Assembly (NCBI RefSeq): GCF_001017435.1
Contig: NZ_CP011371.1
Span: forward strand, 6,138,001 to 6,202,000
Direction of reading: 5' to 3'
Source: Caldimonas brevitalea
GTDB taxonomy: Bacteria > Pseudomonadota > Gammaproteobacteria > Burkholderiales > Burkholderiaceae_C
DNA: 64,000 bases
Part shown: positions 1 through 64,000 of the stretch, piece after piece
Layout: the number at the start of each line of letters is the position of its first letter
How positions within the stretch are numbered: the first letter of the stretch is position 1
Position numbers and translations under genes: made by a program
Notes under the pieces: model-generated
Databases searched by the model: none
Told to the model about the DNA's origin: nothing
What the model saw: the letters and a program-made list of their open reading frames with translations, nothing else

Positions 1-418
1 CTACGTACAGAGAGTTGATGGTGTTGGTGCGGCTCACCGGGATGCGGTGCCGGTTCCAGTACTCCGGGCGCACCTCGAGGTCCGCCCAGGAGTCATCTTC
101 CACCGGGAACTGATCGTCTCCGCCCGGCTCGTCCTTCAGAGACGCCACCAGATCGCACATCGAGTGCCACTTCTCCAACATACGCTCTAGGCTGCACCAG
201 GCGCCATAGTGAAAGAAGAAGGGGCGGTGCTCCATCGTCTCATCCGCTGCGCCGTCATGGCGCAGGTACGCCGCGCGCAGGTCTTCGGTAAAGCTGATGC
301 CCATCGTCCGCTCGGCCGCCTCGATCTGTTGTGCCGAGGCCGGTGGACGGAGGGTGGGCAACAACGTGGGCGCATGGGCCTCGAACAGGGATTCCAGTCG
401 TCCCCACAGTTCATTCAT
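1..418 (-). CDS. SMI1/KNR4 (SUKH) family protein, probable DNase immunity protein; 3' end outside window
   Basis: The first 139 codons are in the window; the gene runs off the left edge. It starts at an ATG (416-418) preceded by AGGAAAA about 7 bases upstream. The protein begins MNELWGRLESLFEAH and continues with an N-terminal SUKH pattern (PPASAQQIEAAERTMGI, then FTEDLRAAYLRHDG, then an aromatic patch around HRPFFFHYGAW). SUKH proteins are often immunity proteins of polymorphic toxins, including nucleases. The gene lies 79 bases downstream of, and on the same strand as, a NucA/NucB-type exported DNase. This makes it the likely cognate inhibitor; the pairing is inferred from order and family. 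There is no signal peptide, so it should act in the cytoplasm. Confidence 0.75.
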   Translation of the reverse strand, partial: MNELWGRLESLFEAHAPTLLPTLRPPASAQQIEAAERTMGISFTEDLRAAYLRHDGAADETMEHRPFFFHYGAWCSLERMLEKWHSMCDLVASLKDEPGGDDQFPVEDDSWADLEVRPEYWNRHRIPVSRTNTINSLYV

Positions 419-497
419 CGTCTTTTCCTGTTCATGGGATGGGCTGCTGCGGTCGTGTTGCAGGCGACAACCGCAGCAGCGCTTCTACGGCCCTGGA

Positions 498-1919
498 TTA
501 TTGAATGTGAACCCAGAACTCGTCGCCTGCGACGTGGGTCGGGAGTTGGCCCGGAGGCGTCTGCTGGTCATCGGCGAAGGAGTGGTCGAGTACCCGCTCC
601 GTTCGGTACCAGTTGGTCAGTTTGCCGCCGCCGGCCGCGTTGTTGTGGGCACCGTTGATGCGTTTGGCAGAGGTGCGATCGGGATTGAACGCGCCCCCGT
701 TCCAAGTCGATGCGAACGGATACTCGTCGCACTGGCAGCCCGCAGGGTTGGCGGCACAGCTTGCCGAGGTATAGAGGGGCAACCGGGTGAGGAACAACGA
801 GTCGCTCGCTTGGCATGACCTTTCACGATTTTCTGCGCGAACCCTTTCGGACTTCGCCCGCTGCAAGGCGTTGATCCCCTTGACCGCGTCAGCTGGGATG
901 GCGCGGGTGCCGGCCTTCAGTTGGAACTTCCCTGGTGAGCGAGCAGCATCGTCGGGGTGGTTCTGCGCTTCATAGATGTGCTCGGCAGCTTCCGTGAGCG
1001 TCGTGTCTGCTCGGTCCAGTACATACACGGGGGCCGCGTCGGTAAACACGCACCCCTTGGTCCCGCTTTGAGCCACCCCACGGTCACACCGCAGCGCGGG
1101 CGGGTAGCTGAGGCCAGAGGGAACATCGTTGTAGATCGGATCGCCGCCGGGATTCAACGGTGCTGCGTAAGGCGTTCCCTTCAGGGTGTACCGGAAGTTG
1201 TTCATGTAGACGAGGAACTGCTCCCAATCGCTCTTGGTGTTTGGGTCTTTCGTCCACGAGAAGGTGACGGTCATCTCCTGTTGCGGGCCCCACTGCTTCA
1301 GCGTCTTGGTGCTGGCGACGACATCGATAGGTGTTTCGCTGCAGCCTTGTGCTGTGCTGTTGTTGTACCCGGAGGCACATGACACCCGCGGGCGCAGTTG
1401 GATGTCCGGGCGGGGGTTCGTGCCCCTGTAGTTCGGGTTCGGCGTGAACTCGATGACCTGCATCCGGAACCGGTAGGTCTTGGCCAGCACGTTGCTGTTG
1501 CCATAGGTGGCCAGTTGAGTTCTGACGCGCGCGGTGCCGATCTCCACCTCGACATGGCCGCTGTTCGGGTCGGGCTGGATGTACTCGTAGACCTTGAACT
1601 CGCTGCTGTCGGCCATGCGGCAGTCGACGTGCCGGTTCACCAGCGTTTGCTCATAGTCGTTCGGCACGCCTGCCACGAGCGCAAACTCGTTGTCCTGGGT
1701 GCAGGGTTGATAGCCCCCTCGTGGCACTCCGGCGGCCGCCGCCGCCTCGACGCTGAGCGCACCGGCCCAGTCGGATGACAGGCCATTCGACTCGGCTTCC
1801 GCAGCGGCCTCGTTCGAATCCGATCCGCCGCCTCCGCAGGCGGACAAGGCGCAGGCCGCCGCAAGCGCGAAACCGGCCGTGTAGCGAGCCCACTGGTTAT
1901 CGATCGTATTTACTCCCAT
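498..1919 (-). CDS. Lipoprotein with C-terminal NucA/NucB-type DNase domain
   Basis: A 473-residue protein with a lipoprotein signal (hydrophobic stretch, then ALSAC with lipid Cys at about residue 28, then a Gly/Ser/Ala-rich linker). The C-terminal 80 residues carry the NucA/NucB deoxyribonuclease signature: CDEYPFAST at about 397-405, then HNN, then GGGKLTNWYRTERVLD, ending DEFWVHI. NucA/NucB family members are secreted DNases of Bacillus and also occur as toxin tips. The middle (residues 50-390) is Cys-rich and unassigned. AAGGACC lies just upstream of the ATG at 1919. The SUKH gene immediately downstream suggests a toxin/immunity arrangement in which the nuclease is displayed on or released from the envelope. 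Nuclease family confidence is high; the antibacterial role is inferred. Confidence 0.8.
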   Translation of the reverse strand: MGVNTIDNQWARYTAGFALAAACALSACGGGGSDSNEAAAEAESNGLSSDWAGALSVEAAAAAGVPRGGYQPCTQDNEFALVAGVPNDYEQTLVNRHVDCRMADSSEFKVYEYIQPDPNSGHVEVEIGTARVRTQLATYGNSNVLAKTYRFRMQVIEFTPNPNYRGTNPRPDIQLRPRVSCASGYNNSTAQGCSETPIDVVASTKTLKQWGPQQEMTVTFSWTKDPNTKSDWEQFLVYMNNFRYTLKGTPYAAPLNPGGDPIYNDVPSGLSYPPALRCDRGVAQSGTKGCVFTDAAPVYVLDRADTTLTEAAEHIYEAQNHPDDAARSPGKFQLKAGTRAIPADAVKGINALQRAKSERVRAENRERSCQASDSLFLTRLPLYTSASCAANPAGCQCDEYPFASTWNGGAFNPDRTSAKRINGAHNNAAGGGKLTNWYRTERVLDHSFADDQQTPPGQLPTHVAGDEFWVHIQ

Positions 1920-2182
1920 GATGGTCCTTCAATGTTGTGGATAGGCGCACGCACTTCTTCCTCTGCAGGCGCGTGAAGGCCTACAGCGGAAGGGGCACGT
2001 GTGGGGGGAATGGGTGCGCGCCGGTCACGGGGGTGACCTTTCCCGCGTCCCTGGGCGCGGTGTGGCACGGGTTGGTGGCGCGTTTTATTTTTTGTGATGC
2101 CACACAACGATTAGGACGATATCGAGCGGTTGCGATCATGCCAACCTGGGAGGGGTGGCAGGTGACGCGGACCGCCGATGAA

Positions 2183-2476
2183 GCGCAGGCGAGAGCGTGT
2201 GGCTCCGTGCGTACTCCACGAGCTCTCTGTCCTTCGACGAGGCACAGCAGGAGACCGATGGCTCGGTTCCCGTGCGGCTTTCGTGCGGCTTTCGCACGTC
2301 ACGGTCCAACGCTTCCAAATGGAAGTTCGGCTTGCCCAAGTGCTCGGGTTCGAAGCGGTCGATCTTCAGTTCAATGGCAACCAGGCAGTTCAGGCCCCAG
2401 CAGCGGTAAGCGCCTTGTGTCGTCCCGATCCGGGCCGAAGAACTGTCGCACGCGCCACAGGCTCTGCACTTCCATC
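2183..2476 (-). pseudogene. Decayed DUF1016 (YhcG-type nuclease) fragment A
   Basis: The segment aligns at nucleotide level with the C-terminal half of the intact DUF1016 gene at 31429-32490 (about 31520-31735). A second short match near 2436-2476 corresponds to about 32182-32214, so an internal part is deleted. Frameshifts and stops prevent any full-length reading. No other gene is supported between 1920 and 2597. Confidence 0.7.
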
Positions 2477-2597
2477 GCATTTCCGTAACTCGCTTCGGCT
2501 TCCTGACACCCGACTTTCCTTCGGATCCACATCATTGGGCACCTCAACCGGTGCTCGTCTCCCTGCGGCGCCCTCCCGATGGAAAGCGATTGATCCC

Positions 2598-3329
2598 ATG
2601 AAAGTCTCTTCCTCCCCCAACGGGGCCAGCCCGCTCCCCTCCGACAGCGCGGCCAGCACGCCGAAGAGCTCGGCCAGTACACAGACGCGCGAGCCTGCGC
2701 ATAACCAAGGGCCACTCAGCCAGCTGACGACTCGCAACTCTCCAGCGCGCGGCAATGCCTCTCCCCTGCGCGCAGCGTTGCCCGGTTCGGACCCTTCCTT
2801 CGGCACGCGCGGGCACCACTACACGAGCGGACATGGCGCTTCCAACACGAACCATTCGCAGCAGCCGGCACCCCCGCAGACGACGCCGTTTCACGCGGGC
2901 ACGCACAACGACTGCGGCCTCCACACGATCGCGGCGATGACTGGCTGGTCGGAGCAGCAGGTTGTGCAATCGCTGGGGCTGACGCAGCAGCAGATCCAGC
3001 ACATCAGCGCGCACGGTATGCAACCTCAAGAATTCACCGATGCGCTGACCCGTCTAAACGGCAATAACGGCACGGTGCACCATCGCCAGGGCTCACCCCG
3101 ATCGCTTGCCGCCAGCCTGCCGCAGCTTCCGGACGGCGCACAGTTCGCGCTCGGCATTGAGCGCAATGCTGGCATCGGCCACCTGGTGACCGGCCAACGT
3201 CTGGGCAATCAGTTGGTGATGACCGACCGTCAGTCGGGACAAAGGCAGGCGCTCAGTACCGATCAGGACCTGCAGAACTACCTGGCCCAAAGCGGTGCCT
3301 CGCGGGTCCACACCTGGTACAACCAGTAA
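2598..3329 (+). CDS. Papain-like cysteine hydrolase, candidate secreted effector
   Basis: A 243-residue protein. Residues 1-100 are Ser/Pro/Thr/Gln-rich and low complexity, with no signal peptide, as in type III or type VI effectors. The C-terminal domain has a plausible Cys-His-Asp arrangement: HNDCGLHTIA (Cys106), GIGHLVTG (His195) and MTDRQSG (Asp210). The order and the final D-x-Q-x-G resemble papain-fold toxin or glutamine-deamidase domains. The ATG at 2598 was chosen because the upstream in-frame sequence overlaps the DUF1016 remnant and is not protein-like; GGAAAG lies about 11 bases before it. No immunity-like gene is adjacent; the next gene is a small lipoprotein. The enzymatic class is an inference from motif spacing. 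Confidence 0.6.
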   Translation: MKVSSSPNGASPLPSDSAASTPKSSASTQTREPAHNQGPLSQLTTRNSPARGNASPLRAALPGSDPSFGTRGHHYTSGHGASNTNHSQQPAPPQTTPFHAGTHNDCGLHTIAAMTGWSEQQVVQSLGLTQQQIQHISAHGMQPQEFTDALTRLNGNNGTVHHRQGSPRSLAASLPQLPDGAQFALGIERNAGIGHLVTGQRLGNQLVMTDRQSGQRQALSTDQDLQNYLAQSGASRVHTWYNQ

Positions 3330-3634
3330 GCCAAGGCGCCGATCGGCGTTCGCCGGGGGAATGGTCGACGGGCTGAAGTCTGAGGAGCAACACCTCTACG
3401 AAAGTAAGGTGTGGCGATGGAGAGGCGAGAGACGTATCGGCAACGACTCTTGCCTCGCAATCCGTCCACGACAGGATCAATACGGGGCCAACCACAGAGT
3501 GGGTGCGGGGCCACCCTGGGGGGCGAAGTCGTTTGCCGCAAATCAGTAGGATGTGCGGACTCGTTCACGGCTGATGTAGCTCCATCTGCAATGGCGTGGA
3601 GTACGATCCCTCCACTCAATCTGTGGAACGAGTC
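3330..3634. other. Intergenic stretch, no gene seen
   Basis: About 300 bases without a convincing reading frame. The only structure noted is a weak inverted repeat near 3390-3415 (ACACCT/AGGTGT). It probably contains the promoter for the lipoprotein gene at 3635, but no clear -35/-10 pair stands out. Confidence 0.4.
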
Positions 3635-4120
3635 ATGACATTCCAGCGAAGGATGACGCTGCTGAGCGCGAGCATGGCCGTCGCCTGTCTGAGCGCCTGC
3701 TCGTCGATGATGTATCAACCGCCTGCCTCTGCTCCTCAGGCAACGATGACGGTGATCAATGTCAATGCACCGGCGAAACGGGTGCTCGGGGTCGCCATTT
3801 ACAAGCAGGACGATTGTCGTGATGGCGGCAAAGGCGTCTTGTCCAGTGGCATTGGCGAGAACGGTCGAGCCACTTTCAAGATTGAAGCCAGTCAGCCGCT
3901 GACCTTCATCGTGGCGGGGCATGATCGAGGAGACTACGTGAAGAACTGTCAGGCGCCGTCGACGTTCACACCCCAGTCCGATCGTCATTACAAGGTGTCG
4001 TACTACGAAGACGCTGGCAGCTGCCGCGTTGAAATCCACGAGGAGCGAGCCGGTGGCGGTTTGACTCCCGTCCCGTTTGAGGCGAAGAGGTTTGACCGCG
4101 CCACGAGGTCGTGCCGGTAG
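3635..4120 (+). CDS. Small hypothetical lipoprotein
   Basis: A 161-residue protein with a type II signal peptide: MTFQRRMTLLSASMAVA, then CLSACSS with the lipid Cys in LSAC. The mature part is about 135 residues, contains several Cys (DDCRDGG, KNCQAP, GSCRVE, RSCR), and looks like a compact beta-rich periplasmic domain. The family was not recognised. An ATG at 3653 would also preserve the lipobox; 3635 was preferred for the Arg-containing n-region. It lies downstream of the papain-like effector and just upstream of the cassette array, with no overlap to either. Confidence 0.65.
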   Translation: MTFQRRMTLLSASMAVACLSACSSMMYQPPASAPQATMTVINVNAPAKRVLGVAIYKQDDCRDGGKGVLSSGIGENGRATFKIEASQPLTFIVAGHDRGDYVKNCQAPSTFTPQSDRHYKVSYYEDAGSCRVEIHEERAGGGLTPVPFEAKRFDRATRSCR

Positions 4121-4218
4121 GTGCTGCGGGCTTCTCTTGGGGAGGTGGCGGTTGACCGGCTTGGAGTGGGTAGACGGCAAAATGACATCTATAACAAGTT
4201 GAGCCTTTTGTGGCGGTC

Positions 4219-5139
4219 ATGAACTCTCTCTCCCAAGCGCTGCTCTCATTAGAGGGTCTCTCGATCGGCGACGCCTTTGGCCAATGTTTTTTTCAGCCGT
4301 CCTTCAGTGACCAACACCTGGTCAACCAAAGCTTGCCGGAAGCACCTTGGTACTTCACAGACGACACGGAGATGTCTCTATCCGTCGTCGATGTGCTGGC
4401 GAAATACGGAGAGATCGACCAGGATGCGCTAGCGAAAAGCCTCGCACTCCATTACAGCTACGATCGAGCGTATGGCCCCTCGATGCACCGGGTACTCGAA
4501 CGTATTCGCTGTGGGGAACACTGGCGCGACGTCGCAAGCAGCAGTTTCGAAGGGCAAGGCTCTTGGGGCAACGGGGCTGCGATGCGGGCAGCGCCTCTCG
4601 GCGCATTCTTTGCAAGTGATCTGAGCGTTGCCGCTGCGCAGGCCGCTCTATCCGCTGAGGTCACGCATGCTCATCCCGAAGGCATTGCCGGCGCGGTAGC
4701 CGTCGCGATCGCTGCCGCCCAGGCCACAAGGTTTGCCGGTGCCGGCCGGCTGCCATCACATCAAGAGTTCCTCGACAGTGTCATCGGCCTACTCGCACCG
4801 AGTGAGGTTCGCTCCAAACTGGCGAGGGCACAATCGATCCGGAGTGCCGAGTCGGTTCAATTCGCGGTATCGATCCTCGGGAACGGGACTGGGATGTCCG
4901 CACAAGATACTGTTCCGTTTGCGTTGTGGTGCTGTAGCCAGCGCTTGACTCGTTACGAAGATGCAATGTGGTTGGCCGTTAGCGGTGGCGGTGATCGAGA
5001 CACCATCTGTGCGATCGTAGGGGGGGTTGTTGCGTCCTTCGTCGGATCTGATGGAATTCCAGCAGCTTGGAGAAGCCGCCGTGAAACCTTGCCTGCTTGG
5101 CATGCAGACGCCCAACCCTCCCATCGAGCGGGCGCCTAA
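4219..5139 (+). CDS. ADP-ribosylglycohydrolase family protein (cassette gene 1)
   Basis: A 306-residue protein matching the DraG/ARH fold: GLSIGDAFGQ near the N-terminus, FTDDTEMSL (metal-binding TDDT), then NGAAMRAAPLG, THAHPEG, and the C-terminal SGGGDRDTICAIVGG. These supply the two-metal site used to remove ADP-ribose from proteins, nucleic acids or small molecules. The length is typical. The ATG at 4219 gives a family-like N-terminus; a GTG at 4210 would add three residues. The gene fills an integron-type cassette and ends just before the attC-like site. A 78-base internal piece is duplicated at 15222-15299. The substrate cannot be read from the sequence. Confidence 0.85.
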   Translation: MNSLSQALLSLEGLSIGDAFGQCFFQPSFSDQHLVNQSLPEAPWYFTDDTEMSLSVVDVLAKYGEIDQDALAKSLALHYSYDRAYGPSMHRVLERIRCGEHWRDVASSSFEGQGSWGNGAAMRAAPLGAFFASDLSVAAAQAALSAEVTHAHPEGIAGAVAVAIAAAQATRFAGAGRLPSHQEFLDSVIGLLAPSEVRSKLARAQSIRSAESVQFAVSILGNGTGMSAQDTVPFALWCCSQRLTRYEDAMWLAVSGGGDRDTICAIVGGVVASFVGSDGIPAAWRSRRETLPAWHADAQPSHRAGA

Positions 5140-5166
5140 CAGCGCCGCTCATGTCGAACGTTAGCT
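5110..5166 (+). repeat. attC-like recombination site 1
   Basis: Downstream of the first cassette gene, CCCAAC opens the site and CGTTAG closes it. Between them CAT(c)GAGCG(g)GCGC pairs with GCGCCGCTCATG around a six-base loop, leaving single unpaired bases on one arm. Unpaired bases on one strand are typical of attC sites. The next gene's ATG follows at 5172. Confidence 0.75.
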
Positions 5167-5171
5167 GCCAT

Positions 5172-5795
5172 ATGCGAACCGACGCCTACACGCCCGAGGC
5201 AATTTGCCGCTGCATGGGACTTCCTTCGTTCGAGCGAGACCCGGCTTGCACAAGCGCAACAGAAGCCGTCCGCCTTCTGTTGCAGCCCTCCTTTCATCCT
5301 GAGGTATGCATCACATTCGCCGACGGTCACGTTTCCGTGGTGAATGCGCGGGCCATGATTTGGCGCCAGTTCGAGCCTTCGCCCATGCTCACGGATCGAG
5401 ATGACGCAAGGATAGGCCCAGAGGCTTTCGCCCGTCTTCTTGCTTCAATGGAGCCGACCAAGCACGTCGGAGCTGTGCCAGGCATAGCTGTTGACGGGAT
5501 GCCTGTGGAACTGCTGCACTTTCAGGGTGGCTCATCCATTGTGAAAGCCGGACGGAACGCGAGTGGGAAAGGAGATTTCTCCGCTTTCGTGTCGCTCGCC
5601 ATCACCACTGCGTGGGAGTGCATCTCCAGTCCCTATTGCCGCAACGCACTCTCAGAGACAGCGAAGTACGTCGGCAAGAACCTGCCGCAGGTCGATGAAC
5701 CGGTACGGAAGCCGACGATAGAAACAATGGTGCTAGGCCCCGAAGAAGATCGCGTGCAGCTGCTCGAGGCATTGCGCAGGCACCATGACGGCTAA
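5172..5795 (+). CDS. Hypothetical protein (cassette gene 2)
   Basis: A 207-residue protein of unknown family, beginning MRTDAYTPEAICRCMGLPSF. It has an alpha/beta composition, no signal peptide or membrane segment. The ATG at 5172 was chosen because it directly follows the cassette core GTTAGCT; an in-frame ATG at 5151 would lie inside the attC palindrome. Phrases such as CITFADGHVSVVNARAMIW and GIAVDGMPVELLHFQGG suggest a globular domain, but no function can be assigned. Cassette genes of unknown function are the rule in chromosomal cassette arrays. Confidence 0.6.
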   Translation: MRTDAYTPEAICRCMGLPSFERDPACTSATEAVRLLLQPSFHPEVCITFADGHVSVVNARAMIWRQFEPSPMLTDRDDARIGPEAFARLLASMEPTKHVGAVPGIAVDGMPVELLHFQGGSSIVKAGRNASGKGDFSAFVSLAITTAWECISSPYCRNALSETAKYVGKNLPQVDEPVRKPTIETMVLGPEEDRVQLLEALRRHHDG

Positions 5796-5858
5796 CCCCC
5801 CCATCGAGTGGACAGTTGCCGACCAGCCCGGTCATGCCGCGCACGTTGAACGTTAGGT
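5790..5858 (+). repeat. attC-like recombination site 2
   Basis: GGCTAACCCCCCATCGAG at the 5' side and TTGAACGTTAGGT at the 3' side mirror the ends of site 1. The internal pairing is weaker (GACC/GGTC and short GTG/CAC arms), so the site may be degenerate. It sits between the stop of cassette gene 2 (5795) and the start of cassette gene 3 (5864), as expected. Confidence 0.6.
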
Positions 5859-5863
5859 CGAAC

Positions 5864-6085
5864 ATGTACACCGTCGAGATCACGGGCTGGGAGCGAGGGT
5901 TCAACAAGGTCGCTTGCACCAGCACTTTGCGCTCCGTTGCCAAGTTGAGTCTTGGGGAAGCCAAACGCACCACTGATGCTGTGCTTGATGGAAGTACTCA
6001 ACGTGTCCGACTTCCTTCCGAAGAGGAAGCGCGCCGGCTCGTCGAGTTCCTGCAAATGCACGGAGCCGTTGTTCGTCTGGCCTAG
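5864..6085 (+). CDS. Small L7/L12 C-terminal-like protein (cassette gene 3)
   Basis: A 73-residue protein starting MYTVEITGWERGFNKVAC. The segment LRSVAKLSLGEAKRTTD, then LPSEEEARRLVEFLQMHGAV, follows the pattern of the ribosomal protein L7/L12 C-terminal fold (hydrophobic strand, L-x-L-x-E-A-K helix, then E-E-A helix and G-A-x-V-x-L). Small free-standing proteins of this fold are known outside the ribosome; its role here is unknown. The ATG is 6 bases after the GTTAGGT core. Its stop overlaps the 3' end of the convergent PEP-CTERM gene by 4 bases, and no attC follows, so the cassette end may be lost. Confidence 0.6.
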   Translation: MYTVEITGWERGFNKVACTSTLRSVAKLSLGEAKRTTDAVLDGSTQRVRLPSEEEARRLVEFLQMHGAVVRLA

Positions 6086-7005
6086 CTCCTTCTCGTTGCG
6101 CGCCGCAGGACCATCAACAGGAGCCCACCGGCCAGCCCGAGAAACAGGGTGTTGGGCTCCGGAATACTGGGTACAGTCCCGATGCCCGTCGACGCCACTG
6201 CGGTCAGATCGATCTCGCCGTTCATCAAGGCGTCGCTTTCGTTGGTGATCGTGAACGACATCGTTGATGTTTTCTCGAGCAGATCCGGCTCACCGATGTG
6301 GAGCGACTCCAGGTGCAACTCTTGATGCTGCGCAAGGTCAGCCGGGAATCTCGGTGAGGGGTTGAACCCAAAGTAGAGGGACGCCCTCGCGTGTTCGTTG
6401 TGACCCTCGGTCATCCCAGCATCGGCGATGCGCAACCGGGCTTCGAAGGACAGCGTCAAGACGGTGTGGGGTGCCAACTCCAGTCCGAAAAAGTCTGGCG
6501 GCCTCGGCTGGTCTGTGCCCTTCGCCACATGGCTCCACACGGAGGCTTTGGTGCCCCCAAAGCTGCGGGTTCGGCTCGTCGTCGACAGACCGGACGCGGT
6601 GATGGTGGCCGTCGCGCTGCTGCGGCTGTCGGCGAGCGACACCGACATCGGAGTCAGGAAGGCGGTGTCAGCGCTGTTCTTCTGGTGTGCAGGATAGCCA
6701 TCGAGGGGATGGTGCCGATCTTCGACCATGACCTCGGAAATCGCCCAGAACTCGCCCGACCTGGGTGCACGGCGCCGGTCCAGCCGCCACGAGGCGCTTT
6801 GACCGTCGCCCGGCCGCAGGTCGACAACTTCGAATTGCAAGGGGTCGGCCCAGGCGCTGGCCACCGGCTCGGCAGGCACCGCTGTGACAGCCAGCATCGC
6901 CACGGCCCCTGCTGCCATTCGAGTGGCTGCGCGGGGCCTGCCGGATGCGTCGCGCCGTCCACCGAGGAGGATTCCGAGCGTGGCTTTCCATTCAAAACGC
7001 TGCAT
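6082..7005 (-). CDS. PEP-CTERM sorting domain protein (paralogue 1)
   Basis: A 307-residue exported protein. The N-terminal region contains a long signal segment (AAGAVAMLAVTAVPAEPVASA). The mature part begins PLQFEVVDLRPGDGQSASW, a motif shared by four PEP-CTERM proteins in this window. The C-terminus is a canonical PEP-CTERM anchor: SIPEPNTLFLGLAGGLLLMV followed by Arg-rich RRATRRS. Such tails are processed by the exosortase/EpsH system and place proteins in the extracellular polysaccharide matrix. GGGAGAT precedes the ATG at 7005. It is in tandem with, and clearly paralogous to, the next gene. No exosortase is in the window. Confidence 0.85.
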   Translation of the reverse strand: MQRFEWKATLGILLGGRRDASGRPRAATRMAAGAVAMLAVTAVPAEPVASAWADPLQFEVVDLRPGDGQSASWRLDRRRAPRSGEFWAISEVMVEDRHHPLDGYPAHQKNSADTAFLTPMSVSLADSRSSATATITASGLSTTSRTRSFGGTKASVWSHVAKGTDQPRPPDFFGLELAPHTVLTLSFEARLRIADAGMTEGHNEHARASLYFGFNPSPRFPADLAQHQELHLESLHIGEPDLLEKTSTMSFTITNESDALMNGEIDLTAVASTGIGTVPSIPEPNTLFLGLAGGLLLMVLRRATRRS

Positions 7006-7165
7006 CTTGATCTCCCGTGTTGGATGAGACCTGGGACCGCCTGATCCCTTGCTGAAAACGTCCAGGAGGACAGGGATGCGTGTCGCATTCGGCCGTCGCT
7101 TTCCAGTGGTGGTGCCCGGCCTATGAGGTGGCCACAGCGCCTGGCCCGCTTCTCACCCGGAGGGG

Positions 7166-8101
7166 TCAGGGCGACGCAGAGCGGGCCGCCTTGAGACGCA
7201 AGACGATCAACAGGAGCCCACCGGCCAGCGCGAGCGCAAGGCTGCTGGGCTCCGGAATGGGCGCGGGGCCGATGATCGTCAATGCCGATGCGGACAGGGA
7301 GATGTGGCCGTTCATCAAGGCGTCGCTGTCGTTGGTGAGCGTGAACGACATCGTCGCCGACTTCTCGAGCAGATCGGGGCCCCCGGTGTTGTGCGACCGC
7401 AGGCGCAGCTCGGACCACTGCGCGGGGTCGTCGCCAGCCGGGTTGAAATCAAAGAAGACATGTGCCCATGCGTACTCTTTTTCACCCGCGGTCATTCCAT
7501 CATCGGCAACACGCAACTGGGCCTCGAAGGACAGCGTCAAGGCGGCGTAGGGTGCCAGCTCCAGGCCGAAATAGCCCGGCGGCGGCGCTGCGTAGTCGAA
7601 GTGATCGAGCCGGACCAAGGCGAGGGCATCGGTGGACCCGAAACTGCGCGTTCGGCTCGTCACCGACAGGCCCGACTCGGTGAGGGTCGCCATAGCGCTG
7701 CTGCGCTGGTCCGCGAGCGACACCGACATCGGAACCAGGAACGCGCCGTCAAACCTGGTTTCCTGGAGGGCGGGGTGAGCTTCGTCTCTGGGATGGTGCC
7801 ATTCACGGACTTCCACCGTCGACGTCGCCCAATAACCTTCACTGAGTGGCTGGCGGGAAGGGCGTCGGGTCCGGTCCAACCGGTACCAGGCACTCTGGCC
7901 GTCGTCCGGGCGCAGGTCGGCGACCTCGAACTGTAACGGGCCGACCGAGGCGCTGGCCACGGGTTCTGCGGGCACTGCAGTGACGGCCAGCGCCGCCGCG
8001 GCACTCGCGGCCAGCCGGCTCGCAACGCGGTGAGTCCCGGCTGCGGTCCTCTTCGCAGCAAGCAGGATGTCTAGCACCGACCTCCATGAAAAGAGCTGCA
8101 T
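7166..8101 (-). CDS. PEP-CTERM sorting domain protein (paralogue 2)
   Basis: A 311-residue paralogue of the neighbouring gene. Shared blocks include AVTAVPAEPVASA, PLQFEV-DLRP-DGQSA, PMSVSLAD-RSSA, the FGLELAP segment and DLLEKSATMSFTLTNDSDAL. The C-terminal anchor is PIPEPSSLALALAGGLLLIV followed by LRLKAARSASP. A strong ribosome binding site (AGGAGGT) precedes the ATG. It is transcribed upstream of paralogue 1 on the same strand with about 160 bases between, so this is a tandem duplication. Function beyond exopolysaccharide-associated surface display cannot be stated. Confidence 0.85.
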   Translation of the reverse strand: MQLFSWRSVLDILLAAKRTAAGTHRVASRLAASAAAALAVTAVPAEPVASASVGPLQFEVADLRPDDGQSAWYRLDRTRRPSRQPLSEGYWATSTVEVREWHHPRDEAHPALQETRFDGAFLVPMSVSLADQRSSAMATLTESGLSVTSRTRSFGSTDALALVRLDHFDYAAPPPGYFGLELAPYAALTLSFEAQLRVADDGMTAGEKEYAWAHVFFDFNPAGDDPAQWSELRLRSHNTGGPDLLEKSATMSFTLTNDSDALMNGHISLSASALTIIGPAPIPEPSSLALALAGGLLLIVLRLKAARSASP

Positions 8102-8596
8102 CCCGACCTCCTGTGTTGTACGCGGACATGGGCCGCACAGGAACAGTAGTCATGCAACGGGGTTCGCGCCACCTTCATTCGTGTCAGTGGAAGTCACGCG
8201 GCTTCCCTTGGTGCAGGAACATCCCTTGCACTTCTGCGCCGGCAGTTCGCCCGCGAGGCCGTGCGCACAGAGGGACCGGGAAGGTGATCGGTCTCAGAGT
8301 CGATACCGGTGAAACCAGCGTCAACCTCCCAGTGGTCTGCAGAAACCGAGCAGGTCACGGCCGCGATGCGCGCAGCCTTGGCTCGCCGCAGGGCGGGCCA
8401 AGCGGACTCAGCGGGAGGACTGATCCGCGTCACAACGGCGAGGGCCGGGCCAGCTCCACCGAGGTCGTAGTCCCTGCACTTGGATGTCCTCCGCGATGAC
8501 TTCCCCGAACGCTTGCCGCTCTTCGCCGCTAGGGCCGCGAGCGGTTCAGCTTTCAGGTCGTCGACTTCATGGCAAGCGACCGCTGGTCGCCCCCGG
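8102..8596. other. Intergenic stretch, no gene seen
   Basis: About 495 bases between two PEP-CTERM genes of the same orientation. Open frames here (for example 8194-8643 minus) overlap the real gene end and have no protein-like composition. It must hold the promoter of the 8101 gene, but no clear hexamers were identified. Confidence 0.4.
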
Positions 8597-9403
8597 TCAC
8601 CCCTGTTGCCGGCGCCGGCGTGCCACCCCCCCCAGCGCGGCAAGGCCGGCCAGGGTCAAAGCCCACGTCTGCGGTTCCGGTACGGCGGCGACAGCGCCCA
8701 CGAAATGGAAGGAGCTGTACGGCGTGGCGTACAGCCAGCCATCGGTGTTGTTCTCAAAGGTGATGCTCAGCTGTTCGAAACGCGAGAAAGAGGTGACGGT
8801 CTCATTGCTGAGGGTGACCTCGTAGTAGTCCCAAGGATTGGCAAACAAGCTGCCGGCCTCTCCGGATGCGGTCCAGACGTTGAGCCAAAGCGCCGGTGAG
8901 ATGTCCCAGGATGAGCAGCGTTTTCCGGCCCAGCACTTTGCCGTGATCTCCCCCGTTGCCTCGGTATCGATGGACACCGTCAGGCGCGTATGAGGCGCCA
9001 GTGCGATTTCGGCCGGGTCCTCCGAGTTTCCGAGTGCGAACAGGAAAGACTGATAGCTGGTCGGGTTGCTGACGTCTATCGAGGACTGGAGCGTGCCCGT
9101 CGAGCCGTCGGCGCTGAGATCGCCTCGCGCGCCCGCAGCGCTGAACGAGTCGCGGGTGACGCCCGCCGGCGGATTGAGCGACGCGAGTTGCCCACCACCC
9201 AGGATATATCCTCCCGAGCCCGCCCCATCCGGCCAGTTCCCGAGCAACCGATCAACGCCTTCTTGGTCCGGCTGGTAGCTGTCGGTCGTGTCCAGATCCT
9301 CGAGCGACACCTGCAGGTTGCTATAACGCAGGCTGCCCTTGTCAGCGTGTGCGAGGGGCAGTGCGAGGCACAGGGCGAGGCCCACCAGAGATTTCTTCAA
9401 CAT
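8597..9403 (-). CDS. PEP-CTERM sorting domain protein
   Basis: A 268-residue protein with a clean signal peptide (MLKKSLVGLALCLALPLAHA) followed by DKGSLRYSNLQVSLEDLD, and the anchor AAVPEPQTWALTLAGLAALG with RRRR at the end. The middle has aromatic and Ser-rich beta-type sequence, with CWAGKRCSSWD as a possible disulfide. It is less similar to the tandem pair but shares the start pattern after the signal peptide. AGGGATCG lies 6-13 bases upstream of the ATG at 9403. Confidence 0.85.
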   Translation of the reverse strand: MLKKSLVGLALCLALPLAHADKGSLRYSNLQVSLEDLDTTDSYQPDQEGVDRLLGNWPDGAGSGGYILGGGQLASLNPPAGVTRDSFSAAGARGDLSADGSTGTLQSSIDVSNPTSYQSFLFALGNSEDPAEIALAPHTRLTVSIDTEATGEITAKCWAGKRCSSWDISPALWLNVWTASGEAGSLFANPWDYYEVTLSNETVTSFSRFEQLSITFENNTDGWLYATPYSSFHFVGAVAAVPEPQTWALTLAGLAALGGVARRRRQQG

Positions 9404-10169
9404 GTGTAACGATCCCTATTCATTTCGTATTGTTGATCTGGGCCGCCGCGCACGATTCTCACGTCGTGTTCGGCGCACCAGCGTGGGAATTGTTCTCTCT
9501 GCAACGGCGGGCTTGCTGTAATCGGAGGTGACTGTCACCTCGGCGCCACGCGATCGCGAGTGCGGGGACGGCTCACGTAGGTGTCCACGGTCAGCTGCCG
9601 TCGGCGCCTACGCAGCGGCGGCAGCGGCGAAGGGGTGTGCCGCACGGCTGTCACGCGCCCCGCTCGCCGAAGCCGGCCCGTCGTGCCCACAAGGGAGCCG
9701 AGCGCGCGCGTCGGCTCCTACAACACCGCTCCTACGTGCCCAGCGGGACCACGGCGCAGCGCAGGCCGGCAGCGCATATCGATCGCCAGCAGACGCTCGG
9801 CGGCCGCCCTCGCTACCTCTGCATCTTTGATGCGGAGGTCATCCTCCGAAGGAGCGGTGCCATTGAGGTGACGGCGACAGGGAGACAACATGACACGTTC
9901 CATTGGAGGCGGCGTGCTGCAGCCGCTTGCGCTGATGCGTGAGCGTCTAGACACGGCGCCTTGACCGGCTTGCTTTTACCCACAATTTCGCCTCTTCTAT
10001 GAGCGGTTGGCGCCGAGCCGATGGGATTTCACTGTGAGTACGGTGCTGTGTCGCAACTTGGCAGTACGGGACGGCCCGAGGCTGCCATGGCGAACTTGCG
10101 CAGTACAAGGACGGGCCGAGCGATCGAGGCGGGCCAGAACAGTTGGATTGACGAGGAACTGGACGAGAG
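9404..10169. other. Intergenic stretch of about 770 bases, no supported gene
   Basis: It lies between a PEP-CTERM gene and the IS30 element. Frames here are short, Arg/Pro-rich and without recognisable motifs. A minus-strand piece near 9790-9870 (reading DDLRIKDAEVARAAAERLLA) looks helical and may be a fragment of a lost gene, but cannot be identified. Confidence 0.35.
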
Positions 10170-11297
10170 GGCGGTTTCAAAGCCCAAGTGCAACAACAGG
10201 ATTAATGTCGATGTTGCGCTGGAAGCAATCCTCGAAGAAGACTTCGGCGGGGCTGCGGAAGCCCAGCGTCTTGCGTGGGCGGGTGTTCAGGCTCCAGGCA
10301 ATGGCATCGAGTTGTCGTTGGCTGGAGCCGCTCAGGTCCGTGCCTTTGGGCAGGTACTGCCGCAGCAATCCATTGGTGTTCTCGCAGATGCCTCTCTGCC
10401 ACGGGCTGTGGGGGTCGGCAAAGTAGATCTTCAGCCCGGTGCTCTCGGCCAGCTTCTTGTGCAGCGCCATCTCCTTGCCTTGGTCGTAGGTCAAGGTTTT
10501 GCGCAGCTCGGGGTCCAGTGGCGAGAACGCCAGCTCGAAGCCGTGGAGTGCGTCCAGCGCGGTGGCGCCCTCAATCTTCACCAGCATCACGAACAGCGTC
10601 TTGCGGCACACCAGGGTGCCTACCGCGGACTTGTTCCTGGCGCCCTTGATCAGGTCCCCTTCCCAGTGGCCGGGCAGCAACCGCTCATCGGCCTCGGGCG
10701 GGCGCACGTGGATGCTCACGATGTCGGTGAGCGAGCCGCGCCGGTCCTGCCCGCGAGCACGCGGCTTGCGCGCGCCCTTGCCCTGGCGCAGAAGTGCCAC
10801 CAGCTCCTTGCGAAGCGAGCCGCGCGGCATCGCGTAAATCGCCTGGTAAATCGTCTCGTGGGAAGCGTGCAAGTCAGGTCGTCCTGGGTATTCTTGCTGC
10901 AGTCTGCCGGCGATTTGCTGCGGCGACCAACATTGCTGGAGCAGCCCGCGCACCTCGCGCCAAAGCGCGCTGCCACGGTGGAGCTTGCGCGCCGGGCGAC
11001 TTAGTCGGCGCACCCGCCGCGCTCGCGCACCAGCGTGCACCGCGTCATAGCCCGGGCGCAGCCGCGGACGCCCCAGCAGGGCACGACCGTTTGCTGGCTG
11101 GTGCCCGTTGCGGCGCAGTTCACGACTAATTGTGCTCGGTGCGCGCTGCAACGCTCTGGCGATGGCCCGCGCACTGCTGCCTTGCTGGGTCATCGCCATG
11201 ATGACCCCACGCTCCTCGGGACCCAACTGTTGATAAGTTCTTGTCATGCAAACACTCTGCGGGGGAGGGAGTGTTGCACTTCGCTTTTGAAACCGCC
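10170..11297 (-). mobile_element. IS30-family insertion sequence
   Basis: Bounded by imperfect terminal inverted repeats of 25 bases: 10170-10194 (GGCGGTTTCAAAGCCCAAG...) and the complement of 11273-11297 (GGCGGTTTCAAAAGCGAAG...). One transposase gene fills the interior. The flanks (ACGAGAG left, TTCAGAA right) show no target duplication, so the flanks may have been rearranged after insertion. Confidence 0.85.
10177..11247 (-). CDS. IS30 family transposase
   Basis: A 356-residue DDE transposase. The N-terminal helix-turn-helix region (YQQLGPEERGVIMAMTQQG, then RALQRAPSTISRELRRN) is typical of IS30. The catalytic core shows GHWEGDLIKGA, TYDQGKEM and a C-terminal QRGICENTNGLLRQYLP with the Glu. 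The length is normal and the frame is intact, so the element may still be active. The start codon lies 25 bases inside the right inverted repeat. Confidence 0.92.
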   Translation of the reverse strand: MTRTYQQLGPEERGVIMAMTQQGSSARAIARALQRAPSTISRELRRNGHQPANGRALLGRPRLRPGYDAVHAGARARRVRRLSRPARKLHRGSALWREVRGLLQQCWSPQQIAGRLQQEYPGRPDLHASHETIYQAIYAMPRGSLRKELVALLRQGKGARKPRARGQDRRGSLTDIVSIHVRPPEADERLLPGHWEGDLIKGARNKSAVGTLVCRKTLFVMLVKIEGATALDALHGFELAFSPLDPELRKTLTYDQGKEMALHKKLAESTGLKIYFADPHSPWQRGICENTNGLLRQYLPKGTDLSGSSQRQLDAIAWSLNTRPRKTLGFRSPAEVFFEDCFQRNIDINPVVALGL

Positions 11298-11500
11298 TTC
11301 AGAAAAGTGCGACAACCGTGTGTCACCCCTACCATATCGTTCAATGCTGAACTGTTGTTCAAGTGTCTCGGGTCGAGGAACGCTTATTGTCTCGCTTGGA
11401 TGAGGGCAGCGGACACATGCGCTCTCGGCCCGAGTGCTGCTTCCGCGAGTCCTGCGCCGCTCAGCCGGTCGGTCCCTCACCGGCTCACTGTCTCCCTCTC

Positions 11501-12229
11501 ATGAACGAAACAACGATTCCGGTCCTTCCCTGCGTGTCGCCCGAAGCGGTCCTCGACTTCTATCACGCGCTCGGCTTCGAGACGACCTATCGAATGACCC
11601 AGCCTTACCTGTACATGGTGTTCAAGTTGGGCGGCTTCCAGCTTCACTTCGGCAGGGCACCGAAGGGCCTGGATCCGCACGAGGAACACTCGGGCTGCTG
11701 CCTGGTCATCGTGGACGCAGTGGCGTCCTACCATCGATCGTTCAGCGGCGCGCTTCGCGCAAGGTACGGGAAGGTGCCCTCGCGCGGCCTGCCCCGCATC
11801 ACCCGATTTCGCACGGGACAGAGCCGCTTCACGGTGATCGACCCGTCGGGCAACAGCCTCATCTTCATCCAGCGGGACGAACCTGCTCACCTCGACTACG
11901 GCGGCTCCGACACCCTTACGGGTCTCGCCAAGGCCATCGACAACGCGCGCATCCTTTGCAACTTCAGAAACGACGACCGGGCGGCCGCGAAAGTCCTCGA
12001 TACGGCACTCCGAAAGCACTGGGGCGAGGCCTCCGTACAGGACAAGGTGCGGGCACTTGCAGCGCGTGTGGACATCGCGATCGCGATGGAAGACGTGCAG
12101 CAGTGCCGGCAGCTACACGGTCGACTGCAAGAAATAGATCTCCTTGACGAAGTTCGCGAGAAACTGCGCGCCGAACTGGAGATCCTCGACGGGCTGACTC
12201 AGTGGCTGTCAAAGGCGGCCGCCGGATGA
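11501..12229 (+). CDS. Glyoxalase/bleomycin-resistance (VOC) superfamily protein with C-terminal helical extension
   Basis: A 242-residue protein. Residues 1-130 have the VOC pattern: TTIPVLPCVSPEAVLDFYHA, LGFETTYR, FKLGGFQLHFGR, and FTVIDPSGNSLIFIQRDEP near the end of the domain. VOC proteins are metal-dependent dioxygenases, isomerases or drug-binding resistance proteins. Residues 140-242 form a mostly helical extension (KAIDNARILCNF, DKVRALAARVDIAIAMED, LLDEVREKLRAELEILDGL) not normal for minimal VOC proteins. The ATG at 11501 gives the correct domain start; no strong ribosome binding site is visible. Exact substrate unknown. Confidence 0.75.
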   Translation: MNETTIPVLPCVSPEAVLDFYHALGFETTYRMTQPYLYMVFKLGGFQLHFGRAPKGLDPHEEHSGCCLVIVDAVASYHRSFSGALRARYGKVPSRGLPRITRFRTGQSRFTVIDPSGNSLIFIQRDEPAHLDYGGSDTLTGLAKAIDNARILCNFRNDDRAAAKVLDTALRKHWGEASVQDKVRALAARVDIAIAMEDVQQCRQLHGRLQEIDLLDEVREKLRAELEILDGLTQWLSKAAAG

Positions 12230-12239
12230 TCGTCATTTC

Positions 12240-12720
12240 CACAGGCTTTCGCCGGTGCCGCGCCGACGGCCACCAGCGTCAGGGCCACGACGACGTTAAT
12301 GGCAGGTCTGGCGCCATCCATCCCCGCCGCCGCATCAGCACCGAAGCGGCGTAGCCGAAGGCATACAGCGTGACCAACAGCCCCACCACGGCGCCCCACA
12401 GCCGGTCCTCGGTCCAGCCGTGCTGGGGGACCCGCTGTCCCAATCCCCAGTCGCCGAGCAGCGCGAGCGCTGGCATGGCCAACCAGGCAAGCGAGAGCGA
12501 CTGCGCCATCCAGTCCGGGAACGAGCGGGTCTCGCGGCCGTCCCGGAAGGCGGCGTTGACAAAGGTGATGGTCAGTGCCGCGAACCAGAACAGATAGAAA
12601 GCCGCGTGTCGGGTGGCGAACAGCGGTTCAACGCCGGTGAAGGCCAGCGCCACCAGCCAGGCTGCGGCCCACAGCAGCACCCAGAGCACACAGGCAAGCG
12701 CTGCGCACACCGGCACCAGC
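12240..12720 (-). pseudogene. DUF4153 membrane protein fragment
   Basis: The minus strand encodes an internal piece of a DUF4153-type polytopic membrane protein: CAALACVLWVLLWAAAWLVA, then ATRHAAFYLFWFAAL, ending TEDRLWGAVVGLLVTLYAFG. The reading then shifts frame (INVVVALTLVAVGAA). Neither the N-terminal part nor the true C-terminus is present, so this is a remnant. Confidence 0.6.
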
Positions 12721-12833
12721 AGCGAATTGCGCCAGCAACCCTCTCAGGCGCCGCCCAGGCCAGCGTCCTGGAAAACGCTCTCGTCCAATTCCTGGTCGAC
12801 CTAACTGTTCTGCCTCGCCTCGTCCGCGAGACG

Positions 12834-12913
12834 GGGTCAAGGCCTTAAATCTGAAGTGGGGCACGGTGCAATGTTCGAGGACGGGGCGGGACTTCAAATT
12901 TAAGGCCTGACCC
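12834..12913. repeat. REPIN-like inverted repeat element, copy 1
   Basis: The left arm GGGTCAAGGCCTTAAATCTG and the right arm ending AAATTTAAGGCCTGACCC are inverted copies separated by about 33 bases (GGGCACGGTGCAATGTTCG...). The same 80-base unit, with the same centre, recurs at 16695-16773. Single arms occur at 20798, 26471, 29961 and 34211. This element lies directly upstream of a PEP-CTERM gene whose 5' end seems to be cut at the repeat. Confidence 0.8.
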
Positions 12914-12950
12914 TGTTGCCTAATTCGGGGCACCGCGTCGCCTGCGCCTG

Positions 12951-13778
12951 GTGGATGCACTTGCCCTCCTGGCGTGCTGCTGGGGCAGCGCCGCTGCGGC
13001 GCCAGTCGAGGCGTCCGCCTCGTGGTCGAACTTGCGGTTCGAGGTGATCGACCTCGACCGCCACGACGGGGTCGAGGCGGGCTACAGATTCGGCAAGACG
13101 TTCAGCGATGCGACCGGGGCCGACTTGCTGGCATACCCGGACAGGCAAGGGTTGCAAAAAGGTTCCAGCTCGTCAGAGTTCATGGCGCCGCTGACTGCCG
13201 AGTTGTCGCGCCCGGGGTTGCGCGCGGTGGCCTCGCTCGATCCCCTGTCGGGCGGCAAAGTGAGCAGCAATCTGTGGAGACGCGGCGAGCTCTTGTCGCA
13301 GCTGTACACCTATCGCGATGTCCCTTATTTGCAACCTCCCACCGGGGAACTGGGCATCTTGCTGAAGCCGAACACCCAGCTCATCGTCACAGTCGACGTC
13401 GCTGTGAGGGCGACCGATGCGGGGGTGCTCGATGGCGTATACACGACGGCCTCGGCCAGCGCCTCCATCGACAGCCGTGCGATTGACCAACCCTCGGAGT
13501 TCGAAAACATCGGGAGCACAGGTACCCGCACCAGTACCGACGAATTCGCCGAGAGTTGGGAGCACTCCGCTTCTATCTCGACGACGATGATCAATCGGTC
13601 TGACCAATTGCTCGACCACGCCCTGTTCCTGACCCTCCACGCCGATGTCAGTGCGGATGTCCCGGCCGTGCCTGAGCCTTCCACCTATGCGCTGCTGGCG
13701 GGTGGCCTAGGTCTGCTCTCTTTCTATACGCGGCGCTGCCGCCACGCCGAGGCCCGTCGAGCCCCGCCGGCCGCGTGA
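12951..13778 (+). CDS. PEP-CTERM sorting domain protein, 5' end abuts REPIN element
   Basis: A 275-residue protein from a GTG at 12951. The N-terminus (VDALALLACCWGSAAAAPVE) is the hydrophobic core of a signal peptide. Six in-frame codons upstream (RRLRL region) look like its positively charged n-region, but the frame is closed by TAA at 12921 just after the REPIN, so the original start may have been replaced. The mature start LRFEVIDLDRHDGVEAGYRF belongs to the family shared with 6082 and 7166. The anchor is AVPEPSTYALLAGGLGLLSF plus RRCRHAEARR. No ribosome binding site is convincing before the GTG, so expression is doubtful. Confidence 0.75.
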   Translation: MDALALLACCWGSAAAAPVEASASWSNLRFEVIDLDRHDGVEAGYRFGKTFSDATGADLLAYPDRQGLQKGSSSSEFMAPLTAELSRPGLRAVASLDPLSGGKVSSNLWRRGELLSQLYTYRDVPYLQPPTGELGILLKPNTQLIVTVDVAVRATDAGVLDGVYTTASASASIDSRAIDQPSEFENIGSTGTRTSTDEFAESWEHSASISTTMINRSDQLLDHALFLTLHADVSADVPAVPEPSTYALLAGGLGLLSFYTRRCRHAEARRAPPAA

Positions 13779-14393
13779 GATGGGCCCGGAGGACGCCAGG
13801 CGTAGTGCGCCGCGGCGACTCCGCAGAGGACCGTTCAACCACAGCACGCCGGCGCTGCCGCGGTCGCCGCTGCAGCGCGGCCGCTCGCATACTCTGCAGT
13901 CGGCCTTGCCAAGAGCCCTCTTCTGCTCCGTCGTCGCGCACAGCACCTGCGCCTGCTGGGCGAACTGCGTAGCAGCCTACGGACAAGGAACGCAGGCGAT
14001 GCGAACAGGGGACATTGCTGGCCGTAAGCTTCCCCTCCCCGCCCTCAACGACGGGCCTCTCGCGGTTCTGGTGAATCTCCGGATGAACTACAGAGACGGT
14101 ACGGGTTTGCGGCCGGACAAGTCCACCCAAAAATCGAGGGCCTTGGAGGCTCATTTTTGCCGCGGCTATGGCGCGTCGTACCGTTTCGTCCAGTGCATCG
14201 ACGCTGTGTACCTACTGCCGGCCCCCAAACAACGCGAGTCGACGTACAAGCACTCGCCGTTGAGCAAATGAGCCGCATGTCCCCCGGCTACAGCGGGCTC
14301 ACCGTCGTCCGGGCGGCTTGACGACAGAGCCGCCCCTTGCTCGCGGGTCAGGCCACACGCCAAGCGAGCGCTTTGCGCTCCGCAGTCCCAAAA
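13779..14393. other. Intergenic stretch of about 615 bases, no supported gene
   Basis: Frames are open on both strands, but translations are Arg/Ser/Pro-rich and unrelated to known domains. A plus frame 13780-14271 could be read (163 residues) without a ribosome binding site or family resemblance, and was not accepted. Confidence 0.35.
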
Positions 14394-14428
14394 TTGCGCT
14401 TGCAACGCAAATGCAATACAATCAGAGC
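14394..14428 (+). promoter_or_regulatory. Promoter/operator of the toxin-antitoxin operon, leaderless transcript likely
   Basis: TTGCGC (14394-14399) and TACAAT (14417-14422) are separated by 17 bases. The antitoxin ATG at 14429 is only 6 bases after the -10, at the expected +1, so the mRNA is probably leaderless. TTGCG-N7-CGCAA (14394-14410) overlaps the -35 and could be the autoregulatory operator. Confidence 0.6.
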
Positions 14429-14701
14429 ATGAAATCCGCCGTGCTTCCCCAAGTCCGCGTTGAGCCGGAACTGCGCAATGAGCTCGAGGCCGTCTTGCAC
14501 CCCGGCGAGACGCTGTCGGAATTCGTCGAGGCTTCCGTACGCAAAGCGGTGGAGTACCGCCGCGTCCAAACCCGGTTTCACGAGCGCGGCGAGACCGCTT
14601 GGGAGAACTACCAGCGGACGGGCGTGACCGTGTCGGCCGATGACGTACTGGAGCGGCTGCAGGGCAAGCTTGATGCGAAGCGGCGGCAACTCGAAGGATG
14701 A
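14429..14701 (+). CDS. YlcI/YnfO-like antitoxin of a type II toxin-antitoxin pair
   Basis: A 90-residue protein: MKSAVLPQVRVEPELRNELE, then GETLSEFVEASVRKAVEYRR, then RGETAWENYQRTGV and SADDVLERLQGKLDAKRRQL. The N-terminal strand followed by two helices is a ribbon-helix-helix arrangement for DNA binding; the C-terminal helices would wrap the toxin. It overlaps the ParE-type toxin gene by four bases (ATGA, 14698-14701), which shows coupled translation. The start follows from the N-terminal strand and the promoter spacing. It presumably represses its own promoter. Confidence 0.8.
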   Translation: MKSAVLPQVRVEPELRNELEAVLHPGETLSEFVEASVRKAVEYRRVQTRFHERGETAWENYQRTGVTVSADDVLERLQGKLDAKRRQLEG

Positions 14702-15012
14702 GCTTCGAGGTTCGTTTCTCTCCTGAAGCAGACGACGACCTCGCACGCCTGTTCGATTTCTTGCTGGACAGGGCCCAGACGGTCGAAGATCTCGACGATG
14801 CCCAACTGGCAATTCACGCGATCCGCTCGGCTGTGTTTCATCAGCTGGCTGCGACTCCGTACAGCTTTAGAAAGACCGGAAAGAGCCCCACCCGACGTGA
14901 ACTCATCATTCCGTTCGGCCGGACCGGGTACGTGGCCCTCTATGAGATTTCCGGACCGTCGAACATCGTCGTGTTGGCTGTGCGGCATCAGCGTGAAGAG
15001 GACTACTACTGA
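14698..15012 (+). CDS. ParE/RelE-superfamily toxin
   Basis: A 104-residue protein of typical length. MSFEVRFSPEADDDLARLFD and FLLDRAQTVEDLDDAQLAI give the two N-terminal helices after strand 1. The core strands are seen in FRKTGKSPTRRELIIPF, GYVALYEI and NIVVLAVRHQREEDYY, the last being the usual ParE ending. ParE-type toxins poison DNA gyrase, whereas RelE-type members cleave mRNA at the ribosome; the sequence alone favours ParE. The gene overlaps its antitoxin gene and should be expressed with it. Confidence 0.85.
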   Translation: MSFEVRFSPEADDDLARLFDFLLDRAQTVEDLDDAQLAIHAIRSAVFHQLAATPYSFRKTGKSPTRRELIIPFGRTGYVALYEISGPSNIVVLAVRHQREEDYY

Positions 15013-15179
15013 CCCGGTGCGCGGCAAGCCCCGCCGTTCAGGGCAGGGAAGGATTGCGCGGATGCGACCTCAGGCGCGGTGAACGGTCACACCGCTCGAC
15101 GGGTTCCAATCCGCTCGCGCAAGCTTAAAGCGGCAGGCCGTCGCCCCGTAGCTCAACCGTTTGTCGATGCTGTTGTGTG

Positions 15180-15211
15180 AGCGTACGGTCAAGGCGCGTT
15201 GACCGTACGCT
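15180..15211. repeat. Perfect 13-bp inverted repeat (hairpin)
   Basis: AGCGTACGGTCAA (15180-15192) and TTGACCGTACGCT (15199-15211) are perfect complements around GGCGCG. No T tract follows, so a simple terminator is not obvious. It lies 10 bases before a duplicated piece of the cassette ADP-ribosylglycohydrolase gene. The whole stretch 15013-15456 has no supported gene. Confidence 0.7.
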
Positions 15212-15221
15212 TACCTGGTTT

Positions 15222-15299
15222 CGAAGATGCAATGTGGTTGGCCGTTAGCGGTGGCGGTGATCGAGACACCATCTGTGCGATCGTAGGGGGGGTTGTTGC
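15222..15299 (+). repeat. 78-base duplicate of the ADP-ribosylglycohydrolase gene interior
   Basis: Bases 15222-15299 are identical to 4956-5033, which encode the C-terminal metal-site region (EDAMWLAVSGGGDRDTICAI). The copy has no gene around it. Identity over the full 78 bases indicates a recent event, either transfer of a partial cassette or a recombination scar. Confidence 0.9.
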
Positions 15300-15456
15300 T
15301 CAGAGCCGGGGGCTGCTCGGTCTGAAAAACTCGATGGAGCGACGCCAGAGGACAACTCGCGCTTGACGATGGCGCGAGCTGTTATGACCGCTGCTACCTC
15401 AACGTGCCGCGAGTGACCTACCGCACGAGCCAAGCGAGCTTCTGCGCGCTCAAATG

Positions 15457-15930
15457 ATGGCTGCACGCACATTCACGGTCCTCTTGCTGTTCTCGTCGCT
15501 CACGGCCGGTGCGGCCGATTGCATCAATGCGCCGCGCCGGACCAATGGGCAGAACTACAAGGACAGGGCACTGGCAAGCTGCATCTCTGCGGCTTACAAG
15601 GGATCGGCTGGCGGCGAGGACGCCGACATCAGCAAGAGCGCGTTTATCGAGTGGACGTACTACGAAGAAGACAAGGGCGACGCGGCAACCGACCAGCTGG
15701 TGGAGAAGTATCTGCGCCGGGACTACACCAACCCCGTCGATGGTTATGCCGGTGCCAAATTCGACCTGCTCAAGTGCCTGGACATACGGCGGTCGGGCCC
15801 GAGCGAGTATTTACAAACATCAACCAGCGACGACGCCTCAGATGCGTACACTGTGCGCGGCCGTAGGGCCCACCTCAATGGGCGGGCGCCTTCCCATCGT
15901 GCACAAGAACTTGTTTTCCATAGGGAGTGA
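15457..15930 (+). CDS. Tai4-like T6SS amidase immunity protein, no adjacent amidase
   Basis: The protein has a signal peptide (MAARTFTVLLLFSSLTAGAA) and a Tai4-type periplasmic domain: YKDRALASCISAAYKG, then FIEWTYYEEDKGDAATDQLV and AGAKFDLLKCLDI. Tai4 proteins protect against the D,L-endopeptidase amidase Tae4. The last 45 residues after LKCLD differ from the other Tai4-like proteins here, which end FHSKELDQLASKLAK, so the C-terminus may have been replaced by readthrough into foreign sequence. No tae4 lies next to it. The start is ATG 15457 or 15454; no ribosome binding site is clear. It ends one base before the next PEP-CTERM start. Confidence 0.7.
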   Translation: MAARTFTVLLLFSSLTAGAADCINAPRRTNGQNYKDRALASCISAAYKGSAGGEDADISKSAFIEWTYYEEDKGDAATDQLVEKYLRRDYTNPVDGYAGAKFDLLKCLDIRRSGPSEYLQTSTSDDASDAYTVRGRRAHLNGRAPSHRAQELVFHRE

Positions 15931-15931
15931 T

Positions 15932-16663
15932 ATGTTGTCCAAGACTATCCTGGCGGCCGCGGCTGCCTTGTGCGTTGCCGCCCCGGCGGGCGCAGACGTG
16001 CTGGCCCAGGCGTCCGTCGAGCAGTTGCGCTTCGTGGTGACCGATCTGACGCCCGATGACGAGATCGATGCGAGCTTTACCTTCGACGCTGGTCTGACAG
16101 AGTTCTACCAGGTCTACACCGGTGACCGCAGCTTCAAGGCCGACACGTTCTTCGCCAAGCATACGGTCGAAGAGAACAGCGTGAAGCTGCAGAGCGGTGC
16201 GGACAGCCTCAGCGCGACGGTGCGGTATCCAGCGAACCCGGGCGGGGGATGGTCCGAGGGAAAGGTCGCAACCGAAGGGTATGTGACGCTCGCGCCCAAT
16301 TCAGCATTCACCTTTTCCGGCGTGCTCAAGGCCGACATCTGCTTGGGGGAGGTGCCGTGTGAGGGCGTCGTCGGCATCGCATCGGCTTGGCTCAATTTTC
16401 CCGGGCGCCCCGGGCCGGATGCGATCGGTCAGAACATGGTGGAGGTCGCGGACGGCCTTCTCGACTCCGCTACCCAATCGTTCTCCTACATCTACGAGAA
16501 TCGCTCCTCGCAGTCGGTGCGGCTCTACCTCGGCATGGACGCCTTTGCCTACCACTACACCGCTCCGGTTCCTGAGCCGGCGACTTATGCCTTGATGGCC
16601 GCGGGCCTTGCCGCGGTTGGCGCATTGGCACGCCGGCGCCGGGCAGCCAGCACGGCGACTTGA
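15932..16663 (+). CDS. PEP-CTERM sorting domain protein
   Basis: A 243-residue protein with signal peptide MLSKTILAAAAALCVAAPAG. The mature start QLRFVVTDLTPDDEIDASF is the same motif as in the PEP-CTERM proteins at 6082, 7166 and 12951. A disulfide is possible in ADICLGEVPCEG. The anchor is APVPEPATYALMAAGLAAVG followed by ARRRRAAS. AGGGAGTG stands 5 bases before the ATG. A REPIN-like element follows 31 bases after the stop. Confidence 0.87.
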   Translation: MLSKTILAAAAALCVAAPAGADVLAQASVEQLRFVVTDLTPDDEIDASFTFDAGLTEFYQVYTGDRSFKADTFFAKHTVEENSVKLQSGADSLSATVRYPANPGGGWSEGKVATEGYVTLAPNSAFTFSGVLKADICLGEVPCEGVVGIASAWLNFPGRPGPDAIGQNMVEVADGLLDSATQSFSYIYENRSSQSVRLYLGMDAFAYHYTAPVPEPATYALMAAGLAAVGALARRRRAASTAT

Positions 16664-16694
16664 TCTCTTCCTGCCGTTCCAGGGTCACGAGACG

Positions 16695-16773
16695 GGGTCA
16701 GGCCTTAAATCTGAAGTGGGGCACTGTGCAATGTTCGAGGACGGGGCGGGACTTCAAATTGAAGGCCGGACCC
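16695..16773. repeat. REPIN-like inverted repeat element, copy 2
   Basis: Near-identical to copy 1: left arm GGGTCAGGCCTTAAATCTGA, centre GGGCACTGTGCAATGTTCG, right arm ending AAATTGAAGGCCGGACCC. Homology to copy 1 extends outwards about 6 bases on each side (CGAGACG and CTGTTGCC). Confidence 0.8.
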
Positions 16774-16913
16774 TGTTGCCTGACCTCTGTTGCCTGACCG
16801 TCTCGAACCTTCCGGGCACACCATGCCATCCGCGTGCTTCTTGGCCGTTCCCATGCTGCTTCCCGTTCTACCGATGCTCCCCCGGGTTTGACCTTGATGT
16901 GGCAACCTGGCCG

Positions 16914-17825
16914 TCATCGGTGTCCTTGCAAAGGAGTTGTTGTCGGCTGCTTCGCAAATGCTTCGGCCGATGCCCGCGTGAATTTGTACGACGGAATGGG
17001 GACTCCGTCCGAGAAGGCTTGAAGTTTCGTGTTCCAGGTTGCGACGACGTCGCCGTACAGTGACTCCAGCAGGGCCTGCGTCGGTTTTGCGGTCGCCAGC
17101 ACCACGGGCCGCTGAAGACCGTTCGAGTCATAGCTAGGGCGCTTCGCGTACAAACAGGAATCCAGGCTGCTCTTGTCCGGCTGATTCCCAACCGCTTTTC
17201 CCCCTGATGCACGCGCATGCAGGGCAGAGTTCCACACGCATGGCGTGCCGCTGGCGTCAGCTGTGGCCAACCCGCTTGGGTCCATGTCTGCTGCAGGCTT
17301 CTTGCTTTGGCAGGCCAAGTCAGAGAGCTTTTCTTCGCTGATATGCGGGGGCCTGATCGGAGGTGCTGACTTGTCTGTCAGGTTCAGGAGCAACTCGGAG
17401 AAGGCGCCGATTCTCGATTTACAGGTCCGCTCGATGACCGCCGTCCTTTGATTGAAAACCACGATCTGGCAGTCGTGCCGGGGATCGGCGCCAACAGTTC
17501 TGACAAGCTTGTATTCGGCCCACAGCGGGCCGTCGAACAATTCTTCCTGCTCGAACAAAACCAGCTTTGCCAAGACCCTGTCGGGCGGCAGTGGCGCTGG
17601 TGCCGGCGGCAGTCCCTTGGCTGCCCGGCAGGCGTCATGGCTGACGCTGATAATGTTCTTCAACCCTTCCACATTGCCATGCCCAACGCGCACCACGCGG
17701 ATCGGCGGTGCCGTGTCGGCAAAAGACGCAGTCGCGCCGAGCCACATCACGACAGCGACGGCGAGACGGGACGAGGCTGTTGCGACTTGACCTTGGTGAT
17801 GCGGCCGACGGTGTTTCATGCTCAT
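16914..17825 (-). CDS. Exported hypothetical protein
   Basis: A 303-residue protein. The start is taken at ATG 17825 (a second ATG in frame at 17819); GAAGAG lies close upstream. The N-terminus has a long charged n-region then RLAVAVVMWLGATASFADTA, a probable Sec signal peptide. Eight Cys in the mature part (HDACRAAKG, HDCQIV, RTCKSR, LACQSK, GTPCVW, DSCLY) point to a disulfide-bonded periplasmic protein. No family was recognised. The gene is flanked by a REPIN downstream and DUF1016 debris upstream. Confidence 0.55.
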   Translation of the reverse strand: MSMKHRRPHHQGQVATASSRLAVAVVMWLGATASFADTAPPIRVVRVGHGNVEGLKNIISVSHDACRAAKGLPPAPAPLPPDRVLAKLVLFEQEELFDGPLWAEYKLVRTVGADPRHDCQIVVFNQRTAVIERTCKSRIGAFSELLLNLTDKSAPPIRPPHISEEKLSDLACQSKKPAADMDPSGLATADASGTPCVWNSALHARASGGKAVGNQPDKSSLDSCLYAKRPSYDSNGLQRPVVLATAKPTQALLESLYGDVVATWNTKLQAFSDGVPIPSYKFTRASAEAFAKQPTTTPLQGHR

Positions 17826-18102
17826 TACTCTTCGGGGTTGACGCTCATAGCGGTCATCAGTGGTGCCTTCTCGTGACCCCAACGCTTCGGCAGCCTCCCT
17901 GCTCCGCAGGCGCGGCGTTCTACAGAGTTGATTGTTCGTCGCCACTGTGTGTGCATACCGCGGTCCTGAAGGAGTGAGGCTTCGACCTTTGGCCTCGCCT
18001 CTCACGTTGACGATCCGGCGCTCGATGACCCGAAAGCCTTCCTTGGTGAAGACAGGCTCGGCTGTCAAGCTTACCTCTGAGTAAAGCCTCGCGATTCGAG
18101 CC

Positions 18103-18290
18103 TGCAACGGGAACTGCGAACCAATGAAGCAGAAATCGCGTCCGAGCTCGATGAGGAAGTTGCGCATCTGGGTCAGTAGGCCGCGGTGCAGCTCCGCCTC
18201 GGTGTGCCACCTGCAGTCCAAGGAATTCGAGGGCTTAGCCGTCCTTGAACACCTGCGTTGCCGCCTCGCCGTGCAATTCTCTCAGCGCTG
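18103..18290 (-). pseudogene. DUF1016 (YhcG-type nuclease) fragment B
   Basis: Nucleotide match to 31786-31965 of the intact DUF1016 gene (protein segment around LLTQMRNFLIELGRDFCF). A further short match, 17880-17915 versus 31358-31392, lies downstream of the gene in both places. The fragment continues, after a 2.5-kb interruption, in fragment C at 20836-21075. Nothing else is supported between 17826 and 18442. Confidence 0.75.
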
Positions 18291-18442
18291 CCGAGCGTCA
18301 GGGAAGCATCTCAGCTGCCCGCCCGCTGCTCCGCGAAAGATCCGCGTCGCTTCGGTCGCCCCGCAAGCAAGGGGGGCAGGCACGCCAGGCTGCGCCTACC
18401 CTTCCAGGGGGCAAGGTTCGCCTGAAATCGATGGAGCGAGAC

Positions 18443-19165
18443 ATGGGCAAGAAGCGGTTCGTCGAAGGCTGGGCCCGTGCAATGTTGCTGCCTTTGCTGT
18501 TTTTGCTTCACCCGTCAGCCAGCGCGGCCCTCACGGTGTATCGCAGTGTCGACACCTACCTCGCGGCAACCGGCGGCTTGCACGATCTCATCACCTTCGA
18601 AGGCGGGCCGGCGCCGGGCATCGCGGTACCGGGTGACCGATTCAGCGACGACATGAGGTTCGAAAGCTGTAGCAAGCCCGGCGGGGACTGCTGGCTCGGC
18701 GATCCGAAGGTCACCTGGTTCGACAATGCCATCGCGTCCCCACCGCAAGGAACACAGTTCCGAATCGTCACCGGTGCGCTGGTTTCGGCCGACCCCAACC
18801 GCCCCACCTCGACGAATTTCATGGCCCTCGGCATATACGGCGACACGACAACGGCCGGGGTCGACATCTCGTTCCTCGGGAACTCTCTCGACACTTTCAG
18901 GCTGCAGGGCGAAACCGGCTTCTTCGGCATGGTGAGCGACGAGCCGTTCGATACGTTCGCGGTCGTACAGGCTGGTCACCATGAAGACGTGGCGCCATTC
19001 TTCATCAACGGCGTAGCGATCTCGTCGCCCTCTGGTGCTGCCTCCTTCGACTGGCCGCCACCTCCCATTCCCGAGCCCAGTTCAAGCTCGTTGCTCCTTG
19101 GCGGAGCGGCGATCCTGCTGCTGGTACTGCGCCGGTCGACGCGGCGGTCTCGGTTCGGCGCTTGA
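18443..19165 (+). CDS. PEP-CTERM sorting domain protein
   Basis: A 240-residue protein starting MGKKRFVEGWARAMLLPLLF with a Sec signal ending SASAA. The ATG at 18443 was preferred over 18431 because GGAG sits 6 bases before it. The mature region (YRSVDTYLAATGGLHDLITF) resembles PEP-CTERM proteins with a lectin-like or DUF-type beta-sandwich. The anchor is PPIPEPSSSSLLLGGAAILL with RRSTRRSRFGA. It does not share the LRFEV-DL motif. With the following HAF-repeat gene it forms an insert that separates the two halves of an older DUF1016 gene. Confidence 0.83.
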   Translation: MGKKRFVEGWARAMLLPLLFLLHPSASAALTVYRSVDTYLAATGGLHDLITFEGGPAPGIAVPGDRFSDDMRFESCSKPGGDCWLGDPKVTWFDNAIASPPQGTQFRIVTGALVSADPNRPTSTNFMALGIYGDTTTAGVDISFLGNSLDTFRLQGETGFFGMVSDEPFDTFAVVQAGHHEDVAPFFINGVAISSPSGAASFDWPPPPIPEPSSSSLLLGGAAILLLVLRRSTRRSRFGA

Positions 19166-19269
19166 CCTCCCGTGGGCTCGTCTGCGCATGGCGGACGAGG
19201 CTGCGCAAGTGCAAGGGCTTGCAGCTCAAGAACGACCGCCCACTTCGCCATACCGACCAGGGACCTACC

Positions 19270-20394
19270 GTGTTTCAACCGACCCGACTGCTCTTCTCCG
19301 CGCTTCTCGCGCTGGCCCCTCTCGGGGCTGCTACTGCGTCTGCGCAGGACGCCGCTGGCCCCCGCTACACGGTCACCGAAATCAAGGCCGGCACACCAGC
19401 GTACGTCTCCGTCACCAGCATGAACGACCTCGGCGAAGTGGTTGGCGATATCTCCGATGGCCGTGGCGGCTACCACGCCTTCATCTGGAGCCCGACAACC
19501 GCACTTCGACTATTGCCGCCGCCGAAGGGGGCAACCCAGACCTGGGCGAGCGACATCAACAACAGCGGGCAGGTCGCCGGGTCTGCCACCGTCGGTGAAG
19601 AACGGCACGCCTTCGTCTACCGAGACGGGGTGACGACCAGTCTCGGGACCCTGGGTCGCAGCGTCGACGTGCGCTCCATCAATGCGTCCGGCATGCTGGC
19701 CGGCAGCTTGCCCAATGAACACGGGCAGCGCACCCCGTTCATCTACGACGGCACGTCGGTTCGGTCTCTGGGGCTGCTGCCGGAGTTCATCCGCGGCGAG
19801 GCGGTTGCCATCAACGACCGGGGCCAAGCGGTGGGAAGCCTTGGGTACGAGTCCGGCCCCGACTCTCCCATGTATTACAGCGACGGTCAGATGAACTTGT
19901 TGAAAGGACCGAATGGGGAAATCATCGGTAGCGCAAGCGACATCAACGAGGCGGGGCAGGTCGCACTGTGGTACGGGACCCTCGGAGACATGGACATGCA
20001 CGCGGCCATCTGGGACGCCGAGAACGGCACGGTGGCGATACCCCTGCCCGAGAACAGCGACTACTGGTGGAGCACCCCGGTGGCCATGAACGACGCAGGT
20101 GACGTTTTGGGCCGGCTCTTCGGCCGGGACGTGGACGCGCGACACTTTGCCTACGTCGATGGCGAAACCTTCGAGTTGTACACAAGGTTGGTGCCCGGCA
20201 TGCAGGAAAAGTGGAACATCGTCAGTGCGCACGACATCAACAACCGAGGACAGATTCTGGTCGGCGCTCAACTCCGGGGGACTGATCAATACGCGGCTCT
20301 GCTGTTGACCCCGGTTCCTGAGCCTCACACCGTGGCACTGGTGTTCGTCGGACTGGGAGCGCTCGCCTGGCGGGCAAGGGTGCGCCGGCCGTAA
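19270..20394 (+). CDS. HAF-repeat PEP-CTERM protein
   Basis: A 374-residue protein from a GTG start with AGGGA six bases upstream. Signal peptide: FQPTRLLFSALLALAPLGAA. The mature protein has repeated units of the HAF type (MNDLGEVVGDISD, HAFIWSP; INNSGQVAGSATV, HAFVYRDG; INDRGQAVGSLGYES; INEAGQVALWYG; MNDAGDVLGRLFG; INNRGQILVGAQL), probably forming a beta-propeller. The anchor is TPVPEPHTVALVFVGLGALA with RARVRRP. HAF-repeat proteins are extracellular and of unknown ligand. Confidence 0.85.
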   Translation: MFQPTRLLFSALLALAPLGAATASAQDAAGPRYTVTEIKAGTPAYVSVTSMNDLGEVVGDISDGRGGYHAFIWSPTTALRLLPPPKGATQTWASDINNSGQVAGSATVGEERHAFVYRDGVTTSLGTLGRSVDVRSINASGMLAGSLPNEHGQRTPFIYDGTSVRSLGLLPEFIRGEAVAINDRGQAVGSLGYESGPDSPMYYSDGQMNLLKGPNGEIIGSASDINEAGQVALWYGTLGDMDMHAAIWDAENGTVAIPLPENSDYWWSTPVAMNDAGDVLGRLFGRDVDARHFAYVDGETFELYTRLVPGMQEKWNIVSAHDINNRGQILVGAQLRGTDQYAALLLTPVPEPHTVALVFVGLGALAWRARVRRP

Positions 20395-20683
20395 GGGCGA
20401 GGTTCTCAATCGCCATACCGCAACTGTTTGCGGTCGGCCCGGCGGAATGGACTCGTGCCTGCTACTTGTCGAGCCTTCTCACCGAACCGCTACCCCAGGG
20501 TCGCCGTGAGCGTCGCCAGTCGATACCTTGTTTTCGGTGCCGGGTTGGATGAAGCGCAGCTCAACGCCGTTGCGTGCCGCCCTGTCATATTCAGATCCCC
20601 ACCGCACCGCTGACTCTCGTGTCATGGCTGCCACATTTCATCCCTGGGGATCGATGGTGTCCAAGGACGCTATTGTTTCGTAC

Positions 20684-20779
20684 GCAATGGGATGGACGCC
20701 CCCACCCGGTGACGGCATCAATGTGCCAGAGTGGAAGTGTCAGCAACCACTCGCCCGGAAGGAGCGTCCATCCCATTGC
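20684..20779. repeat. 96-base element with 16-bp terminal inverted repeats
   Basis: GCAATGGGATGGACGC (20684-20699) and its exact complement (20764-20779) bracket 64 bases without coding potential. It may be a miniature element or a solo end of a lost insertion sequence. A single REP arm follows at 20798. No gene is supported in 20395-21286. Confidence 0.65.
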
Positions 20780-20797
20780 ATACCTTCGAGATGCGGG

Positions 20798-20820
20798 AGT
20801 TCAAATTCAAGGTCTGACCC
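20798..20820 (+). repeat. Single REP-like arm
   Basis: GTTCAAATTCAAGGTCTGAC matches the right arm of the REPIN-like elements and has the same orientation. It precedes DUF1016 fragment C by 16 bases. Confidence 0.6.
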
Positions 20821-20835
20821 TGACGCTGTATGGCG

Positions 20836-21075
20836 CGCTCGAAGGCACCGAGGCGAAGCTGGCGCTCCAGTTCACGACTGCTCCACTTCTCCTGCACGGC
20901 TATGCGCAGGTAGAACTCACGCTCCTCGGTCCGTTTGGATTGGTCCAGGATGATGAGGTTGAGCGTTCACGACAAACTCTCACCAGCGGTGAGAGTTTGT
21001 CGTCCCGATACGTGGCGAAGAACTGTCGCATGCGCCTCAGGTTCTGCAGCGAAAAGCCGCGCAGGCCGGGCACGC
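20836..21075 (-). pseudogene. DUF1016 (YhcG-type nuclease) fragment C with perfect hairpin
   Basis: Match to 32001-32240 of the intact gene (N-terminal half, around HNLIVLGQAKRIEEREFYLR). It continues where fragment B stops. Inside it, 20969-21003 is a perfect 16-bp inverted repeat (ACGACAAACTCTCACC / GGTGAGAGTTTGTCGT, loop AGC), not present in this form in the intact copy. Confidence 0.75.
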
Positions 21076-21202
21076 CCGAGTGTGTGCACCACAGCGTCAG
21101 GCAACGAAGTACCGCGATGGGAAGCACTAGGCGGATGCTCATCTTGTTCACCAGCGAGGTGACGCAGAAGGAAGCCCTTGCAGCTCGAGATGAGCAGCAT
21201 AC

Positions 21203-21286
21203 CTCCCCCAACTGGGCGTATAGGTCAGTTCGCAGCACGTGGCATGGCGTCGTAAGATCCCGGCAAACTACAGCAGGGAGTGCAGC
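21203..21286 (+). promoter_or_regulatory. Upstream block shared with the second tae4 module
   Basis: TCCCCCAACTGGGCGTATAG here and TCCCCCAACTGGGTGTATAG at 33116-33135 are nearly identical, followed in both by CGTAAGATCC and CAGCAGGGAG before the tae4 start. TATAGG/TATAGC may be the -10. The block is probably a shared promoter and 5' leader that travelled with the module. Confidence 0.5.
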
Positions 21287-21778
21287 ATGGGAAGGCCATC
21301 ATTCAATTCTGCATGGGCTGCCTTCATGGCAGTTCGGGTCTCGGTTGCCGAAGTTGGAAAGAAGATCGGCGGCAACGTTCAAAAGAACATTGAGTTGCCC
21401 GAGGGCGGGTTTCAAAACGCCTGCCCGATCCGCATGAGCTATGTGCTCAACGTGACGGGCTTCCCCATCCCCAAGAGCTCGCAATACGCGATGGTCAGTG
21501 GCGGCGACCGGCACCAGTACATCTACCGCGTCGGCGACATGATGAGCTACCTTGAGCACGCCTTCGGCAAGCCAGACAAAACCGTGAAGTCACCCACGCA
21601 GGCCGACTTTGCGGGGATGAAAGGAATCATCGTGGTGAAGGGCCATGGTTGGGGAAACGCAAGGGGGCACGTGACGCTGTGGGATGGCACCAAGTGTTCG
21701 GACAGTTGCCACCTCATGCATGATCCAGACAACGGCCCCTTCGTCCCAGACGTCGCCTCGATATGGGTACTGCGATGA
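21287..21778 (+). CDS. tae4: Type VI secretion amidase effector, Tae4 family
   Basis: A 163-residue protein of normal Tae4 length. MGRPSFNSAWAAF is the standard opening. The catalytic Cys lies in FQNACPIRMSYVLN (Cys46) and the His in ARGHVTLWDGTKC (His128). Cys137 and Cys141 may form the family's disulfide. Tae4 enzymes are NlpC/P60-like peptidases that cut peptidoglycan stems in the periplasm of rival cells after delivery by the T6SS. AGGGAG precedes the ATG. It overlaps the immunity gene by four bases (ATGA). A paralogue with the same layout is at 33202. No T6SS structural or VgrG/PAAR gene is in the window. Confidence 0.9.
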   Translation: MGRPSFNSAWAAFMAVRVSVAEVGKKIGGNVQKNIELPEGGFQNACPIRMSYVLNVTGFPIPKSSQYAMVSGGDRHQYIYRVGDMMSYLEHAFGKPDKTVKSPTQADFAGMKGIIVVKGHGWGNARGHVTLWDGTKCSDSCHLMHDPDNGPFVPDVASIWVLR

Positions 21779-22188
21779 AATCGGCGCTCATTGCGGTCAG
21801 CCTCGTCCTGCTCACCCTCGGCCATCTCGCCCGCGCTGATGAAAGCGATCGGGCCCAGTACTCCCGCAGCATGACCGAGACGTACAACCAGAAGACGCTG
21901 CTGAAAAACTGGGCCTTGAGCGTCTGCCTGGCCAAGATCTCAAAGGACCCTGCGGCCAAGGCGGACGCCAATGCGACCGCCAGCGCCTATTTGGAGTTCG
22001 GGCAACAGCCGATCGAGGCCTACGACGCGCTGCGGGACTTGGCAGACCGGTATGCGAACCGGAAGTATGGCGGCGCTGTGGAGTCAGAGTTCAACACGAT
22101 GAAGTGCATCGACCTGTTCCACAGCAAGGAACTGGATCAACTCGCGAGCAAGCTCGCGAAGAATGGCCGAAAGCCTACGGCACCGTAG
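21775..22188 (+). CDS. tai4: Tai4 family immunity protein
   Basis: A 137-residue protein from the ATG that overlaps the tae4 stop. Signal peptide MKSALIAVSLVLLTLGHLAR ends near ADES, sending the protein to the periplasm where Tae4 acts. The domain pattern is KTLLKNWALSVCLAKISKD, ANATASAYLEFGQQPIEAYD and FNTMKCIDLFHSKELDQLAS. Tai4 proteins bind Tae4 and block its active site. The overlap ensures co-production. About 60% or more of positions agree by eye with the Tai4 at 33684. Confidence 0.88.
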   Translation: MKSALIAVSLVLLTLGHLARADESDRAQYSRSMTETYNQKTLLKNWALSVCLAKISKDPAAKADANATASAYLEFGQQPIEAYDALRDLADRYANRKYGGAVESEFNTMKCIDLFHSKELDQLASKLAKNGRKPTAP

Positions 22189-22475
22189 CTGCGTCTCAAG
22201 CATTGCAAAGCCGAAACACCACGCCCTTGCCGCCGGGAGATGTGTTGAGGTATCTGCTCACGGAGGACGCTGTCCTGCGCGAGGCATACCGGCGTGGTGC
22301 GGTCTCTGCCACTTCGAGTGGCGTCCGACGAAGCTCGGCGCCTGTGAGCGGTGCGATGAAGATGGGCAGGCGACCGCTGCAGGACATTTGGATTACAAGC
22401 GTTTACGGCAGCTGGGTCTAGAGAGCGCGCTGTTCCTACGGTATCTTCAATGCTCTGGCTGCAGCCCATCTACTC

Positions 22476-22949
22476 ATGCGTCTTGGAACGGTCCTAAAAA
22501 TCGGGGTTCTCTGCGTTGCGCTGTCAGCTGGTGCAGGCCTTGCGGCGATTGCCTACCTGTTCTCACAGGAGGATTACACGCCGCAGCCCGGTTCTCTTAC
22601 CTACTATCTGGGCATCTCCAGCCTGGTGCGCAATGCCCCAATTGCTGCCGCCCTTCAGCCCGCCGAGTACTTTGGCTCGGTCGGCGATGGCAATAAGCTG
22701 CCGCAGTCACAAGTGAGCTTCTACGTCTCGCAGGCCGACGCGGCACAAGCCTGGCGAACCCTGCAGCGGTATTTGGACGAGCAAGGCTTTTCGCATGCGC
22801 CACCCGACAGTGGCTCGCAAGCGCAGACGGCGTCGACCACCGCGAAGGAAGCGCAGTACACGTCGCCAACGGATGGCAGCGTGCTGATGACGCTGGAGGA
22901 GGTACCCGCCGCTGCGGGCCTGCGGGTCAGCTTGACCCACTTCGATTAG
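22476..22949 (+). CDS. Hypothetical membrane-anchored protein
   Basis: A 157-residue protein with one N-terminal membrane segment or uncleaved signal (VLKIGVLCVALSAGAGLAAI) followed by a soluble region. The soluble part contains VSFYVSQADAAQAWRTLQRY, a helix-rich stretch, and a Gln/Thr-rich loop before SVLMTLEEVPAAAGLRVSLT. No family was recognised. It lies between the tae4-tai4 pair and the conserved gene at 23001, on the same strand. The gap 22189-22475 has no supported gene, although a frame there (GDVLRYLLTEDAVLREAYRR) looks protein-like and may be a remnant. Confidence 0.5.
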   Translation: MRLGTVLKIGVLCVALSAGAGLAAIAYLFSQEDYTPQPGSLTYYLGISSLVRNAPIAAALQPAEYFGSVGDGNKLPQSQVSFYVSQADAAQAWRTLQRYLDEQGFSHAPPDSGSQAQTASTTAKEAQYTSPTDGSVLMTLEEVPAAAGLRVSLTHFD

Positions 22950-23000
22950 CCAGACGACAACAAGCACCCCGAAGAGGGAAGCAAACAGGGAGGTTCCGAG

Positions 23001-23693
23001 ATGTCAACCCGAGCCGATATTCCGCACCGCCTGACTTACACCTGCAACTGCGGCTGGATCGACGTAGGCCATCTGCAGTCGGTGGACACTCCGCGCAACC
23101 GCCACGCGAGTGCCAGCTACCTTTGGAAAGACATCTTGTTGGAGCGAGGGCTAAAGGTCAGCGGCCACAACAATCACCACTTGGTCATGTATCGGCAGGC
23201 GATGAGCAAGATGGGCTTTTCGCGCGATTTCACGAAGTTCTATTTCGTGCGCAAAGGGTTGCCGCTCGCGGTCAAGCGGTCCGTGGCGCTGGCGATCTTC
23301 ATGGAAGTGTCGATGGGATTCGAGAACGTCCAAGCATCGCTTTCCATGCTTACCGACAGCGGCTTCAGTGAAGAGGACCTCGTCTCGAACCTGATTGGTT
23401 TCTACGTGGCGGTTCTCGGGAACGTTGACTGGCGCGGGCAGTGCAAGCCGGTATCGATGCAAGCCTCTCTGAAAGTTTGGGATGCGGTGGGGCCGGTGGG
23501 CACGCGGAAGAATCAGCACTTCCTCCCGCAGTTTCACGCATGCGAAGAATGCCAGACGGTGCACCACCTGCGGCAGCCCTACTTCCCCGCGCTGTTCGCC
23601 TCGATCCGGCCTGCGCAAAAGGGTGTGGACTTCTTCGAGGCCACGAGTGGTCTGCCGGTGGCATCCCATCTGTTGTCCACCTTGTTCCGGTGA
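23001..23693 (+). CDS. Conserved hypothetical protein with CNCGWID-GH motif
   Basis: A 230-residue protein preceded by GGGAGG. The N-terminus LTYTCNCGWIDVGHLQSVD has a compact Cys/Asp/His set that could bind metal or be catalytic. Residues 90-140 (VALAIFMEVSMGFENVQASL, DSGFSEEDLVSNLIGFYVAV) are a helical region. C-terminal Cys pairs lie in HACEECQTVH. The protein resembles an uncharacterised proteobacterial family, but no name is given. No signal peptide is seen. Its position in an effector/immunity island makes a secreted or antagonism role possible but unproved. It ends 47 bases before an IS110 remnant. Confidence 0.6.
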   Translation: MSTRADIPHRLTYTCNCGWIDVGHLQSVDTPRNRHASASYLWKDILLERGLKVSGHNNHHLVMYRQAMSKMGFSRDFTKFYFVRKGLPLAVKRSVALAIFMEVSMGFENVQASLSMLTDSGFSEEDLVSNLIGFYVAVLGNVDWRGQCKPVSMQASLKVWDAVGPVGTRKNQHFLPQFHACEECQTVHHLRQPYFPALFASIRPAQKGVDFFEATSGLPVASHLLSTLFR

Positions 23694-23740
23694 CCACCCC
23701 GTTCCAGGCGATTGGTCTGTTCCCGGCAAGATGCGGGACT

Positions 23741-24028
23741 GGGGTGACACCAAGGCAACGGCAGTCGGGCATATCGATCAAGGGCCGAACGATACTGAAT
23801 CGTACCGGTCAGGCCGCAATGCGCAGCGCGCTATACATGCTGGCAATCGTCGGGATGCAGCACAACCAGGCGGTCAAGGCTTTCGGCGACCGCCTGCGTT
23901 CACACGGGATGGCACCCAAAGCCGTCGTCGGTGCCTGTATGCACAAGCTCGTGCTGCTGATCTTCGGTGTCGTTCGTTCGCGCAGGGCTTTCGATGCCAG
24001 TTTGGCAATGCCCAAGCTTGACTTTTAA
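23741..24028 (+). pseudogene. IS110 family transposase, C-terminal fragment
   Basis: About 95 codons nearly identical to the end of the IS110 gene at 26501-27271: VTPRQRQSGISIKGRTILNR, then AFGDRLRSHGMAPKAVVGAC, ending AMPKLDF. Everything upstream of GVTPRQRQ is missing. The 3' flank, GACGGTATCTGACCCC, is also shared. No gene is supported in 24029-24243. Confidence 0.85.
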
Positions 24029-24243
24029 GACGGTATCTGACCCCGGCACGTGCCCGCGCAGGCGTCGTTGCGCAACGTGTAGTTCATAGCGTCATCAACT
24101 ATCGTGCGAGTGGACCGGTTGCTTAGCTCAGGTTTGTCTCGACGGCTTAGCAAATAAGCTGGCGCGGCGCCCACGCTGCGAGCAGGCAGCTGCGTGTTGC
24201 GCTCGTCTACCTCGCGTCACTATTCGGCCCGAGCCGCCGGACG

Positions 24244-24519
24244 TCAAACTCTGGGCCGGACCCTCGTAATGAGGTGAAGAGGCGGTCTTCTTAGTTCAGC
24301 GGTCTTCCCGCACTTCGAGACAAAGATCGGGCAGTTGCCCACCACTGAATAGCTGATGTCGTTGGTTTCAATGAAACGGGCACTCTGGTACGGGAAGTAC
24401 CAGCCGTCTTGGTCCTCGATCACGCCCGCGTCGACGATCAAGTAGCAATCCTCGGGAGGGGCAGCGACGTTCACAGCAACGAACTGCGCCGCGATCCCTC
24501 TCGCTTCATGTCTGTCCAA
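24244..24519 (-). CDS. YrhB/Imm35-like immunity protein
   Basis: A 91-residue protein with the YrhB pattern: MDRHEARGIAAQFVAVNVAA, then DCYLIVDAGVIEDQDGWYFP, YQSARFIETNDISYSVVGN and CPIFVSKCGK. YrhB domains (Imm35) are found as immunity proteins beside polymorphic toxins and also as YrhB chaperone-like proteins. There is no signal peptide, so it is cytoplasmic. The start overlaps the end of the large membrane protein gene by 14 bases, indicating one operon and translational coupling. It is likely the antidote of that protein or of its C-terminal domain; this pairing is inferred. Confidence 0.7.
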   Translation of the reverse strand: MDRHEARGIAAQFVAVNVAAPPEDCYLIVDAGVIEDQDGWYFPYQSARFIETNDISYSVVGNCPIFVSKCGKTAELRRPPLHLITRVRPRV

Positions 24520-25987
24520 TTTCTATGCTCCACGAGGAGAGATACCTTCGGCGACTCGGTGCGCCTGCTTTCCCGTCCGCCCCACCGGCTTCGTAAGCTT
24601 CCTCGTCACGCCTTGCGGAAGAAGCGAGGTCCCCGCGGATCGCCTTGCAAATGTCACGGACAGGGTCAGCCCCTTTCTCCGATGGCGGCGCGTGCTTGGA
24701 CTCGACAGACCACCCGAGGACATTTTCGGCTTGAAGAACAAACCCGTAGCGCCCGGCAGCGCCCCGTAGTTCCGCAGCCTGCGCTTCGAAGGCGTTACAG
24801 TTGAATCGCCACGCCGAACCCAAGCGCGATCCCACCGTGACACCGCGTAAGGTGCAAGGTTGGTCCTCTTTGTCGGGAGCAGGCTCGGAGGCCTGGCCGT
24901 CGGAAGCTGCACCCGGCGATGGCGATGAGAAGTGCGGCGTAGAGGCTCGAACCATCGCGGCGTCCGAAGCGCCCAGATAGCGCAGTGCTTTGCAGCCCGT
25001 CTCGTCCAACACGACCCGCGCGGGCGAGAGCCTCACGGAAGCAAGCGACATGACCTGGTTTTGAAGTGACGAAACTCTGCCCATCAGGAAAATCATGAAG
25101 AGGAACGCCACGAGAGCAACACCTGCCTGCAACGTCCACTTAGCAAAATGAAAGGTTTGGTCAGTCCGTCCAGTGGAGAGACTTAGGTACACATTCACTG
25201 CATTTGAAGCGACAACGGCAAATATGCCAGCTGCGATGGTCATCGAAAAATCAAGCTCGGATTCAACCAGGCCGTCGCTGGGCAGAGAGGCAACTGTGAG
25301 AAAAGCAAGCAACGGAAATGCCCCAACGACGCATGTCACAATGACAACGAGCAATCGAGGGAAAAACACCTGGGGCCAGAAGTAGGAGGGGCCTTGTGAA
25401 CTACTTTGAATTGTATTCCAGCAGTCGAAGAGATAAGGTGCGGCGTAAATCAACGCTGCAGCCGCGAATCCCGATGCCACATGGCGCTGGTAGACCTGGC
25501 CGAAGAAGTAATCAGGAAGTGCAGCTGCCAGCACTGCAAGCCAGGGGAACGCGAACGTTGCTATAACAAAGACTAGAACTTTCCCCCTGTCGGCGGACGG
25601 ATCGTCCGAAGGCGAGGCGGGGGCTGCTGCCCTGGCACCGAACCAGTCGTGAGTGCGTTCGGCGCCACGTTGAGCTACCAGCGCATTGAACCAGATCACT
25701 GGGAAGCCCCAAATGCAAAACAGCGACATGCCGACCAGAAACGAGATGCCCGCAACGAGCATCGCCGCTGCGCCCAGCCCTTCCAAGCTGTCAATGGGGT
25801 TGTATCGTAGGGATAAGTAATAGATGAAAACCTGGAGGGTGCCGACTACTCCACCCACCTTTAGTGACCTGTTGAAGCCAGTAGACAGGGCCTCCCAGGT
25901 CAAGGAACGGAGTGCCTTCGTCAACTGCGGAGACAGTTTTGGGTCAGGCGAAACGTCTTCCTGCTCATAGGGCGTGATTGATGTCAT
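24506..25987 (-). CDS. Multi-pass membrane protein with Cys-rich C-terminal domain, candidate toxin
   Basis: A 493-residue protein. The ATG at 25987 (MTSITPYEQEDV) has GGAGA 8 bases upstream; the longer frame upstream is not protein-like. Residues 45-330 contain about seven hydrophobic segments (for example LVAGISFLVGMSLFCIWGF, LVFVIATFAFPWLAVLAAAL, LVAFLFMIFLMG). The C-terminal 160 residues are soluble, with four Cys (ETGCKALRYLG, QPCTLRGVTVG, WRFNCNAFEA, VRDICKAIRG). No known family was recognised. Coupling with the YrhB-like immunity gene, and placement among T6SS amidase modules, suggest an unrecognised membrane-acting effector or an envelope protein needing a cytoplasmic partner. Its GC content is lower than that of its surroundings. 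Confidence 0.6.
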   Translation of the reverse strand: MTSITPYEQEDVSPDPKLSPQLTKALRSLTWEALSTGFNRSLKVGGVVGTLQVFIYYLSLRYNPIDSLEGLGAAAMLVAGISFLVGMSLFCIWGFPVIWFNALVAQRGAERTHDWFGARAAAPASPSDDPSADRGKVLVFVIATFAFPWLAVLAAALPDYFFGQVYQRHVASGFAAAALIYAAPYLFDCWNTIQSSSQGPSYFWPQVFFPRLLVVIVTCVVGAFPLLAFLTVASLPSDGLVESELDFSMTIAAGIFAVVASNAVNVYLSLSTGRTDQTFHFAKWTLQAGVALVAFLFMIFLMGRVSSLQNQVMSLASVRLSPARVVLDETGCKALRYLGASDAAMVRASTPHFSSPSPGAASDGQASEPAPDKEDQPCTLRGVTVGSRLGSAWRFNCNAFEAQAAELRGAAGRYGFVLQAENVLGWSVESKHAPPSEKGADPVRDICKAIRGDLASSARRDEEAYEAGGADGKAGAPSRRRYLSSWSIEIGQT

Positions 25988-26043
25988 CAGCGGGTCTCCA
26001 TCGCAGCAGAATTTCCCGCAGTCATTCTGCTTGCCGCGCCAGG

Positions 26044-26092
26044 TCGAGCCATCCCACCTTAGGGGTGAACGTGTGACAGAACACGTCACGCG
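26044..26092 (-). promoter_or_regulatory. Upstream motif shared with the Rap1a/Tai gene
   Basis: In the direction of the 25987 gene this reads GTGACGTGTTCTGTCACACG, then TTCACCCCTAAGGTGGGATG and GCTCGAC. The matching block upstream of the immunity gene at 31010 reads GTGATATGTCCCGTGACATC, then TCCACCCCAAACGTGGGATG and GCTCGGC. It lies 57-105 bases before the start codon, so it may be a shared promoter or operator. The rest of 25988-26500 holds no gene. Confidence 0.5.
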
Positions 26093-26470
26093 CAGCGCTC
26101 GCGCCAGGGCTTCTGCATCAGAAGAATGTGCGATTCTCAAAGGCCGGGCGGCGAGCGCAGTGGTCCAGACAGGGTCGCGGTCGACGTGCTTGACGACAAC
26201 AGAAGGCCCTCGCAGCGGGAGCTTACGGTGCCGCGTCAAGCGCTGGTCAATTGCGAGCACATCTCCTAGTTGGCCCTAGGCCACGCGGCGGCCAAGGCCG
26301 GAGGGACCAGGTGCCAGCGCCTTCGAAGCAAGTGCGACGGCTATTTTGTGAGGGCCACAGACGTCAAGCTTGGCGCGTGTGATCTCGCGGTATCAGGATT
26401 GGTCGCCATATGACGAGGGGGTCGCCGCAGATCTTGGATTCCTGCCCTACCACATTGGGCAAGGTGCGAG

Positions 26471-26494
26471 GCTTTAAATTTAGCGCCTGACCCC
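26471..26494 (+). repeat. Single REP-like arm at the IS110 junction
   Basis: GCTTTAAATTTAGCGCCTGA followed by CCCC. The IS110 reading frame begins 7 bases later, already without its N-terminus. Confidence 0.55.
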
Positions 26495-26500
26495 GGCGCG

Positions 26501-27271
26501 TTTGCTAGCGTCGTCAATCCACTGCGCGTCAACGGCTTCGCGCAAAGTGAACTGATGCGCAACAAGAACGACCGCGCGGACGCGCAGTTGTTGCTCGCGC
26601 GCTTCTGCTCCAAGCATGCGCCTGAGCGTTGGGTCGCTGCACCTGCACATGTGCGTCATCTGCGGGCCCTGGTGGATCGCCTGCAGATCCTCAAAGACAT
26701 GGTGCAGCAAGAATCCAATCGACTCGAGGCGCTGGACAACAATGCTGGGTTGCGACAGTCAATCGACGATCACATTCAGTGGCTCAAGCGCTGCATGGTC
26801 GATCTGCAGCGACAGATTGACGATCACATCGATGGACATGCCGATCTGCGCGAGGACGCGGCGCTGATGCAAAGCATCCCGGGATTGGGACCCGTGACGG
26901 TTGCCAAGGTCCTCGCCTACCTCGGCGACGTGCGTCGATTCGGCAATGCCAAAGCGCTGGCCGCGTTCCTCGGGGTGACACCAAGGCAACGGCAGTCGGG
27001 CACATCGATCAAGGGCCGAACGATACTGAATCGTACCGGTCATGCGGCAATGCGCACCGCGCTATACATGCCGGCCATCGTCGCGATGCAGCACAACCAG
27101 GCCGTGAAGGCTTTCGGCGACCGCCTGCGTTCTCAGGGGATGGCACCCAAAGCCGTCATCGGCGCCTGTATGCACAAGCTCGCGCTGCTGATCTTCGGTG
27201 TCGTTCGTTCGCGCAGGGCTTTCGATGTCAGTTTGGCAATGCCCAAGCTTGACTTTCAAGACGGTATCTGA
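26501..27271 (+). pseudogene. IS110 family transposase, N-terminally truncated
   Basis: The open frame from 26501 (FASVVNPLRVNGFAQSELMR) lacks the first quarter of an IS110 transposase, including the first catalytic Asp. Remaining landmarks are NDRADAQLLLARFC (RuvC-like Asp), a coiled region around RLQILKDMVQQESNRLEALD, the helix-hairpin-helix IPGLGPVTVAKVLAYLGDV, and GRTILNRTGHAAMRTALYMP with the conserved Ser/Thr-containing C-terminal domain ending at 27271. It probably cannot transpose. A shorter copy of its end is at 23741. Confidence 0.85.
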
Positions 27272-27339
27272 CCCTGCGTGGTGTTCGAAGAGCGTGGCGT
27301 GGCCACTGGCGTCGCTCCATCCTTGAACCTCGAAAAGGA

Positions 27340-27771
27340 TCACGCCCTTCTTGAGCCCACCCGCCTCACAGCGAGTATCGCGTTACGCTTGGCCAGCAAG
27401 AAAGACTTGGAACTGCGAGGAACGCGCCTATAGAGCTTGAGGGCGGCCCGAGGCTGGCCCGCATCCAATAACGCATTGGCGATGTTGTACGTCAGATCCC
27501 CTTTGTCCCCAGGATCCGCGTCACGCATAGCTTGCTTGTACAGGCTTTTTGCCTTCCAGTATTTTCCGAGTTCGCTGTAGCAGTCCGCGATAGCCCAGAG
27601 GGTGTCGCTATCACCTGGTTCAAGCGACAGCGCTACTCGAAAAGTCAGAAGAGCTTCCTTCAACTTCCCTCCCCGGTAAAGTCCATCCGCTCTGCGGTAG
27701 GCGTCGAGGTGCGCCTCCCAGCGCTCATCGTCATCGGTCTGCATGTTAAGAAGTCTGCGCTCATCGGACAT
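27340..27771 (-). CDS. Tetratricopeptide-repeat protein
   Basis: A 143-residue protein with two to three TPR units: AYRRADGLYRGGKLKEALLT, then ADCYSELGKYWKAKSLYKQA and YNIANALLDAGQPRAALKLY. TPR arrays mediate protein-protein contacts. The start is uncertain: MSDERRLLN at 27771 was chosen; ATGs at 27816 and 27744 are also in frame, and none has a good ribosome binding site. There is no signal peptide. Its position next to an IS110 remnant and the broken tai4 gives no functional clue. No gene is supported in 27772-28119. Confidence 0.6.
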   Translation of the reverse strand: MSDERRLLNMQTDDDERWEAHLDAYRRADGLYRGGKLKEALLTFRVALSLEPGDSDTLWAIADCYSELGKYWKAKSLYKQAMRDADPGDKGDLTYNIANALLDAGQPRAALKLYRRVPRSSKSFLLAKRNAILAVRRVGSRRA

Positions 27772-28417
27772 GGAGATTGAGGTGCCTGGATGGGAAGTGC
27801 GTTCCGTGAGGTCCATGCTCGTCGACGAGGTGACTCGTGGGAGGAGTAAAGGTCATACCAGCCTCGTCCCGACGGGAGCGAAACCTGAAGCTCCACCCTG
27901 CCACCGTCCAACCCGGGCTGGCGCAAGTCTTCCACAAAGCGGCCTCGCCAAGCCTCCAAAGCTGCCACATGACGACCCTGCCACGGCACTCCGGCTCCTT
28001 TCCTCGTACAAGCAGCAGTGCCCCAGTTCGGTCTGCAAGCGCCTCGAAGCATTCGTCTGAGCGATCCTCAGAGCGGCCTGCCGGATCTTCGCGGGCCGGA
28101 GCGAGGTCGCTCGAAAAGGTCAGCGAGCAGACGGCGGGTTGTCTTGCCGGAACGAGCGCTTGGGCTTGATAACGAAGCGCTTCACCTGTGCTTCAAGTTC
28201 CTTGCTGTGGTACAGGTCTAGGCACTTGAGCATGTCAAAGCGTACGCCCTTCACTTCCGGCTCGACGAGCGGGTTGTGGTAGTTGCGAGCCAGGTAGGAG
28301 TCCACCAACGCCTCGATTTCGTGTGGGCTGTTCTCCATGTCGTAGTTCGCCCAATCGCGCAAGTGACCTGCCCCCTTCTGCCGTGCCAGTCGTATGGAAG
28401 GAGTCCGGGGTTGAAGG

Positions 28418-29254
28418 TTAATTGATCTCGTGTGAAGCTGAAGGTTGGTGAGCAGCACTGCCTGAATGCTGGCGGTGCTGTTCGGCGAAGCGCGAGGGTG
28501 GGATGCGTCCGATGCTGCTGTGCGGTCGCACCTCGTTGTAGTCGCGTCGCCAGTGCGCGATGGTCTCCCGGGCCTGCTGCAGGGTCTGGAACCAATGCTC
28601 GTTCAGGCACTCGTCCCGGAACTTGCCGTTGAAGCTCTCGATGTAGCCGTTCTGCATGGGTCTGCCGGGCTGGATCAGCAGGTGCCGCACGCCGTGCTCG
28701 ATGGTCCACGCGATGAAGGCGCGGCTCGTGAACTCCGGCCCGTTGTCGGTCCGCACAGCGGCGGGGTAGCCTCGGAAGCGAGCCGCACGGTCCAGCAGCC
28801 TCGTGACGTACTCACCCGAGATGCCGTAATCGACCGTGATGTCAACACACTCGTGGCTGAAGTCGTCGGCGACCGTCAGGCACTTCAGTCGTCGGCCATT
28901 GGCCAGGCTGTCACTGACGAAATCCATGCTCCATACCTCGTTGACCATCGTGGCGGCCTGCAGCGGCAGGCGCTCGGCCGGTGGCCTGCGAACCTTCTTG
29001 CGCTTGCGCACCGCCAGGTTGGCCGCCGCGTACAGCCGCCACACACGCTTGTGGTTGACGTTGGGGAACTCCGGGCGCAACAAGTCGTGGATGCGGCGGT
29101 AGCCGAACCGGCGCCGTTCGTGAGCGATCTCGACGATGCGCCCGGCCAGTGCCTGTGTCTGAGCGTCGGCCTGCGGCGGGTGCCGATAGCTGTCGCGGGA
29201 TAGCCCCACGAGGCGACACGCACGGCGCTCCGACAGTTGGTGTTCCTGAACCAT
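28418..29254 (-). CDS. IS3-family transposase OrfB (DDE integrase)
   Basis: A 278-residue protein. HTH_21-type start (LSERRACRLVGLSRDSYRH), then the rve core with the three acidic residues in VWSMDFVSDSLANG, AAVRTDNGPEFTSRAF and NGYIESFNGKFRDECL. In IS3 elements OrfB is normally made as an OrfAB fusion by -1 frameshifting from orfA; orfA ends 32 bases upstream here, and the slippery site would lie in 29255-29300. Intact, so the element may be functional. Confidence 0.92.
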   Translation of the reverse strand: MVQEHQLSERRACRLVGLSRDSYRHPPQADAQTQALAGRIVEIAHERRRFGYRRIHDLLRPEFPNVNHKRVWRLYAAANLAVRKRKKVRRPPAERLPLQAATMVNEVWSMDFVSDSLANGRRLKCLTVADDFSHECVDITVDYGISGEYVTRLLDRAARFRGYPAAVRTDNGPEFTSRAFIAWTIEHGVRHLLIQPGRPMQNGYIESFNGKFRDECLNEHWFQTLQQARETIAHWRRDYNEVRPHSSIGRIPPSRFAEQHRQHSGSAAHQPSASHEIN

Positions 29255-29286
29255 CTTGCGGACCGCCTCGCGCTTGGCTCGTGGGG

Positions 29287-29562
29287 CTAACGCTTTACCC
29301 CGAGGACGCTCTTGAGCGCGTGCATGTCCAGGTGCGCCTCGGCCAACAGCTTCTTGAGCTTGGCGTTCTCCGCCTCCAGCTCACGCAGCCGTTGCGCGTC
29401 CGGCACGTCCATGCCGCCGAACTTGGAGCGCCACTTGTAGAACGTCGCGTCGCTGAAACCGCCCTTGCGGCAGATCTCGGCCACCGGAATACCGGCCTCG
29501 GCCTGCTTGAGGAACCCGATGATCTGTTCCTCGCTGAACTTGCTCTTCCTCATGTCCGCCAT
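29287..29562 (-). CDS. IS3-family OrfA (HTH protein)
   Basis: A 91-residue protein: MRKSKFSEEQIIGFLKQAEA, then CRKGGFSDATFYKWRSKFGG (helix-turn-helix), then a leucine-zipper-like QRLRELEAENAKLKKLLAEA and a C-terminal LGVKR. This is the standard IS407-group OrfA. The start is either 29562 (MADMRKS) or 29553. It binds the terminal repeats and forms the N-terminal part of OrfAB. Confidence 0.9.
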   Translation of the reverse strand: MADMRKSKFSEEQIIGFLKQAEAGIPVAEICRKGGFSDATFYKWRSKFGGMDVPDAQRLRELEAENAKLKKLLAEAHLDMHALKSVLGVKR

Positions 29563-29960
29563 TCTCCTGGTTGACGGACTTCACTTCCTTTACCCTGGCA
29601 CGGCTGGTGGGGAGCAGGTCACAAGGCCCCAACCGTGCTGCCCGCGTCAGCAGCGGCTCCGGGTTCCTTCTGGTAGGCCTTTGCGACACACAGGGCGAGC
29701 ACCATGTCTTTGTAGACCTCTGCATAGGCTCGCCCCGCGGATTCTGGCGAATCGACGGGGCGGTCCTTCGCGCTGGCGATGCCCGCGAGGGCACCGCAGA
29801 GCACGACTGTCAGAAGTTTCGGCTTCATCTGAGGCTCCAGAAGTTCGATCGGTCGGTCCGATAGTTGACTCGCGGTCCGTTGAAGCAACGTAAAGCGGCA
29901 CGAGGGGACAGCCCCCAAATCTCAAGCGCCCCACCCTGCCACCTTCAGGGCAAGGTTCGG

Positions 29961-29984
29961 GACTTCAAATTCAAGACCTGACCC
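29961..29984 (+). repeat. Single REP-like arm
   Basis: GACTTCAAATTCAAGACCTG followed by ACCC. It lies between the frameshifted tae4 and the broken tai4. Confidence 0.55.
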
Positions 29985-30154
29985 GGCGCGCGAGCGCTTG
30001 CAGTGTCGACTACGGATCGAACAGCGGCTTTCCGGTGCCTGGCTGGATGACTGCCGCGCGGTCGACGTGCAGCGGTATGCGGTGGGCGTCGACCGTTGAA
30101 GTTGATCAAGCCAACTGCGTCGGGGCGCCCCTCCCAGTTGCCCGCGTTCAACAG

Positions 30155-30630
30155 TCAAGTCAAGGGCCAGAACCAGACATCCGAAGAGGTCCAGAAACAG
30201 CCGGAACCGCACGTCTGAACGTTGCCAAGCGCGGGCGAAATGATGTCGATGTGTCCGCCGGTACCGTTTAAGTAGCCCGGGATGCTCCAGAACGAGATGA
30301 CGCCTTTGCGAGTCCCGATGCCTGCCTCGGCATCTGCTTTCTTGAACTTCTCGGGCGTCCCCAGATACGCCGTCTCTGCGAGCAGGCGCGCCAGCTTGGC
30401 TTGACCAGGCTCGATGCGATTGCCTTTGTGGTCACCCCGTTTGATGGCAATGCGCCCGCGGACGTTGACGCCACATTTGATCAGCGCGAGGCTGACTCGG
30501 ATGGCGCAGGTGTTGGTGTAGGCCGCGTTCCCGATCAGATCGTCCCACCGATCTCACGAAGCAGATCTTCCTGGGTCACCCGCTTGTTGCTGGAGTACTG
30601 GCCAGCCAGCGTTGCAAAGCTCGGCTTCAT
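30155..30630 (-). pseudogene. Tae4 family amidase gene with one frameshift
   Basis: The frame opens MKPSFATLAGQYSSNKRVTQ and reads to LLREIGG, then hits TGA. Shifting by one base near 30548 continues as DDLIGNAAYTNTCAIRVSLA, with the catalytic Cys in NTCAIR, and later GVISFWSIPGYLN and GTGGHIDIISPA with the catalytic His, ending at TGA 30155-30157. A single lost base in a Trp codon explains the break. The ATG overlaps the stop of the Rap1a/Tai gene (ATGA). It could be a recent mutation or a sequencing error. Confidence 0.82.
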
Positions 30631-31010
30631 TGCTTTCCTTGTTTGCAGGGAAACTTGGTGGCAAGAATCTTCAGGATCTCGGGAGCCGCTGCCCGCTGCT
30701 GCTTCTCGGGCGGCAGCTTGCGCAACTCGCCCACCACGATCGAATCGATCTCATCAACCTTCACGGTGCCCTGGTCGCACCAACTGCGGCCTTCCGATGC
30801 GTCGGCCACCCCGGCGAGGTAGCCCTCTGCATGCCGAGTGGCAACCATGGCCCGAGCGCTTTGCTCGTGCACGGCCACACCTGTCTCGCCCGTGTAGGCA
30901 TCGATCACCGACTTGACCGTCATCCTCGGCACCGGCGTATATCCCGCCGCCATCGCTGCTCCTGTCACTAGCAGGAGTAGCCCCCCAAAAGGAGCTTTCG
31001 ACGTTCTCAA
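30627..31010 (-). CDS. Rap1a/Tai family immunity protein
   Basis: A 127-residue protein with signal peptide (FGGLLLLVTGAAMAAGYTPV). The mature part has the Rap1a/Tai pattern: AEGYLAGVADASEGRSWCDQ, then VDEIDSIVVGELRKLPPEKQ and ILATKFPCKQGKQ, with Cys at SWCD and FPCK. These periplasmic proteins neutralise T6SS peptidoglycan amidases. It precedes, and overlaps by four bases, the broken tae4, so here the immunity gene comes first. With the Tai4 gene downstream, one amidase was flanked by two immunity types. Confidence 0.8.
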   Translation of the reverse strand: MRTSKAPFGGLLLLVTGAAMAAGYTPVPRMTVKSVIDAYTGETGVAVHEQSARAMVATRHAEGYLAGVADASEGRSWCDQGTVKVDEIDSIVVGELRKLPPEKQQRAAAPEILKILATKFPCKQGKQ

Positions 31011-31136
31011 TTTCCCTCCCTCGTTTCGCTCGCAGAGGCAACAACGCCATGCAACTCAACGGACTGCTGAGCTGGCTGGCACTGCGGACCAGCCTCGCTC
31101 GTTGACTTGCCCATGATTCTGCTGACCTCGTGACGC

Positions 31137-31195
31137 CGAGCCATCCCACGTTTGGGGTGGAGATGTCACGGGACATATCACACTGCCCGCGCCGA
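31137..31195 (-). promoter_or_regulatory. Upstream motif shared with the 25987 gene
   Basis: See the entry at 26044. The best-conserved part is CACCCC-AA--GTGGGATGGC with TGT-C-GT-ACA next to it. It is about 130 bases before the Rap1a/Tai start. The rest of 31011-31428 shows no gene; 31358-31392 matches 17880-17915. Confidence 0.5.
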
Positions 31196-31428
31196 CTTGC
31201 GTCCGCTCCCTCGGCCTCAGGCTAGCCGGGAGGCAAGTACCGACCAGTGACGCGCGATCGATCGCGTTGATAGCGGGGGGAGGTCATGAATGTGAAGGCT
31301 AGGCCCTGCAATGCTCCTGGCGAGATGTGGGATTCGAGTTTGAGGCCGGAGCCGAACGCTTCGGCAGCCTCCTGGCTCTGCAGGCGCGGGCCCAACGCCA
31401 CACACGTCCGTCCGCTTCCGTGTCAGGT

Positions 31429-32490
31429 TCACTCCGTTTCCCTTTCCGGTGTATTCAACGCATAGAACTCATGCAACTTGGCCGCCAGCAGTTGCTTGTC
31501 CGGCAGCTGCGTTTGGTACTGCGCTACGAGCGCAGGCGAGAGCGTGCGGCTCAGCGCGTACTCCACCACCTCGCTGTCCTTCGACGCGCACAGCAACAGA
31601 CCGATTGCGGGGTTCTCGTGCGGTTTTCGCACGTCTCGGTCCAACGCTTCCAAATAGAAGTTCAGCTTGCCCAAGTGCTCGGGTTCGAAGCGGTCGACCT
31701 TCAGTTCGATGGCAACCAGGCAGTTCAGGCCGCGGTGGAAGAACAGCAGGTCCAGGGCGAAGTCGCGCCCGCCAACTTGCAACAGGAACTGCGAACCAAC
31801 GAAGCAGAAATCGCGTCCGAGCTCGATGAGGAAGTTGCGCATCTGGGTCAGTAGGCCGCGGTGCAGGTCGGCCTCGGTGTGGCCGACCTGTAGGCCAAGA
31901 AATTCAAGGGCGTAGACATCTTTGAACACCTGCGTTGCCGCGTCTCCGTGCATTTCTCTCACCGCTGGTGAGAGTTTTGGCGCTTCGAGCACCGCTCGTT
32001 CGAAGGCACCGAGGCGAAGCTGGCGTTCCAGCTCGCGCTTGCTCCACTTCTCCTGCACGGCCATGCGCAGGTAGAACTCACGCTCCTCGATCCGTTTGGC
32101 CTGACCCAGAACGATGAGGTTGTGCGTCCACGGCAAAGCTCGCACCAGCGCCGAGAGCCCGGCGTCGCCACGGTATGTATCGAAGAACTGACGCATGCGC
32201 CACAGGTTCTGGACCGAAAAGCCGCGCAGCTCAGGCACGGTACGCATGAGGTGGCGCGCCAGGCTCTCTACTACCCCTTCGCCCCATTCCGCCGTCGCCA
32301 GCTTGCCGCTGATGTATTCGCCGATCTGCCAGTAGAGGCCGACAAGTTCGATGTTGACGGCCTGGTAGGCGCGGACACGAGCCTGCTCGATCAGGCCGAC
32401 CACTTCGGAGAATGAAGCTTCCAGCGAAGCCTCGGAACTTGTCTCTGTGGTTAGAAGGGACTGCTTCCTTGTGGGTCTGTGCGTGTTCAT
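31429..32490 (-). CDS. YhcG-type PDDEXK nuclease, DUF1016 domain protein
   Basis: A 353-residue protein. The N-terminal DUF1016_N winged-helix region spans about 25-170 (ARVRAYQAVNIELVGLYWQI, GEYISGKLATAEWGEGVVE, FSVQNLWRMRQFFDTY). The C-terminal PDDEXK nuclease domain starts at about 200, with GRDFALDLLFFHRGLNCLVA then IELKVDRFEPEHLGKLNFYL giving the D...E-x-K site. Proteins of this kind resemble restriction-type nucleases and are often mobile. This is the only intact copy of four in the window; fragments lie at 2183, 18103 and 20836. It is divergent from the tae4-tai4 module at 33202, as fragment C is from the module at 21287. Confidence 0.9.
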   Translation of the reverse strand: MNTHRPTRKQSLLTTETSSEASLEASFSEVVGLIEQARVRAYQAVNIELVGLYWQIGEYISGKLATAEWGEGVVESLARHLMRTVPELRGFSVQNLWRMRQFFDTYRGDAGLSALVRALPWTHNLIVLGQAKRIEEREFYLRMAVQEKWSKRELERQLRLGAFERAVLEAPKLSPAVREMHGDAATQVFKDVYALEFLGLQVGHTEADLHRGLLTQMRNFLIELGRDFCFVGSQFLLQVGGRDFALDLLFFHRGLNCLVAIELKVDRFEPEHLGKLNFYLEALDRDVRKPHENPAIGLLLCASKDSEVVEYALSRTLSPALVAQYQTQLPDKQLLAAKLHEFYALNTPERETE

Positions 32491-32719
32491 ACGTCACCGC
32501 CCGGTAGTTCACCGAGCAGCAGGTAATCGTGGCCAGCTTTCATGGCTATTCCCTTTCCAATCTATTCCCGCGCCATATCTGGCATCTGACCCTGATGCGC
32601 CCTTAGAGGCAGCATGATGGGGTCATAAGTAGTACGGGGACAGCCTCGCGGAGATGCGTTGCCTCGGCGGCAGAAGACGGGATGAGACGGTCGGCGCCTT
32701 ACCGGCAGAACGCAGGCCA

Positions 32720-32956
32720 CTACAGGTTTACCAGCTTCGGCACACCGAACACCGGTGTCCCAAAGGGGTGGGCAAGGCTGCCGGCCACGAAACCAACGAT
32801 CGCAAGAATGACTAGCATGGCGCCGACACGCTCCTTCGGTCCTGCTTCGCGCTGCACCCATGCCCCAAATCTTCGAACTTGGCGGGCCACCAGATAAAGC
32901 GAAGCAAAGGCGGCCGCGAATACGAATTACAAATAGCCGATAGAAAAGTAGTCCAT
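32720..32956 (-). pseudogene. Small two-TM membrane protein gene with an in-frame stop
   Basis: From ATG 32956 the frame reads MDYFSIGYL, TAA, then FVFAAAFASLYLVARQVRRF, GAWVQREAGPKERVG, AMLVILAIVGFVAGSLAHPF and ends at TAG (32720-32722). The 79-codon frame is coherent apart from codon 10. It would be a small inner-membrane protein with two hydrophobic segments. Function unknown. The remainder of 32491-33113 has no gene. Confidence 0.5.
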
Positions 32957-33113
32957 GTTGCCCCCGTGCATGCGCCCAATCTTCGAGGTAGCGCGGAAGA
33001 ATGACAAGGAGTCTGCAGGATCGAACAGGGCGGAGGACCTATTAACAATGCCAGAGGCCGGCGCCGCAGCTCGAACCTGCCAAGACCGAGGTAGAGCCCC
33101 TGCGGGTCGAGGC

Positions 33114-33201
33114 ACTCCCCCAACTGGGTGTATAGCTCCCGTTCGTGATGCATCCGCTCTCGACGTAAGATCCGCCAGAACTTCAGCAGGGAGCGCGCTA
33201 T
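33114..33201 (+). promoter_or_regulatory. Upstream block of the second tae4 module
   Basis: Contains CCCCCAACTGGGTGTATAG, GACGTAAGATCC and CAGCAGGGAG in the same order as the block at 21203. Likely a shared promoter and ribosome binding region. Confidence 0.5.
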
Positions 33202-33687
33202 ATGGGAAGACCATCATTCAGCATGGCATGGGCTACGTTCATGGAGGTGAACGTTCCGGTGGCCATGGTCGGCAAGAAGCTTGGCGGGAAGGTCCAAATG
33301 AATGTGGAAGCGAACATCTTCCGCAACGCCTGCCCAATCCGGATGAGCTACGTTCTCAACAAGACCGGTCATCCCATCTCCAGCAACATGGGGTACGCGG
33401 CCGTAAGCGGATCGGACAAACGCTTCTACCTGTACCGGGTCAAAGACATGCTGGACTACCTGAACCGCACGTTTGGAAAGCCGGACAAGACCGCGCAGTC
33501 GCCCAAGTTGCAGGACTTCGCCGGGATGAAGGGCATTCTTCTGGTGAAGGGGCACGGGTGGGGCGACGCGAGCGGGCATGTCACTTTGTGGGATGGAACC
33601 AAGTGCTCGGACACTTGCCACTTGATGTACGACCCGGAGAACGGTGTGTTTGTCCCTGAAACCGCTTATCTGTGGGTGCTGCAATGA
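33202..33687 (+). CDS. tae4: Type VI secretion amidase effector, Tae4 family
   Basis: A 161-residue paralogue of the Tae4 at 21287. Catalytic Cys44 lies in FRNACPIRMSYVLN and His126 in ASGHVTLWDGTKC, the same positions as in characterised Tae4 enzymes. It differs mainly at the N-terminal 15-40 and the 55-75 loop, places where Tae4 meets its immunity protein. AGGGAG lies 10 bases before the ATG. It overlaps its immunity gene by ATGA. Export must rely on a T6SS encoded elsewhere, since there is no signal peptide. Confidence 0.9.
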   Translation: MGRPSFSMAWATFMEVNVPVAMVGKKLGGKVQMNVEANIFRNACPIRMSYVLNKTGHPISSNMGYAAVSGSDKRFYLYRVKDMLDYLNRTFGKPDKTAQSPKLQDFAGMKGILLVKGHGWGDASGHVTLWDGTKCSDTCHLMYDPENGVFVPETAYLWVLQ

Positions 33688-34067
33688 GACTGCTCGCCGC
33701 TACGACCTTCACCGTGCTGCTTGCTTTCTCCCAGCACACGCCAGCTCAGGAAACCAGCAAGTATTCACAGAAGACGCTTCTGAAGAATTGGGCGATGAGC
33801 CGCTGTTTTGCCCAGGCGTTTCCAGAAACGGCGGTGAAGGATGACGCCAACGACACCGCAAGCGGCTACCTCGAGTACGGCAACCAACCGATCGAGGCGT
33901 ACAACGAACTGGACATCCTCGTTGGCAAATACGTAGCGAGGAAGTACGCCGGTGTCGCCAAGTCCGATTTCAACACGATGAAATGCATTGATCTGTTCCA
34001 CAGCAAGGAACTGGATCAGCTGGCGAGCAAGTTGGCCAAGAGCGGCGGCAAGTCGAAGGCACCGTAA
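33684..34067 (+). CDS. tai4: Tai4 family immunity protein
   Basis: A 127-residue protein starting at the ATG that overlaps the tae4 stop. Signal peptide MRLLAATTFTVLLAFSQHTP. Domain pattern KTLLKNWAMSRCFAQAFPET, NDTASGYLEYGNQPIEAYNE and FNTMKCIDLFHSKELDQLAS, closely following the Tai4 at 21775. The last 20 residues are nearly the same in both. Specificity for its own Tae4 or cross-protection cannot be decided from sequence. Confidence 0.88.
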   Translation: MRLLAATTFTVLLAFSQHTPAQETSKYSQKTLLKNWAMSRCFAQAFPETAVKDDANDTASGYLEYGNQPIEAYNELDILVGKYVARKYAGVAKSDFNTMKCIDLFHSKELDQLASKLAKSGGKSKAP

Positions 34068-34210
34068 GGCGGCCGAGGTTTGAGACGCGCCCTGCTTGTC
34101 ACCGCACCAGGACAGCCGTGCCAACTCTCGATTCAGCACGGTTGGGAGCCTCATCGTGTTGAGTTCCGCATCGTCGTCAAAGACGGCTTCGCCGGTTTCG
34201 AGCGAGTGCG

Positions 34211-34358
34211 GCACTTCAAATTTAAGGCCTGACCCTGTTGCTGAGCATGTATGCAAAAGGTGGCGATACTGATCTAAGGCGTGCTGCGTTCGAGGCAGCC
34301 GTTCAACTTGCAGATCGCGGTGCCGAAACTTGACTTGCGAGACGCTATCTGACCCCAC
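34211..34358 (+). repeat. REP-like arm followed by IS110 3' remnant
   Basis: CACTTCAAATTTAAGGCCTG (from 34212) is a REP arm. Bases 34319-34358 (GTGCCGAAACTTGACTTGCG, then AGACGCTATCTGACCCC) match the last codons and 3' flank of the IS110 copies at 23741 and 26501. The IS body is gone. No gene is supported in 34068-34421. Confidence 0.6.
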
Positions 34359-34421
34359 TCCTGTGCAGATTTTTTCGTGAGCTGGCCGCGTTGCCGTAAT
34401 CGCCGAAGTAGGTCGCAAGTG

Positions 34422-34589
34422 TCAGCGACCAAGGGATGCTTCGGGCACGAGCACAGCGGCGACGAGTATCAAGACTAGCCCGGTCGGAAGGTGCCGCAGC
34501 TCGCCGCCAAAGCGAGCTGCAATAGCACCGACGCCATCGATGATCGCCGCCAAGGTATAGGCGAAGGTGGTAAGCGTCCAGCGCCCCAT
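34422..34589 (-). CDS. Small hypothetical membrane protein
   Basis: A 55-residue frame starting MGRWTLTTFAYTLAAIIDGV and ending TGLVLILVAAVLVPEASLGR, with two hydrophobic segments separated by RFGGELRHLP. Composition is membrane-protein-like, but no ribosome binding site is visible and no homologue was recognised. It lies in a region of insertion debris. Confidence 0.35.
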   Translation of the reverse strand: MGRWTLTTFAYTLAAIIDGVGAIAARFGGELRHLPTGLVLILVAAVLVPEASLGR

Positions 34590-34659
34590 CTTGAAGGGCC
34601 GCGGCTGGAAGCGTGAGGATGGTGTCAACCTATTTTTAGAAGTGGACCCCTCGATGGCG

Positions 34660-36345
34660 CTACTTGATGGCCCAAACCTGGTCGTAAGCAAGCTCAGCCA
34701 GATCGTTCGTTCGCTGCTCGATCTCTGCTGCCCCCCAGCTTGTTGCAGCGGCGATTTGAGGCTCCAAGATGTAGCCGTGCTGGATGAGAAGAGCCTTTTT
34801 CTGAGCAAAGGAGTTGGCTGCCAAGACCTCCCCGTTGTACTTCGCGGGCACACCCAGCAGATTCCCGATGCTGTGGATGGCAGCACCACCAGTGGACTGA
34901 GAAAGTAGGTGTTCAAGCGATTGGCTCTGACGGTCCACATCCACCGCGGGGTTTTGGTGCTTGTAGATTTTCCAGAGGGTGTAGCCGATGATCTCTTTGT
35001 GCCTGGCGTTCAAGTAGTTGTGTGCCTTGAATCGAGTGATGAAGGTCTCCCGAGCGGGCGCCTTGGTCTTGATCTTCTTCTTGAACTCGTTGATGCACAG
35101 GCCACGAGCATTTGCGTCCGCAGCAGTAGCCAAAGCTCGTGCATGAGCCGCATACATCTTGCTCACACCACCCGAGGACGGCAGGTTGCTGATCGTGGTG
35201 TAGAGGTAGTGATACCGCTCCACCAGCCAAAAGATCTCCCTGACCTGTCCGTCTTTGAGCTGCTTGGCACTAAACAGACGCAGCACCGTTAGCAGCAGTG
35301 GGTTTGCAATCTGAATGTTGAGAACGTCCGAGATGCACCGAAGCGAGTCTTCAACATCCCGGTTGCCCTTGTTCCAAAGGGCGAGCCGCTCAGGCTCCGC
35401 GATCCCCCGGTAAAGATCACTGTCCGTCCTCAGCTCATCGAGCACTGCACGAACGTTGGTGGCCGACACTTCACTCTTGATGGCTTTGAAGAGTTCCTTC
35501 TCGGTAGTGAAGGGGTGCTTTGAAAGCCAGTAGTGGTGAAGAAAGGTGGCCATTTGGATCGGCCGGTTTGCCTGCTCCAAAGTGCTCTGCATCTCCACCC
35601 AATGATCCTTGGGCCGGTCGATGGCCTTGCCCTTTGAAGGCAGAAGCCTTAGCAGGTGATTTTTCGCCAGGTCTGCGGCCGTGAGGTCTTTTCCACGGGT
35701 ATTGAGCGTCTCGAAAATCAGATACGCGTCATCTTGGTTATCCAAAGTGATGGAAATTACTTTAAGACCCAAAAGCTTATCCCGAACCCCCTCCAACCAC
35801 TTTTTGCCAGCAACCTTAACTTTGGCTGGATCAACCTTGGAAGCGGCATCCTTCACTCCCTGATCAATAAAGGAGTAAATGAGCTTGTAGGCAGCACTGA
35901 TGGCCTTCTCTTCCTCCCCAATGTCAATCTCGGTCTTTTCCTTTTCCAGGCTTTGAATCTTGGCTTGTAGGTAAGGGTAAGACGTCTCCGTTTTGAGCAC
36001 AAACTGAGCTTGGTCGTTGAGGTCCCGCGTCTCGATCAAGCGATGCACTCCTTTCGCAGGAGCCGCAAAACCGAGGTCGTTGAACTTGTCTCGGATGGCA
36101 CACAGAGCAATGGTGATGGTCGTTATGCGCTGCTGACCATCCACCAGACCGAAAGAGGAGCTCGAAAGATTGTAGGAGACAAACGCCCCGATGAAGTAAT
36201 CCTTTTAGAGGTCTGAAGTGCTATCGACCCAGAACTCTTCAACGTTGTCTTCATCCCAAGAGAAAGGCCGCTGAAAGCGTGGAATGAGATAAGTGCCAGA
36301 CTCCAAGACCTGGCGAATGTCTTTTTCAACACACTGAATTTTCAT
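34660..36345 (-). pseudogene. DUF262 (GmrSD-like) gene with in-frame stop at codon 47
   Basis: From ATG 36345 the frame gives MKIQCVEKDIRQVLESGTYL, IPRFQRPFSWDEDNVEEFW and STSDL, then TAA (36205-36207), then KDYFIGAFVSYN and LVDGQQRITTITIALC. The DGQQR motif is the DUF262 nucleotide-binding/nuclease signature. The C-terminal region has SLEHLLSQSTGGAAIHSIGN, similar to the DUF1524 HNH region. The TAA is one base from AAA (Lys), which the family pattern would accept. Without the stop the protein would be 561 residues, a normal GmrSD-type restriction length. Residues after the stop are intact (494 codons from the ATG at 36144). GC is clearly lower than in neighbours. Confidence 0.8.
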
Positions 36346-36655
36346 TATTCCCTCTTGTTGTTAACAAACAGGACATCAGAGCTCGGTAGCCCAAAATGCG
36401 TACAAAACATACTTACGGGAGTATCACCTGCATCCCGTAGAATCTGCCCACTCCACGCTCGCAGCATATCAACGCTTGCGAGCCTCCTGTCGAGAACGGG
36501 GGGCAGACGCCCTGGAGCGGGCACGTGGTGTGCGACGACTTCAGCGTAAGGGACCAGCGATCCCCATCTTGGCGTGACGGCGCCGGAATGCCTGTCTTCA
36601 GGATGGTGTCACTGGCCTCTCACGCAGGGTCGCCTCAAGGGCAATCGGAAATGAC
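36346..36655. other. Intergenic stretch, no gene seen
   Basis: AT-richer bases near 36346-36420 probably hold the promoter of the DUF262 gene. The rest shows no protein-like frame. Confidence 0.35.
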
Positions 36656-36684
36656 AAGGGCCGCAATCGCGGCCCTTGCTTTTT
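36656..36684 (+). terminator. Rho-independent terminator
   Basis: AAGGGCCGC (36656-36664), loop AATC, GCGGCCCTT (36669-36677), then GCTTTTT. The T run shows plus-strand use, but no intact plus-strand gene precedes it, so it is probably left from a deleted gene. Confidence 0.8.
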
Positions 36685-36765
36685 GGGATGACGGTGGCTC
36701 TGCGAGAGTGCCTGAGATAGAAGTAGGCGCCCGCCCGTCGCATGCCAACCAGAGCAGTGCGCCGA

Positions 36766-37105
36766 TCACTCTGGTGAGAGTCGCGCCCCGCGATGAGGCA
36801 GCAACTCGGCGATGCGGGCTGCTGGCTGTGTTGGCAGCCGCTGCATCACGTCGCGTAGGTAGTGCCAAGGGTCGATGTCGTTGAGCTTGGCGACTAGATC
36901 AAGCTCATGAGGGCGGCCGCTCGCTTGCCTGCACGCAAGCTGCCGGCGAACAGCCAGTTGGCGCGCCCGAGTGCAATAGGTCGTATTCGTTCTCAGCCCA
37001 ATTGTTATCCGCCGGCAAGGCACCGTCGTTGAGGTAACGCACAAGTGTTGTCCAGCGCCCGAGACTGTAGTCGATGGCTTTGGCAGTCGCCGAGCCGTGG
37101 GGCAC
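36766..37105 (-). pseudogene. IS66 transposase C-terminal fragment
   Basis: Minus-strand frames read AKAIDYSLGRWTTLVRYLND and GALPADNNWAEN, then, after a frameshift, LVAKLNDIDPWHYLRDVMQR and LPTQPAARIAELLPH. This is the end of an IS66 TnpC. Confidence 0.8.
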
Positions 37106-37309
37106 CTTCTACCGATGCAGGCGCTGCTGGCCCAAGGGGTGACCGAGGCGGGCTGGCTGGCGCACGCGCGGCGCAAGTTCTACGACCTTTGCGCGAACAA
37201 TCGCAGCCAGATCGCCGAGGAGGCCCTTAGATGCTTCGGCAAGCTCTATGACGTCGAGCGGGACGCTGATGCTACGCGACGTGAAACGGGCCTCAGGTAT
37301 TCAGCGTGA
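37097..37309 (+). pseudogene. IS66 transposase internal fragment, inverted relative to its C-terminus
   Basis: Plus strand: GWLAHARRKFYDLCANNRSQ then IAEEALRCFGKLYDVERDAD. In an intact TnpC this part precedes the C-terminal fragment on the same strand. Here the two are head to head, so the element was broken and inverted. Confidence 0.78.
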
Positions 37310-37344
37310 CTGAGTTCATATGCCACCGCCTCGTCCTGCTGCGC

Positions 37345-38313
37345 CTAGGGCAACTTGTAGAATTCGTCGGTGTACCTGCTGGCAATCGGCAGCTCAGCTG
37401 CGAGCGCCTTCAGCAGGATGTATCCGCACAAGCTAACGGCCTTCTGCGCAAGCTCCGAGTAATTGGCCCCGGGTCGAGGAGCTAAACCGTGCACGAGCCT
37501 GCTCCGCTCAGCATAGACGCTATCCCACTTGCCCTTGAGATGCGCGAGGTCAAGCCGTTCGAATAGCCTCAAAACACCCTGTCGCAAGCTCAAACGATGA
37601 AGATTTTTCTTGATCGCGTCCGCGACCTCTAAGCGCTCTTCTTCGCTCCCTAGCGACGAAGTTTCTGCAGAAACTGCTAGTTCAGCCAATAGATGTTTTT
37701 GGCTCTCAGTCCACGTTTCCTGCTGTCCGAGCATCTCGACTGCCGAGATGGCAAAGACAATCTGCGCGACCGGCTCCGGACGCATTAGGGCATAGTTAAG
37801 CAACAAGATGACCTCCTGCGCCTGTCGTGAAATGGATGCAGCTTGACCATGTAAGTCGGAAGCAAAGGAGAGGAACGTCTGCGGATCTGCCAATACGCCG
37901 GCCGTCGCATTCATCGATACGATCTTCACGCGAGGGTCGTCGACAAACACATCTAGGCCGTGAATGTTGTCGCGAATCAGGACTGAGTGCTCCGTCGCCA
38001 TGTGCTCCTTGACCCCGTATGCAAATGCGACTGTCGGAAGGCCCCGCCCCACATCGACACCAAGTCGCGTCGCGGTGGCGGACAGCTCAACGGCGGATCG
38101 GAGCTTGTGGCCGAATTCTCGTGCTTCTTCCTCTGAGACGAAGCCGCGTGCGTTCATAACTAGCCACTCGCTGTCACAGATGGCGCAGTCCCGCGGCGAC
38201 GGAGTTAGCACCACTTCCCGCCCCGCCACAGTAAAGCAGTATTCAGATGCCTCGATTTTCAGGTATTTTTGAACCCTGAACCTTAATCTTGCGCGGTAGA
38301 TCTCTGACGTCAC
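37345..38313 (-). CDS. Apea-like HEPN domain protein
   Basis: A 322-residue protein. The C-terminal 150 residues are helical and contain the HEPN-type R-x4-H motif in YAERSRLVHGLAPRP (about residue 285), with an earlier helix ILLLNYALMRPEPVAQIVFA. HEPN proteins are often RNases in defence systems and toxin-antitoxin modules. The N-terminal half (RLRFRVQKYLKIEASEYCFT, DCAICDSEWLVMNARGF) is unassigned. No antitoxin-type partner adjoins it; the nearest genes are IS66 debris and an XRE regulator. GC is lower than the window average. The start at 38313 has AGGT near, but no strong site. Confidence 0.65.
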   Translation of the reverse strand: MTSEIYRARLRFRVQKYLKIEASEYCFTVAGREVVLTPSPRDCAICDSEWLVMNARGFVSEEEAREFGHKLRSAVELSATATRLGVDVGRGLPTVAFAYGVKEHMATEHSVLIRDNIHGLDVFVDDPRVKIVSMNATAGVLADPQTFLSFASDLHGQAASISRQAQEVILLLNYALMRPEPVAQIVFAISAVEMLGQQETWTESQKHLLAELAVSAETSSLGSEEERLEVADAIKKNLHRLSLRQGVLRLFERLDLAHLKGKWDSVYAERSRLVHGLAPRPGANYSELAQKAVSLCGYILLKALAAELPIASRYTDEFYKLP

Positions 38314-38722
38314 AAGGTAAAACCTCCAAGCATTTTAGGTTTAGGGTTGTCCGGCGCCACTACACCACCCGCCCAGTCCAACCCTGACCGTGTACCCTGC
38401 CTCTAGCATCCAGAACAACTTGCTGTTCCCGAGGCACGCGTCGCAGCTTCTCGTGGGGGGGTGCGGCAGTCCTGAGTACCGCCGACTTGGCAAAGGACGT
38501 TTTCTCACGTCGCTTAGAAAAGGTCGCGCGTTTTTTGGAGAAGAGAGCAGGAAGGAACTCAACTAGGCCAAAATCAGGCTCAAAGTGACCAGGCAGAACA
38601 ACCTGTACCGGCGCCGGGAAACGCCCGATGCAAAGCGTCCGCCCGGGACCGATTGAGCCCGGCATTGCGGCGGAGCTACTCAGGATCGAACTCCTAACCC
38701 AAGAGTGGCACGCCCGCCGATG
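38314..38722. other. Intergenic stretch of about 410 bases, no supported gene
   Basis: A minus-strand frame at 38360-38665 (FGLVEFLPALFSKKRATFSK) is possible but unsupported. Bases 38672-38699 faintly resemble a tRNA T-arm (GGAGTTCGATCCT on the minus strand) without the rest of a tRNA. Confidence 0.3.
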
Positions 38723-38968
38723 CTAGGGTGCGGCGGGGCCCTTCTGCTCATCCGGCACGTACTCCATCAACTCCCCCACCGAGCACTGAAAGTACGCACA
38801 CAGCTTGTCCACCACGTCCGTCCCCGTCACGTGCCCACGGTGGTTCAGCATCTTCGACAGCGTCACCCGGTTCAGCCCCGCTCCGGCCGCGACCTCCTGG
38901 ACCGTGATCCGGCGGCCTTCGACGAACTGCTTCTGGGCGATCAGCTCAGCGAGCTTGAAGCGGATCAT
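38723..38968 (-). CDS. XRE-family helix-turn-helix regulator
   Basis: An 81-residue Cro/C1-type protein: MIRFKLAELIAQKQFVEGRR, then VQEVAAGAGLNRVTLSKMLN (HTH) and TGTDVVDKLCAYFQCSVGEL. The ATG at 38968 gives the usual MIRFKL start; upstream in-frame codons are not protein-like. It is a probable DNA-binding repressor of its own promoter. It could control the HEPN gene downstream on the same strand, 410 bases away. Confidence 0.85.
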   Translation of the reverse strand: MIRFKLAELIAQKQFVEGRRITVQEVAAGAGLNRVTLSKMLNHRGHVTGTDVVDKLCAYFQCSVGELMEYVPDEQKGPAAP

Positions 38969-38994
38969 CGAGAGTCCCGAGCAACAAAGTGATA

Positions 38995-39006
38995 GTCGAA
39001 AGCGAC
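38995..39006 (-). promoter_or_regulatory. Candidate operator of the XRE regulator
   Basis: GTCGCTTTCGAC (minus strand) is a near-palindrome with GTCG/CGAC arms. It overlaps the region between TTGCAA and the weak -10 GACTAT (17-base spacing). Confidence 0.4.
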
Positions 39007-39499
39007 ATTCGTTCTTGCAAAACGACGAGAAGCGTTTAAGATGAATGCCATACGTCAGCTTCGGAGCTGCGTTTGACACTCCTGCGCATCAAAAGAGGGA
39101 GGAGCGTAGCATGCCCAAGACAGGCCCAGCCGGGAAACTGTCCGCTCTGCTGCGGCCGCGCCATCAGCTGCCATGCAGCGCTGGCCGGCATGCCGTGAAC
39201 GTGACGCGTCAACGGGCGCGGCGGGCCGCGTGGCGTTTTGGCCTCGCCCCCACACATCCGCCACCTCGGCGTCCTCGCCGGACCAAACCGGCCTCGTAGA
39301 AGAAGACCAGCGCAGCAGTCGACACCAGCGCGGCGCCGCTCGCCATGAGCGGTGGCGGTGCTGCGCCCTGCTCCGCCACGTCTCACAACTCACTCGCTCG
39401 GCCTGCCCTCGGCCCTCTGCCCGCCCTCCAGGTGGCAGGCCAGCGCTCGCCTTCCATCTTTCTGCCACGCCAGCCTTTGCTCACGCTCCCCAGCCTTGC
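39007..39499. other. Intergenic stretch of about 490 bases, no supported gene
   Basis: No convincing frame on either strand. GC rises sharply here compared with the HEPN and DUF262 genes, so this may be the right border of the accessory region. Confidence 0.35.
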
Positions 39500-40078
39500 A
39501 TGACACCCCACATCGCCCTGCGCAGCAGCACCACGTCCCGCTCAGCCGCCCCGCGCGCCACCATCACCACCCGCACCCCGCCGGAGCCGGCCTTCTGGTT
39601 CCACATCACCCTGCACCGCACCCTGCCCCATGCAGAGCGACGCCTCTGGTATGACAGGCTGCATCACACCTTGGCCAAGCTCGACCTGGCCGTGAGCACA
39701 CAACACGCGGTGTCCGTGGTGCTCGGCATCCGCCATGTGACCCACGCGGCCGACCGTCAGCACATCACGAGCTGGCTGATGGATCAGCCCGAGGTCTGGG
39801 CCGTGCAGGTGGGCGAGTTGATGCCGTGCCCCGCGCAGCGCAGCCGGCGAGCGTCAGCGTGGTCGCGCAGCCCGGTGCTGAGCCAGTGGGTGGTGACCGG
39901 CTTGCCCATCACCGCCTCGCCCAACAGCTTCACGCGGCGCACCTTGCGGCACATCGCGCAAGGCGCGGCGCTGGCTCAGCAAGCGAAGCAGTGGCAACTT
40001 CATGGGCTGGGGCGGCCACTATCGCCGCCGCTGGGAGAGGCGGCGTCGATGCCAACCCGCCCGGGCTCAGTTGTATGA
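39500..40078 (+). CDS. Hypothetical protein
   Basis: A 192-residue protein starting MTPHIALRSSTTSRSAAPRA. Residues 30-125 (FWFHITLHRTLPHAERRLWY, LHHTLAKLDLAVSTQHAVSV, VLGIRHVTHAADRQHITSWL) have alternating strand and helix character and look like a real globular domain. The flanks are Ser/Arg/Pro-rich. No signal peptide, no membrane segment, no family recognised. No clear ribosome binding site. Confidence 0.5.
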   Translation: MTPHIALRSSTTSRSAAPRATITTRTPPEPAFWFHITLHRTLPHAERRLWYDRLHHTLAKLDLAVSTQHAVSVVLGIRHVTHAADRQHITSWLMDQPEVWAVQVGELMPCPAQRSRRASAWSRSPVLSQWVVTGLPITASPNSFTRRTLRHIAQGAALAQQAKQWQLHGLGRPLSPPLGEAASMPTRPGSVV

Positions 40079-40186
40079 GCGGTGAGGCGCGCCCATCACA
40101 ACCGCCACCCCGGATGCTTCTAACCGCCACCGCCACGCCTCGAGCAGCAACCAGGCCCCGAAGCCCAGGCGCTGCCGCCCTTCACT

Positions 40187-42163
40187 TCACCCCCTCGACC
40201 GCACCACCACCTTGTCCGCCGTCCCCACCGTGCCGCTCGACGCCGCGTTCTTCCGCCCCGTCACCCTCACCCGCACCCGGTGCGCCCCCTGCGTCAACGT
40301 CGGCGACACATACACCAACGCCTGCTCCGCCCGCGCCGCCTTGTAAAGGTCCACCGACCGCTCAGGCCCGCCGTCGATGCTCACGCCGACGATGCCATGG
40401 TGCGGCGCCACGCTGCTGTAGATCTCAACAGACGTGCCGGTGAAGGCATACGAATACGCCGCCCCAGCCGTGTCGGCATAACGGTCGGCGTTGCGGTACT
40501 TGCCCGCGCCGGTGCCGGTCGACCAGCTGCCCTCATACGCAAACTCGCTGTCGTCGTGCTCGGTGGTCTTCACCACGGGTTCGGTCGGCGTGGTCGAGCC
40601 CCCCGAGACCACAACCGCCTTGTCGGCCGTCGCCACGGTGCCGGTGGCCGAGGGGTTGCGGGTGCCGGTGGCACGCACCCTCACGGTGTGGGTGCCCGCC
40701 GGCAAGGTGGGCGACGTGTAGACCAGCCGTTGCTCGGCCCGCGTCGCGCTGTACAAGTCGACCAAACGCTCCGCGCCGCCGTCGATGCTCACCGCCACGA
40801 TGCCGTGGTGCGGCGCCACGCTGCTGTACAGCTGCACGCCCGTGCCGTTGAAGCTCAGCGTATAGAAGGCGCCGGCCTCCATCGTGTAGCGGTCGGCGTC
40901 TTGGTACTTGCCGGCCCCCGTGCCCACCGCCCACGTGCCGCTGTAGCTGAAGCGGCTGTCGTCGTAGGTGGTCTGCGTCGGGTCCACCGGGCCGGGCGGC
41001 GGAGTGGTCTGGCCGGGGATGACATAGGCCTTGGTCATCGTCATCACCGGCGAGCCGGGGCCGTCGGCGCCGCCGCTGTAAGGGCTGCAGCCGTTGTCCG
41101 GCGTCGGTGACCAGCCCCAGTACTGCACCCCGGCCGCACCACGCGCCAGATAGGCGTCGTATTTTTGTTTCAGCGCATCCGCACGCGCCTGCGCGCTCAT
41201 GCACTGCGACAAGCCGATGCCGGTCTCGCCGATGTACAAGGGCTTGTCGAGCGCCTGCATCTTGCCGATCACCGCGGTGAAATGGGGCGACACGATGGTG
41301 CGGCTGTCCTGGTAGGCATAGTCGTACTCGTGCACGCTCGCCACGTCGATGTTGGGCCCGCTGTGCACATAGCTGAAGTCGCTGGTGCCGTACACATACT
41401 GGGCCTGCGAGCCGGACGACACCAAGTGGTTCGGGTCGAGCGACTTGATCAACGCCGCGGTCTCGTCGAAGAAGGTTTTCATCACGCCGTCGGTCACCGC
41501 GGCGGTCAAGCCTTTCGGCTCGTTGGCGATCTCCCACATCGCAATCGCTGGCGAGTCCTTGTACTTGGGCACCACCGTCCTGATCCAGTCGAAGTAGGCG
41601 CCGCGGTAGCCACTGCGATACCACTCGTCGGTCTTCAGCGTGCCCTCGCCGCCGCTGCGGCCGTCGGTGTCGCCGCAAAAGCCGGCGCCATCGGTCAGCG
41701 CGAAGATGACCTTCTGGCCATACTTTTCGGCCGTCCTCACGACGCGCTCCACCCCCTCCTCGCCGAGCGAGCGGAAGGCCCAGGTGCGCGTGGTGCTCTG
41801 CGGGCGCAGCGACGAGAAATACGCATCCATGATGGCCTGGCTGTCGGGTGCGCCGGTGCGGCAGCCGGTCAAGCCGAAGGCGTTCACGCCGACAAACAGG
41901 TAGGGCCGGCCGTCGAGCATCAGCGTCTTGCCCTGGCGGTAGACGAAGCCGGGGCGGGCGGCGGCAGGCGACACGTCCGCTGCCGCTTGAAGGCGCCCAT
42001 GCTGCGCGGCACCGTCCGCTGCGCCCTGTTGCTGCTGCGGGTCGTGCTGCTGCGAGGCAGCCGTTGCATGGCTTCGGTCATCGCCGCCGCCACAGGCGCC
42101 GAGCAGAGACAACATCATGAGAGCCGCGGTACGCCGCACGGCGAGCAATGGGTAGCGTTTCAA
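40187..42163 (-). CDS. Exported lipoprotein glycoside hydrolase (GH5-type) with two C-terminal beta-sandwich repeats
   Basis: A 658-residue protein. The TTG at 42163 was chosen because GGAGG lies 8 bases upstream. The lipoprotein signal is MKRYPLLAVRRTAALMMLSL then LGACGGG. The catalytic (beta/alpha)8 domain spans about 65-385: FVYRQGKTLMLDGRPYLFVG, acid/base Glu in AMWEIANEPKG, nucleophile Glu in PLYIGETGIG. This fits GH5 mannanase/cellulase-like enzymes. Residues about 400-530 and 540-658 are two homologous domains (both with TGTGAGKY, ADRY, SSVAPHHGIV and SIDGG), likely carbohydrate-binding. Substrate unknown. Confidence 0.83.
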   Translation of the reverse strand: MKRYPLLAVRRTAALMMLSLLGACGGGDDRSHATAASQQHDPQQQQGAADGAAQHGRLQAAADVSPAAARPGFVYRQGKTLMLDGRPYLFVGVNAFGLTGCRTGAPDSQAIMDAYFSSLRPQSTTRTWAFRSLGEEGVERVVRTAEKYGQKVIFALTDGAGFCGDTDGRSGGEGTLKTDEWYRSGYRGAYFDWIRTVVPKYKDSPAIAMWEIANEPKGLTAAVTDGVMKTFFDETAALIKSLDPNHLVSSGSQAQYVYGTSDFSYVHSGPNIDVASVHEYDYAYQDSRTIVSPHFTAVIGKMQALDKPLYIGETGIGLSQCMSAQARADALKQKYDAYLARGAAGVQYWGWSPTPDNGCSPYSGGADGPGSPVMTMTKAYVIPGQTTPPPGPVDPTQTTYDDSRFSYSGTWAVGTGAGKYQDADRYTMEAGAFYTLSFNGTGVQLYSSVAPHHGIVAVSIDGGAERLVDLYSATRAEQRLVYTSPTLPAGTHTVRVRATGTRNPSATGTVATADKAVVVSGGSTTPTEPVVKTTEHDDSEFAYEGSWSTGTGAGKYRNADRYADTAGAAYSYAFTGTSVEIYSSVAPHHGIVGVSIDGGPERSVDLYKAARAEQALVYVSPTLTQGAHRVRVRVTGRKNAASSGTVGTADKVVVRSRG

Positions 42164-42651
42164 CGGATAGACCTCCAAGAGATGACGGACGAGCGCGGCC
42201 GCTAGTCACCAGACGCCGGGACACCACGCCCCAAGCCGCCTGCGAGCAAGGCAGGGCACTTTACGTTGCCGTTCTTGCACGGCTGCTACGAGGCTCCGTA
42301 GGCTCGGTAACTCTTGGTTCTCGCGTGCAAGGCCGCTCGCGGCCCTAAGTGCGCGCTTCCATAACCTTTCGCCCATGCGAGATGTGTTCCATCGCGGCCG
42401 ACACTTCGGGTTGCATCCACCCCCCGTTGTTGCACATGTTCACCGTGACATGGCCTCACTGCCGCGGGCGTCGGCCCCACCCCCTTGAGGGGGGTCGGCT
42501 TGACCCCTCCTCACTTGCCTCTAAGGTGTACAGGAGCAACCGCGGGCGCGGCCCTCGATGCGTTAAGCGCTGTCGGAGCGGAGGCGCCTCGCGGTCAGCG
42601 GTCTCAACCCTAAGAAGACAGTTCACGTTGGAACAATTAAGAGGAGCTCGA
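42164..42651. other. Divergent intergenic region
   Basis: About 490 bases between the GH5 gene (minus) and the membrane protein (plus). It should hold both promoters; no unambiguous hexamers or gene were found. Confidence 0.35.
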
Positions 42652-43287
42652 ATGGCGAACATGGCAGCGGCACCCGATGGCAGCGAGGTCGCACGCTTGA
42701 TCCGCGTGCTCGGCACATTGCAGCCGTTCTCGTATGCCAAGGTGAAGAGCCCGCCTGAGGCTTGGTTGGCGCGCTGGTTCACACGGCTGCTGGTCATCGG
42801 CGTGGTGGTCCTGGCCCTCGTCGCTGTCATGGCGCTGGTGCACCAGTACCGCAAGCTGCCGCCGGCCGCGATTCAGGTCGCCCTTGTCGCCGTGGCCGTC
42901 AGCCAGATCGCCGCCATCCTCGCGCTGTTCGCGCAAACAGGGTCTGGCGCGTGCAGCTTGCTCCATCCGCACCGCCGCCGCAGCGAGTTGCTGGAGCAGG
43001 CGTACCAGCACGACCATCAAAACGCTTTGTCGCTGCAGCAGTTCTCCGCCGCCGCCCTCGACGAGGCAGACCCCTGGCTGGAGAAGACGATGAAGCGGCT
43101 CGAACGCCGACCGGTGCGGTTCTTCGGCAGCTCCGACCAGCTGGCCTACCAGCGTGATGTGCTGGCTGCGGCACGTGCTTTGAAGCGGGCCTCGGCGCCG
43201 CTTGCCCCTGTTGGCATCAGAGGAGGTATCGCGCGAACGCTACCCGCTGCCGCGCTGCATTGCCCCCACTGGAACGCCGCGGCCTGA
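42652..43287 (+). CDS. Hypothetical two-TM inner-membrane protein
   Basis: A 211-residue protein from ATG 42652 with GAGGAG upstream. Two membrane helices: FTRLLVIGVVVLALVAVMAL and AIQVALVAVAVSQIAAILAL. A helical cytoplasmic or periplasmic tail follows (RRRSELLEQAYQHDHQNALS, LDEADPWLEKTMKRLERRPV). The last 25 residues (RTLPAAALHCPHWNAAA) look unlike the rest, so the true end may have been altered by a frameshift. No family recognised. Confidence 0.6.
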   Translation: MANMAAAPDGSEVARLIRVLGTLQPFSYAKVKSPPEAWLARWFTRLLVIGVVVLALVAVMALVHQYRKLPPAAIQVALVAVAVSQIAAILALFAQTGSGACSLLHPHRRRSELLEQAYQHDHQNALSLQQFSAAALDEADPWLEKTMKRLERRPVRFFGSSDQLAYQRDVLAAARALKRASAPLAPVGIRGGIARTLPAAALHCPHWNAAA

Positions 43288-43336
43288 CGGCCTGCCTCTT
43301 CCACGACCTGCGTGGCGATGAGAGGGAGGCAGCGGC

Positions 43337-44332
43337 TCACTGCCCCACCGGCGCCCCGTTGTCATCCCACACATTCCCCGACGCCTGCCACGGCCCATAC
43401 AACACCATCGCACCGTACTTGGGGTAGCGCTCCCCGGTGGTCGGTGTCACGCCGCGTCCGAAGCGGTTGTTGACCACCCGGTTGTGGGTGCCGGTGCCGG
43501 CATCGGCGTTGATCACCCAGCCGCCGCCATACAGCCAGTTGCCCGAGATCAACCAGTTCGAGTTCGGCCCGCGCTCGATGCCCACCTGCAGCGAACTGCT
43601 GGGCGACCCGCCGTGGCCCCGGCCGCGGTCCACGATGTCGATGAAGTTGCCGCGCACCGTCACGTTGCTGCCGTTGCCGATCGTCTGCACACCGTCGGCA
43701 TGGTCGCCGTTGCCCAGGTAGAGGTCGTGGATCCACGACGCTTCCAGCAGCACGTTCTGCTCGGCTTTGACGCCGTCGGCGGTGCCATGGATGTTGACGC
43801 GGCGCGCGGTGTAGTTGCCGAACGCAATGCCCGACGTGGCCTTGCCAGCCGACGAGCTGCCGTCGATCTCGCTGTCTTCGATGGTCAGGCTGGCGTTGTC
43901 GAACAACCGCACCGGGTAGTAAGAACCGCAGCGGATGCGGGTGCGGCGGATGACCACGCGCGGCGCCTTGACGTTGACACATCCCACCACGTCCAACCCG
44001 GTGATCACCTGGCCGGGGATGGTGAGCTGCAGCGGGCCGCTGGGGCGCAGCACGGTGCCGGCGGGCACGCCGGTGTTGTGGGGCCCGGGCCGTGCCAGGG
44101 ACTGGGGCAGTTCGCGCAGGGACGCCGAGTCATCGGGTGCGCGGGTGCTGGGCGATGCTGCACCGCCGTCGGTGGCGGTGTCGCCGCTCGTGCCACTGTC
44201 GCCACCACCCCCACAGCCAGTGGTGACCGCGACCGCCAGGCACCACAGCACGGGCGACCGGCTCGGGCCTCGCGGCGTGGGAAGGCCGTGGGCCGACACG
44301 GCAGCAGGCAGGCTCTCAAACGCAGGCTTCAT
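43337..44332 (-). CDS. Exported lipoprotein with right-handed parallel beta-helix
   Basis: A 331-residue protein. The ATG at 44332 has GGAG 8 bases upstream. The lipobox is in VTTGCGGGG. After a Ser/Thr/Asp-rich linker the sequence forms beta-helix coils: GQVITGLDVVGCVNVKAPRV, LTIEDSEIDGSSSAGKATSG, DGVQTIGNGSNVTVRGNFID, NSNWLISGNWLYGGGWVINA, NRVVNNRFGRGV. This fold is typical of pectate lyases and of surface polysaccharide-binding proteins. Neighbouring secreted hydrolases support action on polysaccharide. No catalytic residues can be fixed. Confidence 0.75.
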   Translation of the reverse strand: MKPAFESLPAAVSAHGLPTPRGPSRSPVLWCLAVAVTTGCGGGGDSGTSGDTATDGGAASPSTRAPDDSASLRELPQSLARPGPHNTGVPAGTVLRPSGPLQLTIPGQVITGLDVVGCVNVKAPRVVIRRTRIRCGSYYPVRLFDNASLTIEDSEIDGSSSAGKATSGIAFGNYTARRVNIHGTADGVKAEQNVLLEASWIHDLYLGNGDHADGVQTIGNGSNVTVRGNFIDIVDRGRGHGGSPSSSLQVGIERGPNSNWLISGNWLYGGGWVINADAGTGTHNRVVNNRFGRGVTPTTGERYPKYGAMVLYGPWQASGNVWDDNGAPVGQ

Positions 44333-44473
44333 GGCAGTGCTCCTCATCGGGGTGATGGAGCATCACCTTGAGCCGCCGGCACCCGCCTGGCAACCCGGGT
44401 GAGCCGGCAACAGGGTGACCGCGCCGCCGTCCGGCGCCAAGGCGCACGTCCGGCTCGAGCCCGCCCTCGCCGC

Positions 44474-44995
44474 CTACGTTGACACGGCCGGCCGCAGCAT
44501 CTCGATGTGCGGGATGCCGTCTTCCAGATACGGCTCGCCGACTGGCTGATATCCGAACGCGCAGTAAAACGCCTGCAAATGCGTTTGTGCGCTGATGCGG
44601 TTGGCGTGCCCTGGCCACAACCGGTCTAGCCCTGCGACTGCCTCGGCCACCAAGCGCCGCCCCAAGCCCAGGCCGCGCGCCGCAGCGTCGGTCACCACAC
44701 GCCCGATCGACGGCTCGGCGTATTTGAGGCCCGGGTCGACCACCCGCAAATAGGCCAGCAGCCGCCCCGCCTCGTCACGCCCCAGCAAATGCCAGGCATG
44801 CTGATCGAGGCCGTCGGCATCAAGGTAAGGCCCCTGCTCGAGGATGAACACGCGCTGCCGGAGCGCCAGCACGTCGTACAGACCCTGCAAGCTCATGTCG
44901 TCGAAACGTTGCCACTGCCAGTGCAGCTGAAGGGGTTGAGCGCCCGGCGTGGTGGTGCCAGCGGCGCAGGGGGTGCGGGGATCGGGGGCGGTCAT
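44474..44995 (-). CDS. GNAT family N-acetyltransferase (ElaA-like)
   Basis: A 173-residue protein from MTAPDPRTPCAAG. The ElaA-type core is FDDMSLQGLYDVLALRQRVF, ILEQGPYLDADGLDQHAWHL, AYLRVVDPGLKYAEPSIGRV, GLGLGRRLVAEAVAG (acetyl-CoA loop) and LQAFYCAFGYQPVGEPYLED, ending GIPHIEML. Length and motif order are normal. Cytoplasmic. It lies between the beta-helix gene and the hydrolase gene without overlap; no regulatory link is evident. Confidence 0.88.
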   Translation of the reverse strand: MTAPDPRTPCAAGTTTPGAQPLQLHWQWQRFDDMSLQGLYDVLALRQRVFILEQGPYLDADGLDQHAWHLLGRDEAGRLLAYLRVVDPGLKYAEPSIGRVVTDAAARGLGLGRRLVAEAVAGLDRLWPGHANRISAQTHLQAFYCAFGYQPVGEPYLEDGIPHIEMLRPAVST

Positions 44996-45141
44996 GCGGC
45001 GTGATACAGCTAGCCTGAGGAACCCAAAGCCGGGCGCTGCTGCGGCGCGGCCCTGGGGCCCGTCGCCGGCACAAGCCGCCTCGCCTTGGTTAAGACCTGA
45101 ACGATACAAGAAAGCCGGCGTCCCTGGGCGGTGTCGCCCGC

Positions 45142-45261
45142 ATGGACGTGACGACGGCCAAGACCAACCACACCGCGCCGTCGGTCTACGAATCCCTCGG
45201 CTGGGTACGCGACGAGGTGTTCTTTGCCTACAGCAAGCGAGTCGAGCCGAGCCGAACCTGA
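45142..45261 (+). pseudogene. C-terminal remnant of a GNAT acetyltransferase
   Basis: The 39 codons read MDVTTAKTNHTAPSVYESLG and WVRDEVFFAYSKRVEPSRT, matching the end of a GNAT domain (N-x-x-A-x-x-L/V-Y-E-x-x-G-W). The N-terminal three quarters are absent. Confidence 0.7.
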
Positions 45262-45282
45262 CCAGCCACGCCGACCCCCAAT

Positions 45283-45344
45283 GAAAACGGGAGCCTTGCG
45301 GCCCCCGTCGTGCTTCTCGTCTCAAGCCGCCCATCGGGCGGCTT
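45283..45344 (-). terminator. Double hairpin terminator after the GH39-like gene
   Basis: On the minus strand AAGCCGCCC/GGGCGGCTT (45324-45344, loop 3) is followed by ACGGGGGCC-GCAA-GGCTCCCGT (45287-45308) and TTTTC. The second has the T run of a rho-independent terminator. Confidence 0.75.
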
Positions 45345-45350
45345 TCCGTC

Positions 45351-47426
45351 TTACATCCGCAGCATCACCGGCTCCAGACCCAGCGTGATCTGGCGCGGGT
45401 TCGGCAGGATGCTCACCTTGCCTTGCAGCGTTTCGGCCCGGGTCACCTTCCAGCCCGGCAGCTGCACGCGCTGGCCTTCGACCGTCGACCACAGCACGTA
45501 CCGGCTGTCGGTGCCGCGGGTCAGCTTGAACACGTAGATCTGCTTGTTCATCACGTAGGCGTCGGTCATGCGGGCACCGCGCATCCAGCGCACCATCGCA
45601 GCGTAGGCATTGCCGGCTTCGGTCTGGGTCTTGAAGTCGGATTCGACCAGCTTGGCCAGCGGCTCGCTGCTTTCCCAGATGTGGTAGTTGAAGTTGCTGA
45701 CACCCTTGGCCCACATCATCATCAGCGCACGGGCCGTGGTCGAACGGATCTGCTTCTGGCTCGGCACGAAGCTGCTGCAGGTGGTCGTCAGCGCATCGCA
45801 ACCGGGGGCGCCTTCGGTGTTCCACAGCGGCTTGTTGTCCACGCCGTAGGCCTTCATCAGATGGCGCACGTTGCTGATCAGCGGCACCAGGCCCTCAGGC
45901 GAGGCGTTGAAGTACCAGTGGTAGCCGATCACGTCCACGTGCTGGCCGCCGCCGGCCGCGAGGAAGTTGTTCAGGAAGTTCATGCCCTGGCCGCTGGTGA
46001 CGCCGGGCGACACCAGCTTGTTGGCGGGGTCGGCGGCCTTCAGCTCTTCGTGCGCGATGCGGGCCAGCTTGACCATGTCCTGGATGCTGCCGTTGAAGTG
46101 CGGCTGGAAGTCAGGCTCGTTCCACAGCTCCCAGTACTGGATCTTGCCGGCGTAGCGGCGGGCCAGCGTCCGCACGTAGTTGCGCCAGTCGTCGAAGTTG
46201 GTCGGCACACCCGACGCGCCGTAGCCGTACAGGCCCTTCTCACCGGGGGTGCGGGACGCCCAGGTCGGGGTCTGGCCCAGCGTGTACAGGATGCTGGCCT
46301 TGGGGTCGTTGCGCTTGACGTAGTCGACGTACATGTCCAGGCGCTTGCCACCGTGGCCGGCCGTCCAGGTCCACACACCGCGGCTGGGTTCCAGGTCGCG
46401 CCAGGTGGTGCCGGTGTTCCACAGCCGCACCACGTGGTGGCCCAGCTGGGGGTAGTTCTGGTGACGGCCCAGCTTGTTGATGTGCATGCCGAACAGCGTG
46501 TCGGGGATCGGCGCGGTGCTGAACGGGGCCAGCTCGTTGTGCTCCAGCTGTTCGATCTTGACCTCGTCGATCCACAGCAGCGCGTCGGGCGTCGTCGTCG
46601 AGACGCGCAGCGTGCCGGCGACGTCGGCCGGGTAGGTGCCGGTGATCTCAACCTTCTGCCAGGTGGAGTTGACCTGGATGGTCTTGGTGCCGAAGGCGTC
46701 CCACGGCGGGGCCTCGCGACGCATCTGCACCGTCACTTGGGCCGGCTGGTGGCTGCGGACGTACAGCGTCGAGCGATAGGTCTTGCCCTTGCCGAAGGCA
46801 TAGGGGTAGGTCAGGTGGGTCTTGGCGGTGTCGTGGCCGACGACGAAGAGCTGCGAAGCACCGCCGCGGAACACGTATTGGCTGCGGGTTTCACGCTGCA
46901 GCTTCCAGCTGGGGGCGCCAACGCCCCAGTAGTTGATCTTCCAGCCCGGCGCGGTGGCGGCGAAGGTGGTTTCCATCGACGACGAAGCGAGCACGGTGGT
47001 CTTGACCGCGCGGCCGCCGGATTCGGGCAAGGCCACGGTGGCGCTGGCCGCGGTCAGCATCTCGGTGGTCGCCGCCACTTCGGGCAGGGCGAGTTCAGGG
47101 CGCACGGCAAACGCGGAGGCGCGGCCGAACGATTCGGGGTCTTCGGACGAGAACACGGCCGGCTGGTCGGCCGCTTCACGCGACTCGTAGGCCGACAGGT
47201 CGGCGCTGTCGTCCGATTCGGGCGACTCGATCGCCTCCAGGGCCGCAGAGGGCTCGTACGACTCGGCCGCTTGCGCGGCCTCGGAGACCGCGGCCACCGA
47301 CACTTCGGTGCTGCTAGCCGCTTGATCAGCAGTTTGGCCTTCGTCGCCACCGCCGCCACAGGCGGTCAACACAGCGGCGCACAAGGCGGAGAGAACGGGA
47401 ACCCAACGTTGGGTGGTAGCAAACAT
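45351..47426 (-). CDS. Exported lipoprotein glycoside hydrolase (GH39/GH5-like) with N-terminal carbohydrate-binding-type domain
   Basis: A 691-residue protein with AGGA before the ATG and lipobox AAVLTACGGGG. Residues 25-130 are an Ala/Glu/Ser-rich linker. Residues 150-310 form a beta-sandwich (TAPGWKINYWGVGAPSWKLQ, FVVGHDTAKTHLTYPYAFGK, LLWIDEVKIEQL) resembling CBM-type domains. The TIM barrel starts at about 315 (TLFGMHINKLGRHQNYPQLG), with the acid/base in IQYWELWNEPDFQPHF and the likely nucleophile in KPLWNTEGAPGCD. A small beta domain closes the chain. GH39/clan GH-A enzymes act on xylans, glycosaminoglycans or bacterial exopolysaccharides such as Psl/Pel. Substrate unknown. Confidence 0.83.
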   Translation of the reverse strand: MFATTQRWVPVLSALCAAVLTACGGGGDEGQTADQAASSTEVSVAAVSEAAQAAESYEPSAALEAIESPESDDSADLSAYESREAADQPAVFSSEDPESFGRASAFAVRPELALPEVAATTEMLTAASATVALPESGGRAVKTTVLASSSMETTFAATAPGWKINYWGVGAPSWKLQRETRSQYVFRGGASQLFVVGHDTAKTHLTYPYAFGKGKTYRSTLYVRSHQPAQVTVQMRREAPPWDAFGTKTIQVNSTWQKVEITGTYPADVAGTLRVSTTTPDALLWIDEVKIEQLEHNELAPFSTAPIPDTLFGMHINKLGRHQNYPQLGHHVVRLWNTGTTWRDLEPSRGVWTWTAGHGGKRLDMYVDYVKRNDPKASILYTLGQTPTWASRTPGEKGLYGYGASGVPTNFDDWRNYVRTLARRYAGKIQYWELWNEPDFQPHFNGSIQDMVKLARIAHEELKAADPANKLVSPGVTSGQGMNFLNNFLAAGGGQHVDVIGYHWYFNASPEGLVPLISNVRHLMKAYGVDNKPLWNTEGAPGCDALTTTCSSFVPSQKQIRSTTARALMMMWAKGVSNFNYHIWESSEPLAKLVESDFKTQTEAGNAYAAMVRWMRGARMTDAYVMNKQIYVFKLTRGTDSRYVLWSTVEGQRVQLPGWKVTRAETLQGKVSILPNPRQITLGLEPVMLRM

Positions 47427-47869
47427 CTTTTTGATTCCTGAGGAGCGTTTCGGGTGCTGCCCGGCGCGCGGTCATACGACCTCAGCACGCTGAGCGAGCA
47501 GTCGGAAAGCGGGGAGACGCATCTCAGGCGGCGATGGCATCGAAGCGAGTTCGATGCGACGTGGAACGTGGTGTCCTGCCTGTGCCCCACAAGGCGGGCG
47601 GCGACAGACTGGCGTCTGTGCGTTGTTAGCCCGTTGCGATAGGGAGAATTCTGGGCCCTCAGGCGGCCCAGAAACATCGGTGCGTCTCGGGGAAGAATGT
47701 CAGGACGAGGCTAGGCCGTGTCAGGTTTTTTTGGACATGACGACACAGGCAGAGGCTGAGGCCCGACGTATTGACAGCGCGCTTTTTGGCGGTAGATGCG
47801 CACAGATGCAGGCCTGAAGACGAAAGAGCATGTAACAGAGGCGCCTTGCTGAGGCGCCGCCGGCGGGCA
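47427..47869. other. Intergenic stretch with hairpin at 47649-47673
   Basis: TTCTGGGCC and GGCCCAGAA (47649-47673, loop 7) form a perfect hairpin; a second GGCGCC hairpin lies at 47840-47858. Either may end the transcript of the gene at 47870-48898. No gene is supported. Confidence 0.55.
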
Positions 47870-48898
47870 TCAGACGATGCGGCAGGGCATGCAGTTGGCG
47901 CGGCCCGCGTCCTCTTCGTGCAGCCGCGCCTTGACGCGGTCGGCGAACTGGTCGAGCGGGCTTACCAGCACATGGAAGCGCTCGTAAGGATCGGCGGCGT
48001 CCTGCTCGCTGCGCTTGCCTTTGAAGCGGCCATCGGCCAGCCAGAGATCGGGCTGGCTCAGGTCCATCTTCTCGTAGTTCCCGCCGCTGCCGGCCGGTGG
48101 ATGGATACAACCGTTGTTGCTGCCGACCGCAAAGCCGTTGCCCAGGCTGACCATCGAGTGGCGCGAGTGCGGTGGTTGGTGGGCCGCCGTGGGCGCCTCG
48201 AAGCTGATCGCGAAGCCGGGCGGCAGGTTTTTGAAGTCGGTGGCGCTCGTAATGCGGGGGCTGTTGGCCGGCACCAGGTCACGCGCCTCGCTCTTGAAGC
48301 GGCCGTCGTGGCCCGGCAGCGATTGGTAGCGGTTCAGCTCGTTGCGGGTCAGCAGCCCGGCCGCCACCGTCATGTTGCGCGTGGCCTGCTTGCATTCGAG
48401 CGCGCCCTCCACCAGCGCGGCCTGGCCCTGCCGCACTCGCGCCTGGCCTCGCGCGTCAGGGGCCTCGCGCCGTTCGCCGACCGGGTTGTTCGGCGCGGCT
48501 TGGGACATCGCGATGTCATCGGCCAGCTGGGCGAGTCGCTGGCGGGCCTGGGCCGCGGCCGGCGGCTCGCCTTGTGTAAGGGCCTGCCAGGTGGCGGGCG
48601 GGGTGGTGGTGGCCATCGTGGTGGAAACCGGGTTTCCACCGGCAAGCGCAGAGGGCCCCGCCGCCGTCGAAACACCCGGCAACTGCCCGAGGCGCGGCGG
48701 CACGTCGAGCGCACCGGGCGACGCCGGGCGCCCAGGGGGCCGCGGCAAGCTCGCCATCGCGTGCTCGGATTGCGATGACCTGGGTCGTATGCCGCCGGGC
48801 GCGCCCTGCATTCCGTCCAAGGCGGAGCCCGCGCCTTCGTGCGTGCGCTGGCGTGCAATGGTGCTGGAGGTGGGGGCGGTGGAGTTCCAGGCCTTCAT
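47870..48898 (-). CDS. Hypothetical protein, candidate secreted effector
   Basis: A 342-residue protein starting MKAWNSTAPTSSTIARQRTH. Residues 1-120 are Pro/Ser/Thr/Ala-rich without hydrophobic segments, which resembles effector N-termini. Residues 130-342 look globular: ARQRLAQLADDIAMSQAAPN, VAAGLLTRNELNRYQSLPGH, GFAISFEAPTAAHQPPHSRH, SMVSLGNGFAVGSNNGCIHP. The C-terminus is NCMPCRIV, with Cys four residues from the end. No family was recognised. It is monocistronic. The secretion role is a guess from composition and from the ADP-ribosyltransferase nearby. Confidence 0.5.
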   Translation of the reverse strand: MKAWNSTAPTSSTIARQRTHEGAGSALDGMQGAPGGIRPRSSQSEHAMASLPRPPGRPASPGALDVPPRLGQLPGVSTAAGPSALAGGNPVSTTMATTTPPATWQALTQGEPPAAAQARQRLAQLADDIAMSQAAPNNPVGERREAPDARGQARVRQGQAALVEGALECKQATRNMTVAAGLLTRNELNRYQSLPGHDGRFKSEARDLVPANSPRITSATDFKNLPPGFAISFEAPTAAHQPPHSRHSMVSLGNGFAVGSNNGCIHPPAGSGGNYEKMDLSQPDLWLADGRFKGKRSEQDAADPYERFHVLVSPLDQFADRVKARLHEEDAGRANCMPCRIV

Positions 48899-49136
48899 GA
48901 CGTGATGAGGTGAGAGCGGTCGTCGTCGAGGGCTTCCAGCCCTCACCCTGCCGGCACGCGCTCAACGCGCGCCGCAGCGGCGCGGGTCTGCAAAAAGTCA
49001 GCCGGCGAGGCGGCCGCGCTTGGAGGTCCAGCATGCCGGCCGCGGCGCCGGGCCGGCGTCGCAAAACGGTCGTTGGCGTATGGCAATGCGAAGTGTCGCG
49101 CCCGGCCCCGGGCAGGGGCTCCAGCGGCGCGCGACG

Positions 49137-50066
49137 TCACCGCGCGTGGGCCAGCTCACCGTTGGTCTGCCGCTGCGTCGTCGCCGCCGCGACCTCGGTG
49201 CTCAACCAGTCCAGAAAGGCCCGCACCGGCGGATGCCGCTCGCGGCCCGGCACGCACAGCGCGTGGTAGCTCGCCCCCGGCACGCTGATGTCGGGGCGGC
49301 ACGGCTGCAGCAATCCGACCGCGACGCTTTCCGACACGAGCAATGAGCTGAGCAGCGCCAGGCCCTGCCCGGCGATGGCGGCCTGCAGGGCGAAGCTCTC
49401 GTCTTCGTAATCGAGCAGGCGCACATGCTCGAGCCAGTCGACCCCCGCCGCCTCGCCCCATGCGGCCCACGCCTGCTGGTACAGCACCGAACCCGGCCAG
49501 CTCACGCTGATCAAGGTCGACGGCCGCCGGCCCGCCTGGCGTTGCAGCAGCGCCGGGGCACCATAGACGCTGAAGCGCTCCTGCAGCAGGCGCTGGCGGT
49601 GCAAGCTGGGTTCGTCGCCGCCGCCGTAGCGCAACACCAAGTCGATGCTGGCATCACGGTGCAGGTCGATGACCTGGCATTGCGGGTCGAGCCGCACGTT
49701 GATGTCGGGGTGGGCCGCATAAAACCGGCCGAGGCGAGGGATCAGCCACAGCGAGGCAAATGACGGTGTGGTGGACACCGTCAGCTGCCCGGCGCTGGGC
49801 CGGGGGCGCAACTGCCCCACGGTCTGCGCAATGTCGAGCAGCGCGGCATGGGTGCTGTCGAACAAGCGCTGGCCGCACTCGGTCAAGCGGACCTTGCGCG
49901 GCAGTCGCTCGAACAGCGGCACGCCCAGCCAGTGCTCGAGCGACTTGATCTGGTGCGACACCGCCGTCGGCGTCACCGCCAGTTCTTCGGCGGCCGCCTT
50001 GAAGCTCTGCAGGCGGGCCGATGCCTCGAAGGTGCGCAATGCGGTCATCGGCAGGTTTTCGAACAT
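49137..50066 (-). CDS. LysR-family transcriptional regulator (GcvA-like)
   Basis: A 309-residue protein. The HTH is at 8-65: PMTALRTFEASARLQSFKAA, ELAVTPTAVSHQIKSLEHWL, GVPLFERLPRKVRLTECGQR. The effector-binding domain spans about 90-300 (QLTVSTTPSFASLWLIPRLG, DLVLRYGGGDEPSLHRQRLL, AAIAGQGLALLSSLLVSESV). It is divergent from an azoreductase/FMN reductase gene with 106 bases between, the classic layout for a LysR regulator controlling its neighbour. Confidence 0.92.
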   Translation of the reverse strand: MFENLPMTALRTFEASARLQSFKAAAEELAVTPTAVSHQIKSLEHWLGVPLFERLPRKVRLTECGQRLFDSTHAALLDIAQTVGQLRPRPSAGQLTVSTTPSFASLWLIPRLGRFYAAHPDINVRLDPQCQVIDLHRDASIDLVLRYGGGDEPSLHRQRLLQERFSVYGAPALLQRQAGRRPSTLISVSWPGSVLYQQAWAAWGEAAGVDWLEHVRLLDYEDESFALQAAIAGQGLALLSSLLVSESVAVGLLQPCRPDISVPGASYHALCVPGRERHPPVRAFLDWLSTEVAAATTQRQTNGELAHAR

Positions 50067-50111
50067 GGGGCGTCACATGAGTTCAATTCATCTTAGCTGA
50101 CCAAATCTCGT

Positions 50112-50140
50112 TTGAGACAGGTCGCTCGCCTTCCTAGAGT
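50112..50140 (+). promoter_or_regulatory. Promoter of the azoreductase gene
   Basis: TTGAGA (50112-50117), 17-base spacer, TAGAGT (50135-50140). The start codon is at 50173 with AAGGAGAG before it. The LysR binding site should lie in 50067-50111. Confidence 0.6.
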
Positions 50141-50172
50141 AGCCGCTTGTCGTCAAGGAAGGAGAGTTTGAG

Positions 50173-50811
50173 ATGAATCGGGTTCTGCTGGTTCATGGCA
50201 GTCCGCGCGGCGGACGTTCGCACTCGCGACGTTTGGCCGAAGCGTTCGTGCAGCGCTATCTCGACACCCATGCGGGTGCCACGGTGTGTCGACGTGAAGT
50301 GGGCCGGGCCACGGTGCCGGCCCTCACCGAAGCCTGGGTGGCCGCTGCTTTTCATCCGACGCCGGTGGCCCGCCCCTTGCACATGCAGGCCGACCTGGCG
50401 GTGAGCGACGAACTGGTCGACGAACTGCTGGGCCATGACCGGCTGGTGATCTCCACGCCGATGTACAACTTCGGCGTGCCCAGCGGGCTCAAGGCCTGGG
50501 TCGACCAGGTGGTGCGACCCCACCGCACTGTCAATGCCGTGAGGCAGAACGACGCGGTGACCTACCACCCCCTCGTGCACGGCATGCGCGCCCTGATCGT
50601 GACCACGCGCGGCGGCCACGGTTTCGGGCCGGGCGGCGACTACGAGTCGGCGAACCATGCCGACCGCTGGTTGCGCACGGCGCTCGGCTTCATCGGCATC
50701 GACGATGTGCAGGTGATCGCCGCCGAACGCGATGAAGACAGCCCCGAGGTGTTCGCCGTCGAGTACCGCATGGCCGAGGCGGAGCTGCAAGCGCTCGCCG
50801 GCACGTGGTAG
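50173..50811 (+). CDS. azoR: FMN-dependent NADH:quinone/azo reductase, AzoR family
   Basis: A 212-residue flavodoxin-like protein. [20 protein letters not shown] gives the FMN phosphate loop; [20 protein letters not shown] has the diagnostic PMYNFGVPS motif; [10 protein letters not shown] contacts FMN; and [16 protein letters not shown] forms the end helix. AzoR enzymes reduce quinones or azo compounds by two electrons and protect against thiol and quinone stress. Length is normal. Expression is probably controlled by the divergent LysR regulator. Confidence 0.9.
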
Positions 50812-50833
50812 GCCGCGAAGGCCAGGGGCTGAC

Positions 50834-51634
50834 TCAGGTCGGCATCGCCTGCCAGACGCTGGAACGCGGCGCCTTGTAACGCGTGATGCACGCGTACGGG
50901 ATCGGGGTCAGGAACGACACTTCGTCGCCCCGGCTCGAGATCGCCAGGGTCTGCGACGCGTCGATGGTGTCGCCGTCGAGCACCACAAGGGGGTTGATCG
51001 GCGACGTGCATTCCAGCGAAGGCGGGTTGGACGTCAGCACATTCCGAGTTGTCAGCGTGTTGAGCGAGGGGAACGTCATCTCGTAGATGTAGCCGTCGGC
51101 GTAACCGCCGCACTCCTCGGTCAGGTCGGTCGAGATGTGCACCGTGCTGCGGTTCTTCTCGATCTTGACCTGGCGCACCAGGTCGATCAAGGACATGGCC
51201 GCGTTGCTGCCGTTGATGGCATCCTGCAGGCCCTTGGCCTGACGCGGCAGGTCGACGCTGTCACGCGTGCCCATGAAACGCTTCAGCAGGGTACGCGCCT
51301 GCTCGGCGCTCAACGACGCCCAGGCCGTGAAACCATTGCGCAGCTCTTGCGGGGGACGGGTGTCGCCGCGGTAAAACTTGTAGCCGCCGGGCGCTGCCGC
51401 GGCCACCTCCGACGCGGCCTCGCCCAACGCGGGCTTGGCCACCAGCTTTGGCGGTTTGATCGGCACCGGCGGCTTGACCCGTTCGGGCACGACGGGTGCG
51501 GGCGCACCGAGGCGCGCGGGTTGGCCGGGCAGCGTGCTTGGGAGCACGGTGCCGGTGCCGCGCTCGCATTTCAAGCACTTGCGGCCGGAACCCGCCGGGC
51601 CGGGGCACCAGGCGGCATTGTTGGGACAGGGCAT
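50834..51634 (-). CDS. Cholera-toxin-like ADP-ribosyltransferase, candidate secreted effector
   Basis: A 266-residue protein. The start at 51634 has AAGGAG nine bases upstream. Residues 1-25 are Cys-rich (CPNNAAWC, RKCLKC), and 28-82 are a Pro-rich linker; no signal peptide. Residues 85-255 match the pertussis/cholera/LT ART pattern: YKFYRGDTRPPQELRNGF (catalytic Arg89), STVHISTDLTEE (STS-like strand, 168-170), GGYADGYIYEM, and GDEVSFLTPIPYACITRYKA (catalytic Glu238), comparable to the end of LT-A (EVSALGGIP). The first Glu of E-x-E is replaced by Gly236. NAD-dependent modification of a host or rival protein is expected. Target unknown; no immunity gene adjoins it. Confidence 0.72.
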   Translation of the reverse strand: MPCPNNAAWCPGPAGSGRKCLKCERGTGTVLPSTLPGQPARLGAPAPVVPERVKPPVPIKPPKLVAKPALGEAASEVAAAAPGGYKFYRGDTRPPQELRNGFTAWASLSAEQARTLLKRFMGTRDSVDLPRQAKGLQDAINGSNAAMSLIDLVRQVKIEKNRSTVHISTDLTEECGGYADGYIYEMTFPSLNTLTTRNVLTSNPPSLECTSPINPLVVLDGDTIDASQTLAISSRGDEVSFLTPIPYACITRYKAPRSSVWQAMPT

Positions 51635-52076
51635 GAGGAAAACTCCTTGCAGCTTCTGATGATGTGACCGATGTCTGTGTGAGGAAACTCGCACACAGGC
51701 AGCGCCTGACCGCAGCCATCGGCCACCCGAAATGGTGGGTGTGGGCGCCGCGCCCACGCGGTTGCGCCCCGGCAATGCCGAGGTTCGCTCGGTGCGCAAA
51801 TGCCGCACGCAAAGGGCGCGAAGGTGGCGACCATAGAAGCGAAGCGCGCGCGGCGGTACCCCTAACTTGTCGGTGCGCGCCGCCGCAACGCCCCCCTAAC
51901 TCTTGGGAAGGAGTGCACGCGACGTCTGTCGTACGCTCGCGCGGCATGCGCGGCCGGCTTTGCGTCGGGCCGCCACACACTACAGACAGTCAGCCGCGAA
52001 CAGGCGTTGCCGTCACCCACACGTCCGGCGCGAGACCTGGGTGCGCAGCACCGCCGGCCGGGGGGAACAGACCAAT
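51635..52076. other. Divergent intergenic region of about 440 bases
   Basis: No gene supported. It should hold promoters for the ART gene (minus) and for the lipoprotein operon (plus). GGGGGGAA stands 8-15 bases before the ATG at 52077. Confidence 0.4.
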
Positions 52077-54329
52077 ATGAATCAGAACCACGAGGGACAC
52101 CCCGGGCGTCGCACCCGGCCCGCCACCACCTTGCTGCTGGCGCTGCTGGGCGGCCTCGGCCTGGCCAGCCTTGCCAGCTGCGGCGGCGGGGGCGGCAGCA
52201 ACGAACGCGACAGCGGCCCCGAGCAGACCTACCTGAGCGTCGAAGCACAAGACGCCGACGGCGACACCTTGCGCTATCAATGGCGCGTGACCGGCGGCAC
52301 GGTGGACAACCGCAACGCCAAAGAGACGGTCTGGACGCTGCCCGACGGCCCGGGGCTGCATTTCGCCTACGTCAGCGTGTCGGACGGCAAGGGCGGCCAT
52401 GTCGAGCAGCAATACGCCGTGGCCAGCGACGCGCTCGACACCCCCGCCCCCACCCGCGCCCCGGTGCAACACGTGGCCCCGGCGGTGGCGGAGGTCGACG
52501 GCGGCACAGTGCGGCTCACCTTCCAGTCGGCCGACGCGACGCTGTTCACGCCGCCGCAAGGGGGTGCCGCGGCACGCCGTGCCGTCTACCTGCCCGACGT
52601 GCAGGTGGAGGTGCTCGACGCGTCCAACACCCAGGTGTATGCCGGTGCCAGCGACATCGGTGGCGAGCTGGGCCTGCCGCGCCTGGCGCAAGGCCAGACC
52701 TACCGCATCCAGTGCACCAGCACGCCGGGCACCGCCTTGCGCCGCTGTGGCGAGGTGACGCCCGGCGCCGGGTCGACCGCGCTCACGCTCGACCCCGCTG
52801 TGCCCGACAGCCGCAACCTGCGCCTTTACGGCCACGTGGCGCTGGCCGACGGCAGCGTGTGCGGCGTGCAGAACGAGTTCTTCGGCGTGCAATCGGCCGC
52901 CACCGTGCAGCTGCTGCAGCTCGACGGTGCGGCGCTGACGCCGCCCTTGCGCGTCAACCGCTATGGCGACTACGCGCTCGACGCGGCGGTGCCGCTCAAC
53001 GGCAAGCTGCAGCTGCGCGTGGCCTGCGAGGGTGTGGTGCGCACACTCGACGTGCCGGCGCCCCGCAACGGCGGCTACCTCGCCAGCCAGCCGGTGGAGC
53101 TGTCGTATGCCGTGCCCAACACGCGGCCGCGCATCCGCAAGATGGTGGCCAACGGGCCCGACGGCAACGTGCGCGGCCAGATGATCGAGCCCGAGTCTGG
53201 CGCGTCGTCGAACGGCCTGCCGGGCAGCGAGCAGTTCCTGACCTACAAGGGCAAGGACACCAAGCTGAGCAGCTGCATGTACTACCGCTCGATTGGCGCG
53301 GTGGGCGGCTGCGACGCGCAGGGCAATTTGCAACAACCCATCTCGCTCGACGACTGGAAGCGCCAGCACAAGTTCAAGCCCTATGCCGCCGGCAACACCG
53401 AGGTCGAGGCCGTCTACATCAACAAGATGGACCTGAACCTGGTGCGCCGCATGGTGGCCACCGACGTCGCGGCCGACCACAAGGCCTTCTACGTCTGCAA
53501 CCACCCGGGGCCGGAGGGCCGCACGCAACGCGAGGTGGAGGACGTGATCGCCACCGCGCTGGACGACGAGAAGCAGGTGGCCTGCGTCGCGATGGAGTGG
53601 TCGGTGACGCCGGGCACAAATGGCGATCGGCCGTTCACCAAGTTCCTGACCTTCGGGCCGGACGGCGCGCTGATGGCCTCGGTCAATCTCGACGGCCGCG
53701 GTGAAAAATACCTGCCGGGCGCCTGCGTGGCCTGCCATGGCGGCACGCAGTACAGCGGGCGCTTCCCCGAGAAGGGCAACCCCTCGCCCAACCTCGGCTC
53801 CAACTTCCTGCCCTTCGACACCGCCAACTATCTGTTCTCGACCAAGGGCGGGCTGACCGAGGCGGCGCAGAGCGACGCGCTGCACCGGCTCAATCAACTG
53901 GTAAAAGCCACCTCCCCGGCGCCGGCCACCGTCGCGCTGATTGACCACTGGTATGCCGGCGGCGGCACCACGCTGAACAAGGCGTATGTGCCCGACGTGT
54001 GGCTGCAGGCCGATGCGCAGCCGGCCACGGCTGGCGCGGCGACCTTCTACCGTGAGGTGATCGCCACCTCGTGCCGCACCTGCCACACGGCGATGCGCGA
54101 ACCCTTCGACTGGGACTCGCGGCTGCCGCGCCCGGTCGGCGCGCCGCCGCTGCGCCATGTCTGCGGCGGCTCGGCCGACCTCGCGCTCAACGCCTCGATG
54201 CCCAATGCGCTGATCTCGCACGACCGCCTGCTGGACCGGGCGCGCAGCGACGCCAACCTGGCCGCGCTGATGCGCACCTTCCTCGGCTGCGAGGCACCGG
54301 CGGCCGACCCCGTTTATCCGAAACGCTGA
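52077..54329 (+). CDS. Dihaem cytochrome-type lipoprotein with N-terminal PKD/Ig-like domain
   Basis: A 750-residue lipoprotein: LLLALLGGLGLASLASCGGG gives the signal and lipid Cys. Residues 40-110 (QDADGDTLRYQWRVTGGTVD, HFAYVSVSDGKGGHVEQQYA) are a PKD/Ig-like domain. A carboxypeptidase-regulatory-like beta domain follows (residues 130-360). The C-terminal half carries two CXXCH haem motifs, CVACH at 550 and CRTCH at 666, with further Cys residues. It presumably transfers electrons in the periplasm or on the outer membrane. It starts a block of five genes in the same direction: OmpA lipoprotein, haem-containing repeat protein, intramembrane protease and porin. Confidence 0.75.
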   Translation: MNQNHEGHPGRRTRPATTLLLALLGGLGLASLASCGGGGGSNERDSGPEQTYLSVEAQDADGDTLRYQWRVTGGTVDNRNAKETVWTLPDGPGLHFAYVSVSDGKGGHVEQQYAVASDALDTPAPTRAPVQHVAPAVAEVDGGTVRLTFQSADATLFTPPQGGAAARRAVYLPDVQVEVLDASNTQVYAGASDIGGELGLPRLAQGQTYRIQCTSTPGTALRRCGEVTPGAGSTALTLDPAVPDSRNLRLYGHVALADGSVCGVQNEFFGVQSAATVQLLQLDGAALTPPLRVNRYGDYALDAAVPLNGKLQLRVACEGVVRTLDVPAPRNGGYLASQPVELSYAVPNTRPRIRKMVANGPDGNVRGQMIEPESGASSNGLPGSEQFLTYKGKDTKLSSCMYYRSIGAVGGCDAQGNLQQPISLDDWKRQHKFKPYAAGNTEVEAVYINKMDLNLVRRMVATDVAADHKAFYVCNHPGPEGRTQREVEDVIATALDDEKQVACVAMEWSVTPGTNGDRPFTKFLTFGPDGALMASVNLDGRGEKYLPGACVACHGGTQYSGRFPEKGNPSPNLGSNFLPFDTANYLFSTKGGLTEAAQSDALHRLNQLVKATSPAPATVALIDHWYAGGGTTLNKAYVPDVWLQADAQPATAGAATFYREVIATSCRTCHTAMREPFDWDSRLPRPVGAPPLRHVCGGSADLALNASMPNALISHDRLLDRARSDANLAALMRTFLGCEAPAADPVYPKR

Positions 54330-54394
54330 CACCTCACCGATCGACTGCCCCTCGCGCCGCCCAGCGTGCGGCGTCGGGCTGCAAGGAGTGTTGA

Positions 54395-55729
54395 ATGAAG
54401 ATCCGCCTGCCCAGACGTTTTTGCCTGGTCTCCCTCGCCGTGTCGCTGGCGCTGCTCGGCGCCTGCAGCAACGTCGGCCCGTCGGCCCCTGCCGTGACGG
54501 CGCCGCGCGCGGCCACGGCCCCGGCCCCCGTCGCCGCGGCCACGGCCAGCACCACCACCCCCACCAGCGTGCCACCGCTGCCGGAGGTCGCGTTGCCCGC
54601 CGACGCCCAACAACTGCCCGACGACAAGCTGCAGCCGGTCCGCTTCGAAGACGCGGTGGCGCGTGCGGGCGAGCAGCTGTTCCGTGAAGCCAAGCTGCGA
54701 CTGGGCGGTGAGCAACGCACGCTGGTGATCGACCCGTTGATCGACGCCAACACCGGCGCGCAGACCACCAGCACGGTGCGCATGGGCGAGCAACTCGAGA
54801 CCCTCGCCAAGTCGGGCAAGCCGGGCTGGCAGGTGCAGCCGCTGACGCGCAAGGCGCTGGCCACGCAGCCGCTGCTGCTGATCGGCACGGTGACGCCGAT
54901 CAACACGCGCCGCAGCATCGACACGCAGCCCGACGCCTTCCGCATCTGGGTCACGTTGATCGACCTGCGCACCAAGCAGGTCATCGCCAAGCGGCTCGAC
55001 CGCGCCAGCGTCGACAGCGTGAACGCCGAACCGGTTTCCTACTTCCGCGACAGCCCGACCTGGCACAAGGACAAGACGGTGCAGGGCTACATCAACTCGT
55101 GCCAGGTCAACACGCGCGTGGGTGACCTGGCCGACCCGGAGTACCTGGCCCGCCTGCCGGCCGCCGCAGTGCTGAACGAGGCCACGCTGGCCTACGGCCA
55201 GGGCGACATCCCGACCGCCAACGGTCTCTACAAGGAAGCCCGCACGCTGGCCGAACCGGGCGACCTGCGGGTGCTCAACGGCCTCTACCTGACCAGCTGG
55301 AAGCTGGGCCAGCGTGAAGCCGCCAAGGAGGCCTTCAACAGCCTGGTGGCGTCGGGCCTGGAGTCGAAGCGGCTGCCGATCAAGCTGCTGTTCCAGCCGG
55401 GCCGCACCAGCTTCATCGAGGTGGGCGACCTGATGCAGCAATACGAGGTGTGGCTGAGTTCGCTGTCGAGCACGGCCGGCGCGGTGCCGGCCTGCATCAA
55501 CGTGGTGGGGCACACCAGCCGCACCGGCAGCGCACGTGTCAACGAAGAGCTGTCGCGCCGGCGGGCGGAGCAGGTGGTGCGGCTGCTGGAACAGCGCAAC
55601 CGCAGCCTCGGAGCCCGGCTGAGCGCCAAGGGCGTGGGCTCGCGCGAGGCGCTGGTGGGCCTGGGCACCGACGATCTGCGCGATGCGCTCGACCGGCGGG
55701 TCGAGTTCCGCGTGGTCGATTGCGTGTGA
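54395..55729 (+). CDS. OmpA-family lipoprotein
   Basis: A 444-residue protein starting 66 bases after the previous stop, with AAGGAG before the ATG. Lipoprotein signal: RRFCLVSLAVSLALLGACSN. The C-terminal 110 residues are an OmpA-like peptidoglycan-binding domain (CINVVGHTSRTGSARVNEEL, RRRAEQVVRLLEQ, LDRRVEFRVVDCV). Residues 70-200 contain a FlgO/CsgG-like region (AGEQLFREAKLRLGGEQRTL, VRMGEQLETLAKSGKPGWQV). Residues 230-330 have TPR-like helices (AVLNEATLAYGQGDIPTANG). It probably links an outer-membrane complex to the cell wall. Confidence 0.82.
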   Translation: MKIRLPRRFCLVSLAVSLALLGACSNVGPSAPAVTAPRAATAPAPVAAATASTTTPTSVPPLPEVALPADAQQLPDDKLQPVRFEDAVARAGEQLFREAKLRLGGEQRTLVIDPLIDANTGAQTTSTVRMGEQLETLAKSGKPGWQVQPLTRKALATQPLLLIGTVTPINTRRSIDTQPDAFRIWVTLIDLRTKQVIAKRLDRASVDSVNAEPVSYFRDSPTWHKDKTVQGYINSCQVNTRVGDLADPEYLARLPAAAVLNEATLAYGQGDIPTANGLYKEARTLAEPGDLRVLNGLYLTSWKLGQREAAKEAFNSLVASGLESKRLPIKLLFQPGRTSFIEVGDLMQQYEVWLSSLSSTAGAVPACINVVGHTSRTGSARVNEELSRRRAEQVVRLLEQRNRSLGARLSAKGVGSREALVGLGTDDLRDALDRRVEFRVVDCV

Positions 55730-55847
55730 GCAGAGGTCGGGGCGGGCCTGGTCGGGACTAAAAAGCCGCGGACCATCACGAGAGTCGAACCGACCCACAC
55801 AAACCCATAAACAAACGGGCGCAACGATGAAGGCGGGAGGGGTGCAC

Positions 55848-58403
55848 ATGGGTGCCGAAGCATCAACGGTGGCGACAGGCGTCACCAGGGGCGCCCTGTG
55901 GCGCAAGGTCCGCGGTATGCGCGCCGGGCTGGCTGCGGCGGTGGCGCTCGCGGCTCAGGCGCTGGCGCCGCAGACGGCCCTCGCGCAGGCGGTGACGCTG
56001 CCGGACACGGCCTACAGGGCCAAGTGCATAGCGTGCCACGAGTATCCGGTCCGCGTGCTGAGCACGGGGGCGAGCCCGCTCGGCTACGGCAAGATCATCG
56101 GCAACGCCAAGATCGACGGCACGGTCGCGCAGATGCGCACCGCGATGCCGGCCGCCTACGCCTACAACCTGAGCCCGGAAGCGATCAGCGACGCGGAAGT
56201 GGCGCAGGTACAGTCGTTCCTGCGCATGGTGCGCGACCTGGTGGTGATCCCATCGGTGCCGGCCTTCCCGACCACCGTGGCCGGCACGACCAGCGGAGCC
56301 CCAGGCACTATCACGATCGCCAATGCGCGGGCCGCCGCGGTGCCCTACAGCTATAGCGTCACCGGCGCGAATGCCGGCGACTTCTCGGTGTCGGCCTCGT
56401 GCACCGGGGGCTCGGTGCCGGCCGACAACACCGACACGCCTTGCACGCTGACCGTGCAGTTCTCACCCAGCGCGGCGGGCGTCAGCGGCACGCGCAGTGC
56501 CACCCTGGTGCTGAGCTTCACCGGCACCAGCGGCGACCCGACACCGCCGACGCGCAACATTCCGCTGCAAGGCGACGCGCAGGTGCTGGCACCGCAGTTC
56601 AGCATCTCACCCACCGGCCTGACCTTCTCGGCGGTGGCGGGGGCCAGCACCACCGGCACCGCCACCATCACCAACGGCGGCAATGCCAACCTGGTGCTCG
56701 GCACGCTGAGTTTCAGCGGCGCGCAGGCCAGCGACTACTCGTTCGGCGCCGGCAACCAATGTGTGGCATCGGGTGTGTTGACGCCGGGCAGCAACTGCCA
56801 ACTGGTGGTGCAGTTCGCCCCCCCGGCGGCCGGTGCCCGCAACGCCAGCCTCAGCATCACCCACAACGCCAGCGGCAGCCCGCAGGTGCTGACGCTGGCG
56901 GGCACCGCGACGCCGGCGCCGCAGCCCGCGATCGAACTGAGCGTGGCGTCGGTCGCGTTCGGCGACACCCAGCTGGGCAGCACGGCACAACGCTCGTTCA
57001 CGGTGCGCAACAGCGGCCAGGCACCGCTCGGCTTCACCAGCTTCACGCTCGGTGGTGCGGCGGCCGGCGACTACACGCGCGGCGGCACCTGCACGACGGG
57101 CACGCCGCTGGCGGTCGGGGCCACCTGCAGCGTGACCCTCAGCTTCACGCCGGGCGCGCTCGGCTCGCGCTCCGCCACGTTGTCGATCGCCTCGAACGCG
57201 AGCAACGGCACCGCCAGCGTGCCGCTGAGCGGGTCGGGCGTGCCGGTGCCGGCTCCGGCCGTCAGCCTGTCGGCCGGCAGCCTCGACTTCGGCTCGCAGA
57301 CCGTGGGGGGGATCTACCCGGCACGCAGCGTGACGCTGACCAACAGCGGCAACCAACCACTGGTGTTGACGTCGCTGGCGGCCAGCGGGGCCGGCTTTGC
57401 GCTGACCACCGGGTCGCCCTGCCCGGCGACACTGGCCGCGGGCGCGAGCTGCACCGTGTCGGTCGGCTTCACGCCCACCGCGGCCGGCACCGATTACGCC
57501 GGCGCCATCGACATCGTCAGCAACGCGCCGGGGTCGCCCCATCGTGTGGCGCTGGCCGGGCGCGGCACGGTGGACGCAGTGCCGGCGCTGGTGTGGTCGC
57601 CCGCGGTGGCCCGCATGAGTTTCGGCGACGTGTCGGTGGGCACGGTGTCGGCGGTGCAGTCCGCCACGCTGACCAACCAGGGCCCGGGCGGCGCGGTGCT
57701 GCACATCGCCAATGCGGTGGGTGTCGGCGCGTCGAGCTATTCGGTGACGCTGGCCGGTTGCACCGTCGGCCAAGTGATCTTCCAGGGCCAGAGCTGCCAG
57801 GTGAACGTGCAGTTCACACCCGACGGTGCCGGCGAGAAGACCGCGACGGTGCAGGTGGCCAGCTCGGGCAGCCACCCGCCGACCTTGACGCTGCAAGGCA
57901 CCGGCCTGGCGGCACCGGGCGCCGGCCTGGCCGTGTCGGCCACCGCAGTGAGTTTCAGCGGCACACAACAGGGCAGCCGGTCGCTACCGTCGGAGCTGAC
58001 GCTGAGCAGCCGCGGCACCGGCAGCCTGCGGGTGACCGGGCTCGAGGTGCAAGGCCCCTACAACGTGCAGAACAAGTCGTGCCCCACCCTGCCCTTCACG
58101 CTGCCGCCCGGCAGCGAATGCACGCTGAGCATCACCTTCGAACCCACCGGCACCGGCGCGGCCGGCGGTGTGCTGAGCATCACCAGCGACGCCAGTGCGA
58201 CACCCCAACAGGTGACGTTGAGCGGCGAAGGCACGCCGGCCGCCGACACCTCGGGCGGCGGTTGCTCGCTGGTCGAGGGGGACACGCTGGTCGACCCGAC
58301 CCTGTGGGCACTGCTGCTGGCAGCCGGCGGCGTGCTGGTTTGGCGCCGGCGCGAAGGAGCGGCCGACGCCCGCGCGTCGCGGCACGGCGGAGCGCGGACG
58401 TGA
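55848..58403 (+). CDS. Choice-of-anchor-D repeat protein with haem motif and JDVT-CTERM-like sorting tail
   Basis: An 851-residue exported protein. The ATG at 55848 has GGGAGGGG upstream; 55827 and 55917 are also in frame. The signal peptide is around RAGLAAAVALAAQALAPQTA. Then comes a small haem domain with CIACHEYP. About six Ig-like choice-of-anchor-D repeats follow (each with patterns like SFTVRNSGQAPLGFTSFTL and CSVTLSFTPGALGSRSATL). The tail is SGGGCSLVEGDTLVDPTLWA, then LLLAAGGVLVWRRREG: a Cys-containing signature, a short (V)DPT motif, one hydrophobic helix and Arg cluster. This fits the JDVT-CTERM class. The next gene, overlapping by GTGA, encodes the probable processing protease. 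Confidence 0.8.
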   Translation: MGAEASTVATGVTRGALWRKVRGMRAGLAAAVALAAQALAPQTALAQAVTLPDTAYRAKCIACHEYPVRVLSTGASPLGYGKIIGNAKIDGTVAQMRTAMPAAYAYNLSPEAISDAEVAQVQSFLRMVRDLVVIPSVPAFPTTVAGTTSGAPGTITIANARAAAVPYSYSVTGANAGDFSVSASCTGGSVPADNTDTPCTLTVQFSPSAAGVSGTRSATLVLSFTGTSGDPTPPTRNIPLQGDAQVLAPQFSISPTGLTFSAVAGASTTGTATITNGGNANLVLGTLSFSGAQASDYSFGAGNQCVASGVLTPGSNCQLVVQFAPPAAGARNASLSITHNASGSPQVLTLAGTATPAPQPAIELSVASVAFGDTQLGSTAQRSFTVRNSGQAPLGFTSFTLGGAAAGDYTRGGTCTTGTPLAVGATCSVTLSFTPGALGSRSATLSIASNASNGTASVPLSGSGVPVPAPAVSLSAGSLDFGSQTVGGIYPARSVTLTNSGNQPLVLTSLAASGAGFALTTGSPCPATLAAGASCTVSVGFTPTAAGTDYAGAIDIVSNAPGSPHRVALAGRGTVDAVPALVWSPAVARMSFGDVSVGTVSAVQSATLTNQGPGGAVLHIANAVGVGASSYSVTLAGCTVGQVIFQGQSCQVNVQFTPDGAGEKTATVQVASSGSHPPTLTLQGTGLAAPGAGLAVSATAVSFSGTQQGSRSLPSELTLSSRGTGSLRVTGLEVQGPYNVQNKSCPTLPFTLPPGSECTLSITFEPTGTGAAGGVLSITSDASATPQQVTLSGEGTPAADTSGGGCSLVEGDTLVDPTLWALLLAAGGVLVWRRREGAADARASRHGGART

Positions 58404-58900
58404 TCGCACGCAGCCACGACTGGAGCGCTCCGTATGGCAGGGCCGCGGCTGCGCTGCTGCGTGCCAAGCCGCACGTGATGCAAGGCCGGCCGGGCCCGCG
58501 GCCGGCGTGGCCGGCCGCTGCTGCTGCGGCGGCGGTGTTGCTGGTCGCGATGACAGCCGCCTGGTCGACCGGGCAGCCGCCCTTGCGCGCGGCGTTGCTG
58601 GTCGCACTCGTGCCGCTGGCCGAGGAGATCGTGTTCCGCCGCGGTTTGCAGGAGACGCTGCTGCGCCGGGGAGCGTCGCCGATGGGGGCCAACCTGCTCA
58701 CGGTGTTCGCCTTCGGCGCCGCCCATGCGGCGGTGCGCGGCGACCTCGCCGGTGCTGCCGTGGCGTTGCCGGCCTTGTGGATCGGCGCGCTCTATGGCCG
58801 CACCCGCCGCGTGGCCCCCTGCGCCGTGCTGCATGGCGGCCTCAACGCGCTGTGGCTGGCCGCGCCCGCCCTGCTCGCCCACGTCCCGGCGCTCGGCTGA
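58400..58900 (+). CDS. mrtJ: CPBP-family intramembrane glutamic protease, probable JDVT-CTERM protease (MrtJ-like)
   Basis: A 166-residue protein from a GTG that overlaps the stop of the JDVT-CTERM protein. Hydrophobic segments AWPAAAAAAAVLLVAMTAAW and LRAALLVALVPLAEEI lead to the CPBP motifs EEIVFRRGLQETLLRRG (catalytic Glu pair), TVFAFGAAHAAVRG (His) and CAVLHGGLNALWLAAPALLA. CPBP proteases of the MrtJ type are encoded beside JDVT-CTERM substrates. It is shorter than usual CPBP proteins (about 200-300), as expected for MrtJ. The gene symbol is based on family and context, not a search. Confidence 0.75.
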   Translation: MIARSHDWSAPYGRAAAALLRAKPHVMQGRPGPRPAWPAAAAAAAVLLVAMTAAWSTGQPPLRAALLVALVPLAEEIVFRRGLQETLLRRGASPMGANLLTVFAFGAAHAAVRGDLAGAAVALPALWIGALYGRTRRVAPCAVLHGGLNALWLAAPALLAHVPALG

Positions 58901-58944
58901 TGACCATGGGCATCCCACATCTTTCCATCCGGAGGGCCGTCTTC

Positions 58945-59958
58945 GTGCCTCATTTGTCCCGATCCGTTTGCGCCGCGTTGTGCGCATTGAGCCTGGCAGC
59001 CTTCAGCGGCGGCGCGCAGGCCCAGACCGATGTGTCGTTCCACGGTGTGCTCGATTTCTCTTACGGGCGCTTCGAACCCAGCGGCACGATCCGCGAGCAC
59101 CGCTACAACAGCAATTCGATGACGGCCACCCATGTGGGCATGACCGCGAAGCACGGCTTCGACGGCGGCTGGACGCCGGGGGTGACGCTCGAGACCTTTG
59201 TGCGGTTGGAGAAGCTGCGCACCGGCCGCACCAACGACGACCCCTTCTTCTCGCGCAATGCCTACGCCTTTCTGGGCAGCGACTACGGCACGCTGCGCCT
59301 GGGCCGCCAGTTGACGCCGCTGTTCGACAGCACCACCCGCTTCAACGCGCTGGCCAACTCGGTGTCGTTCTCGCCGGCGGTGCGGCATCTGTTCGGCAGC
59401 GGCGCGCTGGAAGGTGCACAAGGCGACTTCTATTGGAACCGCGCGGTCGGCTATGTGTCGCCCAACCTCGACGGCCTGGTGGCCAACGTGATGTATGCGC
59501 GCGGCCCGTCCGAGCTGAAGGGCGATTACAGCGGCGGCAGCCTGGTGTACTCGCGCGGGCTGTGGGCGGTGTCGCTGGCGGCGCAGGACGTGCGGGTGCG
59601 TGACGACATCGACGATGGCATCGATGAACAGGTGTGGCAGTTGGGGGCGGCCTACAACTTCGGCTTCGCCAAGCTGTTCGGCCTGTACACGCAGACCCGC
59701 GACCGCGAACTGGAAGTGCGCAGCAAGATCGCCTCGACCGGCTTGTCGGTGCCGGTCGGGCCGGGCAGCGTGCTGGCGCAGGTGGCCTACACCACCGCCG
59801 AGGGGCCGGCCGTCGATCGCAAGCACACGACCACCAGCGCGGCTTACCTGTACGCCTATTCGAGCCTGACCGATTTGTATGTGGTGGGCATGGACGACCG
59901 CGTGCGAGGGCAGACCAAGGGGCAGTCGGTGGCGTTGGGGGTGCGGACGCGGTTTTGA
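58945..59958 (+). CDS. Gram-negative porin
   Basis: A 337-residue protein. A GTG at 58945 with GGAGGG nine bases upstream gives a canonical signal peptide (PHLSRSVCAALCALSLAAFS, then GGAQA); an ATG at 58900 overlapping the protease stop would add 15 residues. The mature protein begins QTDVSFHGVLDFSYGRFEPS and shows beta-barrel strands (SDYGTLRLGRQLTPLFDSTT, GDFYWNRAVGYVSPNLDGLV, WQLGAAYNFGFAKLFGLYTQ), ending VALGVRTRF with terminal Phe for BAM recognition. General diffusion porin type of beta-proteobacteria. Confidence 0.88.
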   Translation: MPHLSRSVCAALCALSLAAFSGGAQAQTDVSFHGVLDFSYGRFEPSGTIREHRYNSNSMTATHVGMTAKHGFDGGWTPGVTLETFVRLEKLRTGRTNDDPFFSRNAYAFLGSDYGTLRLGRQLTPLFDSTTRFNALANSVSFSPAVRHLFGSGALEGAQGDFYWNRAVGYVSPNLDGLVANVMYARGPSELKGDYSGGSLVYSRGLWAVSLAAQDVRVRDDIDDGIDEQVWQLGAAYNFGFAKLFGLYTQTRDRELEVRSKIASTGLSVPVGPGSVLAQVAYTTAEGPAVDRKHTTTSAAYLYAYSSLTDLYVVGMDDRVRGQTKGQSVALGVRTRF

Positions 59959-60093
59959 GCGGCACGCCGTCCGGCGAACCGGGCAGCGTCGAGCCGCTCC
60001 TGCCGGTCGGCCGTTGACGGTTGTGGCGGGTCCCCGGAGGCAGTCATGCTGCAGGCGGTGCGCGAGCGTCGATTCCGTTCCATTTTCAGACAC

Positions 60094-60122
60094 TTCCGAG
60101 CAATTACGTACGTACGTATAAT
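60094..60122 (+). promoter_or_regulatory. Promoter with palindromic spacer for the ATPase gene
   Basis: TATAAT (60117-60122) is a perfect -10; TTCCGA (60094-60099) is a weak -35 at 17 bases. The spacer contains the self-complementary TACGTACGTACGTA, a possible operator. Confidence 0.6.
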
Positions 60123-60146
60123 TCGTCCGTAATCGTGGAGGATCCG

Positions 60147-61319
60147 ATGGACCCGGCTTTGCCCTTCGTCTACCGGCGCACTGAGCTCGCCAAGGTCTAC
60201 TGTGCCGCACTCGAGGGACGCGGCGTGCTCGACTTCACGTCCGGCCTCTTCCTGGCCGCGCCCCGACGCACCGGCAAGTCGACGTTTCTGCGGGAAGACC
60301 TGATCCCCGAGATGCGCGGCCTTGGCTGGGAACCGGTGTACGTCGATCTCTGGTCTGATCGCGCCCGCGACCCGGCGGAATTGATCACGGCCGCCGTGCG
60401 CGGGGCGCTCACGCGCCATGACGGGCCGGTGCTGAAAGCTGCGAAACGTGTCGGCCTCGACCGCCTGAACGTCATGGGCACTCTCTCGCTGGATCTTGCC
60501 AAGGTCGGCCAACCCGGCGGAGCCACCTTGGCCGACGCGTTGGAGCGCCTGCACCAGCAATCCGGCAAGCCTATCGCGCTGCTGATCGACGAGGCCCAGC
60601 ACGCCTTGTCGACGGAGGCGGGCACGCAGACCATGTTCGCCCTCAAGGCGGCACGTGATCGCCTCAACCAGGGCACCGGAACCCGCGGCCTGCATCTGGT
60701 GATGACAGGCTCCAACCGCGACAAACTGGCCCATCTGGTGCTGCGCAAGAGCGAGCCGTTCTACGGCGCCGGCATCACGCGCTTTCCCTTGCTCGACCGC
60801 GGCTTCGTGGAAGCCTACGCGCAGTGGTTGAACCAGCAGTTCGCTGCGGGCATGCAGTTCGAGGTGGACGCCTTGGAGCGCGCGTTCGAGCTGGTGGGGC
60901 GCCGCCCCGAGATGCTCAAGCAGGTGGTCGGCGAAAGCGTGTCAGAGTTCGGCGGGGCCGCCGCGCTCTCGGCACAGGTCGCCTCCAACGCAAAGGAACT
61001 GCAGCGGCGTGCATGGCGCGATTTCGAGTCGGTGTACAACGGACTGCCGGACACGCAGAAAGCCGTCTTGGACGGTGTCGCCCGTTTGTCGCCGGACTAC
61101 GAACCCTTTTCCGAGGACGCGCACCAGGCCTACCAAGCCGTGATGGGCAAGCGGCTGGCCGCGTCGACCGTGCAGGCCGCCCTCGACGCGCTGCGCGAAA
61201 AAGAGCTGTTGTGGCGTGCCGGGCGAGGCGCGTATGCCTTCGAGGACGACGGGCTGCGGGCTTGGTATCTGGAACAGCACCGGTCGCCTCCGCACATCGA
61301 AGGGCCCAGCGAAGGCTGA
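60147..61319 (+). CDS. P-loop ATPase (AAA/ArchATPase-like)
   Basis: A 390-residue protein with GGAGGA before the ATG. Walker A is APRRTGKSTFL (about 38-46), Walker B is PIALLIDEAQHAL. A sensor-like LVMTGSNRDKL and the C-terminal helical part (RRPEMLKQVVGESVSEFG, ASTVQAALDALREKELLWRA) resemble STAND/ORC-type ATPases with a winged-helix end (PDYEPFSEDAHQAYQAVMGK). The N-terminus (FVYRRTELAKVYCAALEGRG) is typical of the COG1672 type. Substrate and partners unknown; it has its own promoter. Confidence 0.75.
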   Translation: MDPALPFVYRRTELAKVYCAALEGRGVLDFTSGLFLAAPRRTGKSTFLREDLIPEMRGLGWEPVYVDLWSDRARDPAELITAAVRGALTRHDGPVLKAAKRVGLDRLNVMGTLSLDLAKVGQPGGATLADALERLHQQSGKPIALLIDEAQHALSTEAGTQTMFALKAARDRLNQGTGTRGLHLVMTGSNRDKLAHLVLRKSEPFYGAGITRFPLLDRGFVEAYAQWLNQQFAAGMQFEVDALERAFELVGRRPEMLKQVVGESVSEFGGAAALSAQVASNAKELQRRAWRDFESVYNGLPDTQKAVLDGVARLSPDYEPFSEDAHQAYQAVMGKRLAASTVQAALDALREKELLWRAGRGAYAFEDDGLRAWYLEQHRSPPHIEGPSEG

Positions 61320-61541
61320 CCTTCAAAGTGAGCGTCCTCTAACCGCGACCCGTCGCGAAAGGCCGATGGCCGACGTGTGCGGCAACCGCCGCACGACGAA
61401 GGCGGGCAGAAGCGCGTGGACCAAATCGCATCCATTCGTGGCACGGGTAAGACTTCGTTGCGGACCGCGTGGGATGTCGTCGCAACGCGGTCGGCGCGCG
61501 TTGAACGGTCGAACCTCTCCATGCAGCCTGAACGGGCCAAG

Positions 61542-62006
61542 ATGACCACCTCCAACAGACGACGTTTTCTCTCGCTGTGCGCCGCCGGCGCGCTGTCCCT
61601 GTCATTGGCCGCGTGCGGCGGCGGCGGCGGTGACGACGACCATCATCACGACGACCCCGACGAGTCGCCCGTCTTCTATGCCGGCACCACGCTGGTGGTC
61701 GACGGGGTGAGCTATCCGCAGGAGCCGGCGCCGCCCTACAGCTACTTCGCTGGCACGGTGGTCGTCGAGGTCGACCATGAAGACGAGGACATCGCCGCCG
61801 ACACGCTCGACTGGCTCGGCCTGCGGGTGCTCGAATACGACGACACAAACGGCCTGTGGGTCGTGGAGGTGCGGCAGGGCTTCGAGGTGCAATGGGCCCG
61901 CGCCCTCGCCGAACAGGACGGCATCCGCGAGGCCTACCTGAACGGCGCGCACTACCGCGCCCAGGCGGCCGCGAAACGCGCAGCGGCGAAGCGACTGGCG
62001 ACCTGA
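61542..62006 (+). CDS. Small Tat-type lipoprotein
   Basis: A 154-residue protein. MTTSNRRRFLSLCAAGALSL then SLAACGGG combines a twin-arginine signal with a lipobox. An Asp/His-rich stretch (DDDHHHDDPDESP) may bind metal. The domain VFYAGTTLVVDGVSYPQEPA, then LGLRVLEYDDTNGLWVVEVR and AYLNGAHYRAQAAA is unassigned, possibly inhibitor I9-like (the peptidase propeptide fold). The ATG at 61542 gives the best signal; 61521 is an alternative. Confidence 0.65.
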   Translation: MTTSNRRRFLSLCAAGALSLSLAACGGGGGDDDHHHDDPDESPVFYAGTTLVVDGVSYPQEPAPPYSYFAGTVVVEVDHEDEDIAADTLDWLGLRVLEYDDTNGLWVVEVRQGFEVQWARALAEQDGIREAYLNGAHYRAQAAAKRAAAKRLAT

Positions 62007-62066
62007 TCCGGCTGGGACCCGTCGCGGAACCTGTCCGCGACGGCCTCCTGTAAGGACACCTACCTC

Positions 62067-62095
62067 AACCGCCGGGCCCATCGAGGCCGGCGGTT
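62067..62095. terminator. Bidirectional hairpin between convergent genes
   Basis: AACCGCCGGGCC and GGCCGGCGGTT pair with one bulge around CATCGA. It lies between the stop codons of the Tat lipoprotein (62006) and the beta-propeller gene (62102). Confidence 0.65.
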
Positions 62096-62101
62096 CACAC
62101 C

Positions 62102-63745
62102 TTATCGCCAGGGACGCAGCCGGTAGATGCCGTTGTCGCGGTCGGCGCTGAAGTAGACCGTGCCGTCGGCCGCCACGGCCACGCCGGTCGGCAGGTACGG
62201 TGCCGGCATACCGGGGCCGGGTTCGAACCCGATCGGCAGGTTCTCGGCCACACTGCGCTTGGCCCCGCTGACGGGGTCGATCTCGGTCAGGCGGCGGGCT
62301 GCCGTCTCGGCGACGATGAAGCTGCCCCACGGCGTTTGCGCCACCCCTTCGGGCATCGCCAAGCCGCTCGCCACCACCGTCTTCGCACCATCGGCGAGGT
62401 TCACACGCGTCAGCGTGCCGGCCGCCTCGGTCAGGTAGGCCGCGCCGTCCCGGCCGAGCAGCAGTTGCACCGGGCCCTGCAGTCCGGACACCACGACGCG
62501 GCGTTGCTGATAGTCGGAGCCGCTCATCTGCGTCAACGTGCCGGTGCCCAGTTCGACCACCAAAAGGCTGCCGTCGGGCAACACCACTGCGTCGGAAGGC
62601 GCCTTGAGTTTGTGGATCAGCGCCTTGGTCTTGTAGTTGGTGCGGTCGATCACGTGCACGGTGCCGGTGAACCAGGAGGTCAGCACGAACTGCTGGGCGG
62701 ACAGCCCCAGCGAGAACGGGTACTCGAGGTCGGACGACTGCATGCGGAAGATGTCGCTGACGGCGCCGGTCATCAGGTCGACCTTGCGGAAGGCGAACAG
62801 GTCCGTCACGTAGAGGCTGTCGCCGTCGATCTCGAGGCCTCCGGGCACGGCCACCTTGCCGCTGGTCAGGGTGCGCAGCTGGCCGGTGGTGGGCTGGTAG
62901 GCCTGCACCGAGTTGTCAGCCATGTTGGCCACGTAGATGGTGCCGTCGGGCGCGATGGCGAGGTTGTCGACCGCCTTGTTGAGCTGCTGCACCACGGTCT
63001 TGCGGCCGGTCGTGAGGTCGACCGACGCCAGCTGGCCGTGGTAGGTGTCGACCACCCACAGCTTGCCCTTGCCGTCGAGGTTGGCCGCGGCCGGCACGGT
63101 GAACTCGCGGTTGATCGGCGTCACCTTGCCGTCGGCCGGGTCGAGCTTGACCACCTGGCCCTTGAACCACAGCGGCCCATACAGCAGGCCATCGGGGCCG
63201 ACCTCGAAGCCGTTGAAACCGCCGACGTCCTTGGCGATCAGGCGAGGCGGCTTCTGGCCGGCCACGTCGATCTCCCACACCGCGTCGCCCAGAAACACCT
63301 GGCTCGCATAGAGCTTGCCGTTGCGTGGGTCGAAGGCAAGCGAGTTGAGGCCGGGCAGGCCGGAGGCCAGCACGCGGATCGGCGCGTCGTCGCGTTCGCG
63401 GTAGTGCAGCGCGCCTTGCAGATAGGCCGTCCAGGCCAGCTCGCCCTTGGGGCCGACGGCGATGTCGTCGGCCTGGCCCTGCGGTGCGCCGATGAAGACC
63501 TTGGCGGCGCCCGTGTTGCGGTCCACTTCCCAGATCGCATTGCCGACCACACTGCCGGCCAGCAGCCGCCCCTGGGCGTCGACCGCCAGGCCATGCACCC
63601 CCTTGAAGGCGGACGGCGCCACGAGCACTTCGGGTGTCGACCAGCCGTTGGGCCGGGAGGGGGGCGTGACGCTGCAGGCGCCGAGGCCGATTGCCAGCAC
63701 CATCGCGGCCAGCAGGCCCGCACGTCGCCGGGGTGTCGTGGTCAT
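62102..63745 (-). CDS. Beta-propeller (NHL/SMP-30-like) lipoprotein
   Basis: A 547-residue protein with AGGAG before the ATG. Lipoprotein signal: RRRAGLLAAMVLAIGLGACS. The rest is made of repeated propeller blades: FKGVHGLAVDAQGRLLAGSV, QGQADDIAVGPKGELAWTAY, LPGLNSLAFDPRNGKLYASQ, VDNLAIAPDGTIYVANMADN, KAPSDAVVLPDGSLLVVELG, MPEGVAQTPWGSFIVAETAA and PTGVAVAADGTVYFSADRDN. About ten such units suggest one large or two propellers. Function may be binding or lactonase-like; no catalytic site is evident. Convergent with the Tat lipoprotein. Confidence 0.8.
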   Translation of the reverse strand: MTTTPRRRAGLLAAMVLAIGLGACSVTPPSRPNGWSTPEVLVAPSAFKGVHGLAVDAQGRLLAGSVVGNAIWEVDRNTGAAKVFIGAPQGQADDIAVGPKGELAWTAYLQGALHYRERDDAPIRVLASGLPGLNSLAFDPRNGKLYASQVFLGDAVWEIDVAGQKPPRLIAKDVGGFNGFEVGPDGLLYGPLWFKGQVVKLDPADGKVTPINREFTVPAAANLDGKGKLWVVDTYHGQLASVDLTTGRKTVVQQLNKAVDNLAIAPDGTIYVANMADNSVQAYQPTTGQLRTLTSGKVAVPGGLEIDGDSLYVTDLFAFRKVDLMTGAVSDIFRMQSSDLEYPFSLGLSAQQFVLTSWFTGTVHVIDRTNYKTKALIHKLKAPSDAVVLPDGSLLVVELGTGTLTQMSGSDYQQRRVVVSGLQGPVQLLLGRDGAAYLTEAAGTLTRVNLADGAKTVVASGLAMPEGVAQTPWGSFIVAETAARRLTEIDPVSGAKRSVAENLPIGFEPGPGMPAPYLPTGVAVAADGTVYFSADRDNGIYRLRPWR

Positions 63746-63831
63746 GTCGTCTCCTGAGTTGAGGGGGCGGACCTGAATCTATGCGCCGAAAGACCGCTTA
63801 CTGTCACCCACGTGACAAGCCCGGGGAAGCC

Positions 63832-64000
63832 CTAATCGGGTGGCGTGACGGGTGCGCAGCTTGCGACGTCGCGCCCTAGCCGGTCGAGCCCAGCATGGTG
63901 GCGGTGTGCGAGCCGTAGGCGCCACACGGCTTCGTGCGGGCTGTAGATGAACCGGTCGCCTTCCTGGCACAGGGCGAACACAATGGGGTGATCGACCTGC
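63832..64000 (-). CDS. C-terminal end of a gene cut by the right window edge
   Basis: The frame ends at TAG (63832-63834) and reads DHPIVFALCQEGDRFIYSPH then EAVWRLRLAHRHHAGLDRLG. The composition is protein-like, but 56 residues are too few for a family call. The space 63746-63831 would be its 3' flank and the promoter of the propeller gene. Confidence 0.4.
   Translation of the reverse strand, partial: QVDHPIVFALCQEGDRFIYSPHEAVWRLRLAHRHHAGLDRLGRDVASCAPVTPPD

Follow-up and report, generated by a model that had tools for sequence, protein, structure and literature searches.

A haem-motif JDVT-CTERM protein and its MrtJ protease in a conserved five-gene context in Caldimonas brevitalea

Related sorting and redox systems

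The JDVT-CTERM tag (NF033191) and the protease MrtJ (NF033192) are presented, in the passages of PMC11980579 that concern them, as a two-gene neighbourhood limited to MrtJ and a single JDVT protein. The same passages state that MrtX, which is related to MrtJ, cleaves and sorts a Cys-tagged protein, and that the MYXO-CTERM system ends at the cell surface. In the window, the 64,000-nucleotide stretch of the Caldimonas brevitalea contig NZ_CP011371.1 analysed here, we likewise identified one JDVT-CTERM gene and one MrtJ gene, both above cut-off, adjoining and overlapping. Unlike the two-gene neighbourhood outlined in those passages, this pair lies inside a conserved five-gene run and its cargo carries a haem motif. 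Among open-licence PMC articles, judged by their titles, we found none that links such sorting tags to cytochrome c; the founding paper (Haft 2024) may already describe the context reported here.

Like MYXO-CTERM/MrtX as covered by the same passages of PMC11980579, the window system combines an invariant-Cys tail with a CPBP protease bearing EExxxR and HxxxN motifs. It has one substrate, in contrast to the 35 given there for M. xanthus; the window tail reaches 16 bits on the MYXO-CTERM model TIGR03901, below the cut-off of 20, and MrtJ falls below the cut-offs of the other myxosortase models. The tails of three named relatives score 28, 20.5 and 19.6 bits on TIGR03901 (cut-off 20).

Flavinylation clusters with DsbD, DUF3570, DUF4266 and ApbE are extracytosolic redox cassettes, according to the relevant portions of Meheust et al. 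2021 (PMC8238504). An extracytosolic redox role would be common to these clusters and the window locus, and relatives of the window pair adjoin such genes elsewhere. The DsbD, DUF3570, DUF4266 and ApbE genes themselves were not found in the window or in other loci of its cassette type. Porin-cytochrome conduits such as MtrCAB pair multihaem cytochromes with a large barrel dedicated to them. The window resembles them in having predicted cytochrome genes beside an outer-membrane barrel gene, but it encodes two plus one CxxCH motifs and a 352-aa Porin_4 protein.

The five genes and their products

A sequence-only reading had proposed a JDVT-CTERM protein with its own protease in a cytochrome/OmpA/porin operon at 52077..59958, and five same-strand genes were found there; all features below lie on the + strand. 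The first gene, which we call cytLP (52077..54329), encodes a protein with two CxxCH motifs that is predicted to be a lipoprotein (lipobox LASC, Cys at aa 35); the proposed dihaem lipoprotein holds at the motif level. Both Cys and the His of motif 1 (CVACH, 53724..53738) are invariant in 45 aligned sequences, as are C666, C669 and H670 of motif 2 (CRTCH, 54072..54086) and M708, a candidate Met ligand within MPNAL (54198-54212). Exactly two CxxCH motifs occur in 120/120 cytLP homologues among the matches listed (415 found), and 18 of 19 cassette cytLP proteins have a lipobox-like motif, L091 being the exception. No Pfam or NCBIfam family matches cytLP above cut-off. The only cytochrome Pfam match, PF13442, gives 14.6 and 15.4 bits in cytLP and the JDVT protein against a gathering score of 27, and thus haem is assigned to both proteins from the motifs and their conservation. 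Searched against PDB sequences, the cytLP profile returned one weak match (cytochrome c551, E 0.39), and a plasmid search with cytLP returned none.

The second gene (54395..55729) encodes a predicted lipoprotein (lipobox LGAC) with an OmpA domain that is real by its PF00691 score (36.4 bits, cut-off 27.2). A lipobox-like motif is present in 14/19 cassette OmpA-like proteins, the negatives being weak because each frame ran from one stop codon to the next. The sequence-only reading had suggested that this protein is a cell-wall component. In A. baumannii OmpA, passages of PMC6572160 identify D271 as the diaminopimelate-binding Asp, with an Arg partner. The window domain reads GHTS where the usual form is GHTD, and with the position mapped by motif spacing the D271 equivalent is Ser in 18/18 cassettes and Thr in the cut cassette L106; the Arg partner is kept in 19/19. 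Since a known peptidoglycan-contact Asp is missing, a cell-wall role for this protein is doubtful.

The third gene (55827..58403; start codon uncertain between 55827, 55848 and 55917) encodes the JDVT-CTERM protein, in which we recognized by eye a signal peptide, followed by one CxxCH (CIACH, 56025..56039), six choice-of-anchor-D stretches and the tail. The predicted haem motif of the substrate is thus borne out, and such a motif occurs in 18/18 cassette JDVT proteins. A possible Met ligand lies in AMP (56142-56150); the haem domain is too divergent across cassettes to bring the Met into one alignment column. The tail (58254..58352) has a GGGC signature, here GGGCS with its Cys at 58263-58265, then a hydrophobic stretch (DPTLW) and the basic end WRRR. 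It scores 47.6 bits on NF033191 (cut-off 27), as the sequence-only reading had anticipated, and no other JDVT-CTERM match in the genome exceeds the cut-off.

The JDVT stop codon overlaps the start of the fourth gene at GTGA (58400-58403), where that overlap had been noted, and a JDVT stop codon overlapping an in-frame start of the next gene is found in 15/18 cassettes. The product of 58400..58900 is MrtJ, a glutamic-type intramembrane protease that scores 90.6 bits on NF033192 (cut-off 75), which agrees with the MrtJ-like protease proposed from the letters, and there is no second match above cut-off in the genome. Both glutamic protease motifs, EExxxR and HxxxN, are present as EEIVFR (58622-58639) and HGGLN (58832-58846), with FGAAH (58712-58726) between them. 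PDB sequence searches returned no match for MrtJ or for the JDVT protein. MrtJ in turn overlaps the porin gene at TGATG (58898-58902). The porin (58900..59958, 352 aa) is a Porin_4 family member and a cassette-specific relative of Omp32-type porins, 52-64% identical to the porins of other cassettes; elsewhere in the genome it has three matches, which cover part of its length at 27-32% identity.

Conservation of the cassette

The genes for cytLP, the OmpA-like protein, the JDVT protein and the porin keep the same order and strand in 18/18 genomes, which are those with a full-length cytLP and enough flank and were therefore selected by having cytLP. Because the contig scan for carriers used two short peptide patterns, some carriers may have been missed. 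MrtJ is less constant: it lies between the JDVT and porin genes in 15/18 cassettes, is displaced behind the porin in one (G338) and is locally missing in two (G192 and G329). Where present, cassette MrtJ exceeds its cut-off in 15/16 cases, the remaining one scoring 73.1 against 75. G192 and G329 have MrtJ-like genes elsewhere in the genome at 63.3 and 68.7 bits, below the cut-off of 75. Loss of the tail upon loss of the local MrtJ was considered and rejected, as their cassette tails still give 39.3 and 41.6 bits.

All 18 cassette tails are above the NF033191 cut-off and all keep the tail Cys. The 18 genomes are related. Distances between cassette proteins correlate (r 0.50-0.85), in part reflecting species history. 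GspD is above cut-off in 10/10 cassette genomes searched, a count that does not discriminate because the cassette-free genomes searched were 14 controls only. No cytLP match was found in four other genomes of the same genus among those listed, and two cytLP proteins of the 18 cassette genomes are 97% identical. The tail matches and the order is conserved, so neither of the two results that would have refuted the sequence-only reading was obtained. The sequences suggest a known sorting family in a new, conserved redox context.

A possible outer-envelope redox module

The recurrence of the gene set suggests a dedicated outer-envelope electron-transfer module, in which a JDVT haem stalk sorted by MrtJ would be joined to cytLP, the OmpA-like protein and the porin; we put this at slightly short of an even chance. 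The JDVT protein would be exported by Sec and bear a single haem towards its N-terminus, carried on a stalk made of Ig-like repeats. Its C-terminal helix would retain the protein in the inner membrane until the product of the overlapping gene, MrtJ, cut the tail near the invariant Cys. That Cys would probably be lipidated before the cut, as proposed for MYXO-CTERM. By analogy with MrtX, removal of the tail by MrtJ would lead to outward sorting, and the lipid-anchored protein could travel, perhaps through type II secretion, to the outer membrane or to the surface of the cell. There it might encounter cytLP and the OmpA-like lipoprotein, delivered by the lipoprotein route and meeting the cassette porin, and electrons could be exchanged between cytLP and the haem of the stalk. 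What the sequences show is the family matches, the motifs and the conserved order of the genes; haem attachment, cleavage, lipidation, location, complex formation, and electron transfer and its direction are inferred. The surface-sorted redox complex of the sequence-only reading is thus partly supported, its surface location and physical association being presumed. If the module exists, intramembrane-protease C-terminal sorting would be another Gram-negative way to an outer-face cytochrome. The cassette would also be a compact test case, with one substrate, one protease and a stainable cofactor. Against the module, a long electron path would be served by rather few haem motifs, three in all, and G192 and G329 have no cassette MrtJ.

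The strict conservation of the cytLP dihaem domain would also fit an attached oxidoreductase, in which cytLP acts as a small-molecule enzyme, the JDVT haem is where electrons leave or enter, and the porin, which is cassette-specific, admits substrate or product. Distant cytLP relatives, similar mainly around residues 423-690, have no other cassette gene alongside, and although most of these loci span just 3-4 kb, the same holds where flanks are long enough to be informative (L094-L097, 15-19.5 kb; L111, 22 kb; L113, 8.8 kb). However, cytLP matches no known enzyme family above cut-off and its PDB match is uninformative, and we regard this explanation as unlikely. It is also quite improbable that the JDVT protein remains at the inner membrane after, or without, cleavage, its Ig-like stalk carrying the haem across the periplasm to outer-membrane lipoproteins. 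Six Ig-like stretches do separate the haem motif from the membrane anchor, and the protein is partnered by predicted lipoproteins and a porin, but a tail serving purely as a permanent anchor would hardly need its own MrtJ, and the surface is the endpoint of the related MYXO-CTERM system in the account given in those passages of PMC11980579. That a MrtJ/JDVT pair landed by chance among unrelated envelope genes is very hard to credit: such pairs are present in many further contexts and the cassette occurs sporadically (10/399 family genomes have a full-length cytLP), but the order kept in 18/18 genomes, down to ~50% cytLP identity, largely refutes it, and the displaced MrtJ of G338 is still the next gene of the same run.

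The recurrence of the context goes beyond the sequence-only reading, as does the occurrence of haem-motif JDVT proteins in a second redox cassette, beside thioredoxin-like, DUF4266, DUF3570 and ApbE genes. Genes of these types adjoin MrtJ/JDVT relatives in 12 of the 36 other MrtJ loci fetched, 7 of the 36 not being classifiable. Strict CxxCH occurs in 10/14 second-cassette JDVT proteins; a pattern widened to C, 2 to 4 residues, CH, adopted after the other four were seen to be without CxxCH, matches 14/14. JDVT proteins in other contexts have the haem motif in 0/17 cases, so a haem in all JDVT proteins is rejected. A possible job for the little-studied JDVT/MrtJ system would thus be to bring haem proteins into envelope redox modules. 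It is conceivable, though well below an even chance, that JDVT/MrtJ is a delivery device with two kinds of cargo. One of these, a haem carried on an Ig-repeat stalk, would fit into modular redox cassettes of the envelope, which would come in a haem version, that of the window (cytLP, OmpA-like protein, porin), and in a version based on flavin and thiols (thioredoxin-like, DUF4266, DUF3570, ApbE). Cells that have no multihaem conduit would then owe the positioning of a surface electron-transfer terminus to an intramembrane protease. The non-haem tails of L040 and L068 are weak, at 12.2 and 14.8 bits on a separate profile which, being built from the 18 cassette tails, leans towards those tails. 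In two second-cassette loci, MrtJ lies 6.6 and 9.7 kb away from the haem-JDVT gene.

Gene order and conservation of the cassette

Five genes form a head-to-tail run on the plus strand of the window: a predicted lipoprotein bearing a pair of CxxCH motifs (cytLP; 52077-54329), an OmpA-like protein that has a lipobox and ends in an OmpA domain (54395-55729), a JDVT-CTERM-tailed protein (55827-58403), the CPBP-type intramembrane protease MrtJ (58400-58900) and a porin (Porin_4; 58900-59958). The JDVT and MrtJ genes overlap by GTGA, and the MrtJ and porin genes by TGATG. The JDVT tail scores 47.6 bits (NCBIfam cut-off 27) and MrtJ 90.6 bits (cut-off 75), each the only match above cut-off in this genome (6,476,147 bases, one contig). 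The overlapping substrate and protease genes proposed in the sequence-only reading are confirmed, as are the haem motif that it saw on the substrate (one CxxCH) and a first gene for a predicted lipoprotein with two such motifs. Directly 3' of the porin, and outside the cassette count, lies an open frame (60021-61319, plus strand) that by eye resembles AAA-type ATP-binding proteins.

A cytLP search of 399 genomes of the family (E 1e-10) returned 15 matches, of which 10 are full length, including the window's own; the remainder are four distant matches and a partial one (G375), whose contig spans 4.2 kb. A four-sequence cytLP profile recovered 16 loci from the contig collection, 14 close relatives and two distant (L111, L113), with five of the 14 duplicating family-sample genomes (L101, L102, L103, L108, L109). 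The full-length set comprises 19 genomes (closest pair 97% identical in cytLP, next pair 81%), leaving 18 for the gene-order count once L106, whose contig stops after OmpA, is set aside. Conservation of order had been proposed as a check, and the OmpA-like, JDVT and porin genes follow cytLP in this order, on the same strand, in 18 of 18 genomes. The gene context is conserved and not accidental; the protein families are already known.

MrtJ lies between the JDVT and porin genes in 15 of the 18 cassettes, 3' of the porin in one (G338), and is locally absent from two of a single genus (G192, G329). The JDVT tail exceeds its cut-off in all 18 cassettes and MrtJ in 15 of 16 (the exception, L105, scores 73.1). 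In 15 of 18 the JDVT stop overlaps the in-frame start of the following gene; wherever MrtJ is not the adjacent gene (three loci), the porin takes over this overlap. In G192 and G329, where the tail is retained, the only MrtJ-like genes lie elsewhere (L136, L137) and score below cut-off, that of G192 adjoining another JDVT protein; processing in trans is thus possible. The MrtJ frames of G315 and G373 are very short (105 and 113 aa, stop to stop) and keep EExxWR and HxxxN; they may be close to the minimal version of the enzyme.

Named carriers include Massilia, Variovorax, Ramlibacter, Roseateles, Piscinibacter, Caldimonas and Zoogloea. Among the closest named relatives of cytLP is that of C. 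mangrovi (64%, tied with Piscinibacter defluvii). The distribution is sporadic: the four other listed genomes of the same genus gave no cytLP match in the family search, and the window's own was the sole full-length match in a search of 399 genomes from the order. Distances among the cassette proteins correlate (r 0.50-0.85; reached by 0 of 5000 permutations for each of five pairs tested), which partly reflects species history.

Proteins of the cassette

No Pfam or NCBIfam family matches cytLP above cut-off. All 120 homologues listed, of 415 found, contain exactly two CxxCH motifs, and the motif Cys and His residues, together with M708, a candidate ligand of the second haem, are invariant across 45 aligned sequences. 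Distant relatives of the dihaem region (approximately residues 423-690) occur in Burkholderiales, a Terriglobia MAG and a Rhodobacteraceae MAG (L082-L085, L139-L149, L111, L113). In these relatives the column of M459 is mostly Met and, by visual inspection, His in L111 and L139, a pattern compatible with a role as haem ligand.

In the JDVT protein, a signal peptide (by eye) is followed by the CxxCH, close to the start of the mature chain, then by six choice-of-anchor-D stretches and finally the tail. Its haem domain is highly divergent, with a candidate Met ligand not confined to one alignment column. Cytochrome Pfam scores fall under threshold for both this protein and cytLP. Of the claimed cell-wall component, the OmpA domain is upheld; against cell-wall binding, the position that by motif spacing matches the diaminopimelate-contacting Asp of A. 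baumannii OmpA (PMC6572160) holds Ser in all 18 cassettes and Thr in L106, with the Arg retained. The porin has Omp32 as its nearest solved structure, and shares 27-32% identity, over partial length only, with three other matches in the same genome.

JDVT cargo classes and a proposed mechanism

We compared 36 further MrtJ loci from 299 sampled genomes of the family, taking every other locus above cut-off (29) and the seven best below it. Three are of the window's type, 14 have only other JDVT proteins, seven were left unclassified (L036, L038, L039, L042, L043, L067, L070), and 12 carry a second cassette (L045, L046, L047, L049, L050, L051, L053 (= L150), L058, L059, L060 (= L151), L062, L065). 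The latter encodes thioredoxin-like, DUF4266, DUF3570 and ApbE proteins with a choice-of-anchor-D JDVT protein, and in 10 of the 12 loci the sequence retrieved also includes DsbD (Pfam names checked on L046 for the four genes and on L065 for DsbD). DUF3570 is described as an ApbE substrate, in clusters containing DsbD, thioredoxin-like and DUF4266 proteins (PMC8238504, the main text of which lacks the term 'CPBP').

A haem motif (C, two to four residues, CH) is present in all 18 JDVT proteins of the window's type, always as strict CxxCH, and in 14/14 of the second cassette (strict in 10); it is found in none of 16 other JDVT proteins, and is also missing from one more, in L151. In the open-licence literature searched we found no mention of this split or of the five-gene redox cassette; the founding JDVT/MrtJ paper, which may mention the cassette, lies outside that search.

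The haem motifs on two proteins and the redox character of the second cassette suggest a role in electron transfer. In Myxococcus, the myxosortase MrtX cleaves and sorts a Cys-tagged protein (PMC11980579), and by analogy MrtJ most likely cuts off the JDVT tail. A lipid-anchored haem stalk would then be left at the outer membrane, where it would meet the cytLP and OmpA-like lipoproteins and the porin. All 10 cassette genomes searched for GspD have it above cut-off, which makes the export route suggested for MYXO-CTERM available to them, although GspD presence is non-discriminating.

At L046 and L059, two tandem haem-motif JDVT genes adjoin a single MrtJ, and one protease may thus serve more than one substrate. 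In L151 (10081-12864, minus strand), a single 927-aa frame joins a haem domain and Ig-like repeats to a JDVT-like tail, which is followed by another hydrophobic segment and a thioredoxin-like protein; it reads as a natural fusion of JDVT and TlpA-like proteins.
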